NCBI GenBank assembly: GCA_001599295.1
Contig: BCGN01000006.1
Location: 868,001-932,000 of the forward strand
Direction of reading: 5' to 3'
From: Sporopachydermia quercuum
Lineage: Eukaryota > Ascomycota > Sporopachydermiomycetes > Sporopachydermiales > Sporopachydermiaceae
Length of the DNA stretch: 64,000 nucleotides
Each line of letters opens with the position of its first letter. Within the stretch, counting starts at the first letter, position 1. The position numbers and the translations under genes were made by a program. The notes beneath the pieces were generated by a model. The model was not told the origin of the DNA and searched no databases. It worked only from the letters and a program-made list of their open reading frames with translations. Shown here in pieces: positions 1-64,000 of the stretch.

Positions 1-3000
1 GCATTGCCTGAAAACATCCGTGAGGAAATATTAGCTCAGCAAGACATGGAAGTTATTAGTGATGAAGAGGGAGAAGATATTGACGATGAGGACATTGAAT
101 CCGGAGACGATATAGACGAAGAGGACATTGATATTGGAGATGATGCACCAGGATCATTAAGAAGACAAAGCGGGGAAGATAACATCTCCGGATCAGCTTC
201 GACTTCCAATTTAGGGTCTAAATCTGATAAGATATCCAACTCAACTAAACAAAAACGGAAATCATTTACATCCTTCTTAGATCGTCCTGGCATCGCATCC
301 CTCATGAGATTGTTATTTATCCCTCAGGATAACCATAAAAGAGAAACATTATTGCAAATTGTTGACATTGTAGCATCAAATCGTCAATCCCGAATCGATA
401 CGTTGACTTTATTATTGACAATACTCCAGGATGGCATTACTGACNCCAAGTCATTAGAAAAATGCTTCTCGCAGGTAACTATACGTAGCAATAGTGTTCC
501 TATTGGTATGATAGGATCAACGGGAGTTAATACATCGGTGACAGCAGCTGGAGGTCCACAAGGAACATCTGCTGGACCTTCTGGAGCTTCNGGATATTCG
601 GGACCAGCAGCCAAATTAGGGACGCCGAGAAAATATGCTACCCCACAGAAAACATTCACCAAAGCTGAACTCTCAGGACTGTTCCCGAAAGACTGTACAC
701 CTGTAGTTGTTTTAAATCAAGCAATTCATTTGCTGGATGCTATTTTGGAACAGAAAGTTGAATCACGGGCATTTTTCCTAACCGAACACGAAAATATCGT
801 TAGCCGGAAGAAAGCAAGTGCAAGGAAAGGCAAAGAAAGAGACAATAGGGATAGAGATGTTTATAATAAGAGTCAACGGTATCCTATAAATGTTCTGCTT
901 GGATTATTAGATAAGCCAACAACCAAGAAAGGCACTGTATGGATTGAGGTAATCACCTGTGCATTAAGCCATGCAACTAAGCCTTTATTAAGCCTTTTAA
1001 AAGCGAAAGAAGATGGTAATAAGAAAGAGGGTGATAATGCAGAGGAAGTGGAAGAAAGAACTTCGGATAAGATGTCGGATGTTATTCCGGAGACTATATC
1101 GGAGGCACAAACAGTAGAATCCTCGGCAGTAAAATCAGAACCAGTCTCGGGATCAACTGAGGCAACGGAACGTTCTAAGGGTAAAAAATCGAGCCAAATA
1201 ACACCAGAGCCTCCAGTTATACCAAAACATAACCTGGAACTTCTCGTATCGGTATTCACCGAAAGAGAATGCTCATCAAGAACGTTCCGGAACACATTAG
1301 CTATTATGCAACATATCTCGGCTATTCCTTCCGCTCGGAAGACGTTTGCTGCCGACTTGTCGGAAAACGCTTCCCGATTAGGTAAATTACTAGTCACCGA
1401 CTTAGAACATCTACTCTCCGAACTGAAAACTACTGAACCGGGCAAAGATGTACCCGGAGCAACCCTTTCTCGGTTCTCTTCATCCGGTTCTCTTCAGAGT
1501 AAATTGCTCCGAGTTCTAACGGCATTGGACTATCTATTTGCCAAACCTTCGGACAAATCTTCCGATAAAAATACCGGATTATTAGAACCCGAATTGGCTT
1601 CCCTCACCTCTTTATATGAAAAATTGGCCCTGGGAAAACTATGGAACGCTTTATCGCAATGTCTACTTATTATGCAACAAAGAGCTGATTTATCTCACGT
1701 TGTAACGGTGCTTTTACCCCTAATGGAATCTTTAATGGTTGTATGTAAACACAGCAAAGTGAAAGAACTACCACTGAAAGAAGTAATGAAATACGAAGCA
1801 AGAATAACTGATTTATCTACTGAACCTATTGAAAACCTGTTCTTCTCATTCACAGACGAACATAAAAAGATCCTCAACCAAATGGTTAGAAATAGTCCTA
1901 AATTAATGAGTGGACCTTTCGCTATGCTGGTTAAGAATCCGAAGGTATTGGAGTTTGATAATAAAAGAAACTACTTCAANAGGAAAATTCACCCTCCAAA
2001 GGATAAAACATACACATTAACAATAAACGTACGAAGGGAAAACGTGTTTTTAGACTCCTATAGAACATTGTTCTATAAAACCAGTGAAGAGATCAAAAAT
2101 GCCAAATTGGACGTTGTCTTCCGTGGAGAAGCAGGAGTTGATGCTGGCGGANTAAGCCGTGAATGGTATCAAGTGTTATCAAGACAGATGTTTAATCCTG
2201 ATTATGCATTATTTACTCCAGTTTCATCAGACCGAACCACATTCCATCCCAATAGAACTTCTTGGGTCAATCCAGAACATCTCAGTTTCTTCAAATTCAT
2301 TGGAAGAATCATTGCTAAGGCGATCTACGATCAAAGGTTTCTTGATTGCCATTTCAGCCGAGCAGTTTATAAACGAATTCTAGGCAAATCTGTTTCGTTA
2401 AAAGACATGGAAACATTGGATTTGGATTACTATAAATCAATGGTTTGGATGTTAGAGAACGATATTACAGATATAATCGTTGAAACGTTTAGTATTGAAG
2501 CTGATGATTATGGAGAGTTGAAAATAATTGATTTGATACCAGATGGAAGAAATATAGCTGTAACTGAAGGCAATAAACAAGAATATGTTCGACTGATGAT
2601 CGAATATAAATTACAAACAAGCATTCAGGAGCAAATGGATGCGTTTTTAACTGGATTCCATGAGATTATCCCTAAGGAACTAATATCTATTTTCGATGAA
2701 CAGGAATTAGAATTGCTTATATCTGGTTTGCCAGATATTGATGTTGATGATTGGAGAAACAATACTTCTTATGTTAATTATACACCTTCATCACCTCAGA
2801 TCCAATGGTTCTGGAGAGCTGTCCGGTCGTTTGACGTTGAAGAACGGGCAAAACTGTTACAGTTTGCAACTGGCACATCAAAAGTTCCATTATACGGGTT
2901 TAAAGAGCTTGGTGGTGTCAATGGGGTGTCTAAATTCAGTATTCATAGGGATTATGGTAGTAAAGACCGATTGCCTCAATCTCATACTTGTTTTAATCAA

Positions 3001-3093
3001 ATTGATTTACCGGAGTATGATTCATATGAAACTTTAAGAGGTTCATTATTATTAGCTGTTACTGAAGGACATGAAGGTTTTGGAATCGCATGA
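1..3093 (+). CDS. TOM1: HECT-type E3 ubiquitin ligase Tom1/HUWE1-like, C-terminal part
   Basis: The reading frame is open from base 1, so the gene starts outside the window; about 1030 C-terminal residues are present. It opens with ALPENIREEILAQQ, the segment typical of Tom1/HUWE1 just before an acidic stretch (residues about 20-50). A low-complexity middle follows, then a complete HECT domain over roughly the last 350 residues. The thioester cysteine lies in HTCFNQIDLP, with its codon at 2989-2991, and the tail HEGFGIA is the usual Tom1 ending. In S. cerevisiae Tom1 is a giant nuclear ligase that degrades excess histones and unassembled ribosomal proteins, and has been linked to mRNA export. 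Three ambiguous bases (near 445, 591 and 1980, with another at 2152) mask single residues. Nothing suggests disruption. The assignment rests on the HECT domain and flanking motifs; the N-terminal part cannot be checked. Confidence 0.93.
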   Translation, partial: ALPENIREEILAQQDMEVISDEEGEDIDDEDIESGDDIDEEDIDIGDDAPGSLRRQSGEDNISGSASTSNLGSKSDKISNSTKQKRKSFTSFLDRPGIASLMRLLFIPQDNHKRETLLQIVDIVASNRQSRIDTLTLLLTILQDGITDXKSLEKCFSQVTIRSNSVPIGMIGSTGVNTSVTAAGGPQGTSAGPSGAXGYSGPAAKLGTPRKYATPQKTFTKAELSGLFPKDCTPVVVLNQAIHLLDAILEQKVESRAFFLTEHENIVSRKKASARKGKERDNRDRDVYNKSQRYPINVLLGLLDKPTTKKGTVWIEVITCALSHATKPLLSLLKAKEDGNKKEGDNAEEVEERTSDKMSDVIPETISEAQTVESSAVKSEPVSGSTEATERSKGKKSSQITPEPPVIPKHNLELLVSVFTERECSSRTFRNTLAIMQHISAIPSARKTFAADLSENASRLGKLLVTDLEHLLSELKTTEPGKDVPGATLSRFSSSGSLQSKLLRVLTALDYLFAKPSDKSSDKNTGLLEPELASLTSLYEKLALGKLWNALSQCLLIMQQRADLSHVVTVLLPLMESLMVVCKHSKVKELPLKEVMKYEARITDLSTEPIENLFFSFTDEHKKILNQMVRNSPKLMSGPFAMLVKNPKVLEFDNKRNYFXRKIHPPKDKTYTLTINVRRENVFLDSYRTLFYKTSEEIKNAKLDVVFRGEAGVDAGGXSREWYQVLSRQMFNPDYALFTPVSSDRTTFHPNRTSWVNPEHLSFFKFIGRIIAKAIYDQRFLDCHFSRAVYKRILGKSVSLKDMETLDLDYYKSMVWMLENDITDIIVETFSIEADDYGELKIIDLIPDGRNIAVTEGNKQEYVRLMIEYKLQTSIQEQMDAFLTGFHEIIPKELISIFDEQELELLISGLPDIDVDDWRNNTSYVNYTPSSPQIQWFWRAVRSFDVEERAKLLQFATGTSKVPLYGFKELGGVNGVSKFSIHRDYGSKDRLPQSHTCFNQIDLPEYDSYETLRGSLLLAVTEGHEGFGIA

Positions 3094-4511
3094 TCTATGA
3101 TGCTCTGAATTGAATGCTACTAGCAAAAAAGGCCAGAAGTGCAATAAAACTGTTTCTATTGGTTTGGTTTCTTTATCTATTTACTACATTATTTGTTCAC
3201 TAATTTATTTATGGTTATTATTACATAATTAAAAACGCTGAATGCACATTAATGATTAATTATTATTATATATAATCTGGTTGTCACTCATTGTAATTGC
3301 TCTCAGTATTAATGAACGACAGAACAATAAAACAACATAATGACATTGTAACTGTTTCATCATTTTATGCTATACTATTAATTTATTTCTTTATTTCTAA
3401 CTACAATTATTTAATGATTCAATAGAATAAATAGTTAAGTTAGTAAACAGTAGTTTGTCAGTAATTTTTCTACACAGAAGAAGTTAAGGAGGTTTAATGT
3501 AGGTATTTAAGTTTGCTAGATTTCAGTTATCAGTGAACTTTATGTTCAGCTAGCTACTGAGGAAAAAGCACTTGATAATTATTTGAGTATGTTAATATAC
3601 TTTGAAAAACACTAAAAAGGAAGATTGATGAAGATATATAGAATTATACTCATCGAGGAGAGTGTTATCAAACAATAAGCATGTTTTTTGATATATCATT
3701 TTAATGGACTATTTGTTACTTCATTAACTACCATGATAACATATATGTATTAAGCGAACGGATGCCTACACATTGGGGTACTAATAAACTATAGTTCCGT
3801 AACAGGAAGGTGAAACAAATATCGTACCGAACTTAATTAGACAGTCGAGATATTCGTTAAAGTAAAATTAACACTTATTCTCACGGAGATGACACTAGCG
3901 CTGTAAACCCATGATTTATTGCTTTATTGATTTAACTTTTGTTGTTACGTTCTTATGAATCATCAATGAGCTTTTAGCTGAAGTTAGGTATTGCTAGCGC
4001 TTCTTCCTGCAATTGTGAATGTGCTTCAGGCGCAATTCATTGACTGTTAACACTTCTTTCTTCAATATCAAAGGACCAAAATTGCTACTGATTTATCCAT
4101 AGATTGATAACATAATTTTACTTCAATGCATCATTGATATTCATGATACTAAAGCTCCCTCCGCCTATTTCTCTCTACTGCTTCTTTTCTACCTCGTTAT
4201 GATACTTGACGTCTCATCTCATTTATTNAACATAACATTACGTAATCATTAACTTCTCTTCTCAAAATCTATCTTTCCACTATTATCTCCGTAATGTCTC
4301 CTACCATTTCCACTTCGCACTCAAAAACTTCTGTGAGCTTCTCATTCTTTTACCTTATAGATTCATATATTTACCTGCGTTATTATCTATTTGATTACTA
4401 TATATTTTCCCTCCTGATTAACTGAAAAAAAGCGATTATTCAAACTTCTTACCGCCTTCATTTACGAAATCAAATTTCATTGAGCATTAGGGTATTTATA
4501 ATGTGCTGAAA
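3094..4511. other. intergenic region between TOM1 and PRP3
   Basis: About 1.4 kb of AT-rich sequence between two genes on the same strand. It must hold the TOM1 3' end and the PRP3 promoter. I see no convincing ORF, tRNA or strong hairpin. Pyrimidine-rich runs around 4150-4440 would suit a yeast promoter. Confidence 0.5.
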
Positions 4512-6368
4512 ATGTCATCCAATAATAAGAAACGTCAATTAGATCAACCATCATCAATACCACCAGACAAGAAACAGAAAACGGCCGAAAGATCAGGTAT
4601 AAACGTTGATGATATTCTGGCAAAGGCAAAGTCTCGTGCTTTAGAAATTGCAAATGCCCAAAAGACGAAAGTTGGGAACTCTGCGAGCAATGAGAACACT
4701 AGTGACAATAGAAGTACTACGACTAGCACATCATCTACAAATACCAAAGCTCCAGGAAATGACCTCAATTCTAGAATTGCTGCCGCCAAAGCACGTTTAC
4801 TTGAAAAGCAACAGCTGAAAGAAAAACAGCAACAAGCCCAACAAAATCAGCAGCCACACCTGCTCAAATCTCAATCAATATATAATGAAGCGCCTAACAA
4901 GAAAACACCTGCTCAATTACTAGCAGAGGCATTATCGAACAATCAAACACCAAATGACATTTTGGAACAAGAATTATTATCTAAACCGAATAAAAACGCA
5001 AGAGAAAAAGCTGATGACGATTCAACAACTTCTAAAGATGAAAACGGAACCCCCAATCCTTATTTTGAACCGATTATTAGTAATAAGCATCAATCAANAA
5101 GGAAAGCATTTCATTTTAATCCTAAGGGGAAATTCATTGCTGAAGCTGAAGAATTACGTAGAAAACAAACAATTGAGGCAGAAATCAAACAACAGGAGCA
5201 ACAATATGAACCTGATGTTAGTATTGGCGAAAACGCTTACAGAATATCCAGACCTCCAAATATTGAATGGTGGGATGCCGATTTCTTAGCACTGATTAAC
5301 AAGCATTCATACAAGAATCTTACAATTGACGATCTTGAAGGAATAATAATAAAGGATCAATCTGATCCGGCTGGTGCTAAAAATGAAATTGCTCATGATC
5401 CTCTAATTACTTCCTATATTCAACATCCAGTGCCTATCAACGCTCCATGGGAAAAGCTACAACCAGCAGAGAAACCACTGTTCCTAACGAAAAAAGAACT
5501 AAAGCGAATACGACGAAATGAAAGAGCTGAAAGACAGAAGGAAAAGCAAGATAGAATACGGCTTGGTTTAGATCCAGCACCACCACCAAAAGTTAAACTC
5601 AGTAATCTAATGAATGTACTAACGAATGAAGCTATTAAGGATCCAACAAAAGTTGAAGCAAGAGTTAGAAAAGAAGTTGAAGAGAGAAGAAAAATTCACG
5701 AAGAAACAAACGAAAAGAATAAATTAACACCAGAGGAAAAACATGAGAAGTTTATGCGGAAGCTGAATAAGGATTTGCAGAAAGGTGTTTATTGTTGTGT
5801 TTTCAGAATTGAAAGGCTAGTAAATTCTAAGCATGAATTCAAGATTGATGTTAATGCTAAAGAGTTGTTATTAACTGGAATCACTTTAGTAAGTTATGAT
5901 GAAAATAGTCCTGATGAGACTTGTGATAATGATAAGATTAACAATGTCTGTAAATTTAGTGCTGTTATTGTTGAAGGGGGCCAAAAGGCCTTGAAAGCAT
6001 ATAAAAATCTAATGCTTAGAAGGATTAATTGGACAGAAAATGAAAAACCAAAGCGAAGAGTGAAACATGAAGAAGAAGCGGAGAGAGAAATCAAACAAGA
6101 AGAAGAGAAAGAAGAAGAAAAAGACATCAAGCAAGAGAATCAAGAAGTTAAATCGGAAAACGAAGAAGATTCAAAAGATTTCGATCTTCCTTTGGAGGAT
6201 TTAAGTGATAATAAGTGTACATTAGTATGGGAAGGTCAATTGGCACAGCCACTGTTCAAAAAATGGACAATTAGAAGGTTTCAGTCTGATGAGGAAGCAA
6301 TCGATATATTAATTAGAAATAAAGCTGATCATTATTGGAGAGAAATTAAGCATTTGCCAAGGGAATAG
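4512..6368 (+). CDS. PRP3: U4/U6 snRNP splicing factor Prp3
   Basis: Encodes 618 residues. Prp3 binds the U4/U6 snRNA duplex and is required for assembly of the U4/U6.U5 tri-snRNP in the nucleus. A charged, Gln/Asn-rich N-terminal half precedes the conserved PRP3 core (about residues 180-420, including NPYFEP and RPPNIEWWDADF). A C-terminal ferredoxin-like domain (formerly DUF1115, about 430-615) ends with the characteristic CTLVWEGQLAQP and HYWREIKHLP. A Lys/Glu-rich insert near residues 520-550 splits the last domain. I use ATG 4512 (MSSNNKKRQLD); an in-frame GTG at 4503 lies nine bases upstream but is not a normal yeast start. One ambiguous base at 5098 masks a residue. Length lies between S. 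cerevisiae (469) and human (683). Confidence 0.93.
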   Translation: MSSNNKKRQLDQPSSIPPDKKQKTAERSGINVDDILAKAKSRALEIANAQKTKVGNSASNENTSDNRSTTTSTSSTNTKAPGNDLNSRIAAAKARLLEKQQLKEKQQQAQQNQQPHLLKSQSIYNEAPNKKTPAQLLAEALSNNQTPNDILEQELLSKPNKNAREKADDDSTTSKDENGTPNPYFEPIISNKHQSXRKAFHFNPKGKFIAEAEELRRKQTIEAEIKQQEQQYEPDVSIGENAYRISRPPNIEWWDADFLALINKHSYKNLTIDDLEGIIIKDQSDPAGAKNEIAHDPLITSYIQHPVPINAPWEKLQPAEKPLFLTKKELKRIRRNERAERQKEKQDRIRLGLDPAPPPKVKLSNLMNVLTNEAIKDPTKVEARVRKEVEERRKIHEETNEKNKLTPEEKHEKFMRKLNKDLQKGVYCCVFRIERLVNSKHEFKIDVNAKELLLTGITLVSYDENSPDETCDNDKINNVCKFSAVIVEGGQKALKAYKNLMLRRINWTENEKPKRRVKHEEEAEREIKQEEEKEEEKDIKQENQEVKSENEEDSKDFDLPLEDLSDNKCTLVWEGQLAQPLFKKWTIRRFQSDEEAIDILIRNKADHYWREIKHLPRE

Positions 6369-6942
6369 CCTTTGAATGATATCGAATTTTTACTATAATG
6401 AATTGTCACGCTATATAAAAATAATAGACGGTAATCATCAATCGTTTAGTAGTAGATGCTATAGTTCATACTTGTATGGCAGAGGTAGCATTAATACTAC
6501 TATACATCTATTACATAAGTCAGGAATGCATGAAAAATGAATCATACATTCAAAACGGAAGGAAATAAATACCACATTTTCATTAATAGAAAATTATAAT
6601 AATATTCTGTAACATTTGTCTATTAACCATAGTGATTAAAATCGTGGAAGACATCTCTTTTTCTTACAGGGAGCTTCTTCCACGTCAAATAAATATTCAT
6701 AAGCATTGACATTTAAATATCAATTGTTTTCGTTTATTATCAACTATTTACAGAAATATACTTTGAGCTATTCACATAGGTTTTCGATCAAAAAGATTGA
6801 CTCTAACATATCTAATCAATTGAATGTATCATGTAAAAAGCATTCGACAAGAAAAACAATTAACATAGTAGATACAAGTATCAACTGTTATTGAAATAGT
6901 AATTCTTTGCCTTAAATATCCAGAAACCAATACTCAATTGAT
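6369..6942. other. convergent intergenic region PRP3/HSP10
   Basis: AT-rich region between two convergent 3' ends. Its one clear structure is a hairpin: arms 6643-6651 and 6676-6684 (CGTGGAAGA / TCTTCCACG) with a short inner stem, a plausible 3'-end or transcription-separating element. No supported gene. Confidence 0.45.
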
Positions 6943-8129
6943 TTAGTCCTTGTTGATCTTAGCCAAAATTTCACTGTCACGGAATAAAAGGAATTCCTAG
7001 TTAATTGTTAGTATTCTATTGTCATAACAAACATCAAACCTTCAAATAACAACTAAACTTACTTCAGAAGCAACTTTGACAGAACTTCCACCAAAAGCGG
7101 GGATCAAAACACTGTCACCAGCAGCAACTGATGGCTTGACAAGGTTACCATTGCTATCATGGAAACCTGGACCAACGGCTAAAACAGTAGCAACATTTGG
7201 CTTTTCGGTGTTCTTTTCAGGAATGTAAATACCACTGGCGGTTTTAACTTCAGGCTTTAATCTTTGAACCAAAACTCTATCAAGTAGAGGAACAATTGAC
7301 TTAGCTGATTTGATAATGGAAGACTGACCAACGGTTAGTATGATATATTGAAAATGAAAAGTTAAGGGTGAGATGATGGCTAATCACAGGGAGCAGATTA
7401 GATAGGGCCAGTGATGAAAAACGAGATAGATGAGCCTCAAGATAAAAGGATGCTATGTTGAACATAAAAGAGAGGTTGATACTGGATCATTATAAACGCC
7501 TTTAAACCAGTATTTAGTTTTGGACACACATCCATTGTCTACATGGTTCTCAGTTTGATATAGAGCCAATCGAAACTGATGGATTGATGAATAGCAGAAA
7601 GTGTCAAGTAAACGCAGTGAGAAAACTCTGTTTATTCTCTGAAAGATCTTCTGTTTGATTTTCGAGAAAACTAAGCTATGCTGATACAAGTCTCATACTC
7701 AAGCATCAAGGATTGAAATCAACAAATCAACAGATCAACAAATCAATAAGTAGTTCACTCATTCACTTAACAATCACTGTTCGTTAACAATAGATTTCAA
7801 CAATCTACTTTCACCAGCAACTATAAATGTTGATTCCATTTTCCTCCCTTCCAGTGATTATAAAGCATTTGATCTCCGGTAACAATCATCATCATTACTT
7901 TCCTTGCACGCCTTTTGCTTCACGTGGTTTCCAATACTATCTTCAATGCTACTTCTAATGCTTTCTTCACATTCTGTTCCTTCACAATTGAAATATCATA
8001 TCAGGGAAATTCAAACATTCCACTTCTTTCTCCCGTTCTTCCTCGTTCATGTGACAACTTCCTATTATCTATAGCTCTCTTTTGCCTATCATGCCGTTTA
8101 GACTAATCACATAATAATCAACTTACCAT
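6943..8129 (-). CDS. HSP10: mitochondrial co-chaperonin Hsp10 (three exons)
   Basis: Three exons on the minus strand: 8129-8127 (only the ATG), 7323-7063 and 6996-6943; 105 residues, against 106 in S. cerevisiae. The product caps the Hsp60 chaperonin in the mitochondrial matrix. The joined protein reads MSSIIKSAKSIVPLLDRVL, then QRLKPEVKTASGIYIPEKN, then the mobile-loop and dome region, and ends EFLLFRDSEILAKINKD, collinear with fungal Hsp10. Intron 1 (8126-7324, 803 nt) begins GTAAGT right after ATG and ends TACTAACCGTTGGTCAG. Intron 2 (7062-6997, 66 nt) begins GTAAGT and ends TACTAACAATTAACTAG. Without splicing, the middle exon would lack both conserved ends. Divergent from the ATP19-like gene. 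Upstream heat-shock-like elements fit a chaperonin. The exon model is inferred from the sequence but leaves little room for alternatives. Confidence 0.93.
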
Positions 8130-9536
8130 CTTGATCTAATAAATAGTATATCTAGTATATTTAGAGATCTTTCTTTCTCAAACTTGCAGAACCGTTAGCA
8201 ATCGAAATCGTTTATCAACGGAATATTCCTTCAAAAATATAACCCGATAAATGATAACTGAATAATGTATTATCTATGAACGATTGTTGGTCAAATAATT
8301 AATAATCAATTTTCATTGAAGATATAATTCTTATTTTATATCTCAAAGGTAAGGAATTTGGAGGAGCAGAGAATGGCAAACTTTGTACTGAACTTTTCAC
8401 TCTGGGGAACAAGGGTCTAGAATGAAAATGTTAAAGAGTCTAAGTGAAAATGTAAGGGGGTAGTACAGGAGACTGAGGAAATTGTGTGATGATGGTAGAG
8501 TTTCACTTCACTGAATTTGTTTGATTGAGTTTGTATTTATGGACTAACGGAATGTCTACGGATAAATTGAGATTATTTATATTAGTTATTGTTTGTATTT
8601 GAGAAAATTCTTTTTTAACGCTAGTATTGTTTGCTCTCAAGGGGGTAGGTGCGAATTGATTAGGATATTGTATGGTAATTGGAGTATTTGTTTAGACCCT
8701 TTCAAGTATAAAGTTGAAAACTACTATATGCACTAACAGAATGCTGTAGAATTTTCGAGATAAAAATGTGGATTGAGAATGAAACCGTTCAGACTCTTTC
8801 CATGTTTTAGGTGAAAAATACGTTGCCGCCTGATATTGGACTCTGATTTTAGCGGAGACTCGAAGTAGTAAATTGAATAGATCAATAAAAGCATATTAAC
8901 CGTTGTTTAATGTTGAAAGACTATTAGTATTTGGTAAATCAGCTTTGGAAAAAGGGTATATGAAGTCCAGACAAAAGGAGTCTTTACCAGATTCACCAAA
9001 CTTATTTTGCCTCAAGCAATATGTCTCTTTTCTCTCGAAACTAATGGTTCTATAGATACTGGTTCTATTTCAATATTCACGTTGAACCAAGCCAAACAAT
9101 ACTAGCAACTCTCTCAGATAGTAATCAAGTAAATCAAATAATATATAGGTTACGTCCCTTATTATTCTATCAATAATTTCTCTTGCAACTAATCTATATA
9201 TTCATCACTCCGTTCTCTTCTACATCAATCACGTGTGTCCATTGTTTTATACGCTGTCCGTACACCATTTACCTTCTGGACACTAATTCACAAGTTTATC
9301 TCAGTGCAGATTATATCGTACGGACAAAATAGTCTCCAGAACCTTCCCCATAAGGATCTTACATTGGCATCACCATCGATTAGCCATCTACTATGAGGCT
9401 ACCCCTTTTCATATAATGGTTACATATATTGTTCTCTGGAAATTGATGTATGATTCCATTGTTGTCACATTAATCTGTTTATTATTTAACCAATTGAGTT
9501 GCTAAAGGACTCTTGAAGTGTTAAAAGATCTGAAAA
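8130..9536. promoter_or_regulatory. divergent promoter region HSP10 / ATP19-like
   Basis: A 1.4 kb bidirectional upstream region. On inspection it holds heat-shock-element cores GAATATTC (8221-8228, about 92 bp before the HSP10 ATG), GAAAATTC (8603-8610) and GAATTTTCGAGA (8749-8760), and two stress-response-like AGGGGG runs (8455-8460, 8640-8645). An E-box-like ATCACGTG lies near 9227. These are consensus matches only; occupancy is inferred from the known heat-shock control of HSP10. No ORF or RNA gene recognised. Confidence 0.4.
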
Positions 9537-10166
9537 ATGGGTGCAAATTACGTTATTTTTGGCAAGCAGGTTCATCCTTCAGCGGTAAGTGACACGATCA
9601 TTGCGTTGAGAGATTGTACATAACGGACGATAGAGATAATGGGTCAATCATTAGGGCTTCTTTGCTACGGTTGGCAAAATATTGTACATTTATGTTGATT
9701 GGCATGATTTACTGGTTTCTGATGTGGTAATTACCTGAAAGCCGAGCTGCTATTCATCAATTAGTAGATAAAATAGATATTGATAAATAAAGCGATATGA
9801 ACTGATAGAAGGGAATCATATGACTGATCAGTGTCAGCATCAGAATGACTATATGAAGTAGATAAGTTGGATCAAGTTTGAATAGATTCATTATGTGGAA
9901 CCCAATAACAAATACTGACTGATGCTATTAGCTTGCAATTATTACTCTGTCTTCTGTCGCAGCACTTGCCTTGTGGCCTAGAACTCCTGCTCCTGCTGGA
10001 ACTCCTGCTGCTACTCCTGCACCAGCTGTTGCCAAGGAAGATGATTTTGATTTAGAAAAATTCATTGCGTAAGTTACCTTTCTTCCAGAACATGTTTCTG
10101 TGCAACGGCCTGTTCTAACACATGATAGTGATATAACCAAGGAAGATTCCTAATAAGAGTGATTAA
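9537..10166 (+). CDS. ATP19: ATP synthase subunit k-like small protein (Atp19/Mco10), spliced
   Basis: Exon 1 is 9537-9584 (MGANYVIFGKQVHPSA), ended by GTAAGT. Intron 1 (9585-9931, 347 nt) ends TACTGACTGATGCTATTAG. Exon 2 is 9932-10068 (LAIITLSSVAALALWPRTPA, then an Ala/Pro-rich linker and EDDFDLEKFIA). The MG(A/S)xY start, the single hydrophobic segment and the acidic EKFI tail match the F1Fo-ATP synthase dimer-associated subunit k in the mitochondrial inner membrane. S. cerevisiae has the paralogue MCO10 exactly between HSP10 and SFM1. A second GTAAGT at 10069 overlaps the in-frame TAA, so the end is uncertain. Options are a stop at 10070-10072, a third exon from 10142 to 10166 (AAG acceptor after TTCTAAC), or one from 10331 to 10361 (CAG acceptor). 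Total length would be about 61-70 residues, against 68 in S. cerevisiae Atp19. The gene is well supported; its 3' end is not. Confidence 0.8.
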
Positions 10167-10808
10167 TGAAGCATTTAGTATGACTGATCATCAAATATGA
10201 TGGAAAATTAGGAAAATAGGTTCATATTTTTGGCATTAAAATGGGAATATTTGATTTCGAATACATAAGGATTTGTGTTTGATATCGTTGTTTATATTTA
10301 AAATAAACCATTGATTCATTGACTTTGCAGAACTGTCATTGTAGATGGTGTCTCTATATGATTACCAATAAGAAAGGCCGTAACATACGTTTTTTCCGCC
10401 CGATGTCTTTATCAGTTGACGAAACGAACAATTGCTGAAATGAATCAAGATATTTATTATCATTCGGTTTATATCTTCCTCAATGAAGTAGCTGATTACA
10501 ATCATTACTTTATACCTGTTCCTAAACATACTAGCCCATTCCCCAGCTTATGAAAGTTTCTGTTCTAGATCACGTGCATGGTACGTTAGGATATCTATAT
10601 TGTCACGTGCTCTAGAACAGAAACTTCTAGTCTCTCCTCATCAGTCCTTTTGAACCACCATAATAATATTCATGACTTTCATTCATGCAGCTAAATTCTC
10701 AACTCTTTGTAACATCATTATATAAATCATTCCTGTAACTATTTCCTTGCTTCTTTCTTTTTCTTTCAGTTTCTAAAAGAGTTCAAGTAATAATAAATTC
10801 CGTTGAAC
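10167..10808. promoter_or_regulatory. ATP19-SFM1 intergenic region with CACGTG inverted repeat
   Basis: About 640 bp upstream of SFM1. It contains a 23-bp near-perfect inverted repeat (arms 10554-10576 and 10604-10626, one mismatch, 27-nt spacer), each arm carrying CACGTG and a TTCTAGA-like core. A possible last exon of the ATP19-like gene ends at 10361. TATAAA-like sequence lies near 10720. Confidence 0.5.
10554..10626. repeat. 23-bp inverted repeat with paired CACGTG motifs
   Basis: The left arm starts AAGTTTCTGTTCTAGAT and ends in CACGTG. The right arm, CACGTG then CTCTAGAACAGAAACTT, is its reverse complement except for one base. CACGTG is the Cbf1/Pho4-type E-box. The element could be a two-site protein-binding module or fold as a hairpin in RNA. 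It begins about 255 bp before the SFM1 ATG. Confidence 0.75.
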
Positions 10809-11432
10809 ATGAAATACGTTATAGAGCATATGGAATCAGGATTCTCTGACTGGGTGATTCTAGAATACGCAAGCATCATTCAACAAGTAGGCAAAGAGAA
10901 TCTGATTTTAACATCTCTGCCAAAGGGAACAACAGAAGAAGAGTTACCCTCTCAACTGGTAAAACTAGGCTTACAATGGACTACTGATGAAGTCATCAAC
11001 CTTATGAACGAAGATGGTGCTTCTCTAGATAAGTCAAGAGTATGTTTATTGGACCCATCAGCTAAAGATGACCTAGAACCGGAAGACAAAGAGAAATACG
11101 ACTATTTTGTGTTTGGGGGTATTCTAGGTGATCATCCACCAAGAGACAGAACTGGTGAACTTAGAAAGCATGGATTTGTTGGGAAAAGACTAGGAGAAGT
11201 TCAACTTACTACTGATACAGCTGTTAGATTTACCCAAATAATAATTGACAAGAAGACAAAGCTACAGGATATCCCAGTTGTTGATTTCCCCGAATTGAAA
11301 TTCTCCAAACATGAATCAACAGAAATGCCTTTTAGATACGTTAAAGATAGCAAAGGGAAACCAATATTACCTGAAGGAATGTTCGAGCTTATCAAAAAGG
11401 ATTCAGAGAAATCATTAGATGGTCTTCTGTAA
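10809..11432 (+). CDS. SFM1: SPOUT-family protein arginine methyltransferase Sfm1
   Basis: Encodes 207 residues (213 in S. cerevisiae). Sfm1 methylates an arginine of ribosomal protein uS3 (Rps3) using S-adenosylmethionine. It is a SPOUT-fold enzyme, unlike the usual PRMTs. The knotted SAM-binding region is recognisable as YFVFGGILGDHPPRDRTGEL (about residues 97-120) and LRKHGFVGKRLGEVQLTTDT. The N-terminus MKYVIEHMESGFSDWVILEY is typical of the family. The start is the ATG at 10809; the in-frame TTG six bases upstream is not needed. The gene lies on the plus strand, opposite to its orientation relative to neighbours in S. cerevisiae (YOR021C), while HSP10, the subunit k-like gene, DDL1 and AHC1 keep their relative order and strand. 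Confidence 0.94.
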   Translation: MKYVIEHMESGFSDWVILEYASIIQQVGKENLILTSLPKGTTEEELPSQLVKLGLQWTTDEVINLMNEDGASLDKSRVCLLDPSAKDDLEPEDKEKYDYFVFGGILGDHPPRDRTGELRKHGFVGKRLGEVQLTTDTAVRFTQIIIDKKTKLQDIPVVDFPELKFSKHESTEMPFRYVKDSKGKPILPEGMFELIKKDSEKSLDGLL

Positions 11433-11626
11433 AATGCATATCAAGCAGAAGAGTTTCAACTTAATATACAACAAACAATTATGAAGTTTTCTAGAATTTT
11501 TTCCGGTCTACGATCATCAACAAATAACTAATAATTGAGAATAAAACCTCTGGTTATATCCATATAATTTAAACAATCTGAAAGGAATGAATACCGACTA
11601 TACGTTCATTATATATACAAATAGAA

Positions 11627-13933
11627 TCAAGCCTCGAATCCTTTTTCCATCAATTGTTTCTTTACTTTTTTCAAATCCCGTTCATTAAAAAGCTCTTTCA
11701 AAAGAAAACTTGCAAAATCTTCCGAATCCCAGTATGAAATATGAGAACTTATTGTTGAGATGAGAGATAAATCGAAATATCCTTCTTTCAACGAATAATC
11801 TATACGGCCATTCTTATTCAACGTCAATAATGTATCAATTAATTCCTCTGATGCTTGGAACTTCTTTGCTTTTTCATTTTTAACTCTACCATCATCAACA
11901 GCTCGTTTTTTCTCATCCTTTTGTAATGCTTCTGACAGTTTTATATAATTAGTTAACTGTCTATTCAACCCTTTTGGCATCGTTGTACTTTTCTTACTGA
12001 TATTATCTAGCAGTAAATTCCAAGTGTCAGCAGCTGTTTCAGCAAGCTTATTTCCCATTGTTTCTATTTCTGATAATTGCATATTAAAGGCATTTGAATA
12101 ACCAATTTCAACAGGATCAAGCAAACTCAACATTTTGTTAATCAATGGTTCAACCCTATAACCAACAGGATCACAAGGATGGAATATATTATAGTAGTTA
12201 CTAGTTTTCGGGGCCATTAAAGGGGCATGTAGAAATTCTGCTAATGATGGGTTTTCATACTTTACTGGTTCTTTCTGCTCAATCAACGCCCTTGAAGTTA
12301 TTCTTTGATCCGAAATCAATTTAAAGACACCCACTGGCGATCCAATACTAAAAAAGTTTTCAACATCAAATGATAATTGTTTATCCGAAGAAATATCAGA
12401 TTCCGCCGGTACTTTTTTTGGTTGAAGAGACAGCATGTCGAATGTTATCGCTGAACCCAGAGAATGACCTATAATTGATACTTTTCCATTAAAATCTGGA
12501 TTGTGCTTTTTAAACAAATTGTATATTCGATTGCATTCGGATGTTACAATTGATATAATCTCACTTCTATGGTGTTTTTCATAATAGAGAATGATATCTA
12601 AAACAACATCACCTAGTATACCTCTTACAGATCTTATGCCATTAACACTTATATCTGATAAGTTAGGGGGTTCGGAAGCATTGAATTCCGTTTCAATGGT
12701 TTTGAAAGAAGTTTTGTTTCTCCAAGAAACAGGTAATACTTGTACCTTACAGTTCTTCAATGCGTGATCATCAGTTTCACTATCAGAATCTTTCATAGCT
12801 TTAACAGCGTCTTCTCCGCAGACAAGTGACTGTAGGTTTGATGATGAAGTAAAAGTGGTCTTAAGGGCTTTTCTGAGATCATTCACAGTATGTGGAAATG
12901 AGATTGATTCAACTTTGAAATCCAACGCTTGACCAATACCGTGAACACATAAAATCAAATGATCTATTTCACGATGACCTTGGCTATCAGAATCTTCTCC
13001 TGCTGTGTTGAAGCTTCCACCTAATTGAGCTTCGAATGATGAATCTTCCTCTTGGGTTTCATTACTAGCCATTTTCTTCTCATTGGCTGACTTACTTGAT
13101 ACTTCGATTGTTCTATCAATAGTGTTAGAAGCCATCGCTTTGGCCTTCGTTGTTGCACCTGCGCCTTTGCCAATAAAAGATTTAACGGATTCAGGCAATT
13201 GATTCAACCATTGGCCTGCACTTTTATCTGCTTTAGCTGTAGATTTAGCTACTATTGTTGCCAAGTCATCTTGCCAACCTCTTACTAGTTTGATTGATCC
13301 TGGCACTAAGGCAGGATGAACCTTCTCTGCCATCAAAGCTAATTCAGTGTCAACAACATAAGCAGTTTTCAAATCATCATCAAAAAGTATCACTTTATCT
13401 CTTTTATCTTTCAGTTTATCTTCTCCTAATGGAAATTTTATTAATAAACTTTCATCGCTTTCAGAATCTTTATTACCATCTCTATCTTTTGTAAGGTGAA
13501 CAAATTGATACTTCTTCTCGACCAGGTCAGTTAACTCTTTAGACAAAGGAATTTGATCACCGCTTTGATTGATAAACCAAACACCACGTCTAACCGTGTA
13601 ACCTGGTCCCTCCCAGTATATAGGTGAAACAATAAACTTTTTCAAATCAACTTCCATCAAATGATCATCTAAAACAGAAATAAAACGTGATTCGGTTTTC
13701 CCCGCCTGGAAAGCTTTAAAGGCAGTTTCAAGTCGTATAGAATCTCTTGATGGAAATAATTTATATTTTTTAGCAGGTGTGGGTGCATAATGGAATCTTT
13801 CAGGTTTGGTCTCCGGAGTATCAGTGGCATATAACCATTTCCATGATGCTGGTGGAAGTGTTTGAACTGACCTAATTGGCCTTTCAATAGTTGAAATTGT
13901 CATCAGTGTTGCTTTCGGCTTAAGGGCAAACAT
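11627..13933 (-). CDS. DDL1: DDHD-domain phospholipase A1 (Ddl1-like)
   Basis: Encodes 768 residues from ATG 13933. This is the PA-PLA1/DDHD family: intracellular phospholipases related to human DDHD1/2 and S. cerevisiae Ddl1, which acts on mitochondrial phospholipids including cardiolipin. The N-terminal half holds a WWE-like region (YWEGPGYTVRRGVWF, about residues 105-120). The lipase motif GHSLGSAITFD carries the nucleophile Ser at about residue 491. The DDHD domain follows, with FFSIGSPVGVF and NIFHPCDPVGYRVEPL. The C-terminal domain ends in a segment predicted to be helical (RIDYSLKEGYFD to the end). It is convergent with SFM1, 194 bp apart. The Leu in GHSLG is encoded by CTG, supporting standard decoding. 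Family certain; orthology to YOR022C supported by synteny. Confidence 0.93.
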   Translation of the reverse strand: MFALKPKATLMTISTIERPIRSVQTLPPASWKWLYATDTPETKPERFHYAPTPAKKYKLFPSRDSIRLETAFKAFQAGKTESRFISVLDDHLMEVDLKKFIVSPIYWEGPGYTVRRGVWFINQSGDQIPLSKELTDLVEKKYQFVHLTKDRDGNKDSESDESLLIKFPLGEDKLKDKRDKVILFDDDLKTAYVVDTELALMAEKVHPALVPGSIKLVRGWQDDLATIVAKSTAKADKSAGQWLNQLPESVKSFIGKGAGATTKAKAMASNTIDRTIEVSSKSANEKKMASNETQEEDSSFEAQLGGSFNTAGEDSDSQGHREIDHLILCVHGIGQALDFKVESISFPHTVNDLRKALKTTFTSSSNLQSLVCGEDAVKAMKDSDSETDDHALKNCKVQVLPVSWRNKTSFKTIETEFNASEPPNLSDISVNGIRSVRGILGDVVLDIILYYEKHHRSEIISIVTSECNRIYNLFKKHNPDFNGKVSIIGHSLGSAITFDMLSLQPKKVPAESDISSDKQLSFDVENFFSIGSPVGVFKLISDQRITSRALIEQKEPVKYENPSLAEFLHAPLMAPKTSNYYNIFHPCDPVGYRVEPLINKMLSLLDPVEIGYSNAFNMQLSEIETMGNKLAETAADTWNLLLDNISKKSTTMPKGLNRQLTNYIKLSEALQKDEKKRAVDDGRVKNEKAKKFQASEELIDTLLTLNKNGRIDYSLKEGYFDLSLISTISSHISYWDSEDFASFLLKELFNERDLKKVKKQLMEKGFEA

Positions 13934-14609
13934 TATTTAGTTCTTAAAAATTTTTGTTGCCTTGAACCAAATTCAAAGACAGGCGGTTATAATTATTTCT
14001 TAATTATATCTATCAATTATAAGCCTTGAGTATATGGAGGCAATGAGTATGCCTGCGAATTGAATGTGTCAGTTAGTGTCCAAAACAAGTAGATTAGGAT
14101 TGTCGATAATAGAAGCTTCTCGTTGCAATTCATTCAAATGCTAATCAATTGTTTTCAGTAACGGTTTTCTCCTCAGTTGTGCATATTAGATTTACTCTCA
14201 AAGACAAAGAAGTAGTAATTCATCCGCTGATATCTTGATTAGGTATGAGTCCAGTAAGCCCATTCTTACCTTTAGAACAAACACCACCGAATTAATGTAT
14301 TTTCCGATAAGGTGATGAGATGTCAAGTGCATAAAAGATAACGAAAAAGATGTTCTCTTGATAAAAGGATGAGTCAAGAAGGATAAATTAGCTATGAAAT
14401 ATGCATTTGCATCTATACATGGAACAATGTAACCTTTTTCAATTCATTCGTTCAATGAATCTACGGAATAGGCGCAATAATCTACGTAGTCTAACTATAA
14501 CAATGGGGGAGTGATTTCTCCTACAAAGATAAGAATCTAGAGAATTGTAATTCATTTTTGTTTTTCATTTTCATTTGTTAAAAGGTAATATATAATACAA
14601 ATTTAATGT
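13934..14609. other. intergenic region AHC1/DDL1
   Basis: 676 bp between the AHC1 3' end and the DDL1 start; holds the DDL1 promoter. Apart from a weak ATTCATT/AATGAAT inverted repeat near 14450, no feature seen. Confidence 0.4.
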
Positions 14610-16478
14610 CTAGTTTTTACCTTCAACACTGATTTCATAAACAACTCTTTTATCCCATTTCAAAGAGAAGTCAATTTCAGGGGTCATGGTTTTAACTGTG
14701 TCAATTTCGGATGAAGATCTAACGCTGGAATCAAGAACACTATTCCTCATATCAGGTAAAGTGCCAGGAAGGGTTTTGCCTGCAACAGATCTGGGAACAG
14801 TCTTATCAGTGGAACGATTCATGGTAGTATCAGCAGTTTCGGATTTGACATTAGGAGTTGTGCTGTTGATGATTGTGGCCGTACTGTTTTCTGTACTATA
14901 GTCATCGCTACTTCTGGATTCGTCATTATTCTCCTCATTGATTTTCTTTGCATTAGAATTCAATTTGCTCACTTTAATTGCCGGGCCATTATGATGCGAA
15001 CTGCTCCCCTTCCTTCGTTTGCGCTTTTTACTCAATTCTTGAGTGGAAGCTTGAACTTTACTAATTTCACCCAATGACAAACCCCCATAGTATTTCTCTA
15101 AGATCTCATCAACATCCAATGATAGTTTCCTAGCTTCTGCCAGAGTCCTAGCAAACGATGGATTTTTATTTATTAGTACAGATTGAACAGACTCTTCGTC
15201 ATCAAGTGAATTGTTCTCTTCAGTTTTAGCTTCAGTTTCTTGTGACACTTTTTCGCGAACCATCTCAAACAAACTTTCAAAATCGTTTATGTCTCTAGTT
15301 TCTGGTATAATTGATTGAGACACGGAATCAGAAGTGAGTATTTCAGATGTAGTTTTAGATGAAGGGGTTTGGGCGGATGTTTCATTAGAAGTCTTAAGAG
15401 GTGTGGACACAAGTGAGTCTACTTTCTGTGCCGGTGCTGGGGAAGATGCAGCTACAACTGAGTTCTCCTCCATTATCGGCACACCACATTCCCGTGCCGC
15501 AGCAGTGTGTGACATGATTTCCTTACCATGTGCGATACGGCAATGATTGATAAATCCTTGAGGAGAAGAAAAGTTCGATCGTTGACAGTTGGGATCTGGA
15601 CAAATGAGTTTAACTAAAGTACCATCAGAGCGACGAACAAGACACTGTGCACCTGAACCTGGCATTGAATATGCTCTTGGGGATGGTTTCAAACAACAGG
15701 TTTGAGAGCGAGTGCGCATCAATGCATAATGAGAATGAGAATATGGGTCAAGAGAAGTTTGAGAACCAGCTGAAGCAGGAAATTTATAAAGATGAGCAGA
15801 TGAGGAGTTTGTTGAAGGTGACAAAGAGCTAGATGCAGATGATGTAGATGATGCAGATGATAATGATGGGTTGCTGGAAGAACTGGAAGGTACGGAACTT
15901 GGGATTGAACAACGTGAATAAGGATTCAATACTTGAAGTTGTGAAGATATGTACGCTGGAGATAGTAGAAAAGCGTACTTGACAGCAAACTCAGAAGGCT
16001 CTTGTGATGGTGGATCAATATCCTGAATTAAACTTGTTGGTGATGGGGATCGATTTGATTCAGAAACCCCTTCGGATTCTATTGAGTTAAGTTTGCTTCT
16101 CTCATCTGAATTGCTTTTTAATAATGATTTGACTGTATACCACTGCCTTATCTTAACCATCATGATTTCAACTTTTGCTATTTGTTGCTCAATTGATTGG
16201 ACTTCACGATGTTTGAGAAGAATTTCCAAATCAAATTGTTCCTTTATGATTTTTGCTACACGTTTCTTCTTCTCGGGACTCAAATCAGTTGATTTTTTCT
16301 CTAATTCTAAACTTCTTGATCTTTCTTCAAAATCACTGGCTGTTGGTGAATCAATTGATTTAGGTGTAGTTGTTGCAATTGGAAGCAACAAACCTATATC
16401 TTCATGATTTACTGTTACATCCTGCCCCTTAAAGCCATAATCTTCGCCTGGTGATGAAACTGGCGAGACTTGATTCAT
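14610..16478 (-). CDS. AHC1: Ada histone acetyltransferase complex component Ahc1-like
   Basis: Encodes 622 residues from the ATG at 16478 (MNQVSPVSSPGEDYGFKG). The frame extends upstream to a TTG at 16520, not a normal start. Ahc1 is a structural subunit specific to the yeast ADA (Gcn5-Ada2-Ada3) histone acetyltransferase complex. Diagnostic is the zinc-binding block around residues 275-335: CLVRRSDGTLVKLICPDPNC, then SPQGFINHCRIAHGKE and SHTAAARECGVPI, shared by fungal Ahc1 proteins. A helical basic segment (EKKKRVAKIIKEQFDLEILL, about 80-115) precedes it. A long Ser-rich tract near 205-240 and a disordered C-terminal half flank it. It neighbours DDL1 as YOR023C does in S. cerevisiae, which strengthens the call. 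No defects seen. Confidence 0.88.
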   Translation of the reverse strand: MNQVSPVSSPGEDYGFKGQDVTVNHEDIGLLLPIATTTPKSIDSPTASDFEERSRSLELEKKSTDLSPEKKKRVAKIIKEQFDLEILLKHREVQSIEQQIAKVEIMMVKIRQWYTVKSLLKSNSDERSKLNSIESEGVSESNRSPSPTSLIQDIDPPSQEPSEFAVKYAFLLSPAYISSQLQVLNPYSRCSIPSSVPSSSSSNPSLSSASSTSSASSSLSPSTNSSSAHLYKFPASAGSQTSLDPYSHSHYALMRTRSQTCCLKPSPRAYSMPGSGAQCLVRRSDGTLVKLICPDPNCQRSNFSSPQGFINHCRIAHGKEIMSHTAAARECGVPIMEENSVVAASSPAPAQKVDSLVSTPLKTSNETSAQTPSSKTTSEILTSDSVSQSIIPETRDINDFESLFEMVREKVSQETEAKTEENNSLDDEESVQSVLINKNPSFARTLAEARKLSLDVDEILEKYYGGLSLGEISKVQASTQELSKKRKRRKGSSSHHNGPAIKVSKLNSNAKKINEENNDESRSSDDYSTENSTATIINSTTPNVKSETADTTMNRSTDKTVPRSVAGKTLPGTLPDMRNSVLDSSVRSSSEIDTVKTMTPEIDFSLKWDKRVVYEISVEGKN

Positions 16479-19400
16479 TTTCCTTTTATCCAAGATAAAC
16501 CCGTGAAACAATCTATACAAAAAATATATAGATGTAATGATGTGGATTGAAGTTTCTCTTAACTTCCAATTGACTCCTGGATCTTAATCCCAAGCCAATA
16601 TAATATCAAATAAATGATACAGTCAAATAAATTAATTCCGTAGCAACTATTCAATCCTACTTGCGTTGGTTTGATATCGACTTCTCCTTAATCAAACTTA
16701 GCAGTTCTCAGAATGCATCAATAGATCCGAACCCTCAGTCATGGATTTAAACAACACAATAAAGTGCAGCAAATAACCAGAATCAAATTTGATGATACGT
16801 TAATATATAACTATTATATTTATTATCTCTTTAATAAATACAATTGAACATTAATTGTAGATATAAATAACAAATACAAATAAAAACAGATTCCCTTTTT
16901 CTACCTTTCTTTTTCTTTGCCTTCAGGTTTTGATACAAGTGAAAATACCCTATCTGCGGCTATCGATTTGAATCGGCACAAATGGCAATTTGAACGGAGT
17001 GATGGTAAACTTAAGTAAGCGCCAACACTAGAGATGTATGTGATTTACCTAATTGTCTGTTTCAATTTAGAATAAAAAGTAAACCTTTGATACAAATCGA
17101 AAAAAAAAAATAAACAATGTAAGGAGGCTAAAAATCAAAATGAAGAATAATATATCGATTGATGCTCTTAATATTATAAGAAAGAAAAGGGTGACGTGCG
17201 GATTCTTATGAGGAATTGAATTTTGATTCTATGGAAAATTTCACTGTCTAGCTAAGTGCTCGAAATAAGGTTTGCCAGCTGAGCTTAAACCTTATTTCTT
17301 AACACTTGTTTTGGAATAATTACAAGTTGCAAGTGCATCAGATCCCTCGTTGGAGTAACCAAACACTAGGGGGGATCTTCGCAAAGAGTCAATTGTACTG
17401 TAGATAAGATAACAATTTGGTAGATTTAAATACAAGAAACTGTTGTCTTAATTAGTAGAATGAGAATATTTTCATTATAATAGTTAGAATAAATCAATTG
17501 ATAGATTTTCTTTTGAAAACCTGTAGGGAAAATCGAAAATACAGGANATCTAATTTCGGAGTACACTGCATTGAAACGAAATGTATGTGTATGTGTAATG
17601 ATGTGAAAAATAAACTCACCAGATGATGCATTGGTGGGTTTTACTGTTTAAAGACGAATTAGGGAGAGAACCGTGAAGAAGAATTATAACCTCAAGCGAT
17701 TGTGCAGAGCATCTACAACGTGAATGGAATGAAAAATTATATCATAGACTAATAGGGGAATTAGATGTAGTAATAAAATTAAGCAGATAAAAGATAAAAC
17801 GAAATGAAATGAAATAATTAATTTTCATGGCGATGTTAAAAGGTTGAAATGAGAAGGTTATTGTTACTTTGATTTGTCAACACTTCACACTGAAAATTGG
17901 GGTAAAGGACAGGCAGTGTTGAGATGTTGTTCGAAGAATTTGCAGGCAATAGAGGTAAACAGAGAATAAAGGTTAAGCTCCTACTGTATGGNTTTTTCTC
18001 TTTCTTAATTTATTCATCACATTTTCATTCTTTTTCCTATATACTGATTTATTAATTGATGAATCTACTGCTAGAAGATCGTACAACTATGAATTGATAT
18101 ATCGCTCATTTCCACTTCCAACCATACATCGTAGCATGACAAATTCTAAACTGTTGATATAATTGCCAAAATATGTGCTTTGTAACCTTGATCCATACAG
18201 CATTTAATCTAAATATAAACTTCTAATTTTAAGATAATCTCGATCACCTAGAACAACTCAGAATTAGCTGTCACCAACTTCATTGCCAAACCTATTTTTG
18301 ACATCTCATTCAACGATCCCCTACAGCGAGGGCTCGCCTTGGTCACAGCTCTCCATTTCCACTGTCTAACTTTGGACGCCATACCATACCATACATAATA
18401 CCTACGTTTCCACATTCTTGGTCGCCCTATTTCTTCCTAATTCCAGTTTTACTTTATTCAGTTCGATTCAACTGTTTTTTTACCTTCTCACATACGGCTT
18501 CCGAATCTTTCTTTTCGAACAAACTTTAAATCCAAGATAGGCTGAAAGCTGATTTCGACAGCCCTTCAGATGAGGTTGATAGCAGTGTTACTTAGAGGCT
18601 TGGCATGACAAAAATATAATTAATGTCACATCTATGTTAGTATTAACACTATACCTGACTTTCGAATAAAAGCAAGAAAAGCAGGAACCTCAATTTGACA
18701 GGCATGGGTGATATTTGAAAAGGATTGGAAGTGAGTAGACGAANTTTAATCTACACAAAGAATAGATTTTTATTGTTATAAATGAGAAGTCGTAGTTCGC
18801 AGTTTATTTACGAAATGTGATTTTAATAAATGAAAAAATTCAGTAAAAGGCATATAGGTAGGTTGCACCTATATTAATAACTGTAGGAAACAATATCATT
18901 CTATTCTGTAGCAAACTAGCAATTGAAGCAGCAATTGAGGTAGGGTATATGGTATTGATCAATTAAAATATAAGAGGATCACATAATCTATAGATTTCTG
19001 ACCAAAAAATATGCATAGAATTATGGCAAACGTTAATTTAACCGTTTTGACAAATGGAATCTCAACACGAAAGAATTAAATAACTGAAACGGAATGGAAT
19101 GGACTTGAAATATGGATGTTGAAGACAGATTGATTGATCAACACGTGAAAATAAGAAAATGGAAATGTGAAGTGCGACTGAATCACTGAGGACGGAAGGT
19201 GCGAGAAGTTAAGACTACAAACCGATTGAATAATAAGATGTGAGATCGAATTTCTGGAGTGATAATACAAATGTAGAAGTCTGCAGAATTGTGAAGTGCA
19301 TTTGTTAGGCGAGTTCTTTAGTTCCTTGATGCAAAGTTATGCGAAACTATTAATCTTTGTCTGTTCTATAATTACTGAGAAAAGTCTTACTCCTTCTTAT

Positions 19401-19613
19401 ACATTTTAAATCAAGAACGGCCTCCGTAGGTTGCGAAATGACAGTAATGCTGTTGTTCATTGAACTTTACGATTGGATTCATGATTGTTTGATTTAATAT
19501 ACTAAATAATAGTAAAAAGTGCAATATGTTATTGAGCAAACGTGTTCCGTCTAGGTAGCTATGAATTTATCTGTGCGCATCTGAATGAACTTCTAACATT
19601 TGTTCGCCGTGAA
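16479..19613. other. 3.1 kb gene-free stretch upstream of AHC1
   Basis: Unusually long for a yeast. No ORF over about 65 codons looks real. The strongest signal is a two-hairpin structure at 17254-17383, listed separately. A small GC-richer patch near 18310-18370 contains GCGAGGGCTCGC. Several ambiguous bases occur. It may contain an RNA gene, a 5' leader exon or a regulatory region. Confidence 0.4.
17254..17383. ncRNA. candidate structured RNA: two adjacent strong hairpins
   Basis: Hairpin 1 has perfect 12-bp arms GAAATAAGGTTT (17262-17273) and AAACCTTATTTC (17287-17298). An outer AAGTG/CACTT pair (17254-17258, 17303-17307) encloses it, with AGCT/AGCT in the loop. Hairpin 2 has arms AGATCCC (17340-17346) and GGGATCT (17372-17378), inner TTGG/CCAA and outer TGC/GCA (17334-17336, 17381-17383). 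This is too much nested pairing for chance in AT-rich sequence. It does not match U1, U2, U4, U5 or U6 motifs. An H/ACA-like two-hairpin shape is possible, but I could not place convincing H and ACA boxes. Strand unknown. Confidence 0.35.
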
Positions 19614-20173
19614 CTAGGTACTGTATGATGTTTTCATCCGTTTTATTTGTTCTAACAGTACTCTACATTGACATTTTGATACCCAAGCACCATCTACTTC
19701 GCCTTCTCCATGTCTGAGCAACCAAACTAATCCATAGCCATCCGTTTTGATAATCTCTGTATCATCATCTAAGTTGCTTATCTCCATATCACTCAACTCG
19801 ATACTGATAGATTTCTCTTCCGTTCCATTCTTTACTGGTTCCTCTTTCACCGTTGGTTTTTCATAGTCCTTCTTGCCTACCTTACATCTACGCTTGTATC
19901 TTACAGTTTCTGAAGCTCAGATCTTGGTTAGTAAATTGCTTAGAAATGAAATTCTAGAACATCTAAGGTCTCTTTACTAGTCTCACTCTTCTGCTTGTCT
20001 CGCTGTACATTCGGAAACTCACAAGTGTACTCCGTAAGATACATTGTTGAAACGAGTAATGGAATCCCAGAAGGTCTTAATTTTATCTCCCAGTCTTCAG
20101 ATTTCTGTTCTAAAAGCGATCAGTTATTTGCCAAATGTGATCTTATTATACTAATTCTCCTAGGATCAGGCAT
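19614..20173 (-). CDS. unrecognised small spliced gene (hypothetical protein)
   Basis: I do not recognise the family. The last exon (19909-19614) is open, ends VLLEQIKRMKTSYST and is preceded by TACTAAC (19933-19927) and a CAG acceptor. The middle exon (about 20109-19978) encodes EDWEIKLRPSGIPLLVSTMY and LTEYTCEF, follows a TTTTAG acceptor, and could end at GTAAAG (19977) or GTGAGA (19986). One model keeping the frame open throughout starts at ATG 20173, uses a 42-nt intron (20151-20110, donor GTATAA) and a 68-nt intron, and gives 149 residues. The 42-nt intron is shorter than others here, so the 5' exon is doubtful. The C-terminal half is acidic, then ends DGYGLVWLLRHGEG and a Cys-containing helix-like tail. 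Divergent from TRS31. Confidence 0.4.
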
Positions 20174-20580
20174 TCTCTATCAAGCATGTTGTAACTGGGA
20201 AAAGTAGCAGCACAATTTAAATACTCTCTTACATTTTATGTCCCATTACAGAGTGTGATTATGAGATAGAGATTTGTCTCATAACAGGTGATTTTCTTCT
20301 TGTTCATGCACCATTTGATTTGATTTTCTCTCGAAGGAGGAGATAACTGAAGGTCTCTGTTCAAATGTTGTTGAATGATGAGAATATACTTGAACATTGG
20401 TTACTAATTAAGAGATAGAAACAAGGCATATAGTTGAATCTGTTACTAGGGAAGCTGTTGATTGAATTTGGGTTTGGGGATAGTTTAAGAAAACGTTGGC
20501 TTACACAATATTCAAGCTCCTTCGATAGGTAGAAACTCAACAAAGAGTAGATTGTACACGGTGTGAAACGGTTGATATAA
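20174..20580. promoter_or_regulatory. divergent upstream region of TRS31 and the hypothetical gene
   Basis: About 400 bp. On the minus strand, a 23-codon frame starting at 20307 (MNKKKITCYETNLY) and a following stretch reading REYLNCAATFPSY look coding-like. Stops prevent a clean model, so a different 5' exon of the hypothetical gene may lie here. Confidence 0.3.
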
Positions 20581-21225
20581 ATGAAGAAAATGACATCAAA
20601 TATATCGGTGGTTACACCTTCACAAGTGCAACCTACTCTTCCGCCTACACCGAGAAGATCCCTAATATATGAAAGAAATCTGTCCAGGAAATCTGCTGAT
20701 GTTTCCTTATCGTCATTCAGCCTTCTATTCTCAGAAATGGTATCGTGGCAACAGAGCCAGTCAAGCAATATTTCGGATTTAGAAACACGGTTATCAAAAC
20801 TTGGATACAGGATTGGTGTGAAATTATTAGAACTTATTTCAGTCAGATTGAGCAAAACATCTAAGCGAGAGTTGAAAATTGTAGATCTGCTTTTATCTAT
20901 ACATTCAAACTTTTGGAAGCTACTTTTTGATAAACCAGCAGATGCCGTAGAGAAATCACAATCATCCGAAGATGAATACATGCTTATTGATAACGCACCT
21001 TTGCTTACAAAATTTATTGCTACTCCGAAAGAACTGGGTCAATTGAATTGCAATGCATTCATGGCTGGAGTTATTGAAGGGGCCCTAGATGCCTCATACT
21101 TCCCTGCTGAGGTTACAGCTCATACTGATCCAATTGAAGGATTCCCTACTAGAACCGTTTTTTTCATAAAGTTTAAGAAGGGCGTCATAGACAGAGAAAA
21201 AGTACGGTTTCTGAAGAAGTTCTAA
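20581..21225 (+). CDS. TRS31: TRAPP complex subunit Trs31 (TRAPPC5)
   Basis: Encodes 214 residues from ATG 20581. Trs31 is a Bet3-family core subunit of the TRAPP complexes, which act as the exchange factor for Ypt1/Rab1 in ER-Golgi traffic and autophagy. A short Pro/Thr-rich N-terminus (PTLPPTPRRSLIYERNLS) precedes a complete TRAPP fold: LSSFSLLFSEMVSWQQSQS, the amphipathic LSKLGYRIGVKLLEL, the central LLDKPAD-like segment (FWKLLFDKPADAVE), then CNAFMAGVIEGALDASYFPA and the C-terminal strand VFFIKFKKG. Length lies between S. cerevisiae (283) and human (188). In S. cerevisiae TRS31 adjoins PRP3; here they are about 14 kb apart with the YOR020-023-like block between them. Confidence 0.95.
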   Translation: MKKMTSNISVVTPSQVQPTLPPTPRRSLIYERNLSRKSADVSLSSFSLLFSEMVSWQQSQSSNISDLETRLSKLGYRIGVKLLELISVRLSKTSKRELKIVDLLLSIHSNFWKLLFDKPADAVEKSQSSEDEYMLIDNAPLLTKFIATPKELGQLNCNAFMAGVIEGALDASYFPAEVTAHTDPIEGFPTRTVFFIKFKKGVIDREKVRFLKKF

Positions 21226-21613
21226 TTAGTTGCATTGAATACTCGTTCATTTGTGTCATATCCTTCCTCCAAGTTCATTCTTGTTCATTTCCACCTTTTA
21301 TTTATTATGTAATCATTTAATATCTATATTCTCCTACCAAAATAGTTCAATTGTTATCATGTGATCTATCAAAAACATTTTATGTTTTTACCCGGACAAG
21401 CTGCTCGAAGTTTTCACCAGCTTTCAATAGAAGTTATCAAGATATCTTCACAATCGAAAACAATGAATAAAGGATCCAATAGAGGATTTGAAAAGGATTG
21501 CATGAATAGTTTATGTTGTATTAGTGTTAGCCATTGGATATGGATTACTCGGGTATCCTTTGATTAGAAACATTTCAATCTGTGTGTATACAGTATTTTT
21601 CGGACTTATCAAG
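21226..21613. other. intergenic region TRS31-ARD1
   Basis: 388 bp between two plus-strand genes, carrying the ARD1 promoter. A frame at 21524-21613 is continuous with ARD1 but adds residues with no counterpart in Ard1 and is taken as leader. No other element seen. Confidence 0.4.
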
Positions 21614-22419
21614 ATGGGAATTACAATCAGGAAGGCTACTGTGGCTGATCTACAGGCAATGCAGAACGCCAACCTACATAACTTGCCGGAAAACTACTCG
21701 CTAAAATACTATTTATATCATGCATTGAGTTGGCCTGAAGCTTCATATGTTGCTGTTACAGACCGTGAATTAACTTATGATGGTAAAATCGCTAGTGACG
21801 AACAGGACTTAGAGTCATCAGTGCTTGAAGCCATTGTATCATCAGATCCTCTACTTACACCTAGAGTTAACATAATTGACTATCCACCAGATGAACATAA
21901 AGCTGATACGATATATATCTCGCCAAAGGAAAAATTAGTAGGATATGTTTTAGCAAAGATGGAAGATGACCCAAGTGCCGACCAAACACCACATGGCCAT
22001 GTGACTAGTTTGAGTGTTATGCGAACGTATAGAAGAATGGGTATAGCTGAAAAGCTAATGCGACAAGCTTGTAAGTTGATTTCCTCTGCATGCAAATTAA
22101 TTGGTATTGAGTTTTTCTGTTTGAATATTAACAACTTTGTATAGTATATGCTCTGACTGAGAATTATAATGCCAAATACGTCAGCCTTCATGTTCGTCAA
22201 TCCAATCGTGCAGCTCTCCATTTATACAAAGATACGTTACAATTCACTGTTATTACAATTGAAAAGTCATACTACCAAGATGGAGAAGATGCATATTCAA
22301 TGAAAAAAGATTTAGTTTTGGATGAGCTTGTACCTTCCAAGTTTCAAAAAGCTGTGGTAGAAGATGATTTATCACAACCATTCTTATCGTTAGGTGATAA
22401 TGGAGAGATTATAGTATAA
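21614..22419 (+). CDS. ARD1: catalytic subunit of N-terminal acetyltransferase A (Ard1/Naa10), one intron
   Basis: Exons 21614-22070 and 22145-22419 encode 243 residues (238 in S. cerevisiae). Naa10 acetylates the alpha-amino group of nascent chains on ribosomes together with Nat1/Naa15. The protein begins [20 protein letters not shown] and carries the family motif [20 protein letters not shown]. Acetyl-CoA binding is marked by [20 protein letters not shown] (RxxGxA). The intron (22071-22144, 74 nt) has GTAAGT and ends ATATTAACAACTTTGTATAG. Splicing restores [20 protein letters not shown] and [19 protein letters not shown], the family's most conserved region. Without it the GNAT fold would be cut in half. 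A large insert between residues about 55 and 95 is usual for yeast Ard1. Confidence 0.95.
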
Positions 22420-23456
22420 ACTAATTTAATGAAATAAAATGACCAGAAAATGAAAATTCAAGAAAGAGAAAATTGTAAATAAGGCTTTTGAGATAATAAA
22501 AAAATAGTATGTCTCGACATTGAAACGCTGTTTAAGAAAAGCCTATGAACCACACATTCTTGCAACTATACCGAGGAGTAGTTACTGCAAATGTTAGATT
22601 ACTTCCACTAATGATCTGATATTTGCTGAGTTGATTAGAGACCCCAGGTTATTTGGAAGTTCAATAACCAACTAATTTTCATTTCTATGAATAGCTAAGA
22701 ACATTTTTAAGCGAACTCATAACTAAGAGCATCGAGGTGTCCTCATTTTCTGCGGATCAACTTATTGCGGACACTCAATTGCAAAACCTTAATTAAAACC
22801 AATCTTCTAATTGCGTATTATATATTATGTATTATGCCTAGCTATTTTAAACTAAATCATCAATTCCTGGTTCGTATCGTATACATTACTCCCCGCTATA
22901 TATATGACGTTCAATTATACTACTACAAATCACTCACCAATCGGACATCTACAACGACATTCACCATGAACAGAACGTGCACAATGAAGCATAACAAAGC
23001 ATAACATCTGGCCTGAAGGTAGCTGAGTTCAATCATTTTATTCAATAGTTCATCAATTATATATTACCAGTCTCAAAATATAATAATTGGTTTCTTACCT
23101 TTGATATCTTCTTGGTTCAGTTAGCTAAGAGCAAAATTTCGGATATGGCTTATCTTTTCCGGTTTACTTCCAGATCGACATCATCTCCGAAATGATCCAT
23201 AGCTTTTGTTTACATCTCGTTTATTCTCGTATAATTAAGTAGATTCATCAAGGACTTTTCTATCCACTAATTGATTGATTTATAAATGCGTGTTAAATGT
23301 TATTAATAACGCGTTTCTACTTAACCCTATTACAAATAACATAATTACTACATTCTCGGGTGTCTGAGGTTTACATGACTTTTTATATCATCAGAAGAAC
23401 AACAACAACAACCGCAAACTACTTAACATCATAACCACTAAGAAACAATACATACT
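22420..23456. other. intergenic region ARD1-ASK1
   Basis: About 1 kb, plus-strand genes on both sides. No supported gene; a short ORF at 22765-23004 has no sensible composition. It presumably holds the ASK1 promoter. Confidence 0.4.
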
Positions 23457-25826
23457 ATGTCATATCAGCCAAGGTTATCAATGGCACCTTGTAAGTCAGG
23501 AGAGCCAAGATCTCGACAGTCATTACATCCACGAAATCTCAAACGAAATGAGTCTTNAAATCCAAGACGAACCTCTTTATATCCTGTCAAAAGTACAGGA
23601 CTCGGCTCTAGTGGATTAGGAAATCAGGAGGATATAGTACAGCAGTTAGAGGATGAACTGGATCATATAGAACAGCAAATAACACTGACATTACAGGATA
23701 TTGATAGAAATTTCGCTAAAGCGCATCAGACTGTTACTGAATCGATTTTCCCTGTTGTCAAAAGGTACGCTCAGGAGTCAAAGAAAGTAGGGCAAGGGGT
23801 ATCATTCTGGAAGACATTTATGGAGAACAGCGCGGGCATACAACTATCATCGTATGAAGAAAATTTAGGTCAATTCGAGAATCTGCTTACAAATGTTGAT
23901 GTCAATGAGCTTATTAAAGGACTATCAGAAGAAGAAATTGAATCATTAAGGAATGAAGTCCAACCAACGGGGTATTCTGATGACAGTGGGAGACCAATTT
24001 ATGTTAACGCCTTGAATGAGTATTTCTATTTAGATTCTTCCACTGGTACACCTTTATTATACGCAATTGAGCTTGTTAATGATGAAGAAGATAATGAAGA
24101 TGCAAATGTTCCGGAAAACAAAAGAAGTAATAATGGCAGTAATCATTACAATAATCATAATAATAATAACAATGAGAATACTGTTAATGATAATGATAAT
24201 GGAAACGAAGAAAACACTACTATCAAACCAGAAAGCCAACAAGTACCTATTCATGAGGTATCTTCACTTGTTTTAAATCAAGATATGTCAAGTCTTCAAA
24301 TAAATGAAGATCAACTTCCAGGACCTTTGAATAATGCAGAATTTAATGCTATGGTATCAGACACCAGGACGGATGATATAACTAGACGTGGTTCAATAGG
24401 AGTGAATTCAAATACCGGAAACAAGCGTGACGATGGTATTAGCAAGAACAATCATAAGAGTTCTGTTACTCCAAAGTCTCTGTCCACAAGCAATAAACGA
24501 AAATCGATGTTCCCTCAATACTACGACGATTCAAATGATGATTTACAGCCACCCACTTTATCACATCTCAGCCATTTAGAAGAAACGACTGATAACCAAA
24601 CGAATATCGAGTCCTTTGGTAATAGAAACCTTAGAATGTTTTCATCTACTAATAGAGATAAAGAATTAGCTGCTAACAATACTTCAATAGCCATATCTAC
24701 ACCCTTGAAGTCACCATCAGCAATGAGATCTGTTAAATCTATTTTTATGCATCAAATGGGAGATAAAACTTTGAATCTGGTAGCAACCCCTAAGAAACAA
24801 CCAGCTTTGTCAAACAAATTTCTAACTTCTTCTCCTAGAAGGCTTCCTAAATACGGAGACTTGATGAAAACTCCAAAGAACTATAGAGATAACATGAGGC
24901 AGACGATATTCCAGAAATATGACTCTTCACCTACTGAAATGTTATCACCACCTAAATTGAGTGTAGATCTTGATAGTCAAACCGATAAAGTCTTCGGTAG
25001 AAGAACTCAAGGTATTGTTGACACCGATACCGATATTATTACTAATAGTAATACTGATACTAATATTAAGTATGCTAATGATTATACTACACCTCAAGCT
25101 CAAAAGCTCGGAAATCCTCATATTGACGAAGATATAGATATGTCAATGGATTCTATATCAAAATCTAATACACCATATGGAAGACTTGGTGTAGAAGACT
25201 CAGAAAGCATTGAAATGCCTAAAGGAATGTCACCACCAGTGACATTGAATTTCCCTTTATCCCAGAGGAAACTTCTAAGGACACCTGCAAGACAAACTGC
25301 ACGTTTAATGACTGAGGATTTGTTGCAAACTATAGGTACTGGTGATAAATACAATTCACTAGACGAAATACACACTGACCCCAGTAAAAATGTTGATATT
25401 GGTCATGAATATGCGATTGGTACTCCTAGTGGTACTAGCACAGGAACTGGTAATGAATCGTCGGGATTCATTGTATCAGTGAAACGATCTCAAGAAGTTT
25501 CCGGAGCTACTGACGGGTATGTTAAGAATATTGTGAGGGCTATCGATGATCCATTTCAGAATGGCAATAGCAATACCCTTAACAAAAGTGGCAACAGAAG
25601 TAGCAACAGCAATAACAATAGCAGTAATGATAACAAAATTTCAGTAGCAACTAAGGGTCCAACATCAATATTTGATCAAGATGGTGATAGTGAAATGTAT
25701 TGTAGCCCTATTGCTAAAATTGGACAAGTGAATCAAATGCCTGAATCTAGTAGACTTGAGTTTAGTATTGATTCCAGTACCGTAAAGGTAGGTGATGATG
25801 ATATTCCTTGGAGTGATGATGATTGA
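23457..25826 (+). CDS. ASK1: DASH/Dam1 kinetochore complex subunit Ask1, extended
   Basis: Encodes 789 residues from ATG 23457. Ask1 is a subunit of the DASH ring that couples kinetochores to microtubules and is a Cdk1 substrate. The conserved domain is near the N-terminus (about residues 55-150): EDELDHIEQQITLTLQDIDR, FAKAHQTVTESIFPVVKRYA and VSFWKTFMENSAGIQLSSYE. The rest is disordered and much longer than in S. cerevisiae (292 residues total). It holds an Asn-rich tract (about 225-255), and repeated short S/T-P sites such as VATPKKQP, MKTPKNY and LLRTPARQTARLM that would suit Cdk phosphorylation (inference). The tail DDDIPWSDDD is acidic. The conserved domain makes the call secure; one ambiguous base at 23557. 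Confidence 0.9.
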   Translation: MSYQPRLSMAPCKSGEPRSRQSLHPRNLKRNESXNPRRTSLYPVKSTGLGSSGLGNQEDIVQQLEDELDHIEQQITLTLQDIDRNFAKAHQTVTESIFPVVKRYAQESKKVGQGVSFWKTFMENSAGIQLSSYEENLGQFENLLTNVDVNELIKGLSEEEIESLRNEVQPTGYSDDSGRPIYVNALNEYFYLDSSTGTPLLYAIELVNDEEDNEDANVPENKRSNNGSNHYNNHNNNNNENTVNDNDNGNEENTTIKPESQQVPIHEVSSLVLNQDMSSLQINEDQLPGPLNNAEFNAMVSDTRTDDITRRGSIGVNSNTGNKRDDGISKNNHKSSVTPKSLSTSNKRKSMFPQYYDDSNDDLQPPTLSHLSHLEETTDNQTNIESFGNRNLRMFSSTNRDKELAANNTSIAISTPLKSPSAMRSVKSIFMHQMGDKTLNLVATPKKQPALSNKFLTSSPRRLPKYGDLMKTPKNYRDNMRQTIFQKYDSSPTEMLSPPKLSVDLDSQTDKVFGRRTQGIVDTDTDIITNSNTDTNIKYANDYTTPQAQKLGNPHIDEDIDMSMDSISKSNTPYGRLGVEDSESIEMPKGMSPPVTLNFPLSQRKLLRTPARQTARLMTEDLLQTIGTGDKYNSLDEIHTDPSKNVDIGHEYAIGTPSGTSTGTGNESSGFIVSVKRSQEVSGATDGYVKNIVRAIDDPFQNGNSNTLNKSGNRSSNSNNNSSNDNKISVATKGPTSIFDQDGDSEMYCSPIAKIGQVNQMPESSRLEFSIDSSTVKVGDDDIPWSDDD

Positions 25827-26329
25827 GTGGTCTTGATATAAGTGAACTGATACGAAGAGTGTGTACTATTAGAGAGAGAGNGTGTGTGTGTGTGTGTCTA
25901 TGTATGTAATATAATTAATAGTCGTTAATGGATAAATTATTGTACGAGTATACATATGTTGTGATGTGTATGCATAGCTGAAATAATGAAGTGAACCACC
26001 ATTTGATATGAGTGTGGATGATAGATAGTGTGTGTCATGTCATGTTAAAGGAATAAATAATAAATTCCCAATAATCTTTCCCTTGTAATAAACAAGACCG
26101 ATTAAACAGAAATTCCTGGATCATCTACAAGTGAGTTGAACAAGACATTACCGTCATTTCAAACTTTCACAATAAATATACTAATAATAAATTATTGATG
26201 TTTTAAATATTAACAAGTCTAAGCAGCTTATAAGCCTTATATTTACATATGATGATTCTAGTGTACAATAATGAAAAGAAGAGAACAAACAAATAGAATA
26301 GAAGAAGTTGGACCAAAAGACCTCATGGT
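25827..26329. repeat. convergent ASK1/CTI6 intergenic region with GA/GT microsatellite
   Basis: About 500 bp between convergent genes. A short dinucleotide run (AG then GT, about 25873-25899, with one ambiguous base) lies 50 bp after the ASK1 stop. No gene or other structure seen. Confidence 0.5.
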
Positions 26330-28219
26330 CTAATTTCCATATTGTGCATATTTATATTCCCAATCCAATAGCTGTTTTGTAAGGTTTGCCATCATATCAA
26401 CACTATTATTGTAATTTTCAAACAAAGAATCATAAGTAGGTCCTATCCCGTTGATATTGGATGAAGAGGCTGATATTTTATCCATCATTTCCTTTTTCTC
26501 TAGTCTTTCTTGGGACATTTCTGATTGGGTTCTACCTATAAATTCAAGGATAGCAGAAACTCTCTTATGCATTTCAGAAATGGTAGATTTGCTTTGAGGA
26601 ATTCGAGGCTTACATGGTTTATCAACAGAAGGAATAGAGGAACTGCTACCATTGCCTCCATTTGGTTTACTAGAACTTGCACGATTGCCAGTTTCATTGC
26701 CAGTAATTGGTTTCGAACGTTTCATTCGTTTCACTCTACCATTATTAGTATTTCTACCACGGGATTTCGATGACGACAAGACTTCGGAATTTGAGCCCGT
26801 GTCATTTTCATTCTCAGTGGTAGTAGCAGAGGTGTAACCATACCTCCTATTAGCTCTCATCAATTGGTTGTTTGTCGGTTCAGCTTCTGATTGGCTAGGA
26901 GTATTGTTTCTCGATCGTGTGCCCATGATACTACGGTTACTTCTTTTAGTGGTCTCCTGAGTTTCTGTTTCGTTCACATTGGGTTTAGATGCATTGGTAA
27001 CATCCGAGCGCGATGATGATGAGGTTGATGGTTCATCAACTTCCTTATCTGACCTGGAATTATCAGCTTGATCTGTAGATATTGATTCAACTTCATGTTC
27101 ATCTTCAGGTTCTTGTGTAGAAGCTGTTCGCTTTCTACTGCTTTTCTTTCCTTCTTGTTTGACTTGCTGTGCAGGGTTACGTTTTCGAGATCCGCCCGAA
27201 GAATACTCATCAACTCCCGACTCGTTTTCAGAAGCAGTAGTAGTAGCACCAGCTCTTCGACTTCTTGGACTTCTCCGTATATTGGATTCAATGTCTGTAT
27301 TGATTTCATTTTTCATTTGTTCAACAATCGCATTCACCGCTTCTGATTTGATGCTAGTCAAATCGTTCTGTTTTGAAGTTGATCTAGTTAAAAGCGTTGT
27401 ATGTGTTTCTTCAGCATCAGAATTCTGTTGAGAGTTTGCAGCAGCTGCAGCTGCTGCTTCCATTTCTGATTCTTTGATAGCTCGTTCTAACATTTCTTCA
27501 TATGTATCACCTCTGGAATTGAGTGTTGAACGCTTCCTTCCATTGACATCTTTTTTTGAATGCTTATCCAAAAGTTCTTCTTTCTTTGATCCGGACTTGT
27601 TCCTAGGTCTTGATCTGCTTGATGGTGAATCAGATACTCTTCCTCTGGTTTTACTTCTAGTAGCAGCAGCTAAGCCGGAATCATCATTCTCTTGCTCTGT
27701 TTCAGCTTCAGTCTCTTCAACTGCCTTATCACTTTCATTACGTTCTTCTATCACAGGAATATACTGTGAGGTTTTTCCACTCGGCCTTACTACTATGGTA
27801 TGTAAATCAGGTCTACATCTTTCGCACCAGTATAGCTCAGGTACGTCTGTTGTTATACCAACACAATAACCATGCTGCCAAGCTTGGCATTTGTCGCATT
27901 GAATAAACAATCCAGCATCCACATCTTTCATGGATGGGGTTACTTGTAGTTCTTGATGACCGCAGATACATCTGGTTATCTCTTCCTTTGCTTCACCATC
28001 ATCTTGGTTTGCCGATTGGATAGAGAAATCACCATCGTCACCTTGAGCTTTAGTATCGACATCAGGCTCTTCAGCTTCTTCCTCTTCTTGTTCTTCTACC
28101 AAAGTAGGAATCTTCGTACTTGCAGTACTATTCGCAGATGCAGAATCTTTAGATTCATCTTCTGAAGACCCTGAAGCCGATTTGCTTCTTCTGGAAGAAC
28201 TTCTTCGACTACTTGCCAT
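26330..28219 (-). CDS. CTI6: PHD-finger protein Cti6-like (Rpd3L histone deacetylase complex)
   Basis: Encodes 629 residues from ATG 28219 (506 in S. cerevisiae). Cti6 is a subunit of the Rpd3L deacetylase complex that reads histone H3 lysine 4 methylation and helps relieve Cyc8-Tup1 repression. A complete PHD finger spans about residues 84-137, with all eight zinc ligands (CIC, CDKC, H in WQHGYC, CERC). The motif WQHGYCVGITTDVPELYWCE and the following RCRPDLHTIVV match Cti6. The middle is a long Ser/Arg/Glu-rich disordered region with a seven-residue Ala tract (about 256). The C-terminal TISEMHKRVSAILEFIGRTQ helix is the other conserved piece. Divergent from nothing close; its promoter is in 28220-29218. 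Confidence 0.9.
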   Translation of the reverse strand: MASSRRSSSRRSKSASGSSEDESKDSASANSTASTKIPTLVEEQEEEEAEEPDVDTKAQGDDGDFSIQSANQDDGEAKEEITRCICGHQELQVTPSMKDVDAGLFIQCDKCQAWQHGYCVGITTDVPELYWCERCRPDLHTIVVRPSGKTSQYIPVIEERNESDKAVEETEAETEQENDDSGLAAATRSKTRGRVSDSPSSRSRPRNKSGSKKEELLDKHSKKDVNGRKRSTLNSRGDTYEEMLERAIKESEMEAAAAAAANSQQNSDAEETHTTLLTRSTSKQNDLTSIKSEAVNAIVEQMKNEINTDIESNIRRSPRSRRAGATTTASENESGVDEYSSGGSRKRNPAQQVKQEGKKSSRKRTASTQEPEDEHEVESISTDQADNSRSDKEVDEPSTSSSSRSDVTNASKPNVNETETQETTKRSNRSIMGTRSRNNTPSQSEAEPTNNQLMRANRRYGYTSATTTENENDTGSNSEVLSSSKSRGRNTNNGRVKRMKRSKPITGNETGNRASSSKPNGGNGSSSSIPSVDKPCKPRIPQSKSTISEMHKRVSAILEFIGRTQSEMSQERLEKKEMMDKISASSSNINGIGPTYDSLFENYNNSVDMMANLTKQLLDWEYKYAQYGN

Positions 28220-29218
28220 ACTATTATAATGATTCTTTGCAGATCCGATGAGATAGAACCAATTTCCAATACCTTTCCAAGTAGAAAACAGCTAACTTCA
28301 CTAGAAGATACTTCAAAATGTAAGCAATGATAAGAACTATATATGATATATCGATATATGTAATCGCAATCAGAGCAAAACAACCTATGAATAAGCAGCT
28401 TGTGTGAAATAAACAGGTCTGTAAAGTGTTATAGATAACTTCTGGTATCATAGAACATACCCTTATGATAACTATGACTTCAATAATAACCCTATGTAGA
28501 TAATCAAATCAAAGAAAACGAATGATGAACTATGTCTTACAGTAAAGAGAAAGACGGCAAGGGAAAATTGAAGTAATTGGGTGGTATTGCTGGTGGAACA
28601 GAGTTGAATTCCTGTGTTCTAAAAGGGTTTTTAATTTGTTTCTTTTTGTTATCTAACCACAATGAGATCATTTAGGTTAACGGGACAATTTGGACAATCA
28701 CCGGACATTTATTCTAAAGCGGAAAATATTGTATTAGGAAGAAAAGTTATAATTCCATAATTTGGTTGAGGAGACTCTAACGAGCTCTTCACTGCAATAT
28801 TGCATTCCATTGCATAAGTATTGCATGTTGGAAGAGTCAGTTGAACATGATGGTACAATAAAAGGAACTTTGTGCTTATTGATTTATTAGCAGATCAAGA
28901 ATAGAAATCTATCCATATGCCATGTTTAGCTGGTTCTTCTATAATTTGCATTATTTATTATTATCTTTTATTAGTATTATTCATCAGTATTACTCATTAG
29001 TATTATTTATTCTAATTCTATGCCGTCATATTACTTATTAATCCTCAATCGTTCTTGATCTATTCCCATTTCGTTTCATTGATCTCCACCATTAATTCAA
29101 CTGAAAGCCTCTCCGTTAATCGAATATCGATTTCATCGCAATAAACCTATTTCGTTTCATCATTGTTTTCTCTTTTTATTGTTTTCCTTAACTTCCTTTT
29201 CCTTTCTTTCTTTCTTCT
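28220..29218. other. intergenic region: CTI6 promoter and transporter 3' flank
   Basis: About 1 kb. It contains a CTCTTC/GAAGAG pair enclosing several TATTGCAT-like repeats (about 28783-28840). A degenerate repeat of TTAGTATTATT-type units lies near 28970-29010. No supported gene. Confidence 0.4.
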
Positions 29219-31096
29219 TTAACTTGTGTATTTTGACCTTTCTCTCAAAAATTTGCCATACTTAAACACCATAACGAATAAAACTAAAGATAGAAGAATC
29301 GAGATTCCGCCTAGTAATGAGCAACCAACATCAACTCCGAGTTTCTCAAACATTGAATGACCAAACAATGGGAATGCTAAACCCATTGAAGCCCTCACTA
29401 CTGAATTAGTTGAATAAACAGAGGCAGTATATTTAGGGTAGATCAATGGCAAATAGACGAAGAAGCATTGAAATAAAATCAATAAACATCCTGCGTAAGC
29501 ACCCATAGCAATAACTGGAACAATCCATGAAATGTGTGGTTTCGCCGTCCATCCGAAAACAAATAATGATGCTGAAAGAATAATACTGAATACAATTGCT
29601 GGCTTAAGACGATATTCAGGTGAAAATGGAATGTTGTTTCTTATCTTTGGCTTCAATGCTTTGAATAGAAAGATTAGATAAAAACCTGTACATACATAAC
29701 AACCAACAGTTGTTGATAAGTATGTCATACCTTGTTGAGATAATGAGAAATTATAAGCATCTTCGAAAGCAATTGGTACTGCTTCGAACCATAGATAAAA
29801 TAAACCATACACAAGGCCAAGATATAAGTTAGAGAATAACAAAATAGGTTCAAAGAATAAAATGATTGGTCTCAAAATTGAATTAGAACCCGCAAGTTTC
29901 TTATATTTATTACCATCATCGCTGACATCATTAACTTCATCTTTCATTTCAGCGTTAATAAATTCTTCTGCAAGTACAGTTTCTGAACAACTTGTAATTG
30001 CAGTTATATCAATGTGGTCTTCTAGAACATAGATGTTATCGCGGTCTAATAGAACCTTCAATCTATCAACTCTTCTTTTAAGAATGTTTGGATGGTACGT
30101 TTCATTACCAAGAATAAGAAAAGCAATGAAGGCAAAACCCATAGAAATAAGAACTTGTCTCATTGTCCATCTCCAAGAAGAATATTGAGCAGCGAATCCA
30201 CCCACTAAAGGTCCAATAGCAGGACCGATAACTGTAACTAAATCCCATGACAATAATGCGTATGTCATATATTCATCATTGAACATCTCAATAACTGATG
30301 ATGCAGTAATTGTAATTGATGTTGCAAGAAAACCAGTGAAAAATCTCATCACCATAAGAGTAGGATAATTAGGCGCCCAAGTTGCAAACCCTTGACAAAC
30401 CAAAAACAAGAAATGAGTAAGAACATACATTGCATTTCTACCATATCTGGGATTCTCGCTAATTGGAGCTATAATCATTGGACCTATTCCGTAGCCCAAA
30501 ACGTATAAACTCAGACCAAGGATTGCTTGAGTGAACGAAACTCCAAATTCTTCCTGAACTCCTGTAACTGCTGGTGTATACCAAGATGCCGCAGCGTATG
30601 CAACAATGGTCAACGAGTCAAGTGCAAACATATTCAGAAGCTTCTTGGTTTTTGTCCAGTTCAAAGGATAATCTGGATCATCGTCGCCATACCACGTAAT
30701 GTACAGATTTTTCTTTTCGTCTAGCATAAGCTGAATGTCTTGAATAACTGATTGCTTATCTGGCAATTCAATTGTCTCACGAAATGACTTGATATTTTCT
30801 TCTTTTTCTTTTTCTAGAATACCGATATCACCTCCTTTCTGTTTAGATCTTATTTCTTTTTCATTTGACTTAGCGATTGATTTGCTCGTTGAATTTTCGT
30901 CACGTTCAATGTCGACATTCTTCTCAATTGCTTCTCCATTTGTATTGATAAAGACATATGATTTATAAAGCATTTCAACCAGGTCAAAATCTTCTTTCTC
31001 CTCTGCCCATTGGAACATTTTACCTTTAGAGGTCCAGTAAATGAAAGATCCTAAAGGAGTGTCTTTGAGGACATCACCAGCAGTATTATGAGTCAT
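29219..31096 (-). CDS. DHA1-family drug:H+ antiporter (FLR1/MDR1-like)
   Basis: Encodes 625 residues from ATG 31096. A long hydrophilic N-terminus (about 1-150, including FIYWTSKGKMFQWAEEKEDF and DPDYPLNWTKTKK) precedes 12 predicted membrane segments. Motifs seen are the GLSLYVLGYGIGPMIIAPIS stretch and SENPRYGRNAMYVLT (MFS motif A). In the C-half, YLWFEAVPIAFEDAYNFSLS, FGWTAKPHISWIVPVIAMG, YPKYTASVYS and AFPLFGHSMFEKLGVDVG match S. cerevisiae Flr1 and C. albicans Mdr1. These plasma-membrane antiporters export azoles, benomyl and other toxicants and are usually under Yap1-type and multidrug regulators. Upstream lies 4.1 kb without genes, with a TGAGTCA site at 31663-31669. Subfamily is likely, substrate unknown. 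Confidence 0.88.
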   Translation of the reverse strand: MTHNTAGDVLKDTPLGSFIYWTSKGKMFQWAEEKEDFDLVEMLYKSYVFINTNGEAIEKNVDIERDENSTSKSIAKSNEKEIRSKQKGGDIGILEKEKEENIKSFRETIELPDKQSVIQDIQLMLDEKKNLYITWYGDDDPDYPLNWTKTKKLLNMFALDSLTIVAYAAASWYTPAVTGVQEEFGVSFTQAILGLSLYVLGYGIGPMIIAPISENPRYGRNAMYVLTHFLFLVCQGFATWAPNYPTLMVMRFFTGFLATSITITASSVIEMFNDEYMTYALLSWDLVTVIGPAIGPLVGGFAAQYSSWRWTMRQVLISMGFAFIAFLILGNETYHPNILKRRVDRLKVLLDRDNIYVLEDHIDITAITSCSETVLAEEFINAEMKDEVNDVSDDGNKYKKLAGSNSILRPIILFFEPILLFSNLYLGLVYGLFYLWFEAVPIAFEDAYNFSLSQQGMTYLSTTVGCYVCTGFYLIFLFKALKPKIRNNIPFSPEYRLKPAIVFSIILSASLFVFGWTAKPHISWIVPVIAMGAYAGCLLILFQCFFVYLPLIYPKYTASVYSTNSVVRASMGLAFPLFGHSMFEKLGVDVGCSLLGGISILLSLVLFVMVFKYGKFLRERSKYTS

Positions 31097-34000
31097 TTTG
31101 TTAGGATTTGGGGTTTGCTTTCTTATCTTGGCTCTCTATCTACTAACGCAGTTTAAAAACACTTATCGACGACATAAATGATATAAGTCTATGATAAGTA
31201 AGCAACTTTTCAGCTACTGTTCAGCTTCAATTCAACTAGTCAATCAGTAGGTCTATCCCAATTCAAAGTAATGAACTATTGGTACCGAATGATAAATAAT
31301 AGTCCCCTTCATCTCTTGATACGAGTAAATAATTTTTAAACAGCAAAAGGTATCCATTTTATGTCAGCTCTTTTTCTTAAACAAAAAAAGAAAAATATTA
31401 ATATTTAAAGTTATTACTCTGATTTTCTCTCTACTACTCTGTTTCCTACGAAGAAGTTAAGTTAAGAGCTGAGTTTAGAGTTTATTTTTAAGTTTATTCC
31501 AAAACTTTATTCGTTTAACTTGCCTTATGCAATGGAAAAGAGGAGAATATATCCCGAGCATCAGTCTCCATATTATTTAGTGCTAGTAATAAAAAATGAA
31601 CTATATGATGAGTGGTATATAATATATTCTATTAAAAGCTCAAACGTGGTTAGTATGAGTAATGAGTCACGGTTGGTGTCGGTTACTGGTAGAAAGTCTA
31701 GAGCTGAAGCCCATGAGAACCAGAAGGGTTCAATGGGGAATATAGTTGCCTAATAAAGAAAAAGAAAAAAAATCCAAGGCCTCAGATGGGCAATTTCTAG
31801 GAAAGAAAACAAGTCATAAAAAAGAATGGAATAAGAAGCAAAATGGAGAAAAGTGAAACCAAAAACAACGACAGTAGAGGTGTCTGACAATTGGGATGTT
31901 ATAATATAAGAAGGACTTTGAAGTATTTGCCATGTTCATTAGTTCTCATTTACTGAGTTTTCAATTCATCGTACCCCTTTGTGATAAGGGTCGTCAAAAA
32001 TATATCATCTAACTTCTATGTTTCCAAGATTGGAAAGTGTCGATTACGACCCCAATTACCTTCAAGTCGTCATCATTCAAAGGGTTGTTTGTATGTTTCC
32101 TCTCTCCCCCTAACCTGCCCTGCCAATTGAGTAGTTTGACTGTGGCTAGGTCTTACTTGCTGCAGTATATTTTGAGAGAGGGATGAGGAATATACTGCTG
32201 TAAATGGAAATTCAATCCTTTATACATTGAACTCTATGTAAGTATTTTGAACTTGCGGTAAGTTTCTCAGGAATTTTCGTGCAGGTATCGCTTAAACTAT
32301 AACGTTAAATACTACAACATTCATTGACTTAATAATCAAATTCTATTAGGAGATTTGGAAACTAGAAAGAAAGAAAAAAATGTTGAATCGCAAGAGTAAA
32401 TCCAATTCTTTTGAATGGATGGTTAAAGCACTTCTATAAGCCCAAATGTACAAGTGCATTTGCTGAGGATGAAGTAATTCTGTTTCCCTATGTATTTTGG
32501 TTATTGAGTTGGATTATTGTTTAGCTTGAATTATATAAGGTTGAAACTTCAATTTCAATTTGTGACAAGACCATAGGAAATATGATGAGGACATCAGAAT
32601 AAAAGTAAAGTTTTAACTGAAGTGACGCACACTTGCAACGACTTCCTTCTTCCTATTTTCTCCATGTGCTCTCTCATAAAAACCGTTTAAATTGTAAATC
32701 AAACTGTAGCTTTTTAGTTGGCGTTAATTTTAAGTTTACTTACCCTATATGGTAATTGCGGTTAAAGATGTTTTTTATTTTCCATTTTGGGAGCGAATCC
32801 TGTCGGCAATTACCACTAGTGAAATAAGAATTTTTGACTGGGAAACGATGAGATGAGATGAGTCAAGCTAGATATTTATCGTCAGAGACTTGCATTATAG
32901 CAATTTTGTTCTCCTGGAACAAAAGTCGAATACATTAAGTACAGATCAGGTGATAGTATGGCTTTGACAATTGAAATTTGAGGCGGCAATTTGAGATTGA
33001 AAACTGTGAATGATGGCGACAGCATTTGTTTGATCTTTGAAGATCTTTCAGTGAAGATCTTCAGTGTTGGACCGATTCATATTGAACCAATTCATATAAT
33101 TACCATGTTTCAATAATCTGACCGACAGAGCATTTAAATTATTTTAAAGCGCTGAATNGAATCAAGGCAGTCATGATCTGATCTCCATATATATGCTCAA
33201 AAGACCGGTTTTCAAATCCAACTATACGTGTTCCGTCTTAACAATTTTCTGATCCCTATTCAACATCAGAGATTTGAGATTCGATTTAGGAATATATGAT
33301 TGAAGAATGAGAGTTCAACTTATTCTCGTACTCGGGTTTCAATATCTAAAGAATATTGTTGTAGACCATTGAGTGGAATTGGAACTATGATGAAGCTTTT
33401 CGAACTTGGAAGGTCTGGGATCATCAAAGCCCAAACTTTTGTTCGATATGATTGCGATTCACAGCGTTCTGATAATACATCTTCTATAAACAACTTTGGA
33501 AGAAATTACTAGTACTATATAATATGGCTCCAAAATAATAAAATGGGTACAATTTTCACCACTCAATAATACAATTAAATATGGATGACTCTTAGCTCTC
33601 TTTCTCACGCTCTCTCTAATTGAAACCATCCATGAGCCTCCTGGTCTCCAGACAGGACTGATTCTTCTCTTGAGAAAGCAATACATACTAGATCTACACT
33701 CGATTCTGATTCACTCTTTCAAATATTTCAATTTGCTTCATAGATCATTAAAGCATTTAAAGTTTACAAATTTCTCCCTAAAGTTCAACACTATTTGTAA
33801 AGTTGCAACATCTTGAAAAATCTTCTCCCTCAGCTTTTTACCGAAAATTATTTAAAACCGTTCTAACTTACAGGGCTAGAAGATCCTGATTAGGAGATAT
33901 TTGGTGAACTTTCTTCAATAAGCCGCNCTAATTCAAACCTCNTACCGGAGAATAACTCCCACTCACTTCGTGTAGACAGTTTTTACTTAGCTCGCAAGTA

Positions 34001-35210
34001 TATTTTACACATCTGTTGTAAACAGTTAGATAACGCTTTATTAATTACGTTCATATATATTGTTGTATCTATTATATTATAAATTTCTTCCGTTCATATT
34101 ATCATATTTTATGTTTCAAGCTCCAAGACAACTCGAAGTCTCTTCCTGATCATTTAGCCTATGTTTTTCTATGAAGAGGACACTGATGGGTTATGAAAGA
34201 TTACGTTGTTTCCTGTCAGTAAATGAGAACTACTCTATGCTAATGGAGAACATATAATATATATCAGTATACTATGTTGAATATGCTTAGATTATTGGAT
34301 TAATACTCCATAAATTTTATTATCATTTAAGTGTTGCTGCCTCTGATATTGTTGATGACATTTTCATACGCATATGCAAGCCGTTCCTAACTTGAACATG
34401 ATTTGGAATGATATCAAACTAATGAGCTCTTCATCAACCGTATCTCCTTCTATTTGAATATATAGACGATCTAGAATGAGCTGTTAACAAGCTATTATTG
34501 AAATCGATTATTGAAAAACTTTAGTTCTGATTGTTCTTCTGATGGAGATCAAATCGCTATTACTCTCTTCTCATATGGTAAGAAGATATGCTTCATAGTT
34601 TAGGAGTTATATGTTGTAATATGAGGGATCAGCAAAGAACACTTAATAGAAGGAAGAAAAATGAAGAAGCGGATGATAAGTATTATTTTCATCTCATTTC
34701 GACAGTTATTTAGAGAGTAGGCACATTATCTACTTGCTAAATGGCTGATCAATCCATTAACTTTCAGATCGAGTTGCTCATCAAAGCAGTTCGATATAGC
34801 AGGGTTCATTTTGGCCAGTGAACCATCTAAAAATTATTTAATGGAAAAGCTCGCTGAAGTCATAACCTGAGTCAAGGCACATTGCCATTGATGTCTATAT
34901 ATAGCAAGAGACTATCCCATCATATTTTCTTTAACATTATGGGATAGTCTCATAGTGTTAAAGTAAATATGGTACAGATTAAGAAGGAAGAGAAACGACT
35001 ACAACTCATTATCAAAAACAAGAGACAGAAAACTACAACATATGAAAATAATTAAGAGGAAAGGTATAAGAATACGTATTATATATTATATGGATGAGAT
35101 GGACAAAATTTATATACATATAGTACCAAGTAAAATTAGCAAGTCAAAGTGAAGAAAGATTGTTGTAGCTTTGAGGATTTGAATGCATCAGTATCAGTCA
35201 TTCAACCTTT
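31097..35210. other. 4.1 kb gene-free stretch upstream of the drug antiporter
   Basis: The longest gap in the window. It lies upstream of the antiporter and downstream of the RRM gene, so it may be a long regulatory region. Visible items: TGAGTCA (31663-31669, AP-1/Gcn4-type), a 10-bp inverted repeat GCAGTATATT/AATATACTGC (32162-32171, 32189-32198), GAAGATCTT repeats near 33038-33061, and the interlocked repeats at 34908-34971. Donor-like GTAAGT occurs at 32236 and 32259 (plus strand) but I could build no gene around it. Confidence 0.4.
34908..34971. repeat. interlocked inverted repeats (A-B-A'-B' order)
   Basis: A = GAGACTATCCCAT (34908-34920) pairs perfectly with A' (34939-34951). B = CATATTTTCTTTAACA (34921-34936) pairs with B' (34956-34971) at 15 of 16 positions. 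A' lies between B and B', so the two stems cross. That is the topology of a pseudoknot or of two mutually exclusive hairpins. The element lies about 240 bp beyond the stop codon of the RRM gene on its coding strand. Confidence 0.8.
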
Positions 35211-36338
35211 TTATTCTTCCTTTGTATCAGGTTCGGTAGGAGCTTGTTCGATGGGAGCTTCTTCGGTAAGACCTTCTTCTGCAGGAGCTTGTTCAGCAGG
35301 AGCTTGTTCAGCAGGAGCTTCTTCTGCAGTACTAAGGTCAGCATTGGGTTGTTCTTCACCTTCAGGAGATGGTGTAGCATCATCGCCAGTTTTGATGTTG
35401 GAATCAATAGCAACAGTGATATTTAGAGGGCGTCCAGATAATGAACGACCTGTGAAATCAGCAATTGCTTTTTTTTGTAATTCTTCTGAGGCAAATCGAA
35501 CAAAACCAAACCCTCTGCCTTTAACAGGAGTTTGCTTCTCTTGTAAATACTTTAATAGTCTCTTATTGACATGTTTCTTTGGAACATATGCCCAAACAGG
35601 CTCGTAATCAGCGAAAACTTGTAATAATTCACCTTCAGTAATCTTGAAATCTAGATTGGTAATATACACAGTATCTTTAGATTCAGTACCAGTTTTAGGA
35701 TCCTTCTTCTTGGGTTTCGATTTAGCCTTACTGCTTTTTTCACTGGTCTTGGAATCGGAACCTTCTTTACCTTCTGCTAGATTCTCATCAGTTGTAGGCG
35801 AAACAGACTTAGGAGATTCATCACCATTAATACTATCACTAGTTGCAGCCTTCTTTTTCTTCTTCAGTTTCTCTTTTTTAGCTTGAAGAGCAGCCTTAGC
35901 AGCTTCTTTCTTGGCTTTTGCAGCTTCAGCATCGTAAGGTCTGGCAATTTCAGTACGAACAGCTCTAGATTTTAATTCCTTACCGTTTAACTCATTCAAA
36001 GCTCTTTGTGCTTCATCCTTGGTCTTGAAGTCAACGAATGCAATACCAATTGTTCTCTTTATTAGATGACTACCATGCTTGGTGACCTTCAAGGGAATTA
36101 TTATATTTTCGTACTCGTATCCTTCTAAGAAAGATGCAAAATCAGCTTTACGTACTCGGAAATCCACAGATCCAAAATAGACCCGACGTTCTTCTGTTAC
36201 GGCAGCAGGAACTTCGGCGCTTGATAGCTCTGAGTTCTGTTCATCAACTTCAGCTTCAACTTCAGTAGTGTTTGGTACTTCAGCTTCAGTAGCTGGGACA
36301 GCTTCAGGAACTTCCTTGACTTCTTCAGTGGCAGACAT
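35211..36338 (-). CDS. two-RRM RNA-binding protein, Rrt5/Rnp1-like
   Basis: Encodes 375 residues from ATG 36338. After an acidic Glu/Val-rich N-terminus (about 1-50) comes RRM1 (about 52-135) with RNP2-like VYFGSV and RNP1-like IGIAFVDF. A Lys-rich linker (about 140-220) with a run of lysines follows. RRM2 (about 222-320) has VYITNL and RGFGFVRF. The C-terminus is a repeat of EQAPAE-type units. RRM1 (FLEGYEYENIIIPLKVTKHG, then ALNELNGKEL) and the Ala/Pro/Glu-rich tail resemble S. cerevisiae Rrt5, a regulator linked to rDNA transcription; Rnp1 is related. Both S. cerevisiae proteins are poorly characterised, so the function is nucleic-acid binding by family only. Confidence 0.78.
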   Translation of the reverse strand: MSATEEVKEVPEAVPATEAEVPNTTEVEAEVDEQNSELSSAEVPAAVTEERRVYFGSVDFRVRKADFASFLEGYEYENIIIPLKVTKHGSHLIKRTIGIAFVDFKTKDEAQRALNELNGKELKSRAVRTEIARPYDAEAAKAKKEAAKAALQAKKEKLKKKKKAATSDSINGDESPKSVSPTTDENLAEGKEGSDSKTSEKSSKAKSKPKKKDPKTGTESKDTVYITNLDFKITEGELLQVFADYEPVWAYVPKKHVNKRLLKYLQEKQTPVKGRGFGFVRFASEELQKKAIADFTGRSLSGRPLNITVAIDSNIKTGDDATPSPEGEEQPNADLSTAEEAPAEQAPAEQAPAEEGLTEEAPIEQAPTEPDTKEE

Positions 36339-38468
36339 TGTTGTTTACTTCCTTATCGGTTCTTGATTCTCAAAATCTACAATTCTGATATTATTATCTA
36401 TTGGTANTTGCAACGGCAGTAAAAAGNCTTGTTTCTGTAGTAATTACTTCAATTATTTCTTTCGCTTAAGCTTTTTATCGATATCTGTTAATGAAAACTC
36501 AAGTAAACTATTCAATCGTTGTAATTCTGTTCGTCTTTGTCTTTCCACTCTTTCCAACTAGTACCAGTAGTATATTAAACAAAAAACTCAAATAATAATA
36601 CACTTTCAATTTGAAATACNATATAAATATNTTATCTTTTAATATATTATCTCACTAAAATAAATTATAGCTATTCGATGTTAAATTGCAAATAAATCAA
36701 CATCGCTTTTAATTANAGGAGAAGAAAACAACCCAACTGTGGAAATTGTTCAACTTTGGTTTTTTGTTTGCCATTGATTTCCTTATACATTCCATTTTTG
36801 GTGACACTTTCACCATCAATGTTGGTTCTACATAATGTAATGAATGAAAGAAACGACAGTGAATTGAATTAATAAATATATATTTAAGCAACGGATTACT
36901 TGATGAAATATATAAAACAAACATTTTCAAGAATAAAGAGGATTGTTATCATTATTGTGTTGATAGTACGGTTTTTCACAGAGGTACAACCTTCAATTGT
37001 ATCATTTGGTGTCCCTGTTAATATAATGAAGTGTCACTCATCGTAGTTGGGCATCTAAAATAAAGTTTGGGTATTTTTGTTTAGATTAATTTTTGAGAGA
37101 ATCCCCTAATGTCACAGCTAAATGGGAAGTAGTTGGTCTAGTTGAATAGAATCAAACGATCAGTATTAGAAACATACAATGAAATATGTTATAGTTGTGT
37201 GGTTTATCGTATATTGAAGATCTTGTGATGCTCTTCATTGATGTATACTGTACGAACAAGAAGGCAACAATGTGATGAAAGACAATCGAGAGAACATTCC
37301 ACAAAAGTTGATTCTAGGCAAACCTAAAACTTTAATATGACATTATTGAAAGTTAGACTTTCAATGCGTAGACTGCATTGAGATGCATGAGGATTGAGTG
37401 TTTGCTGTCTTTGACATTTACTAGATTAAAAAGAAGACAGATTGACATTGGCAATATTTCTATTTTTTCGTTTCATATAATTGTTGGATTGTTGTAAAGA
37501 AATGGGATAGCTTTAGTGGTGTTACAGTTCGAGAAGAGGAAAGACGAAGAGAACTTATTATGCACAAGTTATGCACAATTGACGCATAAAGTCTACAAAC
37601 ACTATTTCGACCTCAGTACCTTAGTAGATCACACTCGCCTATTACCAAGCATAGATAGCTTTCAGAATAATTGATTCGTCAATTGCAATTCGAAAGCCTG
37701 AGAAAAGACATCAGAATGACTATCTAGAATTAAATATTTAAATGTTTAGATGTCCACTCATTGCCGTTGTTTTGCTGCCATACTCTATCCCAGGTCACAT
37801 GCTCTGAAATTGATCATTTTCTTCTAAGTCTGAAATGTACGCTATGGCTTTCTCCACAGTAAAACTCATACTTAAATTAAGTACATTTTATGATTATGTA
37901 AACACGAATTATCCAAGGTGTTTTCAAACCTAGAACGTCCAAATCACACACCGCGTCTTATTTCGTTGTTTATTATCATTCAAGACGATAGATATATATA
38001 GCTGGAACCCTCAATAATACAGGCAACTTGATGGAATTAAAGGTGATCTGACACAATAAACTTCAGAACTAGTGGGGAAAGATTCTTGTGTGAAGATCGC
38101 GTGAATTGTCGTTGTAATTGGTGTGATTTCCATCTGATCCGGAAGTGACGGGAATCAAATGAATCAGAGTATTGTGCCGTTTGATCGATAGACAGCATAG
38201 CCAGAAGGTAAAATAAACTATTACTATTTGCTGAAAATCAGGTGGTAAGCAAGAAGTGAACGCAATAAACTGCATTGAAATATATACTAAGTATTGGATG
38301 CTATTGAAGGTGTAGTAGATATAGATTGGAAGATCAATAGGAAATAGACTACTAGAACCAAGAGCGCTGTTGTTATTACGATTAGTACCTAGCTCAGATA
38401 AAGAAATATTTACACGAGCGAAGAATCACGGGTTTCTTTTTTCTCTTTATATATATATATTATGCAAG
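36339..38468. promoter_or_regulatory. divergent region between RRM gene and LCB1
   Basis: About 2.1 kb containing both promoters. Several ambiguous bases near 36400-36720. An AT-rich palindromic stretch (AATTGATTCGTCAATTGCAATT) lies near 37669-37690. No convincing gene; small ORFs on the minus strand (36709-36930, 38069-38275) look random. Confidence 0.4.
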
Positions 38469-40271
38469 ATGGAGCCAAGAGATATTATCAACCAGCTGGA
38501 TTCATTCAACTCAACATTGTATAACATTAAATCCAAAGTATTCACTCTACCAGGAACAGCAATCATTTGGAGATATATTCAATCGTCATACCAGAATGAT
38601 CCAGTGCGCTCAGTGTTCGAACTATGCTTGGTTGTATTTGCTGTGAGATACTTTTTAGCTTCTAAATATTCATACAACAAACAACAATCCAATTTCATAA
38701 AGCTAAGTCCCTCAGAAATCGATGAACTAGTAGCTGAATGGGAACCAGAACCAATTGTCAAACCTCTAACTACAATCGAAGCCAACAAACTTGACTCAAT
38801 TCCTGTAATTAAAGGTCCAATTGGTCCCAAAGTCACGTTGGAATTGTCTGAGAAGAAAGCACAACTACTAGGTAACAAAGACAAATTGTTGACCGATGTA
38901 TTGAATTTTACGTCTGTTGATCAATTGAACTTCAGTAGACATCCCGAAATAACGTCCGTTTCTGTGAAGACTATTCGTGAGTATGGTGTTGGAGCATGCG
39001 GTCCACCAGGTTTTTATGGTTATCAAGAACCTCATCAGGAGATTGAACAAAAAATTTCCGAGTTTCTTGGTACTGAAGATGCTATTATATACGGTCAACA
39101 CTTCTGTACGCTTCCCTCTGTAATTCCTGCTTTTTTGAAAAGAGGAGACATTGCTGTAGTTGATTCGGGTTGCAATTTAGCCATTCAACAAGGATTGAAA
39201 CTTTCAAGATGTACAGTCAAATGGTATAAACACAATGATGTAGAAGATTTGAAAGCTAAAGTTGAATCTTGTCGAAATGTCTTTGAAGAAAAACCAGAAA
39301 CAAGAAGATACATCATAACTGAAGGCTTGTTTGAAAACTCTGGTGATTCTCCTGATTTGAAAGCTATGCTTGAACTCAAGTATAAATATAGGATTCGTAT
39401 TCTTCTGGATGAATCACTATCAATTGGCCTTTTGGGAGCTTCAGGCCGTGGTTTGGTTGAAGAAGCTGGGGTATCTCGTTCTGAAATAGACTTGACTGTA
39501 GGTTCCTTGGCAGGTGTTTTCTCCGGTTGCGGTGGATTCTGTGCTTCATTTGCTCCTATTGTTGAGCATCAACGTATCGGCGCAAACTCCTACGTGTTTT
39601 CTGCCTCTCCACCTAGTTATTCTATGAGATGTGCCNAAAAGGCAATGGAACTGATTGACGATAACCATGAAAAATTCCAAGAAAAAGGAAATGATTTCTT
39701 TTCAGTATTAAAACAACATGCTGCTTTTGTTTCGGAAAAAGTTGGAAAGACTGCTTTGTCGAAATATTTCGAAATTATCTCTAGACAGGATTCACCTATT
39801 CTTATGCTAAAGCTCAATTCGCAAATCAGACAAAAACTAGGGTTTCCCGACTCATACTCCGGCTCCGAAAACCGTAAGAACGAATCAAACAACAAGTTCA
39901 AGCCAAGTATAGAGATCCCTAGTTTCTATGAAGATATCTATGATGAGGAACATGATATCAACCTTTTTAATACTTTTGCCGGTTTGACAGAAATTGAATT
40001 CCAGTATTTGCTAGAATCCAAACTACTTCAAAAGATCATTAATAAGTTGGTTTATGAGCATAGCATTCTCGTTACTAAAGGCGAGAGAACTCTTCGACAC
40101 GAATCAGTAGATGTGATTGGAATTCCGTTAAAGGTCTATTTAGGTGTTGCTCAATCAGACGAAGATCTCAAGCGTTTAGTTGATAAACTTTTGGAAGTAT
40201 CGGAAGAAGTTTTGCAGGATGTTAGTGATATCGGCAAATCAGTGGAGAGAAGTTCCAAGCGATCTTCTTGA
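38469..40271 (+). CDS. LCB1: serine palmitoyltransferase subunit 1 (Lcb1)
   Basis: Encodes 600 residues from ATG 38469 (MEPRDIINQLDSFNSTLYNI). An in-frame TTG at 38370 would add 33 residues with no counterpart in Lcb1. Lcb1 and Lcb2 condense serine and palmitoyl-CoA in the ER, the first step of sphingolipid synthesis. One N-terminal membrane segment (about residues 50-70) precedes SPSEIDELVAEWEPEPIVKP, a signature of the family. The aminotransferase fold follows, with YGVGACGPPGFYGYQEPHQE and LDESLSIGLLGASGRGLVEE. At the position where Lcb2 has the pyridoxal-phosphate lysine, this protein has DLTVGSLAGVFSGCGGFC, without lysine, as expected for the non-catalytic Lcb1. The C-terminus is Lcb1-like with a small insert near 485-510. 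One ambiguous base at 39636. Confidence 0.95.
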   Translation: MEPRDIINQLDSFNSTLYNIKSKVFTLPGTAIIWRYIQSSYQNDPVRSVFELCLVVFAVRYFLASKYSYNKQQSNFIKLSPSEIDELVAEWEPEPIVKPLTTIEANKLDSIPVIKGPIGPKVTLELSEKKAQLLGNKDKLLTDVLNFTSVDQLNFSRHPEITSVSVKTIREYGVGACGPPGFYGYQEPHQEIEQKISEFLGTEDAIIYGQHFCTLPSVIPAFLKRGDIAVVDSGCNLAIQQGLKLSRCTVKWYKHNDVEDLKAKVESCRNVFEEKPETRRYIITEGLFENSGDSPDLKAMLELKYKYRIRILLDESLSIGLLGASGRGLVEEAGVSRSEIDLTVGSLAGVFSGCGGFCASFAPIVEHQRIGANSYVFSASPPSYSMRCAXKAMELIDDNHEKFQEKGNDFFSVLKQHAAFVSEKVGKTALSKYFEIISRQDSPILMLKLNSQIRQKLGFPDSYSGSENRKNESNNKFKPSIEIPSFYEDIYDEEHDINLFNTFAGLTEIEFQYLLESKLLQKIINKLVYEHSILVTKGERTLRHESVDVIGIPLKVYLGVAQSDEDLKRLVDKLLEVSEEVLQDVSDIGKSVERSSKRSS

Positions 40272-40457
40272 AGTGTTCAATATGATATCGAATCTAATAG
40301 ATCAGAAAAAAATACCAATAGAAAATCAACAGACAGGAATATACCGCATCGATTGAACTAATAACAGTAACTTAATAATAACACTACTAATAATAATATA
40401 ACGTAATATAATAATTTTAATTGTTTTCATACTTTATTTATTGTAAATATTCCGTTT

Positions 40458-41147
40458 CTAGTGTTTGTAGTGTTTGTCCAGCAAAACTTGAATTGGTTCT
40501 GAAGACTTGACGTTAAGTTAGTAATTTATTCTTTATTCAACCATATCTACGATTGACGATGTCCCCAAATAGAGCTACCTAATCATAACAATTATCAAAC
40601 ATACCTTAATGAAATTAACAAATAATGAGTCCAAACTTTCCAACTCAACCTTCTTTGTTTTGTTTTCATCTAGTAATTGTAAACGCACGTTTTGAAGCTC
40701 CCGTCTTTGTAAGTACAGTTTCAGTCTCATTTGCTTTTCTTCCTCTAACCGCCTCAGATTATCTTCATGGTTTACTACTGGTCCAGCTGCTACTTTGGTA
40801 TCTATAAGTTCTTCCAAAGGCCTATACTTTTTGCAATTATCGATTTCTTGAGTCAAATGACGATTTCTGTATCTGATGTTTTGCTCTGTTAGTAGAAGTA
40901 AATCTACTTTCTCTTTTTCTTTCGCACTGTTCTCTTTAGCGGCATTAACTTGCTCTTGTATCTGTCTATTGTATAGCCTTAATATAGACAGTACACTATT
41001 AATATCTGCTTGCAGTTGAAGTTTTTCAGGAGAACTAGAAGTTGACCTGTTATTCAGTTCTTTATGTTGGTCCATAAGAGTTTTCAGCAGTTCAGTAGCT
41101 TGTCGAGCTTTGTCCACAATTATCTGTAGATTGTGATTCTTTGTCAT
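40458..41147 (-). CDS. THP2: THO complex subunit, THOC5-like (THP2 position), one intron
   Basis: Exons 41147-40605 and 40505-40458; 196 residues. The THO complex packages nascent mRNA and couples transcription to export. Exon 1 is mostly coiled coil. The stretch LTEQNIRYRNRHLTQEIDNC and RRLEEEKQMRLKLYLQRREL resembles the THOC5 core (LLYEVMHLQKEITKC in human). Intron (40604-40506, 99 nt): GTATGT donor, TACTAAC, then an AAG acceptor. The AAG junction gives VNFIKSSEPIQVLLDKH, matching the THOC5 segment around ASLPVQEYL; using the CAG seven bases further on would not. The gene sits next to CDC23 and PRP8, where S. cerevisiae has THP2 (YHR167W), in matching orientation. Thp2 is regarded as the yeast THOC5 equivalent, so both lines agree. 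Confidence 0.78.
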
Positions 41148-41771
41148 CGTGGAATGATGTAATGATATAAATTGTGAATTGTGGATTGTGCTTTGAGTCC
41201 TAAATCATTGTTACAACTACAATTTCTTTTTTGTGTTTGAAATTCAAATCAAACATTTTTGTGTCAACAAAATAAAAACTCTTTGAATACTTTTTGAAGA
41301 ATATCAAGATACAATGAGTAGGGAGACTTGATATTACCATATTATCTCCGAAATTTGCTCGTCCTTTACTTATTTATCCTCATCAACTCCAGCTGCTACC
41401 ATAAAGCACTTTTATGGCTAACAAAGAAAAATAGATTTATAGATTAACTATCTAAGCGTTTAATAACTAATGAATCCTCAAATATCCTTTAGGTAATCTT
41501 TGAAAATAGTTCAGAGATCATTTCTTAATATTATCCACCTTTTACAACCATATATCATCGTCTCCGTTTTATCTCCCAATCTCCGTTATTCCTAAGATAC
41601 AAAACCAAGTATTACACAGAAATAAATTCACACAAACATCCCACTTTACCTATGTCCCATCTACAAACACATCAAATAGCCGTCTACTTCTTTTCCTTGT
41701 CGCCTATCAAGACTTTAGTNCAGTACTTCAACACTGGTTCATCTCATGAAATACCATAAAACTGCATCTCA
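41148..41771. promoter_or_regulatory. divergent promoter region THP2/CDC23
   Basis: About 620 bp between divergent starts. Pyrimidine-rich on the plus strand before CDC23 (41530-41710). No gene or strong repeat seen. Confidence 0.4.
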
Positions 41772-44256
41772 ATGTTAGAATCGTCTCCAGAATTATTCCA
41801 TATTCCAACTATAAGAGCTGAGTTGAGAAGTTCGGCTCAAACGCTTACTCAATTGTGTTTATATCAGGGCGCCAAATGGTAAGTATGATCTTCTATTGAA
41901 CGAGAATAATAACAACAATGATAGTAGTAGAATTAATAATAGTATGAGCAAACGTGAAGTCATTAAAAACGATTATATTATAGTCTTGTTGTTTTCTTCA
42001 TTGGGATCAAACTATGATACATTACTTATCTGATCTATGCTTATACAACATTGTGGACTTCGTTCATGTTGATACTAGCTATTGAATATAACCATTACTA
42101 ACTTCCATTACCTAATAGGTCCGCAGAAGCTTTGAATGGTCTAGAGACAATCTCGTCAGAAAATAGTACCAATTTTAGTCTGAAAACCAATCTCTCTGAT
42201 ATTCCTAGTGACCAAAAGCATATCTATAATGAAGAATTCACATTACGGTACTTTCAAAAGGAGACTGAATACAATGAAGCTGACAAAATACTACTAGCAA
42301 AGACATATTTCGACTGTAAGGAGTTCAAAAGAACTCAGCATTTACTACAGAAAGTCAAATCTCCTCGTGGAGTATTCTTACGCTTATATTCCCAATATCT
42401 TGCTGGAGAAAAGAAACGCGAAGAAGACAGTGAAGGTGTATTAGGACTTATGGACAATGTGACAATGAACTCTGAGTTAGGAAAGATTATGGAAAGCATT
42501 GATGATTTCACAGGTGATAAGCCATTGATTGATCCTTTTATTAATTATCTGTAAGTATTTGTTTCACTATTCATGCGCATCATTGATAGAATATGTTGGG
42601 TGTAAGTTTTATGAAGACTATGTTATATTAACCATATGGTGATAATTGTATTTTTGTTGATAATTATGATGAACAGAAAAGGTGTGATTCTGTTAAAGCA
42701 AAAAAATGAAAAAGCAGCTATTCAATGCTTGTTGATATCTGTAAAACAATTCCCATGTAATTGGAGTGCTTGGCAAGAGCTTTTAACATGTGTCGATGAT
42801 TTAGATATGGTGAGTATTTCTGTTGGTGGAGCATGTGAACACTAAAGAAAGGCAAGGAAAGGCAAGGAAAGGAACTGTGTGAGAGCTTCCGGTAGAAGCA
42901 CTAGTTTCATATTGTTATGTGCGTATCTGATGGGACAGTATGGGTACTATACTAAGATATTCTTTGCAAACTATACAAAAATAAGGCATGCTATAATATA
43001 CGGCGCAATTGTTTGTGATACTGTATGATAGTATAATCTGGTGTGCTTATGCTCTCATATCAATCTTCATTGGCTGCTGTATTTCACTCTCATTCTCATC
43101 ACAGTTCTTATTCTCACCCCTATTCCTATACCACACTACGAAGATACTAACTTAACAGATAATTGAACTAAGCAATAAACTACCAAAACATTTCATGTCA
43201 ATCATGTTCGAACTAGTTGCTTATCAAGAAGCATTCTCAAAATCAGATACAATGTTTCGACACTTAACTATGCTTGAATCAACTTTCCCTTCATTCCAAT
43301 TCTTAACTCTCCAAAAGGCTCTTCTAAGCTACCATAATTTAGATTACCCTGAATCAGAGCTTTTCTTCAATGAAATACTATCAAATGATCCTTACCGGTT
43401 AGATGAAATGGACGTCTATTCAAATATTCTCTATGTGATGGAGAAACAATCAAAACTGAGCTATTTAGCTCAAATTGCTTCCAGCACAGATAAATTCCGG
43501 GCAGAGACTTGTTGCATTATTGCCAATTATTATAGTTTGCGTTCCGAGCATGAGAAAGCTATTATGTACTATAGACGAGCTTTAACTATCAACAGAACAT
43601 GTTTAAGCGCCTGGACACTTATGGGACATGAGTTCGTTGAATTGAAAAACTCACATGCTGCTATTGAATCATATAGAAGAGCCGTTGATGCCAACAAGAA
43701 GGATTTCCGAGCATGGTACGGTTTAGGACAAGCTTATGAAGTATTAGATATGCATTATTATTCATTATATTATTATCAACGAGCAGCAGCATTGAAACCA
43801 CTAGATATGAGGATGTGGCAAGCAGTGGCAAATTGTTATGAGAACCTCCAACGTTATGATGAAGCTATCAAAGCTTGTTTAAGAGCTTTACAAGTATCAG
43901 ATTCTGACCCTGTAATGCTACATAAGTTAGGTCTATTATATGATAAACAGGGCTCTAAGAAAGATGCATATAAATATATGAAGAGCTGTTTAGACCAAGA
44001 GGAAGCTGAAGGAGTTACTGATGAGACAGTCAAAGCAAGACTATGGCTTGCTAAATACGAAGCTAAACAACAAAATTGGGAAGCTGTTTTTAATTATGCA
44101 AGTGATTTAGTTCATGGTACTCCAGTATGTATTTATGGTTGTTTATGCTTCAAACTTGTTTAGAACAATAGCAACTAACTGATTGAATAGAATGAACTAG
44201 AAGAAGCTAGAGCGTTATCAAGACAAGCAAGGAGCTCTTTGAATCATTTTAACTAA
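41772..44256 (+). CDS. CDC23: anaphase-promoting complex subunit Cdc23/Apc8 (five exons)
   Basis: Exons: 41772-41878, 42119-42550, 42677-42809, 43159-44124, 44191-44256; 567 residues. Apc8 is a TPR scaffold of the APC/C ubiquitin ligase. Exon 1 encodes MLESSPELFHIPTIRAELRS and ends in the conserved QGAKW, completed by exon 2 (SAEALNGLE). Exon 3 holds LLKQKNEKAAIQCLLISVKQ and NWSAWQELLTC. Exon 4 carries the tandem TPRs (for example AWTLMGHEFVELKNSHAAIE, FRAWYGLGQAYEVLDMHYYS and YYYQRAAALKPLDMRMWQA). Exon 5 ends QARSSLNHFN. Introns of 240, 126, 349 and 66 nt start GTAAGT, GTAAGT, GTGAGT and GTATGT. They end at TAG, CAG, CAG and TAG, mostly after TACTAAC or close variants. Every junction keeps phase. 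PRP8 follows on the same strand. Confidence 0.95.
42845..42870. repeat. short tandem repeat in CDC23 intron 3
   Basis: About two and a half copies of a 10-nt unit, GAAAGGCAAG, within the third intron of CDC23, just after its donor. Purine-rich and possibly length-variable. No function implied. Confidence 0.6.
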
Positions 44257-45272
44257 TTAGAACCTCCTTGATAAAATAATGTCCTAAATTAGTGTAGGAG
44301 AAAGTCATAGAAAGAAAAGAACAGAGAAAGAAACAAGCATCTATCTTTCAAATGTTGAAATGTTCGGGTCATCCTTATAAGTGGTAGAGCAAACAAGAAA
44401 TGCTTTAGTTTAAACTACCATCAACACAATCGATAGTACTAAAGCCAAAAATCAATAAGATCTGTTTACAGGGTAGAAGCAATACCAATTATATGATAAA
44501 AGGTGTACATTAGGTGTCCTTTTTGTTGATGATATAGACCGACAGTCAAAATTCAATCCTGAAATGAATCGATAGATTCATTAAATTGAGGCTCGGTAAA
44601 ACCGGTACCGAAATCAGGAACAAAGCTTATTTTTTTCACTTAGGACTGAACCAAATAAAGACAAGTGTTATCTAGTGAGTTAATAGCGAAAAGCTAAGAA
44701 GAACTAGATATACTCAACTCCAGCGATAACATTTCTAATTCTAACCAAGTCATTAGTATACATATATTAACTTGTATCGAATGATCATATTCATGTGTCC
44801 CTTATTCCCTTATTTCGGACATATTCTTTATCATCTCCGGTAATGACTCCACATCTCATCCTGAAAATCCTCAAAACTCGTAATGGTGATGTTCTTCAAT
44901 GCCTCAAATTACTTCTAAGGCGTAAGATGCATACCGCCAATTTTCCATAATAAAAAAATAAATTACTTCCGTGCTCTTACAACTATTCTAATGAGCAGGC
45001 AATTAGCTATTGTAAGTGTAGTTTCGGAAGCCACAAAACATCCATCCGAAGTATCAGTATTTAATTCGGAACCCACAAACGTCAAGGTTTATTCTGAACC
45101 AGGAAATTTCCCGGATTCATGGGATTTGAGTACCCAACTAATGTGATCAAGAATCAAATTCAGTTCCGATTGTTTACTATACTCATTTCCTATTTAGTCC
45201 CGTTTTTTACCCGATTCAGTTAACTTTTGGAATCAAATTCAGTAATCACTCAGTAATATAGTGTTTTGTGTA
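44257..45272. other. intergenic region CDC23-PRP8
   Basis: About 1 kb with the PRP8 promoter. Two TTCGGAA(G/C)CCACAAA-like direct repeats (about 45026-45039 and 45067-45079) stand out. An ATG followed by GTAAGT at 44991-45017 looks like a short leader exon, but no acceptor gives a matching phase. Confidence 0.4.
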
Positions 45273-48200
45273 ATGCCGAAAAACCCCCCACCTCCACCGC
45301 CTCCAGGGCGGTCCAATAAATCTGTGCCGCCCCCACCAGGTTCAAATCGGCTTGGTGCTCGACCCCCACCACCTCCCGGCGCTAGATCTTTCCCAGCTGG
45401 TGGCCCACCTCCAGTTAAGCCACCAGGACCTTCAAAAGGTCCAAAAGAAGCTCCAGAGGTACGCAAACGGAAACTAGCCGAGAAGAAACGCAAATGGCTC
45501 CTTCATCAGAAATCCCGGTTCGGAACCACAAAAAAGGTCAATCCATCCCGAATTCACCCCCAGAAAGCCGATATGCCACCCGAACACCTCCGGAAAATCA
45601 TCCGAGATCACGCCGACATGTCGGCTCGGAAATTTGCTGCCGATAAGCGCTCATATCTCGGAGCCCTGAAATACATGCCCCACGCAGTACTAAAATTACT
45701 AGAAAATATGCCCCAACCGTGGGAAAGTATGCGGGAAGTTAGAGTTTTGTACCATATTTCGGGAGCCATTACGTTTGTAAATGAAATTCCCCGAGTAATT
45801 CCTCCCGTTTATACCGCCCAATGGGCTACAATATGGTTAGCAATGCGGCGAGAGAAGCGGGACCGTCGGCATTTCAAACGGATGAGGTTCCCNCCGTTTG
45901 ATGATGAGGAACCTCCAATTTTGTGGTCGGATAANATTCAGGATGTGGAATTACCGGAAGCGGTAGAGTTAGAGCTCAACGAGGAAGAAGACTTGTCTAT
46001 TTTGGACTGGTTTTATGATCATCAGCCGCTTAGAGATGATCCCACGCACATTTTAGGCAGTAGTTACCGGAAATGGAAGCTGGAGTTGCCAGAAATGGCG
46101 AATCTGTACCGATTGGCTACTCCGCTTTTAACCGAGGGCAATAATCCCAACGCGGGGTATTTATTTGACAAAAAGGCCTTTTTCACGGCTAAGGCACTCA
46201 ATTTGGCAATCCCAGGCGGACCGAAATTCGAACCCTTGTACAAAGACGTCAATTCCGAAGACGAGGATTTTACTGAGTTCAATTCAATCGATCGGATCAT
46301 CTTCCGAATCCCCATGCGGACCGAGTACAGGGTCGCTTTCCCCTTTCTGTACAATTCATTGGCTCGATCAGTAGAAATTGCTGCTTACCATCATCCGGAT
46401 AACCTATTTATCCGAACAGACGACCCGGATCTCCCTGCTTTCCATTTCGACCCGCAGTTTAACCCGATTTCAGGTCGGAAAGTGCTCACTTCGGGCCCAG
46501 AAGCCGAGCTGACGGAAACAGCTGAGGAATTCACTCTTCCTGACGGATTCACCCCACTTTTATCCGACCAAAATTTAACTCCCGAGCATACAAATTCAGC
46601 CATTTCCTTGCTGCATGCCCCACATCCGTTTAACCGAAGAACGGGCAACACATGCCGAGCTCAAGACGTACCCCTCATTAAGAACTTCTATCTTGAGCCT
46701 TGCCCGGGCGGAAACCCCGCCAAAGTCCGCGTTTCATACCAAAAACTCCTCAAAACGTACGTTTTAACTGCCCTTCATAGTCAGGATCCCGCCAACTACC
46801 CCGCCTCCAAAACAAACCTTATTCGGTCCCTTCGGCAAACAAAGTTCTTCCAGCAAACATCGATTGACTGGCTAGAAGCCGGCTTACAAATATGCCGCCA
46901 AGGGTTCAACATGTTGAACTTGCTAATTCACCGAAAAGGGTTAGTTTATCTCCATTTGGACTTCAACTTTAATCTTAAACCGACTAAAACCTTAACTACA
47001 AAAGAGCGGAAACGATCCCGTTTCGGAAACGCATTTCATCTTATGCGGGAGATTCTCAAGACTATTAAGCTTTTAGTAGACGCGCAAGTTCAATACCGAT
47101 TAGGAAATATAGACGCGTTCCAACTGGCAGACGGAATTTACTATATTTTTAACCACTTAGGACAATTGACTGGCATTTACCGGTACAAATATAAAGTTAT
47201 GCATCAAATCCGAGCCTGTAAAGATCTGAAACATGTGATTTATTACAAATTCAACCGAGGCATCGGCAAAGGTCCGGGCTGCGGCTTTTGGCAACCGGCT
47301 TGGCGCATTTGGATCTTTTTTCTCCGGGGTATTCTTCCCCTTTTGGAAAGATGGCTCGGCAACTTATTGGCCCGGCAATTCGAAGGCCGCCATTCAAATA
47401 CCGTGGCGAAAACTATCACAAAACAAAGAGTCGACTCCTATTACGATTTAGAGCTAAGAGCCGCGGTTCTTAACGACATCTTAGACTCAATACCCGAGGG
47501 TATTCGTCAGAATAAGGCTAAAACGATTCTCCAGCATTTATCCGAAGCTTGGCGGTGTTGGAAAGCCAATATTCCTTGGAAAGTTCCGGGATTACCCGCN
47601 GCTATAGAGAAAATCATCCTTCGGTACGTTAAGGCTAAAGCCGACGGGTGGATTTCTGTGGCGCATTATAACCGAGATCGGATTAAGCGCGGAGCCACAG
47701 TGGACAAAACCGTGGCTAAGAAGAATTTGGGCCGGTTGACGCGGCTGTGGCTGAAAGCGGAACAAGAGCGCCAGCAAGGTTTCCTTAAAGATGGGCCATT
47801 TGTGACTTCGGAAGAGGCCGTGGGCATTTATTCCCAAATGGTGCAATGGCTTGAATCTCGGAACTTTAATCCTATCCCGTTCCCTCCTCTTAGTTACAAG
47901 CACGACACGAAATTACTTGTTTTGGCCTTGGAGGCGCTTAAAGAGTCGTACTCGGCAAAAGCTCGGCTTAATTCCTCGGAACGGGAAGAATTAGCGCTTA
48001 TCGAAGCCGCCTACGACAACCCGCATGAATGTTTAGCGCGGGTGAAACGGTTTTTGCTCACCCAGCGGGTATTCAAAGAGGTTTCTGTGGATATGATGGA
48101 CCATTATTCGCATATTAACCCGGTTTATTCTGTTGATCCGTTAGAAAAGATCACAGACGCGTATTTAGATCAGTATTTGTGGTATGAAGGGGAGAAGCGG

Positions 48201-51200
48201 AGTTTATTTCCCAATTGGGTCAAGCCTTCCGATGGCGAAATTGCCCCACTTTTGGTGTACAAATGGTGCCAGAGCATTAACGGGCTGAATAACGTTTGGA
48301 GCAATGAAGGAGGGGCATGTGGGGTAATGGTACAAACCGAATTAAGCAAATTAACCGAGAAAATCGACTTTACTCTCCTAAATAGGCTTTTGCGGCTAAT
48401 CATGGACCCTAATTTAGCAGATTACATTACTGCTAAAAACAATATTGCCCTCTCGTACAAGGACATGAACCATATTAACCAATACGGATTGATCCGAGGT
48501 TTACAGTTTGCCGGATTTGTATGGCAATTTTACGGTTTATCCGTCGATTTGATGCTTTTGGGACCTATCCGAGCCGCAGAAATAGCCGGGTTACCGGATG
48601 ATCCTAATGGATTTGCCGAGTTTAAATCCCTGGAAACCGAAACTGGACATCCAATTCGGTTATATACCCGGTATTTGGATAAAATTCACTTGTTTTTAAA
48701 GTTCGATTCGGAAGAAGAATGCCGAGAGCTTATTCAACGGTACCTTGCCGAAAATCCCGACCCGAACGGGTCCAATATCCTTGGCTATAACAACAAGAAG
48801 TGCTGGCCTCGGGATTCGCGGATGCGGCTTATCCGAAATGACGTGAATCTCGGAAGAGCCGTGTTTTGGCAGCTGAAAAACCGGTTGCCGAGGTCGGTTA
48901 CCTCACTGGAATGGGAAGATTCGCTCGTTTCTGTGTATTCAGCCGAAAATCCTAACTTAATTTTCTCCATGCTCGGTTTCGAAGTCCGGATTTTGCCCAG
49001 AAGCCGAGAATTANCCGCTTCCTCGGCTAAAGAAGGCGTTTGGGACTTAATACACCCAGAAACTAAAGCTAAAACAGCATCGGCTTATCTTAAAGTGTCA
49101 CAAACAGAAATCGATCAATTCAGCAACCGCATCCGGCAAATCTTAATGTCGTCCGGGTCCACCACGTTTACAAAAATCGCTAATAAGTGGAATACGGCAC
49201 TTATTGCTCTGCTTACGTATTACCGAGAAGCCGCTATTTCGACCGAAACCTTATTGGACGCGCTTGTTAAAGCCGAAACCAAAATTCAAACCCGAGTGAA
49301 AATGGGTCTGAATTCTAAAATGCCATCCCGGTTTCCCCCGGCCGTGTTCTACACGCCTAAAGAACTCGGAGGCCTTGGCATGCTTTCCGCGTCTCATGTG
49401 CTAATTCCGGCTTCTGATCTCCGATGGTCCAAGCAAACCGACACCGGAATCACCCATTTCCGATCGGGAATGTCTCATGAGGATGATAAAGTTATCCCCA
49501 CTTTGTTCCGGTACATCCCGAGCTGGGAATCTGAATTCCGAGACTCCCAGAGAGTTTGGGCCGAATATGCCATAAAAAGGGCCGAAGCGGCCCAGGAAAA
49601 CCGAAGATTGGCTTTAGAGGATCTTGAAGATTCCTGGGACCGAGGAATTCCTCGGATTAATACTTTATTCCAGAAAGATCGCCATACCCTCGCTTATGAT
49701 AAAGGCCACCGGATCCGAACCGTGCTGAAACAGTATACATTGCCGCGGGTAAATCCGTTCTGGTGGACCTCGGCTCGGCATGATGGAAAACTGTGGAACC
49801 TTAATTCATACCGAACGGACATTATTCAAGCTTTAGGCGGAATTGAAACCATTTTAGAACACACTTTATTTAAAGGTACCGGATTCGGGTCATGGGAAGG
49901 CCTATTTTGGGAAAAAGCTTCCGGGTTTGAGGACAGTTTACAGTTTAAAAAGCTTACAAACGCTCAACGATCGGGACTGTCCCAAATCCCAAATAGAAGA
50001 TTCACCCTGTGGTGGTCTCCTACAATTAACCGAGCTAACGTTTATATCGGCTTTTTGGTCCAATTGGACCTAACGGGTATTTTCCTGCACGGAAAGATTC
50101 CTACGCTCAAAATCTCCCTAATTCAGATATTCCGGGCCCATTTATGGCAAAAGATCCATGAAAACGTGGTTTACGATTTGTGTCAAGTGCTGGATGGGGA
50201 AATTGAAGCGCTAGAAGTGGAAAGCGTAGAGAAAGCAGCAATTCATCCGAGAAAGTCGTATAAAATGAATTCTTCCTGTGCCGATATAGTGATTTTGCCA
50301 CGGTTCCGCTGGCCCGTGAACGGCAAACCTAGTTTATTGTATGACGAGGAAACCGGAAACGATGGGTCCGTGGCGATTTCGGAAAAGATGTGGATAGACG
50401 TTCAGCTAAGGTACGGAGATTATGACTCCCACGACATTTCTCGGTACATCCGAGCCAAATTCCTCGACTATACATCTGACCCAAGCTCAATATATCCGAG
50501 CGGAACCGGAGTTATGGTTGGAATAGATTTAGCGTATAACATCCATGATGCATTCGGTAATTGGATCCCCGGTTTAAAACCGTTGATGAGAGAGGCAATG
50601 AAAAGTATAATGCGGAACAATCCGTCTTTGTACGTTCTTCGGGAGCGGATCCGCAAAGGACTTCAATTGTATCAATCTCAACCCCAGGAGGCGTTCCTAA
50701 ATGCCCAAAACTATCAGGAATTGTTCAATTCGGACATTCAACTGTTCATTGATGACACAAATGTTTACCGAGTTACAGTACACAAAACTTATGAAGGAAA
50801 TTTGACCACAAAACCTATAAACGGAGCCATATTCATATTTAATCCCAAATCGGGTCAATTGTTCCTCAAAATAGTCCACAGTTCCGTCTGGGCGGGCCAA
50901 AAACGGCTGGGCCAGCTGGCAAAATGGAAAACCGCGGAAGAAGTTGCCGCATTAGTCCGGTCTCTGCCTAAAGAGGAACAACCTAAACAGCTGATTGTTA
51001 CCCGAAAGGGAATGCTAGACCCTCTCGAAGTTCACATGCTTGACTTCCCCAATATAAGCATCAGACCCTCAGAATTACAGTTGCCGTTTCAAGCGGCAAT
51101 GAAACTGGAAAAGATCCAGGAGCTAATTTTAACCGCCACGGAACCTAAAATGGTGCTCTTGAACCTGTTCGACGACTGGCTAAATACAGTTTCTGCTTAT

Positions 51201-52469
51201 ACTGCATTTTCCCGGCTTCTATTGATCCTCCGGGCGCTGCATGTGAATGCGGAGAAGGCTAAGTTGATCCTTCGGCCCGAGAAGTCGGTAATCACAGAAG
51301 AAAATCACATGTGGCCGTCATTCTCGGATGAGGAATGGATGCGGGTGGAAGTTTCCCTTCGGGACATGATTTTATACGATTACGGCAAGAAAAACAATGT
51401 GAATGTGGCGTCATTAACCCAGAATGAGATCCGGGATTTGATTTTAGGCCAGGAGATCCGAGCTCCATCAGCTAAACGGCAGGAACTAGCCGAGGAAGCT
51501 GGAAACGGCACCGGAAACGGCACCGGAAACGGAAATATATCTGACGTGGGACAAATCTCGGCTATTAAGACTAAAGGAGTCAACGTACACGGAGAAGAAG
51601 TGATTACGTATACAACATCTAACTATGGACAGCAAACATTTGCATCTAAAAACGAATGGAGAAACCGAGCGATCTCGGCAACAAGTTTACATCTAAGGGC
51701 TAAGAATATATTTGTTCCGAAAGATTCCGAAATTGACCCGGAGACNTTTACGTACATCTTGCCTAAAAACATCCTTAAGCGGTTTATACAGATTGGAGAC
51801 CTTCGGGTCCAAATAGCCGCGTTTATATTTGGGGTTTCCGTTAAAGAGAATCCTCGGATTAAGGAGATCCGAGCCGCGGTCTTAGTACCTCAATTGGGAA
51901 ATAACGTTTCGGTAAAATTCCCTAATTTAACCCCCGAAGATGACTCATTACTTGCCGGATTAGAACCATTAGGCTTGATGCACACGGATGGGGTAGAAAA
52001 TGGGGAAATATTGCCTAATGAGGTAATCATGATGGGTAAACTGAATTCCCAAAACGACAAAGTATACACAAATAACTCGCTTGTATTACCCGTTGCTTTC
52101 ACCCCCGGTTCCATTACCATTTCAGGCTATTCAGTTACGGAATCTGGACTAGAATGGGGCAAAAACAACCAAAATACCCCACTTATCAATCCTGAAACAG
52201 GAACTATTCCCGGTTTTGATCCCGAATTCGGTAAACCCTGCCAAATCTTATTATCCGATAGAATTAAAGGCTTTTTCTTAGTCCCCAAAACCGGTATTTG
52301 GAACTACTCATTTTTAGCCGCGGCTTGGACACCCAATATAGAATACAGTCTGAAATTAGACACTCCATTGCCTTTCTATCACCAATTGCATAGACCTACG
52401 CATTTTATTGCGTTTAATAACTTGGAAGATAATGAAGCTGAAGTTGAAAAGGAGAATTATTTCGCTTGA
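45273..52469 (+). CDS. PRP8: core spliceosome factor Prp8
   Basis: Encodes 2398 residues (2413 in S. cerevisiae) from ATG 45273; an upstream GTG at 45261 is ignored. Prp8 is the U5 snRNP scaffold that cradles the spliceosome active site. After a Pro/Gly-rich N-terminus (1-65) come PRO8NT ([20 protein letters not shown]), PROCN ([20 protein letters not shown]), and the reverse-transcriptase-like core with LYKD-type segment [15 protein letters not shown]. Then follow the linker and endonuclease-like domains ([40 protein letters not shown]), the RNase H-like domain ([40 protein letters not shown]) and the C-terminal Jab1/MPN domain. Codon use is clearly richer in G+C, with many CGG arginines, than in neighbouring genes. 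CTG encodes Leu in RLWLKAEQ. Five ambiguous bases; no frame damage. Confidence 0.99.
51501..51536 (+). repeat. 12-nt tandem repeat in PRP8 linker
   Basis: Two exact copies of GGAAACGGCACC and a third partial copy encode GNGTGNGTGNGN. It falls in the flexible linker between the RNase H-like and Jab1/MPN domains, where length varies among species. Confidence 0.85.
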
Positions 52470-54048
52470 TTCAGCGAATAAGAGAGGTTATTTTTAGTTA
52501 TGCGGTAGATGTACAGGGAACCTCGGAATAGAAAATACGGGATTGAAAAGAATGTCGTAAAAGAACGGAATGGAGCGGAACTTAACAGTCAGATCTGAGA
52601 TTGTATACAGATTGGTACTTCGGGTTATTTTGATACAGCACAGAAAGTATCGGGATTGTGGGATCATTTAGAAACTTAATATAGTAAATGGAATAATCTA
52701 AGATTTGTAATTGCCTTCGTATCATAGTTTTATTGTAATATTTGCGTGAACTAGCATAACGTATGCAACTTGGTGAATGCTAGTATTGAAATTTGGGACA
52801 TGGTAGGAGTATATGCATGAATAATGCATTGAGATGTATTATTTGGAAGTTGTGCATACTATTGATTAGGACTGCATATAGACTACATTTGCAACTCGGC
52901 ATATAACCACATGACCCATGTTTGTTGTTAATGAAAGCAACCAGTTTTTAAATGTTTTCACAGTTTTGAATAAAAATCTGAACTCAATAGCGGAGTTTTC
53001 ACCCCAGTTTTATAGTGAAAATAACAAGTATTCTACTTCTACTAATCACCGATAGTTGCACCCATAAAAATCATTAAAGTTTGAACACCTTGCATAATTA
53101 TACAGTAAAATCTCAACTTTATTCATGCTCCTTTCAAATGTCATGTGCTGTGTTCTTTATACATACTATATTGTATGATAGAAGTAAAAACTTAACTACG
53201 GTGAAAAGGTGTGTTTTAAGAAGGGATAATGATCTTGCTTTTTATTTATGTCCTTTCTTGTTAATAAAACAGTGTAACATACAACGAACTTCGATGACGT
53301 GCTGAATAAAGTTTGATGATTCAATGCAATAAATATGCAGATCAAACCTTTTTCAAACCTTTTAGAATTGCCGGTTCTAAAATGTTAAGTATGCTAATTC
53401 ATTGAAATGACAGCCTGAACAGATTGTTATCGTATAATAATTCTGTTTGTTCTTAGTGAGGTTTTGATTACTGTTAACATTGAAATGAACGATGAAGTAA
53501 CTGCTAAAATCTACTTATACGAATAACATAAACAGTGTACGTATATTTCTTTCCAGACATTCCTATTTAAAGTTACAGATTTTTGCGTAGATCTGTCCTG
53601 AGATGCATAGTTTTATATCACTTAACTGATTATTTACTATGTACTGGTACTTGCTCAAATAACTCATTGAATGACGAGAAATCAGTCGACTGTTTAGTAG
53701 TAGAAGTAACTATACTGTACACATAATTTGTATTATTTTTTAGTTATTTCAACCTTTATTTAATGATTTTTAAGGCTCACTATTTAATTTTCATTTCCTG
53801 CACATTTTCTGCACTGACTCCAACTTAAATATTTATTTACATGTATAGCTCATACGGCTTTTTACCATTTTTTTCTTACTTTTTTTTGTACTTTTCTTGT
53901 CCTATTCAATTTCTTTTAATCCCGTAAAAAGAGAAACAGCAGAAGTAAATGGAAAATAATAACCGAGATTTATTCAACCCGGGGAAGAACACCGGTTCTT
54001 GTAGTGTTCATCACTTGACTCGACTATCCGTTTTGGTAGAATATTAGC
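52470..54048. other. intergenic region PRP8 to RED1-like gene
   Basis: About 1.6 kb. It contains a perfect 8-bp inverted repeat, TTTTAGAA/TTCTAAAA (53360-53367, 53375-53382), preceded by a CAAACCTTTT duplication, and a T-rich tract near 53860-53920 before the next gene. No supported gene. Confidence 0.4.
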
Positions 54049-57000
54049 ATGGATGATTCCACTGAACTACGTTCTGTAGTATCAGCATCAACAGACTTCA
54101 TTGCAAGCGGAACATCCGCTTCGGCTTCCGAGATGGTTCCAGAAACAATCTCGGAAACATCTTTGGCTATTCCCAGCTCCACTATTGGTTCAAGCAACTC
54201 CGAACTGCCTAAAAGTACCGAAAATTCTCCTTTATGTATGTCCTTTCTTTTCAGTCTCAACAGTTTCACCACCTATCCTCACGGTGTGTATTGCCATTTG
54301 CCATTATTAGCATTATGTCTACTGCTATTTTACTAACAAAAGAACCGACAGGCAATGAATTATTTGATGCCATAAAAGATATAAGACGCCTGGGGCTCAG
54401 CTTTTATGATATAATCAAAGGATCGCAAGTGAATGGTGAGTTTCTACGCAAATGTTATCTGATGTTGGATTTGGCAGTGCCCATAGATATCGGAAACAAT
54501 AACGGAAGCAATATCGGCGATAATAGTAGAAATAATATCGGAGCGGAAGATCCATCAGCCTTAAGAACTCCCGATGTGGCCGCAGCCCAGAGAATTGATA
54601 AAATGTATGCTAGTAACTACTCAACGCCGGTTCCTCCCAATGGTAATTTTACGCCACAGCTGACAACTTCCGACTTTAAACTCCTAGCCATGGTTTCCCC
54701 TTCCGCTCCAATCTCAATAACAACCTCAACCACAAATTTAGCCGCAACCGCGGACCAAAATCCTCGGAAACGGAATAAATTCGGCTCCAATAACAATTGG
54801 CTCAAAGACTTAATTATTCCTATCAATGATGACGAATTTAACGACGATATCAACATTGATTCTTCTATCAGTAGCTCAATCAAACATGTAACCTCCATTA
54901 CAACTGTTTCAGCTCCTTCAACTGCTTCATCAACAACTTCATCAGCACCGTCTAAAGTCATACCTAATAAACGTTCATACACAGATGGCGCTACTTATAG
55001 TAATACCGGAACGCCAAGTATTAGTATTAACGGCTCATCTACGAACTTATCAAGGCAATCATTGCGCCAAAAGGAAGAGGAAATTAAAAGGATGAGCGAA
55101 CGGATTGCCGCGCTGCTGGCCAATAAGAAACGGCTGCAGGAAGCGATCAAGGAGAAGCGGAACGGGAGGAACAGCGGGGGGAATGGTGGGGAAGAGTTTA
55201 CTGAGGAAGAGGGGGAAAGTGGGGACAGCGGGGAGAACACGGGGAAGATGTCGGTTGAACCCGAGAATAAAACTGGAGAAGATAATGAGGCAGAAGAGGA
55301 TAACNGAAATGTTAATGATGATTTCAATAGCGCTAGTAGTATTAGCAGTAGTAGTAGCAATAACGGGAATAATACTAAAGAATCAACTCCAGTTTCAAAT
55401 ACCAACCCCATCATTGCAGCACACTCTCCCCCTAGTTCTTCAAACCCTAATTTACGGCTTTACCGCTCTAAGTTATCAAAACTTCAAAACCAGCAGTCTT
55501 CATTACGGAAACTATTCACAGCAAGCAACGACAATATTACCGGGACCAAACGGAAAATATTGGAAGCGAAATCAATACTGGAAATGATAGAAACAAATAT
55601 TAACAAACAGGAGACTATACTACAAGAGCTTAATGAGAAAAGACGGAAAACTTTACAAGAGTTGAAAGTGTATAATGACACGTTGAACGTTCAAGAGGAG
55701 TTTTTAATGAGCAAAGCAGAATTTANTCAGGATATTGAAAGAGAAATAGATGATCTTCGGAAGGAAATTCTGGTGTTGGAGGAGAAAGAGGAGAATGTGG
55801 GAAAGATGAAAATAGAAGAAGACATAACAGAAATTGAAAGTAGAGTTGGAGGGCAAACGACCAGAGATATTACGGAGANGGTACCCCAGAGTACGGGAAC
55901 TATATTAAGTGAGGATGGTATGTAATGGGTTTGTAATTTGATTCGGTGAACATGAAATTCAGGAACTGAAATGAATATTTAGCAATTGGTCTAAATTAAC
56001 GGAAGAAATAATGGAAGAAATAGNGAAAACGATAGCGGAANCGGAATCGGATATGCAATGTATTTTCAGAGTACAATGAATGTCTTACATATTATAACAA
56101 TAGTAACTGCCTGCATATTAAATCATTCATTCATCATTTGTCTGCTTTAATGGAAGATTATGTGATTTTGCTGCTTAGATGCATAGAAGGTGGGAGGTAA
56201 AGTGTTGAGGATGTCAAGAAAGAGCCAAGAATCAGAGCACAAGACAAAGATAAAGACAAAAACGTATGAATTGCAGCTACAAGTTGTTGTTTATGCTGTT
56301 TGCTTTATGATTTGTCTCCCACAGCTGTTGATTTCCTTTTCCTTTAGCACAAACTGTACATTTTTAGCTTGATAACGGCGTACTTCATGCTATCCGCAGT
56401 GTTTAGAATTTAATCTAAGATGCTAGAGCAAGCATAGAAGTTTTGGTGAAACTGAAAGAATAAGAAAACGCGTGTGTAACAATTCTGAAACTGCAGGATA
56501 GTTTATGCTATGATTTTCTTGTTTCTGCTGTATTTTTCGTTGCTATTTTCATTTTTTCCGGGATTGTTCTCGCTGCTTCCGTTGATGTTGACTACGGAAG
56601 TTTTACTCATAAACTTGATGGTTTACTAACTGAAAATATGCAATAGTTAATGAAAATATTAAAAACGATTCAATTGAATTTAATACTGTGAAAAGTGATG
56701 AGATAGTGGATGATAGTTCGATTCCAGCAACAACGGCGAGAGAGCAGCGAACTGTTCGTTATTTTAATGGGGAGAGCAATGATAATAGCAGTACTAATAA
56801 AAGCAAGGTCACCAATAGTAATAATGAAAATGCGAATAATATTAATGNAAAGAATAAGAGCAATATTGCCATGAGAAACGTTGTTACTAATGAAATGTCT
56901 CAAGAGGAACTAACTGATGAAGACGAGAATGAAGTTGACTCAACTGATTTAATTAAAACTGATAATAGTAATAGTGCTAATGATAAGAGTATTAGTATTG

Positions 57001-57960
57001 TTGGCAATAATGATAGTAGTAGCAATATTTTAAAAGATGGTGTTAACGCTGATGACAATAAATTCAATTCAGTTGAGAAGGTAAGTGAATAATTTCTTGT
57101 ATTTTGAGGGACTATGGAAAGCAGATAAAATAAGGATGATATTCCGGAAACGATACCGAATACTGGAACTAGTAGCAGGATATCTAGGAATAATGAAGCA
57201 AACACTAGAGATAATGCAGTAACTACTGGAAATAGTATATCGGAAACTACGAGAAACAATGTCCTACAGTTGTTTATATTTATACACTTGAAACAAACTT
57301 CAAAATGATAGTTTCAACTGCTCTTATAAAGTACTTGCAAATAGTGCAAATGTTTAGTTGGTATGGTGGTAAGACTACATTAAGCGGGCTTCAAATACAA
57401 GAATGATGCAATATGATAGGCAGGCACCCACAGTTATTCAGCTTATCCACAATTCCTTTATCATTTTTTCTTATATTGTTCTTTATTTTCCACTAACAAA
57501 TCTAAAGCCACAAGTTTCTCTTTTCACTCCTTATATTTCTCCATTGAAATGCTTTAAATCCTTCAGATTCAGCCCATTTTTTGGTTACGTCAGTAAATCA
57601 GGACTCAGATCATCAACTTGGAGCAATACTATCAACCCTGATGGTATTGTATGCAGTGACGAACTATTTGATGGAAAATGCCAAAACACTTCTTGTATTT
57701 ATCAGCATTTGTCCGACTGTATAATGGATGGAACTGAGATACTAGTAGATTTAGCTAAGTGTACGGTTGGAAAGGATAGTAATGAATATAAATCAAATCT
57801 GAGTAAAGAATTGGAGCAAGCAGGTGCTGAGTGTGATGATTTTGATTTACTAAGTCGAATAATATTGGATTTTCGCAGAAAGCATATTGAAGATAATCAG
57901 TACTTAGACTGGAAAAAGTTTGGGTCTTTATGGAAGAAAGAAAAGAAGTTTGAGAGATAA
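54049..57960 (+). CDS. Red1/ZFC3H1-like nuclear RNA decay factor (multi-exon)
   Basis: Model: exons 54049-54235, 54352-55917, 56647-57080, 57135-57218 (least certain) and 57508-57960; about 907 residues. Junction signals: GTATGT...TACTAAC...CAG; GTATGT (55918)...TACTAAC...TAG (56646); GTAAGT (57081)...AAG; last acceptor AAG after CACTAAC. All phases agree. The last exon carries the family signature: FTPYISPLKCFKSFRF, SNTINPDG and a zinc finger spaced C-x8-C-x4-C-x3-H (CSDELFDGKCQNTSCIYQH). Human ZFC3H1 has KPYRSPLLMFKSYRFSP and C-x7-C-x4-C-x3-H here. Earlier exons are acidic, Asn-rich and coiled coil (KRMSERIAALLANKKRLQEA; LSKLQNQQSSLRKLF). Red1 (S. pombe) and ZFC3H1 (human) bridge the helicase Mtr4/Mtl1 to nuclear RNA degradation; S. 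cerevisiae lacks an obvious counterpart. Joining of the front exons to the zinc-finger exon is inferred. Confidence 0.68.
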
Positions 57961-59827
57961 TTAAGCTTAAAACGTAAAGATACATAGTGAGTAGTGTTCC
58001 ATATGGCTAAATTTGTACTAAATCGGATTTATCGATCATTATAAATGGAAAAGCGCAGTAATTAGTAAAATGTTTTGGNTAGGTCTAATGGTAATAAGGT
58101 TCTTTATACCTGTGTAAAGTTTGTTCACTTGCATACCACTCTTCACATATAGAATTTTTGCCTGCCTAATTAGGATTTATGGCATTAACTTTAAAATTCA
58201 ACATTCCACTTAAGTTTCACTAGTGGTAACTTTAATGTTTCTTCACACTCGCTCTTGCTTTTCATACTTATTATGAACCATATAAAGGTTAACCATTAGT
58301 TTACTATTAATGAGATGACAGTTCACTGCTTATAATCATCTTTCTTGACCTTTTATCGGTAATCCTTCTACCAATTGCAGTCACCATAGTTGGCTGACCT
58401 TTGATGTGACTAATATTGCCAATCGTAACACGTTACAACAAATAAGCTTAACTTAAGCTGTATATATTTGATTGGCTCATTTTTCTGGCTGTTACTATTA
58501 AAATACCAATTAATATTACCAATATTGTTCATCTCGATTATTTTCAAACTTGCCGTTCATTCAAATTCAACTACTAATCCATTTATTATTGCCAATGCCC
58601 ATATTCCCATTTTCCTTATTCCTCGTTTGCTTCCAGACAGAAGAAAAATAAGTCAGGCCCTTTGTTATTCAGTTTTATTTCTTCATAATTGAGAATTTCT
58701 CTTGATAACCAAATAGTAAATCAACCAGTGAAACTATTGATCTATTTATCTAAACAATAACCTTCTATCTTTCTAATTGCTGGAAATGATAGAAGAAACT
58801 TACTGTAACACTAAAAGGAGTAAATTTTCTGCCCGCAAACTTAACGACTATAGTCAACTCAATATTCATATGCTGGGGAATCATTCCATATTACTTACTG
58901 ATTATCACACCAGCTGAGATATCTTATATCGTTTTATAGAAGAAACATGAGACCGTTAATGCCGTAGACTAATCGACAAAGAAAGAACTAGATTACAATT
59001 TATACTCTACACTCAACCGGTATATATATCATTAGATCATTTCTTTTCTATTTATTCATACATTAAATAAAAACAAATAGTTGATAGATTATCTACTCTT
59101 AACAATCTGTGACAATCATTTCCTAAATAATATATGCTGTAGCAAGTCAAGCATATTAGCTGTTGCGATCAAAAAACAACACTGTACAAAATATGTCACA
59201 TAAACATTAATATCATAAATATAGTTTATATACAATGAAGAGTAATTTTTTTCTGTAGATTAGAGATTTCATTCTGATTCTCATAGAAAGCAACCTTCAG
59301 TTGACGTAATTGATATACACATTAACACATCAAATACTGAATTCAATTCGCATAGCATAACATGATATAGAACTGTCACTAATATATTTGCTCACATGAG
59401 GTAGTGCAATACTAGTTGAATAGTCCAAAATGCTCTATACCAACATTCATTTCACCTAAATTTATCTCATCAGTAACTTGATTGGTCATACTTCATCGTG
59501 ATCATAATTTGACAAAGTAGTTTTACTCTTCTTTCNCGTATACTTATCCTTTTTCTCTCTTCTTTCGTTTCTATTGTCAAAAGCCCCGATTCTACAAAAG
59601 TCGTCGTAGTAGCAATGCCAGCTTTGCCTAACTCTTAAATTCTCTATAATNAAAATACTAACTGATTTACAATAAAGATTACTGATAATCTGCTGTTGAG
59701 TTATCTCAGTAGAAATGCGAATTAATGCTTTGAAAGGACCTGCAGATGATGTTGACTAGTCAACCGATCATCCAGGCAGCTTTCTTTTTCATCCTGTTCA
59801 TTTTGTTCACATTGTTCAATCTTATTA
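57961..59827. other. intergenic region downstream of RED1-like gene
   Basis: About 1.9 kb between convergent 3' ends. AT-rich; the small hydrophobic ORF at 58468-58692 has no start context or homologue I recognise. No RNA gene or repeat recognised. Confidence 0.4.
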
Positions 59828-61792
59828 TTAAGAGTATTTTCTCTGTGAATGAAAAGACTGCTGAGAAACAGAAAAGTCACTATCAGTATTCTCCTTTTTA
59901 ATAATCTTACCCTTACTACTATCCCCATTTGCAAATCCTTTAACCACATTCTCTCGTTCATTTCCAAATACCCCATGTTCAGTATCATTTTCATCCGCAT
60001 TCTCTTCATTCTCTTCGTCATCTGAGAATATGCCTTCAGTATCCAAATCATAATTGAAAGCATCATAATCAACTGTAGAGGCATCGTCAATTCTTTGCGT
60101 GACGGGAGCAAATTTACTGCTGTCGTAACTCATTTCACCAAACACAACATCCATATCTTCTAATTCAACTCCCATGGTCTCCGGGAAATAGAAATAAACC
60201 GTTATGGCAGAAATTAAACAAAAAGTAGCAAATATCAAGTACATTCGCCAGCTAATGGTTTGTTGTAACACAGGTGTTGTTTCTCCTACTATATAATTGA
60301 AAATCCAGTTTGAAGCTGTTGATAATGAAGCACCTTTTGATCTAACCGCTAACGGGAGAATCTCAGGAGGATATAACCATGGAACAGGACCCCAAGAATA
60401 ACCAAAGAATGCATTATAGATAATAACAAGTAGTACAACAGCAATAGGGGTGAAAGAAGGTATATCCAACCACATCACATAGGATATACTATAAAGAGAG
60501 ACCGACATAACTATAGCACCAGAAATAAGAATTTTCCTCCTNCCCCAAATATCAACTAAATACCACGGGGGAATAGTCGATAATGTATAGATAATACCAT
60601 TAATGCCTGTCATTAGAATAGCATTACGGCCTTTCCAACCTGCCTCTTCAAATACCAAAGGAGCATAATATGAAATGACATTTATACCATTCAATTGAGC
60701 AAACATCTGAGAAGAAATGGCTATCAAAACTCTCTGTTTATACCGTTTAAACATATATTTATATGATGATGGTGAGATTATCTTTTTATTAGGAAATGCT
60801 ATTGATATCCTATCACTTTCTTCCTTAGCCGATTGCAATTCATCAAGAATATTGTTCTTAATACCTTCGTATTCCATCTTAGCTATTGATTCATCACCAT
60901 GAAGTCTTATCAGCACAATTAATGCTTCTCTTTCGTAGAATTTCTTTGAGGAAAAGTTCACTGCGTTGTCAGCATGGTGACTACTGTTGATAGGATTTAT
61001 ACTATCAGTTGATGGTAAACTGGTGCATTTCGATAGTAGCCACCGGGGAGACTCCAGGATTCTAAAAGAGCCGAAAAACAGAATTGAGCCAATTATACAC
61101 TGAATTAATAAAGGAATTCTCCAACTAAGATTACTTTCAATGAATGAGCAGAAATAATCAACCCATACAGAAGACGAGTAGCCAATAATATTACCAGTAA
61201 ACTCAATGCATGCCAAACGTCCTCTATTATGAGATGGTGATATCTCTGACTGAAATATGGGTACCATAGTGCTCAAAATACCAACCCCAACACCACTGAT
61301 GACTCTTCCTATTATTAGTATAAACATAGCAGAAGCTGTGAATGTTTGAACTCCGCCGCCGATAATGAATATAAACGCGCCAATTTGAATTGACCGCTTC
61401 CTACCAATGATATCACCAATCTTACCAATAGCCAGTGATGATACCAAAGCACCAAGCTCTAATATAGCAACCATAGTGCCAATTTCTGCTCTTGAAGGAT
61501 GATTAAAATATATATCAAACTGTTCTCCTGCAATAATACCCGACATCACACCTTGATCATAGCCAAACAGAAACACTCCAAGCGATACAAATACTGTAGT
61601 GAAATACAGTAGCAATGTACCACCCCTCTTTGAATTGTGATGCAATAGATGATGAGGAAGATTGTTAGGATTCAAAGGTAATTCATGCTGATTAGAGTGT
61701 CTAGAACTAGGGGATGCTATATTGAGAGATTCTAATTCCAGCTCATCATTGCTATCGAACGAGTTGGCCTTCTGGAAAACTTGAGGTGCCAT
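59828..61792 (-). CDS. sugar-porter family MFS transporter (YFL040W-like)
   Basis: Encodes 654 residues from ATG 61792. Twelve membrane segments are expected between a His/Asn-rich N-terminus (about 1-58) and an acidic C-terminal tail (about 575-654). Sugar-porter signatures are FGYDQGVMSGIIAGEQFDIY, GKIGDIIGRKRS (loop 2-3), LESPRWLL (PESPR-type), MFAQLNGINVISYYAPLVFE and FPETMGVELEDMD (PETKG-type). The half containing TRAEIG-like SRAEIGTMVAILELGALVSS and the stretch HNRGRLACIEFTGNIIGYSS resembles S. cerevisiae YFL040W, an uncharacterised member, more than the hexose transporters. Substrate cannot be read from the sequence. One ambiguous base at 60542. Confidence 0.88.
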   Translation of the reverse strand: MAPQVFQKANSFDSNDELELESLNIASPSSRHSNQHELPLNPNNLPHHLLHHNSKRGGTLLLYFTTVFVSLGVFLFGYDQGVMSGIIAGEQFDIYFNHPSRAEIGTMVAILELGALVSSLAIGKIGDIIGRKRSIQIGAFIFIIGGGVQTFTASAMFILIIGRVISGVGVGILSTMVPIFQSEISPSHNRGRLACIEFTGNIIGYSSSVWVDYFCSFIESNLSWRIPLLIQCIIGSILFFGSFRILESPRWLLSKCTSLPSTDSINPINSSHHADNAVNFSSKKFYEREALIVLIRLHGDESIAKMEYEGIKNNILDELQSAKEESDRISIAFPNKKIISPSSYKYMFKRYKQRVLIAISSQMFAQLNGINVISYYAPLVFEEAGWKGRNAILMTGINGIIYTLSTIPPWYLVDIWXRRKILISGAIVMSVSLYSISYVMWLDIPSFTPIAVVLLVIIYNAFFGYSWGPVPWLYPPEILPLAVRSKGASLSTASNWIFNYIVGETTPVLQQTISWRMYLIFATFCLISAITVYFYFPETMGVELEDMDVVFGEMSYDSSKFAPVTQRIDDASTVDYDAFNYDLDTEGIFSDDEENEENADENDTEHGVFGNERENVVKGFANGDSSKGKIIKKENTDSDFSVSQQSFHSQRKYS

Positions 61793-63018
61793 TTTCCATA
61801 ATAATCTTTATAGCGCGAAAAGAATAAAGGCAGATTCAAGGTTTTTTCTTTTTTTTGAAAGGATACTGCCGTAAATCTGTTATTTGATCCTTCAAACTGT
61901 TAATAGAAACAGTATTTATGTTTGATTCTGTACACTGCAATGATTATGGTTGTGATATGATATGATGAGTGTAACTCCAAGAGGAATTGAGTAGATAAAG
62001 ATACTGCCAATGATTTCATAAACAACAGATAATCCTTGCCATCAGTTGTAGTGGGCTATGTANTATTTAGTTGTCATCTGGGCCCTTCTTAACTTATAGA
62101 ACAATGTATAATTTTCTTTATTGTTGATTGTCACACTGTATGTTTGACTACAAAATGCAGTGGCTTGCGGTATAGTCACAGCGAAAACTCTACAGCAGTC
62201 TTCTTTTTTACCGCGATTAATGCATTCAACCAAACAGCAACTGATAGATACAAATAATGATTTGCAGTTAAAACGCGTTTCGTTACTAAGATAAACATAA
62301 CATACCTAGCTGAACGTCCAATGATCAGACACGTAGAAAAAACACGGTAATAACTGTAACGAGAAGAAACCGNTTGGAGATAATAAAATAAGGTTTTGGG
62401 AGGGTAGCAGGGAAATGTGTAATGATGTAATGAGACATATTTATTGTTATGCATGGACTTTAAACATTGAATGGTACCTGATACGTGAGATGTGCTGCTG
62501 GCATTACTAAGTAACTGCTTGCATGCAGCCCGTGTAAGAAAGTTAGGGAGCTCGGAGAGTCAAGATTATTGTGATGAATGATGATTTTTTGGAACTCAAT
62601 CGTATAGGATTGTGGTTGGGCGGCATGACAGGTTGCAAACAGGCCAAGAAATGCTGTGCTAGGAGAATATCACGGCAGGACATGACCATCAGAGTTACCC
62701 AGATAAAACGATGGAATAACTCGTTTATTAATTGAATCCGAAATAGATTGTCTGAGTAAACAGCGTTCAAACAAAGACTATTGTTTGGCTGTTAAAATAA
62801 CTACTTCAGATTGTTTCCTGTTCCTGGTCACTAATTCAGCAACATATAGAATATCCAAGTTAAGTTTTTCTGAGAAACACAAAAGCGAGGTAGCAACGTT
62901 TTCTTATTAAGAACAAGAAAGGTAATTGACCTATTCAACCTGCATATCACAATGCAATGAATAAAAAAAGATAAATACAGCATCAGGATCATTAATCAAT
63001 TGCAAGACACAAAAAGAC
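61793..63018. other. intergenic region upstream of the sugar porter
   Basis: About 1.2 kb between the transporter start and tRNA-Gly. A GC-richer patch around 62480-62720 contrasts with its AT-rich surroundings and might be a transcribed RNA. No coding potential recognised. Confidence 0.35.
63011..63015 (-). terminator. RNA polymerase III T-run terminator of tRNA-Gly
   Basis: Five T residues on the minus strand, three bases past the end of the mature tRNA sequence, the usual Pol III stop. Confidence 0.8.
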
Positions 63019-63089
63019 TGCGTCAGCCCGGAGTCGAACCGGGGGCTCTTCGATGGCAACGAAGAATTTTACCGCTAAACCACTAACGC
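63019..63089 (-). tRNA. tRNA-Gly (anticodon GCC)
   Basis: 71 nt, intronless. The acceptor GCGTTAG pairs with CTGACGC (one T-G pair), with A as discriminator. The A box reads TGGTTTAGCGG and the B box GGTTCGACTCC. The anticodon loop TTGCCAT is closed by CTTCG/CGAAG, giving anticodon GCC. It closely matches the yeast tRNA-Gly(GCC) sequence. Confidence 0.97.
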
Positions 63090-63539
63090 CTCTTTGTGCT
63101 ATGTTATTGCCTGATCATATATCATTCAGTAGAATATTTTGAATCTTAAGAAAAATTGAAGAATTGTATTAGGATTCTTACTCTTTTTCCTTCTTCTCCT
63201 TCTTACTATTATTAATTAGAAAGAAAAGAATGAGAGTAAATAATCTGTGAGGTGAATAGTATATAAAAGGTACAAATAGGAATATTAAATAGATGAAAGT
63301 TAAAAGTTAATATGGTACGTAAAATATCACGTGGCTTGAGTTATAGCAGCAAGTATTTAATCGGTTATTTATTGAGAATATTATCAATTATTTATTAAAC
63401 TATTAGATGATGTGAAAATGTATTTATATAGGATACTATGTTTATGGTGTATACTAAGTAGATCACAATTACTTCTATGATAGTCATGACACATTTATAT
63501 AGCCTCAATGGGTTGATGCTGAAGGAAGCAATGTTTCAA
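63090..63539. other. intergenic region tRNA-Gly to ELO gene
   Basis: 450 bp of very AT-rich sequence, including an ATCACGTG motif (63326-63333). Forms the ELO 3' flank. No gene seen. Confidence 0.4.
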
Positions 63540-64000
63540 TTAATTGGTTTTAATTGCTTTCTTGTTAGCAGAAGCTTTTTGGTTTCTTTTAACATAAGAA
63601 TCAATCCAAAAGGAAACAAAGAGCCAAGTCAATGGTGCTAAGTAGATAACGTTGAATGCAACAGCAAATGTTTGACCGAAATCACCAATACAAGAGCAAT
63701 AGTTCTTAGTACCAGGATCAAAATAAGAAATGAAGATATGCAAAACAGCTCCCGAACCACCGAAAATGAACTGGCAAATTTGAGCCGTGGTTAATGTTCT
63801 CTTGACAAAGAGTGGCACTCTAATCTTCAATGCTGTTAAGGTGTAATAAAAATACATAATGGAGTGGATCAAAGAATTGAAAACAACAAAGATCCAAATA
63901 GGAGGTGAAGCAAATCTAATTCCAGCCCACATCGATAACATAGCACCAGAGTGATGATAAGTTTGCAATAATGAAGATTGCTTACCTTTGATTAAAATGA
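63540..64000 (-). CDS. ELO-family fatty acid elongase (3-ketoacyl-CoA synthase), C-terminal part
   Basis: The frame runs off the right edge; about 153 C-terminal residues are present. ELO proteins are multi-pass ER enzymes that condense malonyl-CoA with fatty acyl-CoA. The histidine box is present as QTYHHSGAM, with Gln in the first His position, a variant seen in a subset of ELO proteins. It is followed by MWAGIRFASPPIWIFVVFN, HSIMYFYYTLTALKI and RTLTTAQICQF, all typical. The tail (SYVKRNQKASANKKAIKTN) is Lys-rich, as in ER-retained elongases. It differs from S. cerevisiae Elo1/2/3, which have HTYHHGATALLC, so it belongs to another fungal ELO branch. Chain-length preference cannot be read. 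Confidence 0.9.
   Translation of the reverse strand, partial: ILIKGKQSSLLQTYHHSGAMLSMWAGIRFASPPIWIFVVFNSLIHSIMYFYYTLTALKIRVPLFVKRTLTTAQICQFIFGGSGAVLHIFISYFDPGTKNYCSCIGDFGQTFAVAFNVIYLAPLTWLFVSFWIDSYVKRNQKASANKKAIKTN

Follow-up and report, generated by a model that had tools for sequence, protein, structure and literature searches.

The gene at positions 54,049 to 57,960 of a 64,000-nucleotide stretch of Sporopachydermia quercuum DNA (the window) is predicted, from the homology of its terminal exon, to encode a genuine member of the Red1/ZFC3H1 family. In fission yeast and humans, Red1/ZFC3H1 delivers nuclear RNAs that are to be discarded to the exosome. The protein described here is likely a scaffold of this family, linking RNA-binding partners via Mtr4 to the nuclear exosome. 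At the level of sequence, this reading is supported by the homology of the arch-binding segment and the zinc finger, by the conservation of contact residues and by the presence of partner genes, two of them probable counterparts judged by their domains; Mtr4 binding, complex assembly and the RNA targets are presumed.

On the forward strand, the terminal exon carries PYISPL, FKSFRFSP, SNTINPD and a C-x8-C-x4-C-x3-H finger, in the linear order that an earlier sequence-only reading had regarded as distinctive of the family. When the exon was compared with PDB (phmmer), only two Red1 chains, 6yfv_B and 6ygu_B (E 1.2e-9 and 1.7e-9), were matched below E 0.2; the next-best match (E 0.23) was unrelated. 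In both chains, the crystallised part is the peptide through which Chaetomium Red1 binds Mtr4. All four zinc ligands align with C1057, C1066, C1070 and H1074 of Chaetomium thermophilum Red1 (ctRed1). Identity to ctRed1 is observed at 13 of the 16 published contact and zinc positions, versus 16 of the remaining 58 positions in the alignment (Fisher test, p 1.6e-4). For the Mtr4-contact positions without the zinc ligands it amounts to 9/12 (p 0.003), and for all 16 positions plus four published U-turn residues to 15/20 versus 14/54 (p 1.8e-4). The changed contact residues are M1056V, F1075L and I1078C; two of the four residues of the U-turn cluster are kept, V1037 and Y1046 being replaced. The family assignment of the earlier reading is borne out by the PDB match together with these conserved residues.

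The position of ctRed1 I1050 is also kept. In the portion of PMC8187409 used here, exchange of I1050 for Arg abolished binding of the ctRed1 peptide, F1024R or S1043R/T1045R did not abolish it, and S. pombe Red1 I612R still bound full-length Mtl1.

Comparison with the zf-C3H1 profile (PF10650), suggested earlier as a check, gave a divided answer: no other Pfam family reached E<=1 in the terminal frame, but its score of 15.7 bits did not reach the cut-off of 20.9 bits. A genome-wide search with PF10650 gave no match at E<=0.001, and none of the 14 control genomes matched. The score below the cut-off could be explained if the finger were an unrelated CCCH finger resembling Red1 by chance. This is scarcely credible, as the PDB alignment (E 1.2e-9) is 75 residues long and lies for the most part outside the finger, and the terminal frame has no competing Pfam family. 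The Red1/ZFC3H1 assignment is therefore kept.

Searches of a large protein collection returned 224 candidates for residues 760–910 of the joined protein and 23 for the terminal frame, none of them passing. These empty results are no evidence of uniqueness, because eukaryotic relatives are presumably hardly present in the collection. The AlphaFold2 model of the terminal frame alone was of no use (pLDDT 35). A possible second copy of the gene at C1:2033820 (E 0.015) was rejected as a chance match, its frame reading as a protein kinase; the other second-copy match, C6:1147052, is a short relic.

Table 1. Predicted features of the S. quercuum Red1-type gene (positions in the window).
Feature	Position	Strand	Remarks
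Exon 1	54049..54235	+	start codon; low-complexity N-terminus, no ED/EGEI; 0.24 per codon in predicted frame
Intron 1	54236..54351	+	116 nt; GTATGT ... ACTAAC-14-AG
Exon 2	54352..55917	+	three-helix segment and long helical stretch
Possible small three-helix (HTH-like) segment, NELFDAIKDIRRLGLSFYDIIKG...	54354..54473	+	single-sequence AlphaFold2
Candidate coiled coil	55545..55799	+	85-residue charged stretch without Pro/Gly
Intron 2	55918..56646	+	729 nt; GTATGT ... ACTAAC-16-AG; a further small exon could hide inside
Exon 3	56647..57080	+	low complexity
Intron 3	57081..57134	+	54 nt; GTAAGT ... AAG, no CTAAC box; weakest junction
Exon 4	57135..57234	+	100 nt; keeps phase into terminal exon
Intron 4	57235..57514	+	280 nt; GTATAT ... 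ACTAAC-17-AG
Terminal exon	57515..57960	+	Mtr4-binding segment, zinc finger and C-terminal tail
Mtr4 arch-binding segment	57532..57720	+	homologous to ctRed1 1017-1078
Zinc finger, zf-C3H1 type, C-x8-C-x4-C-x3-H	57652..57708	+	contains the four ligands; PF10650 15.7 bits, E 0.013

The five-exon chain proposed earlier is upheld as a prediction from sequence: the joined exons encode 910 residues without an internal stop, and their phases match. All four introns have GT...AG borders, and a CTAAC box lies 14–17 nt upstream of the AG in three of them, the 54-nt intron 3 being without it. In codon-usage scoring, the predicted frame ranked first in 5/5 exons (exon 2 was scored as three pieces), and 4/4 introns stayed below zero in every frame. 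The score of the terminal exon was weak (-0.04 per codon), just below the null 95th percentile of -0.02, for which the null windows were drawn from the same stretches as the background; the best intergenic window (0.33) was above every exon. Over the whole window, the branch/acceptor pattern occurs 27 times versus 29.6 in shuffles, and GTATGT 33 times versus 28.1. Splice-like signals are no commoner than in shuffles, and the exon chain therefore rests on frames, phases and placement. Exon 4 is needed for the phase into the terminal exon. The single additional exon tried, at 56007-56059 in intron 2, broke the frame when joined and was discarded.

No Red1 likeness was found outside the terminal exon, and neither the exon 1–3 frames (Pfam) nor exon 2 (PDB) has a database match. 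The finger exon could then be a separate short Red1-type gene, with exons 1–4 derived from a neighbouring gene; the lack of a branch box in intron 3 and an ATG at 57403, which opens a 185-aa frame, would agree with this. However, the segment 57403-57514 scores at best -0.18 per codon, within the intergenic range, and terminates in a branch box and AG. All five exon phases fit, and Red1, as described in the portion of PMC9402713 used here, is known to have a long and largely disordered region ahead of its finger. Two separate genes are thus very unlikely, and a single five-exon gene is preferred.

Upstream of the finger, the single-sequence AlphaFold2 model of 54354-54497 contains three helices (mean pLDDT 64.7). 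This segment gave no significant structural or sequence match, Red1-Iss10 not being among the matches listed. By a crude measure, the heptad score of the entire protein was reached by 36 of 200 shuffles, so it does not rise above them. The ARS2-binding motif [ED][ED]GE[ILV] occurs neither in the 910-residue model nor, before splicing, in the forward frames of 53001-58000. The nearest sequence is one EEGES, at residue 348 of the model; the motif might still lie in an exon that went unrecognised.

Several partner genes are present in the genome. The Mtr4 arch (PF13234) has one strong match (222.5 bits), and a second one (33.3 bits) reads as Ski2. The strong match gives 269 bits to S. cerevisiae Mtr4/Dob1 in PDB and also matches Chaetomium Mtr4 chains, at ranks 15 and 16 of 16. 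A PABPN1/Pab2-type protein has four best PDB chains at 122–128 bits (Poly(A)-binding protein 1, embryonic PABP 2-B and two PABP 2), followed by the next RRM at 57.7; the first of these four is read as PABPN1-type from its alignment. A PABPN1-like pattern was found in one of the 37 loci scanned, which included 30 loci from the 103 RRM matches; 20 further RRM regions were covered mainly through their longest frames.

PWI (38.7 bits) and RRM (25.5 bits) domains occur together in a single frame. The protein, which we liken to RBM26/27 (Rmn1), is a probable Rmn1 counterpart on the basis of its domains and general background; no RBM26/27 was named in a PDB search with it. A multi-CCCH protein (zf-CCCH 44.8 bits, two stretches) has two fingers by pattern and five by eye, of which the first is cut by the frame start and one contains an unread base. 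From its domains and general background, it is a probable counterpart of Red5 (ZC3H3). A CBP80 gene is present, as is one YTH protein. At E<=1e-8 this protein matches five PDB chains, which belong to CPSF30-YTH and YTHDC2; none of the five is from Mmi1.

An exon-by-exon genome search, run with no positive control, gave no ARS2 candidate with PF04959 or PF12066. No ERH was found above the cut-off in the genome. The sole match (18.6 bits, cut-off 25) was not accepted because the end of its 83-aa frame overlaps a 353-aa frame on the opposite strand, and two of 14 prokaryotic controls gave equally weak matches. Among the MTREC partners named earlier, Pab2-type and PWI+RRM proteins were recovered; for Mmi1 the YTH protein is a candidate, with no Mmi1 among its listed PDB matches. 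The MTREC/PAXT-like pathway proposed in the sequence-only reading is supported at the level of the gene inventory, in which Mtr4, Pab2-type, PWI+RRM, multi-CCCH, CBP80 and YTH genes are present and ARS2 and ERH were not found. In fission yeast and humans the complex is linked through ARS2 to the cap side, a link that S. quercuum apparently lacks.

The gene product probably serves as scaffold in an MTREC/PAXT-like pathway that lacks ARS2 and whose activity is presumed. On the arch of the single Mtr4, its C-terminal segment probably extends between the stalk and the KOW domain, where the zinc finger would hold it in place. Pab2/PABPN1-type, Rmn1- and Red5-like proteins could be tied to the nuclear exosome by this scaffold, and polyadenylated or unspliced nuclear RNA would be degraded. 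Alternatively, the gene could be a Red1-family relic with drifted partners or function, which retains Mtr4 binding but no longer runs an MTREC/PAXT-type decay pathway, since ARS2 and ERH were not found, the model has no ED/EGEI motif, and Nrd1- and Nab3-type genes are present and could take over surveillance. Such a relic is unlikely: contact residues are conserved above background, the frame is open over 910 aa, and the Pab2-type, PWI+RRM and multi-CCCH genes are still there. The scaffold function remains the favoured reading.

The genome is likely that of a budding yeast, as judged from protein comparisons. RPB2 gives 1767 PDB bits to 5x4z, which we take to be Komagataella, 1684 to S. cerevisiae and 1655 to S. 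pombe. In the Nrd1-type protein, the RRM part favours Nrd1 over Seb1 (216 versus 150 bits) and the CID favours Seb1 over Nrd1 (54 versus 46 bits). The three best PDB matches of a Nab3-like gene are Nab3 chains. Prp8, whose two top PDB chains are 9r8v and 9l5r, scores 3675 bits with S. pombe versus 3536 with S. cerevisiae and does not settle the lineage. The budding-yeast origin assumed earlier therefore agrees with RPB2, the Nrd1 RRM part and the Nab3-like gene; it is likely and not proven, Prp8 and the Nrd1-type CID favouring S. pombe.

A Taphrinomycotina yeast, in which Red1 would be expected and with which the Red1 identity is compatible, could be considered instead. The GC content of the window (36%) and the compactness of the genome are reminiscent of fission yeast, and the Prp8 and CID scores point in the same direction. 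This origin is highly improbable, considering that RPB2 favours 5x4z and S. cerevisiae over S. pombe, the RRM part favours Nrd1, the Nab3-like gene matches Nab3 chains and there is a single strong Mtr4, not an Mtr4/Mtl1 pair. A budding yeast remains the preferred placement.

In the portion of Zhou et al. 2015 used here (PMC4455066), Red1, Red5, Rmn1 and Ars2 are described as having no apparent S. cerevisiae homologue, and the entire MTREC complex as absent from budding yeast. Since baker's yeast has been described as lacking this pathway, the S. quercuum genome may preserve an intermediate step of its loss. It is tentatively proposed, as a possibility open to considerable doubt, that the lineage keeps an ARS2-less Red1-Mtr4-poly(A) module (Red1, Pab2, Rmn1 and Red5 types) beside Nrd1-Nab3. 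If so, ARS2, its docking motif and ERH, which make up the cap-side half, disappeared earlier than the poly(A)-side half, and Nrd1-Nab3 was not a simple replacement of MTREC at its origin. With Red1 and Nrd1/Nab3 types in a single genome, the order of replacement becomes testable, and an apparently ARS2-free natural version of the pathway could separate cap-linked from poly(A)-linked decay. By title and abstract start, no report of Red1 in Saccharomycotina was found among the openly licensed papers listed; an earlier notice is possible.

Among known systems, the S. quercuum protein shares with Red1 of C. thermophilum and Schizosaccharomyces pombe (the MTREC/NURS scaffold) the arch-binding segment, the C-x8-C-x4-C-x3-H finger near the C-terminus and a long low-complexity part before it; Mtr4 and Pab2-type genes coexist in all of them. 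Unlike these, the modelled protein is devoid of the ED/EGEI motif for ARS2, and ARS2 itself was not found. The model is longer than S. pombe Red1 (910 versus 712 aa), there is one strong Mtr4 in place of the Mtr4/Mtl1 pair of S. pombe, and the HTH (the Iss10 site of S. pombe Red1) and the dimerisation coiled coil are represented by candidate segments only.

Human ZFC3H1 (PAXT), which the papers place in one family with Red1, was compared by its published description. The PABPN1 partner type is common to both systems. In the portion of PMC9402713 used here, ZFC3H1 has 1989 residues, an internal MTR4-binding domain (about 1140-1292), in contrast to the C-terminal one here, and an ED/EGEI motif, which the S. 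quercuum model lacks. Nrd1- and Nab3-like genes are shared with the Nrd1-Nab3/TRAMP system of S. cerevisiae. As the sequence-only reading had stated, S. cerevisiae has no apparent Red1 homologue, and Red5, Rmn1 and Ars2 are likewise listed as missing there in the portion of PMC4455066 used, whereas in S. quercuum a Red1-type gene stands beside the Nrd1 and Nab3 types.

The gene at the centre of this analysis (coordinates are collected in the table below) genuinely belongs, judging from its sequence, to the Red1/ZFC3H1 family, of which it is a new member, as the sequence-only reading had proposed. Pfam zf-C3H1 (PF10650) was the sole family at E<=1 for the frame of the terminal exon, but its score (15.7 bits) lies under the cut-off of 20.9. 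A stronger test of Red1 identity than this profile is the phmmer comparison with PDB chains, where two Red1 chains were matched (E 1.2e-9, over 75 residues, and 1.7e-9) and the next match was cytosine deaminase (E 0.23).

The entry 6YFV is named in PMC8187409, a paper describing a Chaetomium Red1 peptide crystallised with Mtr4. The residues named there as Mtr4 contacts or zinc ligands define 16 test positions (C. thermophilum Red1 numbering), 13 of which are identical in the yeast protein (Y1017, S1019, P1020, L1021, F1024, S1043, T1045, I1050, L1061 and the four zinc ligands); the contact positions M1056, F1075 and I1078 are replaced. Identity at the remaining aligned positions is 16/58, the excess at contacts and ligands giving Fisher p 1.6e-4; with the zinc ligands left out, 9/12 contact positions are identical (p 0.003). 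Two of the four U-turn residues (section 10 of PMC8187409) are kept (F1027, F1033) and two are changed (V1037, Y1046), which brings contacts, ligands and U-turn together to 15/20 versus 14/54 elsewhere (p 1.8e-4). The S. pombe positions altered in the interaction mutants of this paper, F586, K587 and I612, correspond at a constant offset to F, K and I (I612 being equivalent to I1050). According to the same source, neither F1024R alone nor S1043R/T1045R alone abolished binding, and I612R still bound full-length Mtl1.

Features of the window and of the genome (G000) discussed in the text; unprefixed positions refer to the window
Feature	Position	Strand	Remark
Red1-type gene	54049-57960	+	five predicted exons
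Prp8	45261-52469 (frame)		neighbour on one side; named by reading frame, then borne out by PDB match
Sugar transporter		opposite to Red1-type gene	neighbour on the other side; named by reading frame
636-aa frame	14613-16520	-	no Pfam match at E<=0.001; C2H2-like motif by eye
YTH protein (L003)	G000:C6:1085241-1086035		YTH domain stretched across residues 501-765, i.e., with a long insert
Fragment similar to the finger exon (L005)	G000:C6:1147052-1147117		59-bp stretch
Nab3-like gene (L072)	G000:C6:1266802		807-residue frame
Nrd1-type protein (L085)	G000:C9:228725		CID and RRM

The window lies on contig 6 of a genome of 16.4 Mb in 12 contigs. Five open stretches of the Red1-type gene join into a 910-residue protein with the sole stop at its end, and by codon usage, with 11 further frames of the window as the training set, the predicted frame ranks first in 5/5 exons, all four introns being negative in all frames. 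ACTAAC is located 14-17 nt upstream of the AG in 3/4 introns and is lacking before the AG of the third (54 nt); across the whole window, splice-like signals are not enriched. The terminal exon scores -0.04 per codon, slightly below -0.02, which marks the 95th percentile for intergenic windows; the top intergenic window (0.33) exceeds all exons of the gene. That the terminal exon is coding is supported mainly by homology.

The 64-kb window contains 38 single N letters, none adjacent and several within clear genes, e.g., Prp8; they may stand for bases that are ambiguous or heterozygous. Across the six frames of the window there are three instances of the peptide [VI]PETI, at 1084, 54136 and 57141 (+), each time in a low-complexity part of a predicted protein (a HECT-type protein and Red1-type exons 1 and 4).

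Pfam search of the frames of exons 1-3 gave nothing near a cut-off, and PDB search with exon 2 nothing below E 0.1. Exon 2 begins with a short segment that, modelled as three helices with modest confidence (pLDDT 64.7), recalls the HTH domain of Red1 described in PMC9402713; structural search with this model gave no significant match. An 85-residue stretch free of Pro and Gly could be a candidate coiled coil, the crude heptad test of the protein being not above composition shuffles (36/200 reach the score). The 910 residues contain no ARS2-docking motif [ED][ED]GE[ILV]; EEGES at residue 348 comes closest.

The fragment L005 shows 83% identity to the finger exon (pairwise blastn E 2e-10) and codes for WSNTINPYGIACSDEL, after which homology ends. 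This has the look of a dead remnant left by a second Red1-type copy. Eight of its 19 codons are changed, and five of these eight changes are silent, hinting that the copy was under selection before its decay.

The genome contains one strong match to the Mtr4 arch (222.5 bits); a second, likewise above cut-off (33.3 bits), reads as Ski2. Partners of the MTREC kind, a search for which the sequence-only reading had proposed, were recovered in part. A Pab2/PABPN1-type protein (L035) has one RRM and a tail of glycine and arginine, and all of its best four PDB matches are to chains of PABP2 type (122-128 bits, against <=57.7 for other RRMs). A frame with PWI (38.7 bits) and RRM (25.5 bits) domains (L038), for which the PDB matches named are other RRM proteins, is presumably comparable to Rmn1/RBM26-27, and a protein with CCCH fingers (L052; 44.8 bits; two stretches by Pfam and five fingers by eye) is assumed by us to be Red5/ZC3H3. 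Red5 is linked with ZC3H3, and Rmn1 with RBM26/27, in PMC7049725. CBP80 is present. The one YTH protein does not have Mmi1 among its five PDB matches listed; its YTH1-like RRM (PF25701) scores 35.1 bits (cut-off 35). Exon-by-exon genome searches revealed neither ARS2 (two Pfam models) nor ERH (none above cut-off), both being weak negatives because such searches had no eukaryotic positive control.

On balance, best-hit scores, which do not amount to a tree, favour the placement of this yeast in Saccharomycotina. A stretch of 976 residues of RPB2 gives 1767 bits to 5x4z, which we take to be Komagataella; S. cerevisiae reaches 1684, 3h0g (presumably S. pombe) 1655, and chains taken as animal RPB2 about 1277-1287. 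The RRM of the Nrd1-type protein gives 216 bits to Nrd1 and 150 to S. pombe Seb1, and the top PDB matches of the Nab3-like frame are three Nab3 chains (54.8 bits; next other chain 38.4). The budding-yeast claim made earlier agrees with these matches, but Prp8 points in the opposite direction to RPB2 (S. pombe 3675, S. cerevisiae 3536), as does the CID (Seb1 54 versus Nrd1 46 bits).

The statement that S. cerevisiae has no obvious Red1 counterpart matches Zhou et al. 2015 (PMC4455066), where Red1, Red5, Rmn1 and Ars2 are without apparent homologue in that species, and PMC9922296, where MTREC is described as absent from it. The available parts of PMC4024641 and PMC7397231 hold nothing further on Red1 in budding yeasts, and no report of Red1 in Saccharomycotina was found in a limited, openly licensed literature judged mostly by title or abstract start. 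Since the Red1 and Nrd1/Nab3 types coexist in this genome, they are not mutually exclusive.

The best-supported reading is that of a scaffold, the C-terminal segment of which would bind the stalk and KOW of Mtr4, while the protein would bring RNA-binding partners of the poly(A) side to the exosome. For both binding and function, this reading draws on relatives, through their crystal structure and their genetics. A link to the cap side via ARS2 seems to be missing from both genome and scaffold, the two absences (gene and docking motif) forming a consistent pair, individually weak. Because the ARS2 motif was not found and the identity of several partners is only probable, the system is not classed as a full MTREC/PAXT complex. 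Compared with S. pombe, which has the pair Mtr4 and Mtl1 (PMC4455066), this yeast has one strong Mtr4 arch, and on the poly(A) side its Red1-type protein plausibly works like MTREC/PAXT.
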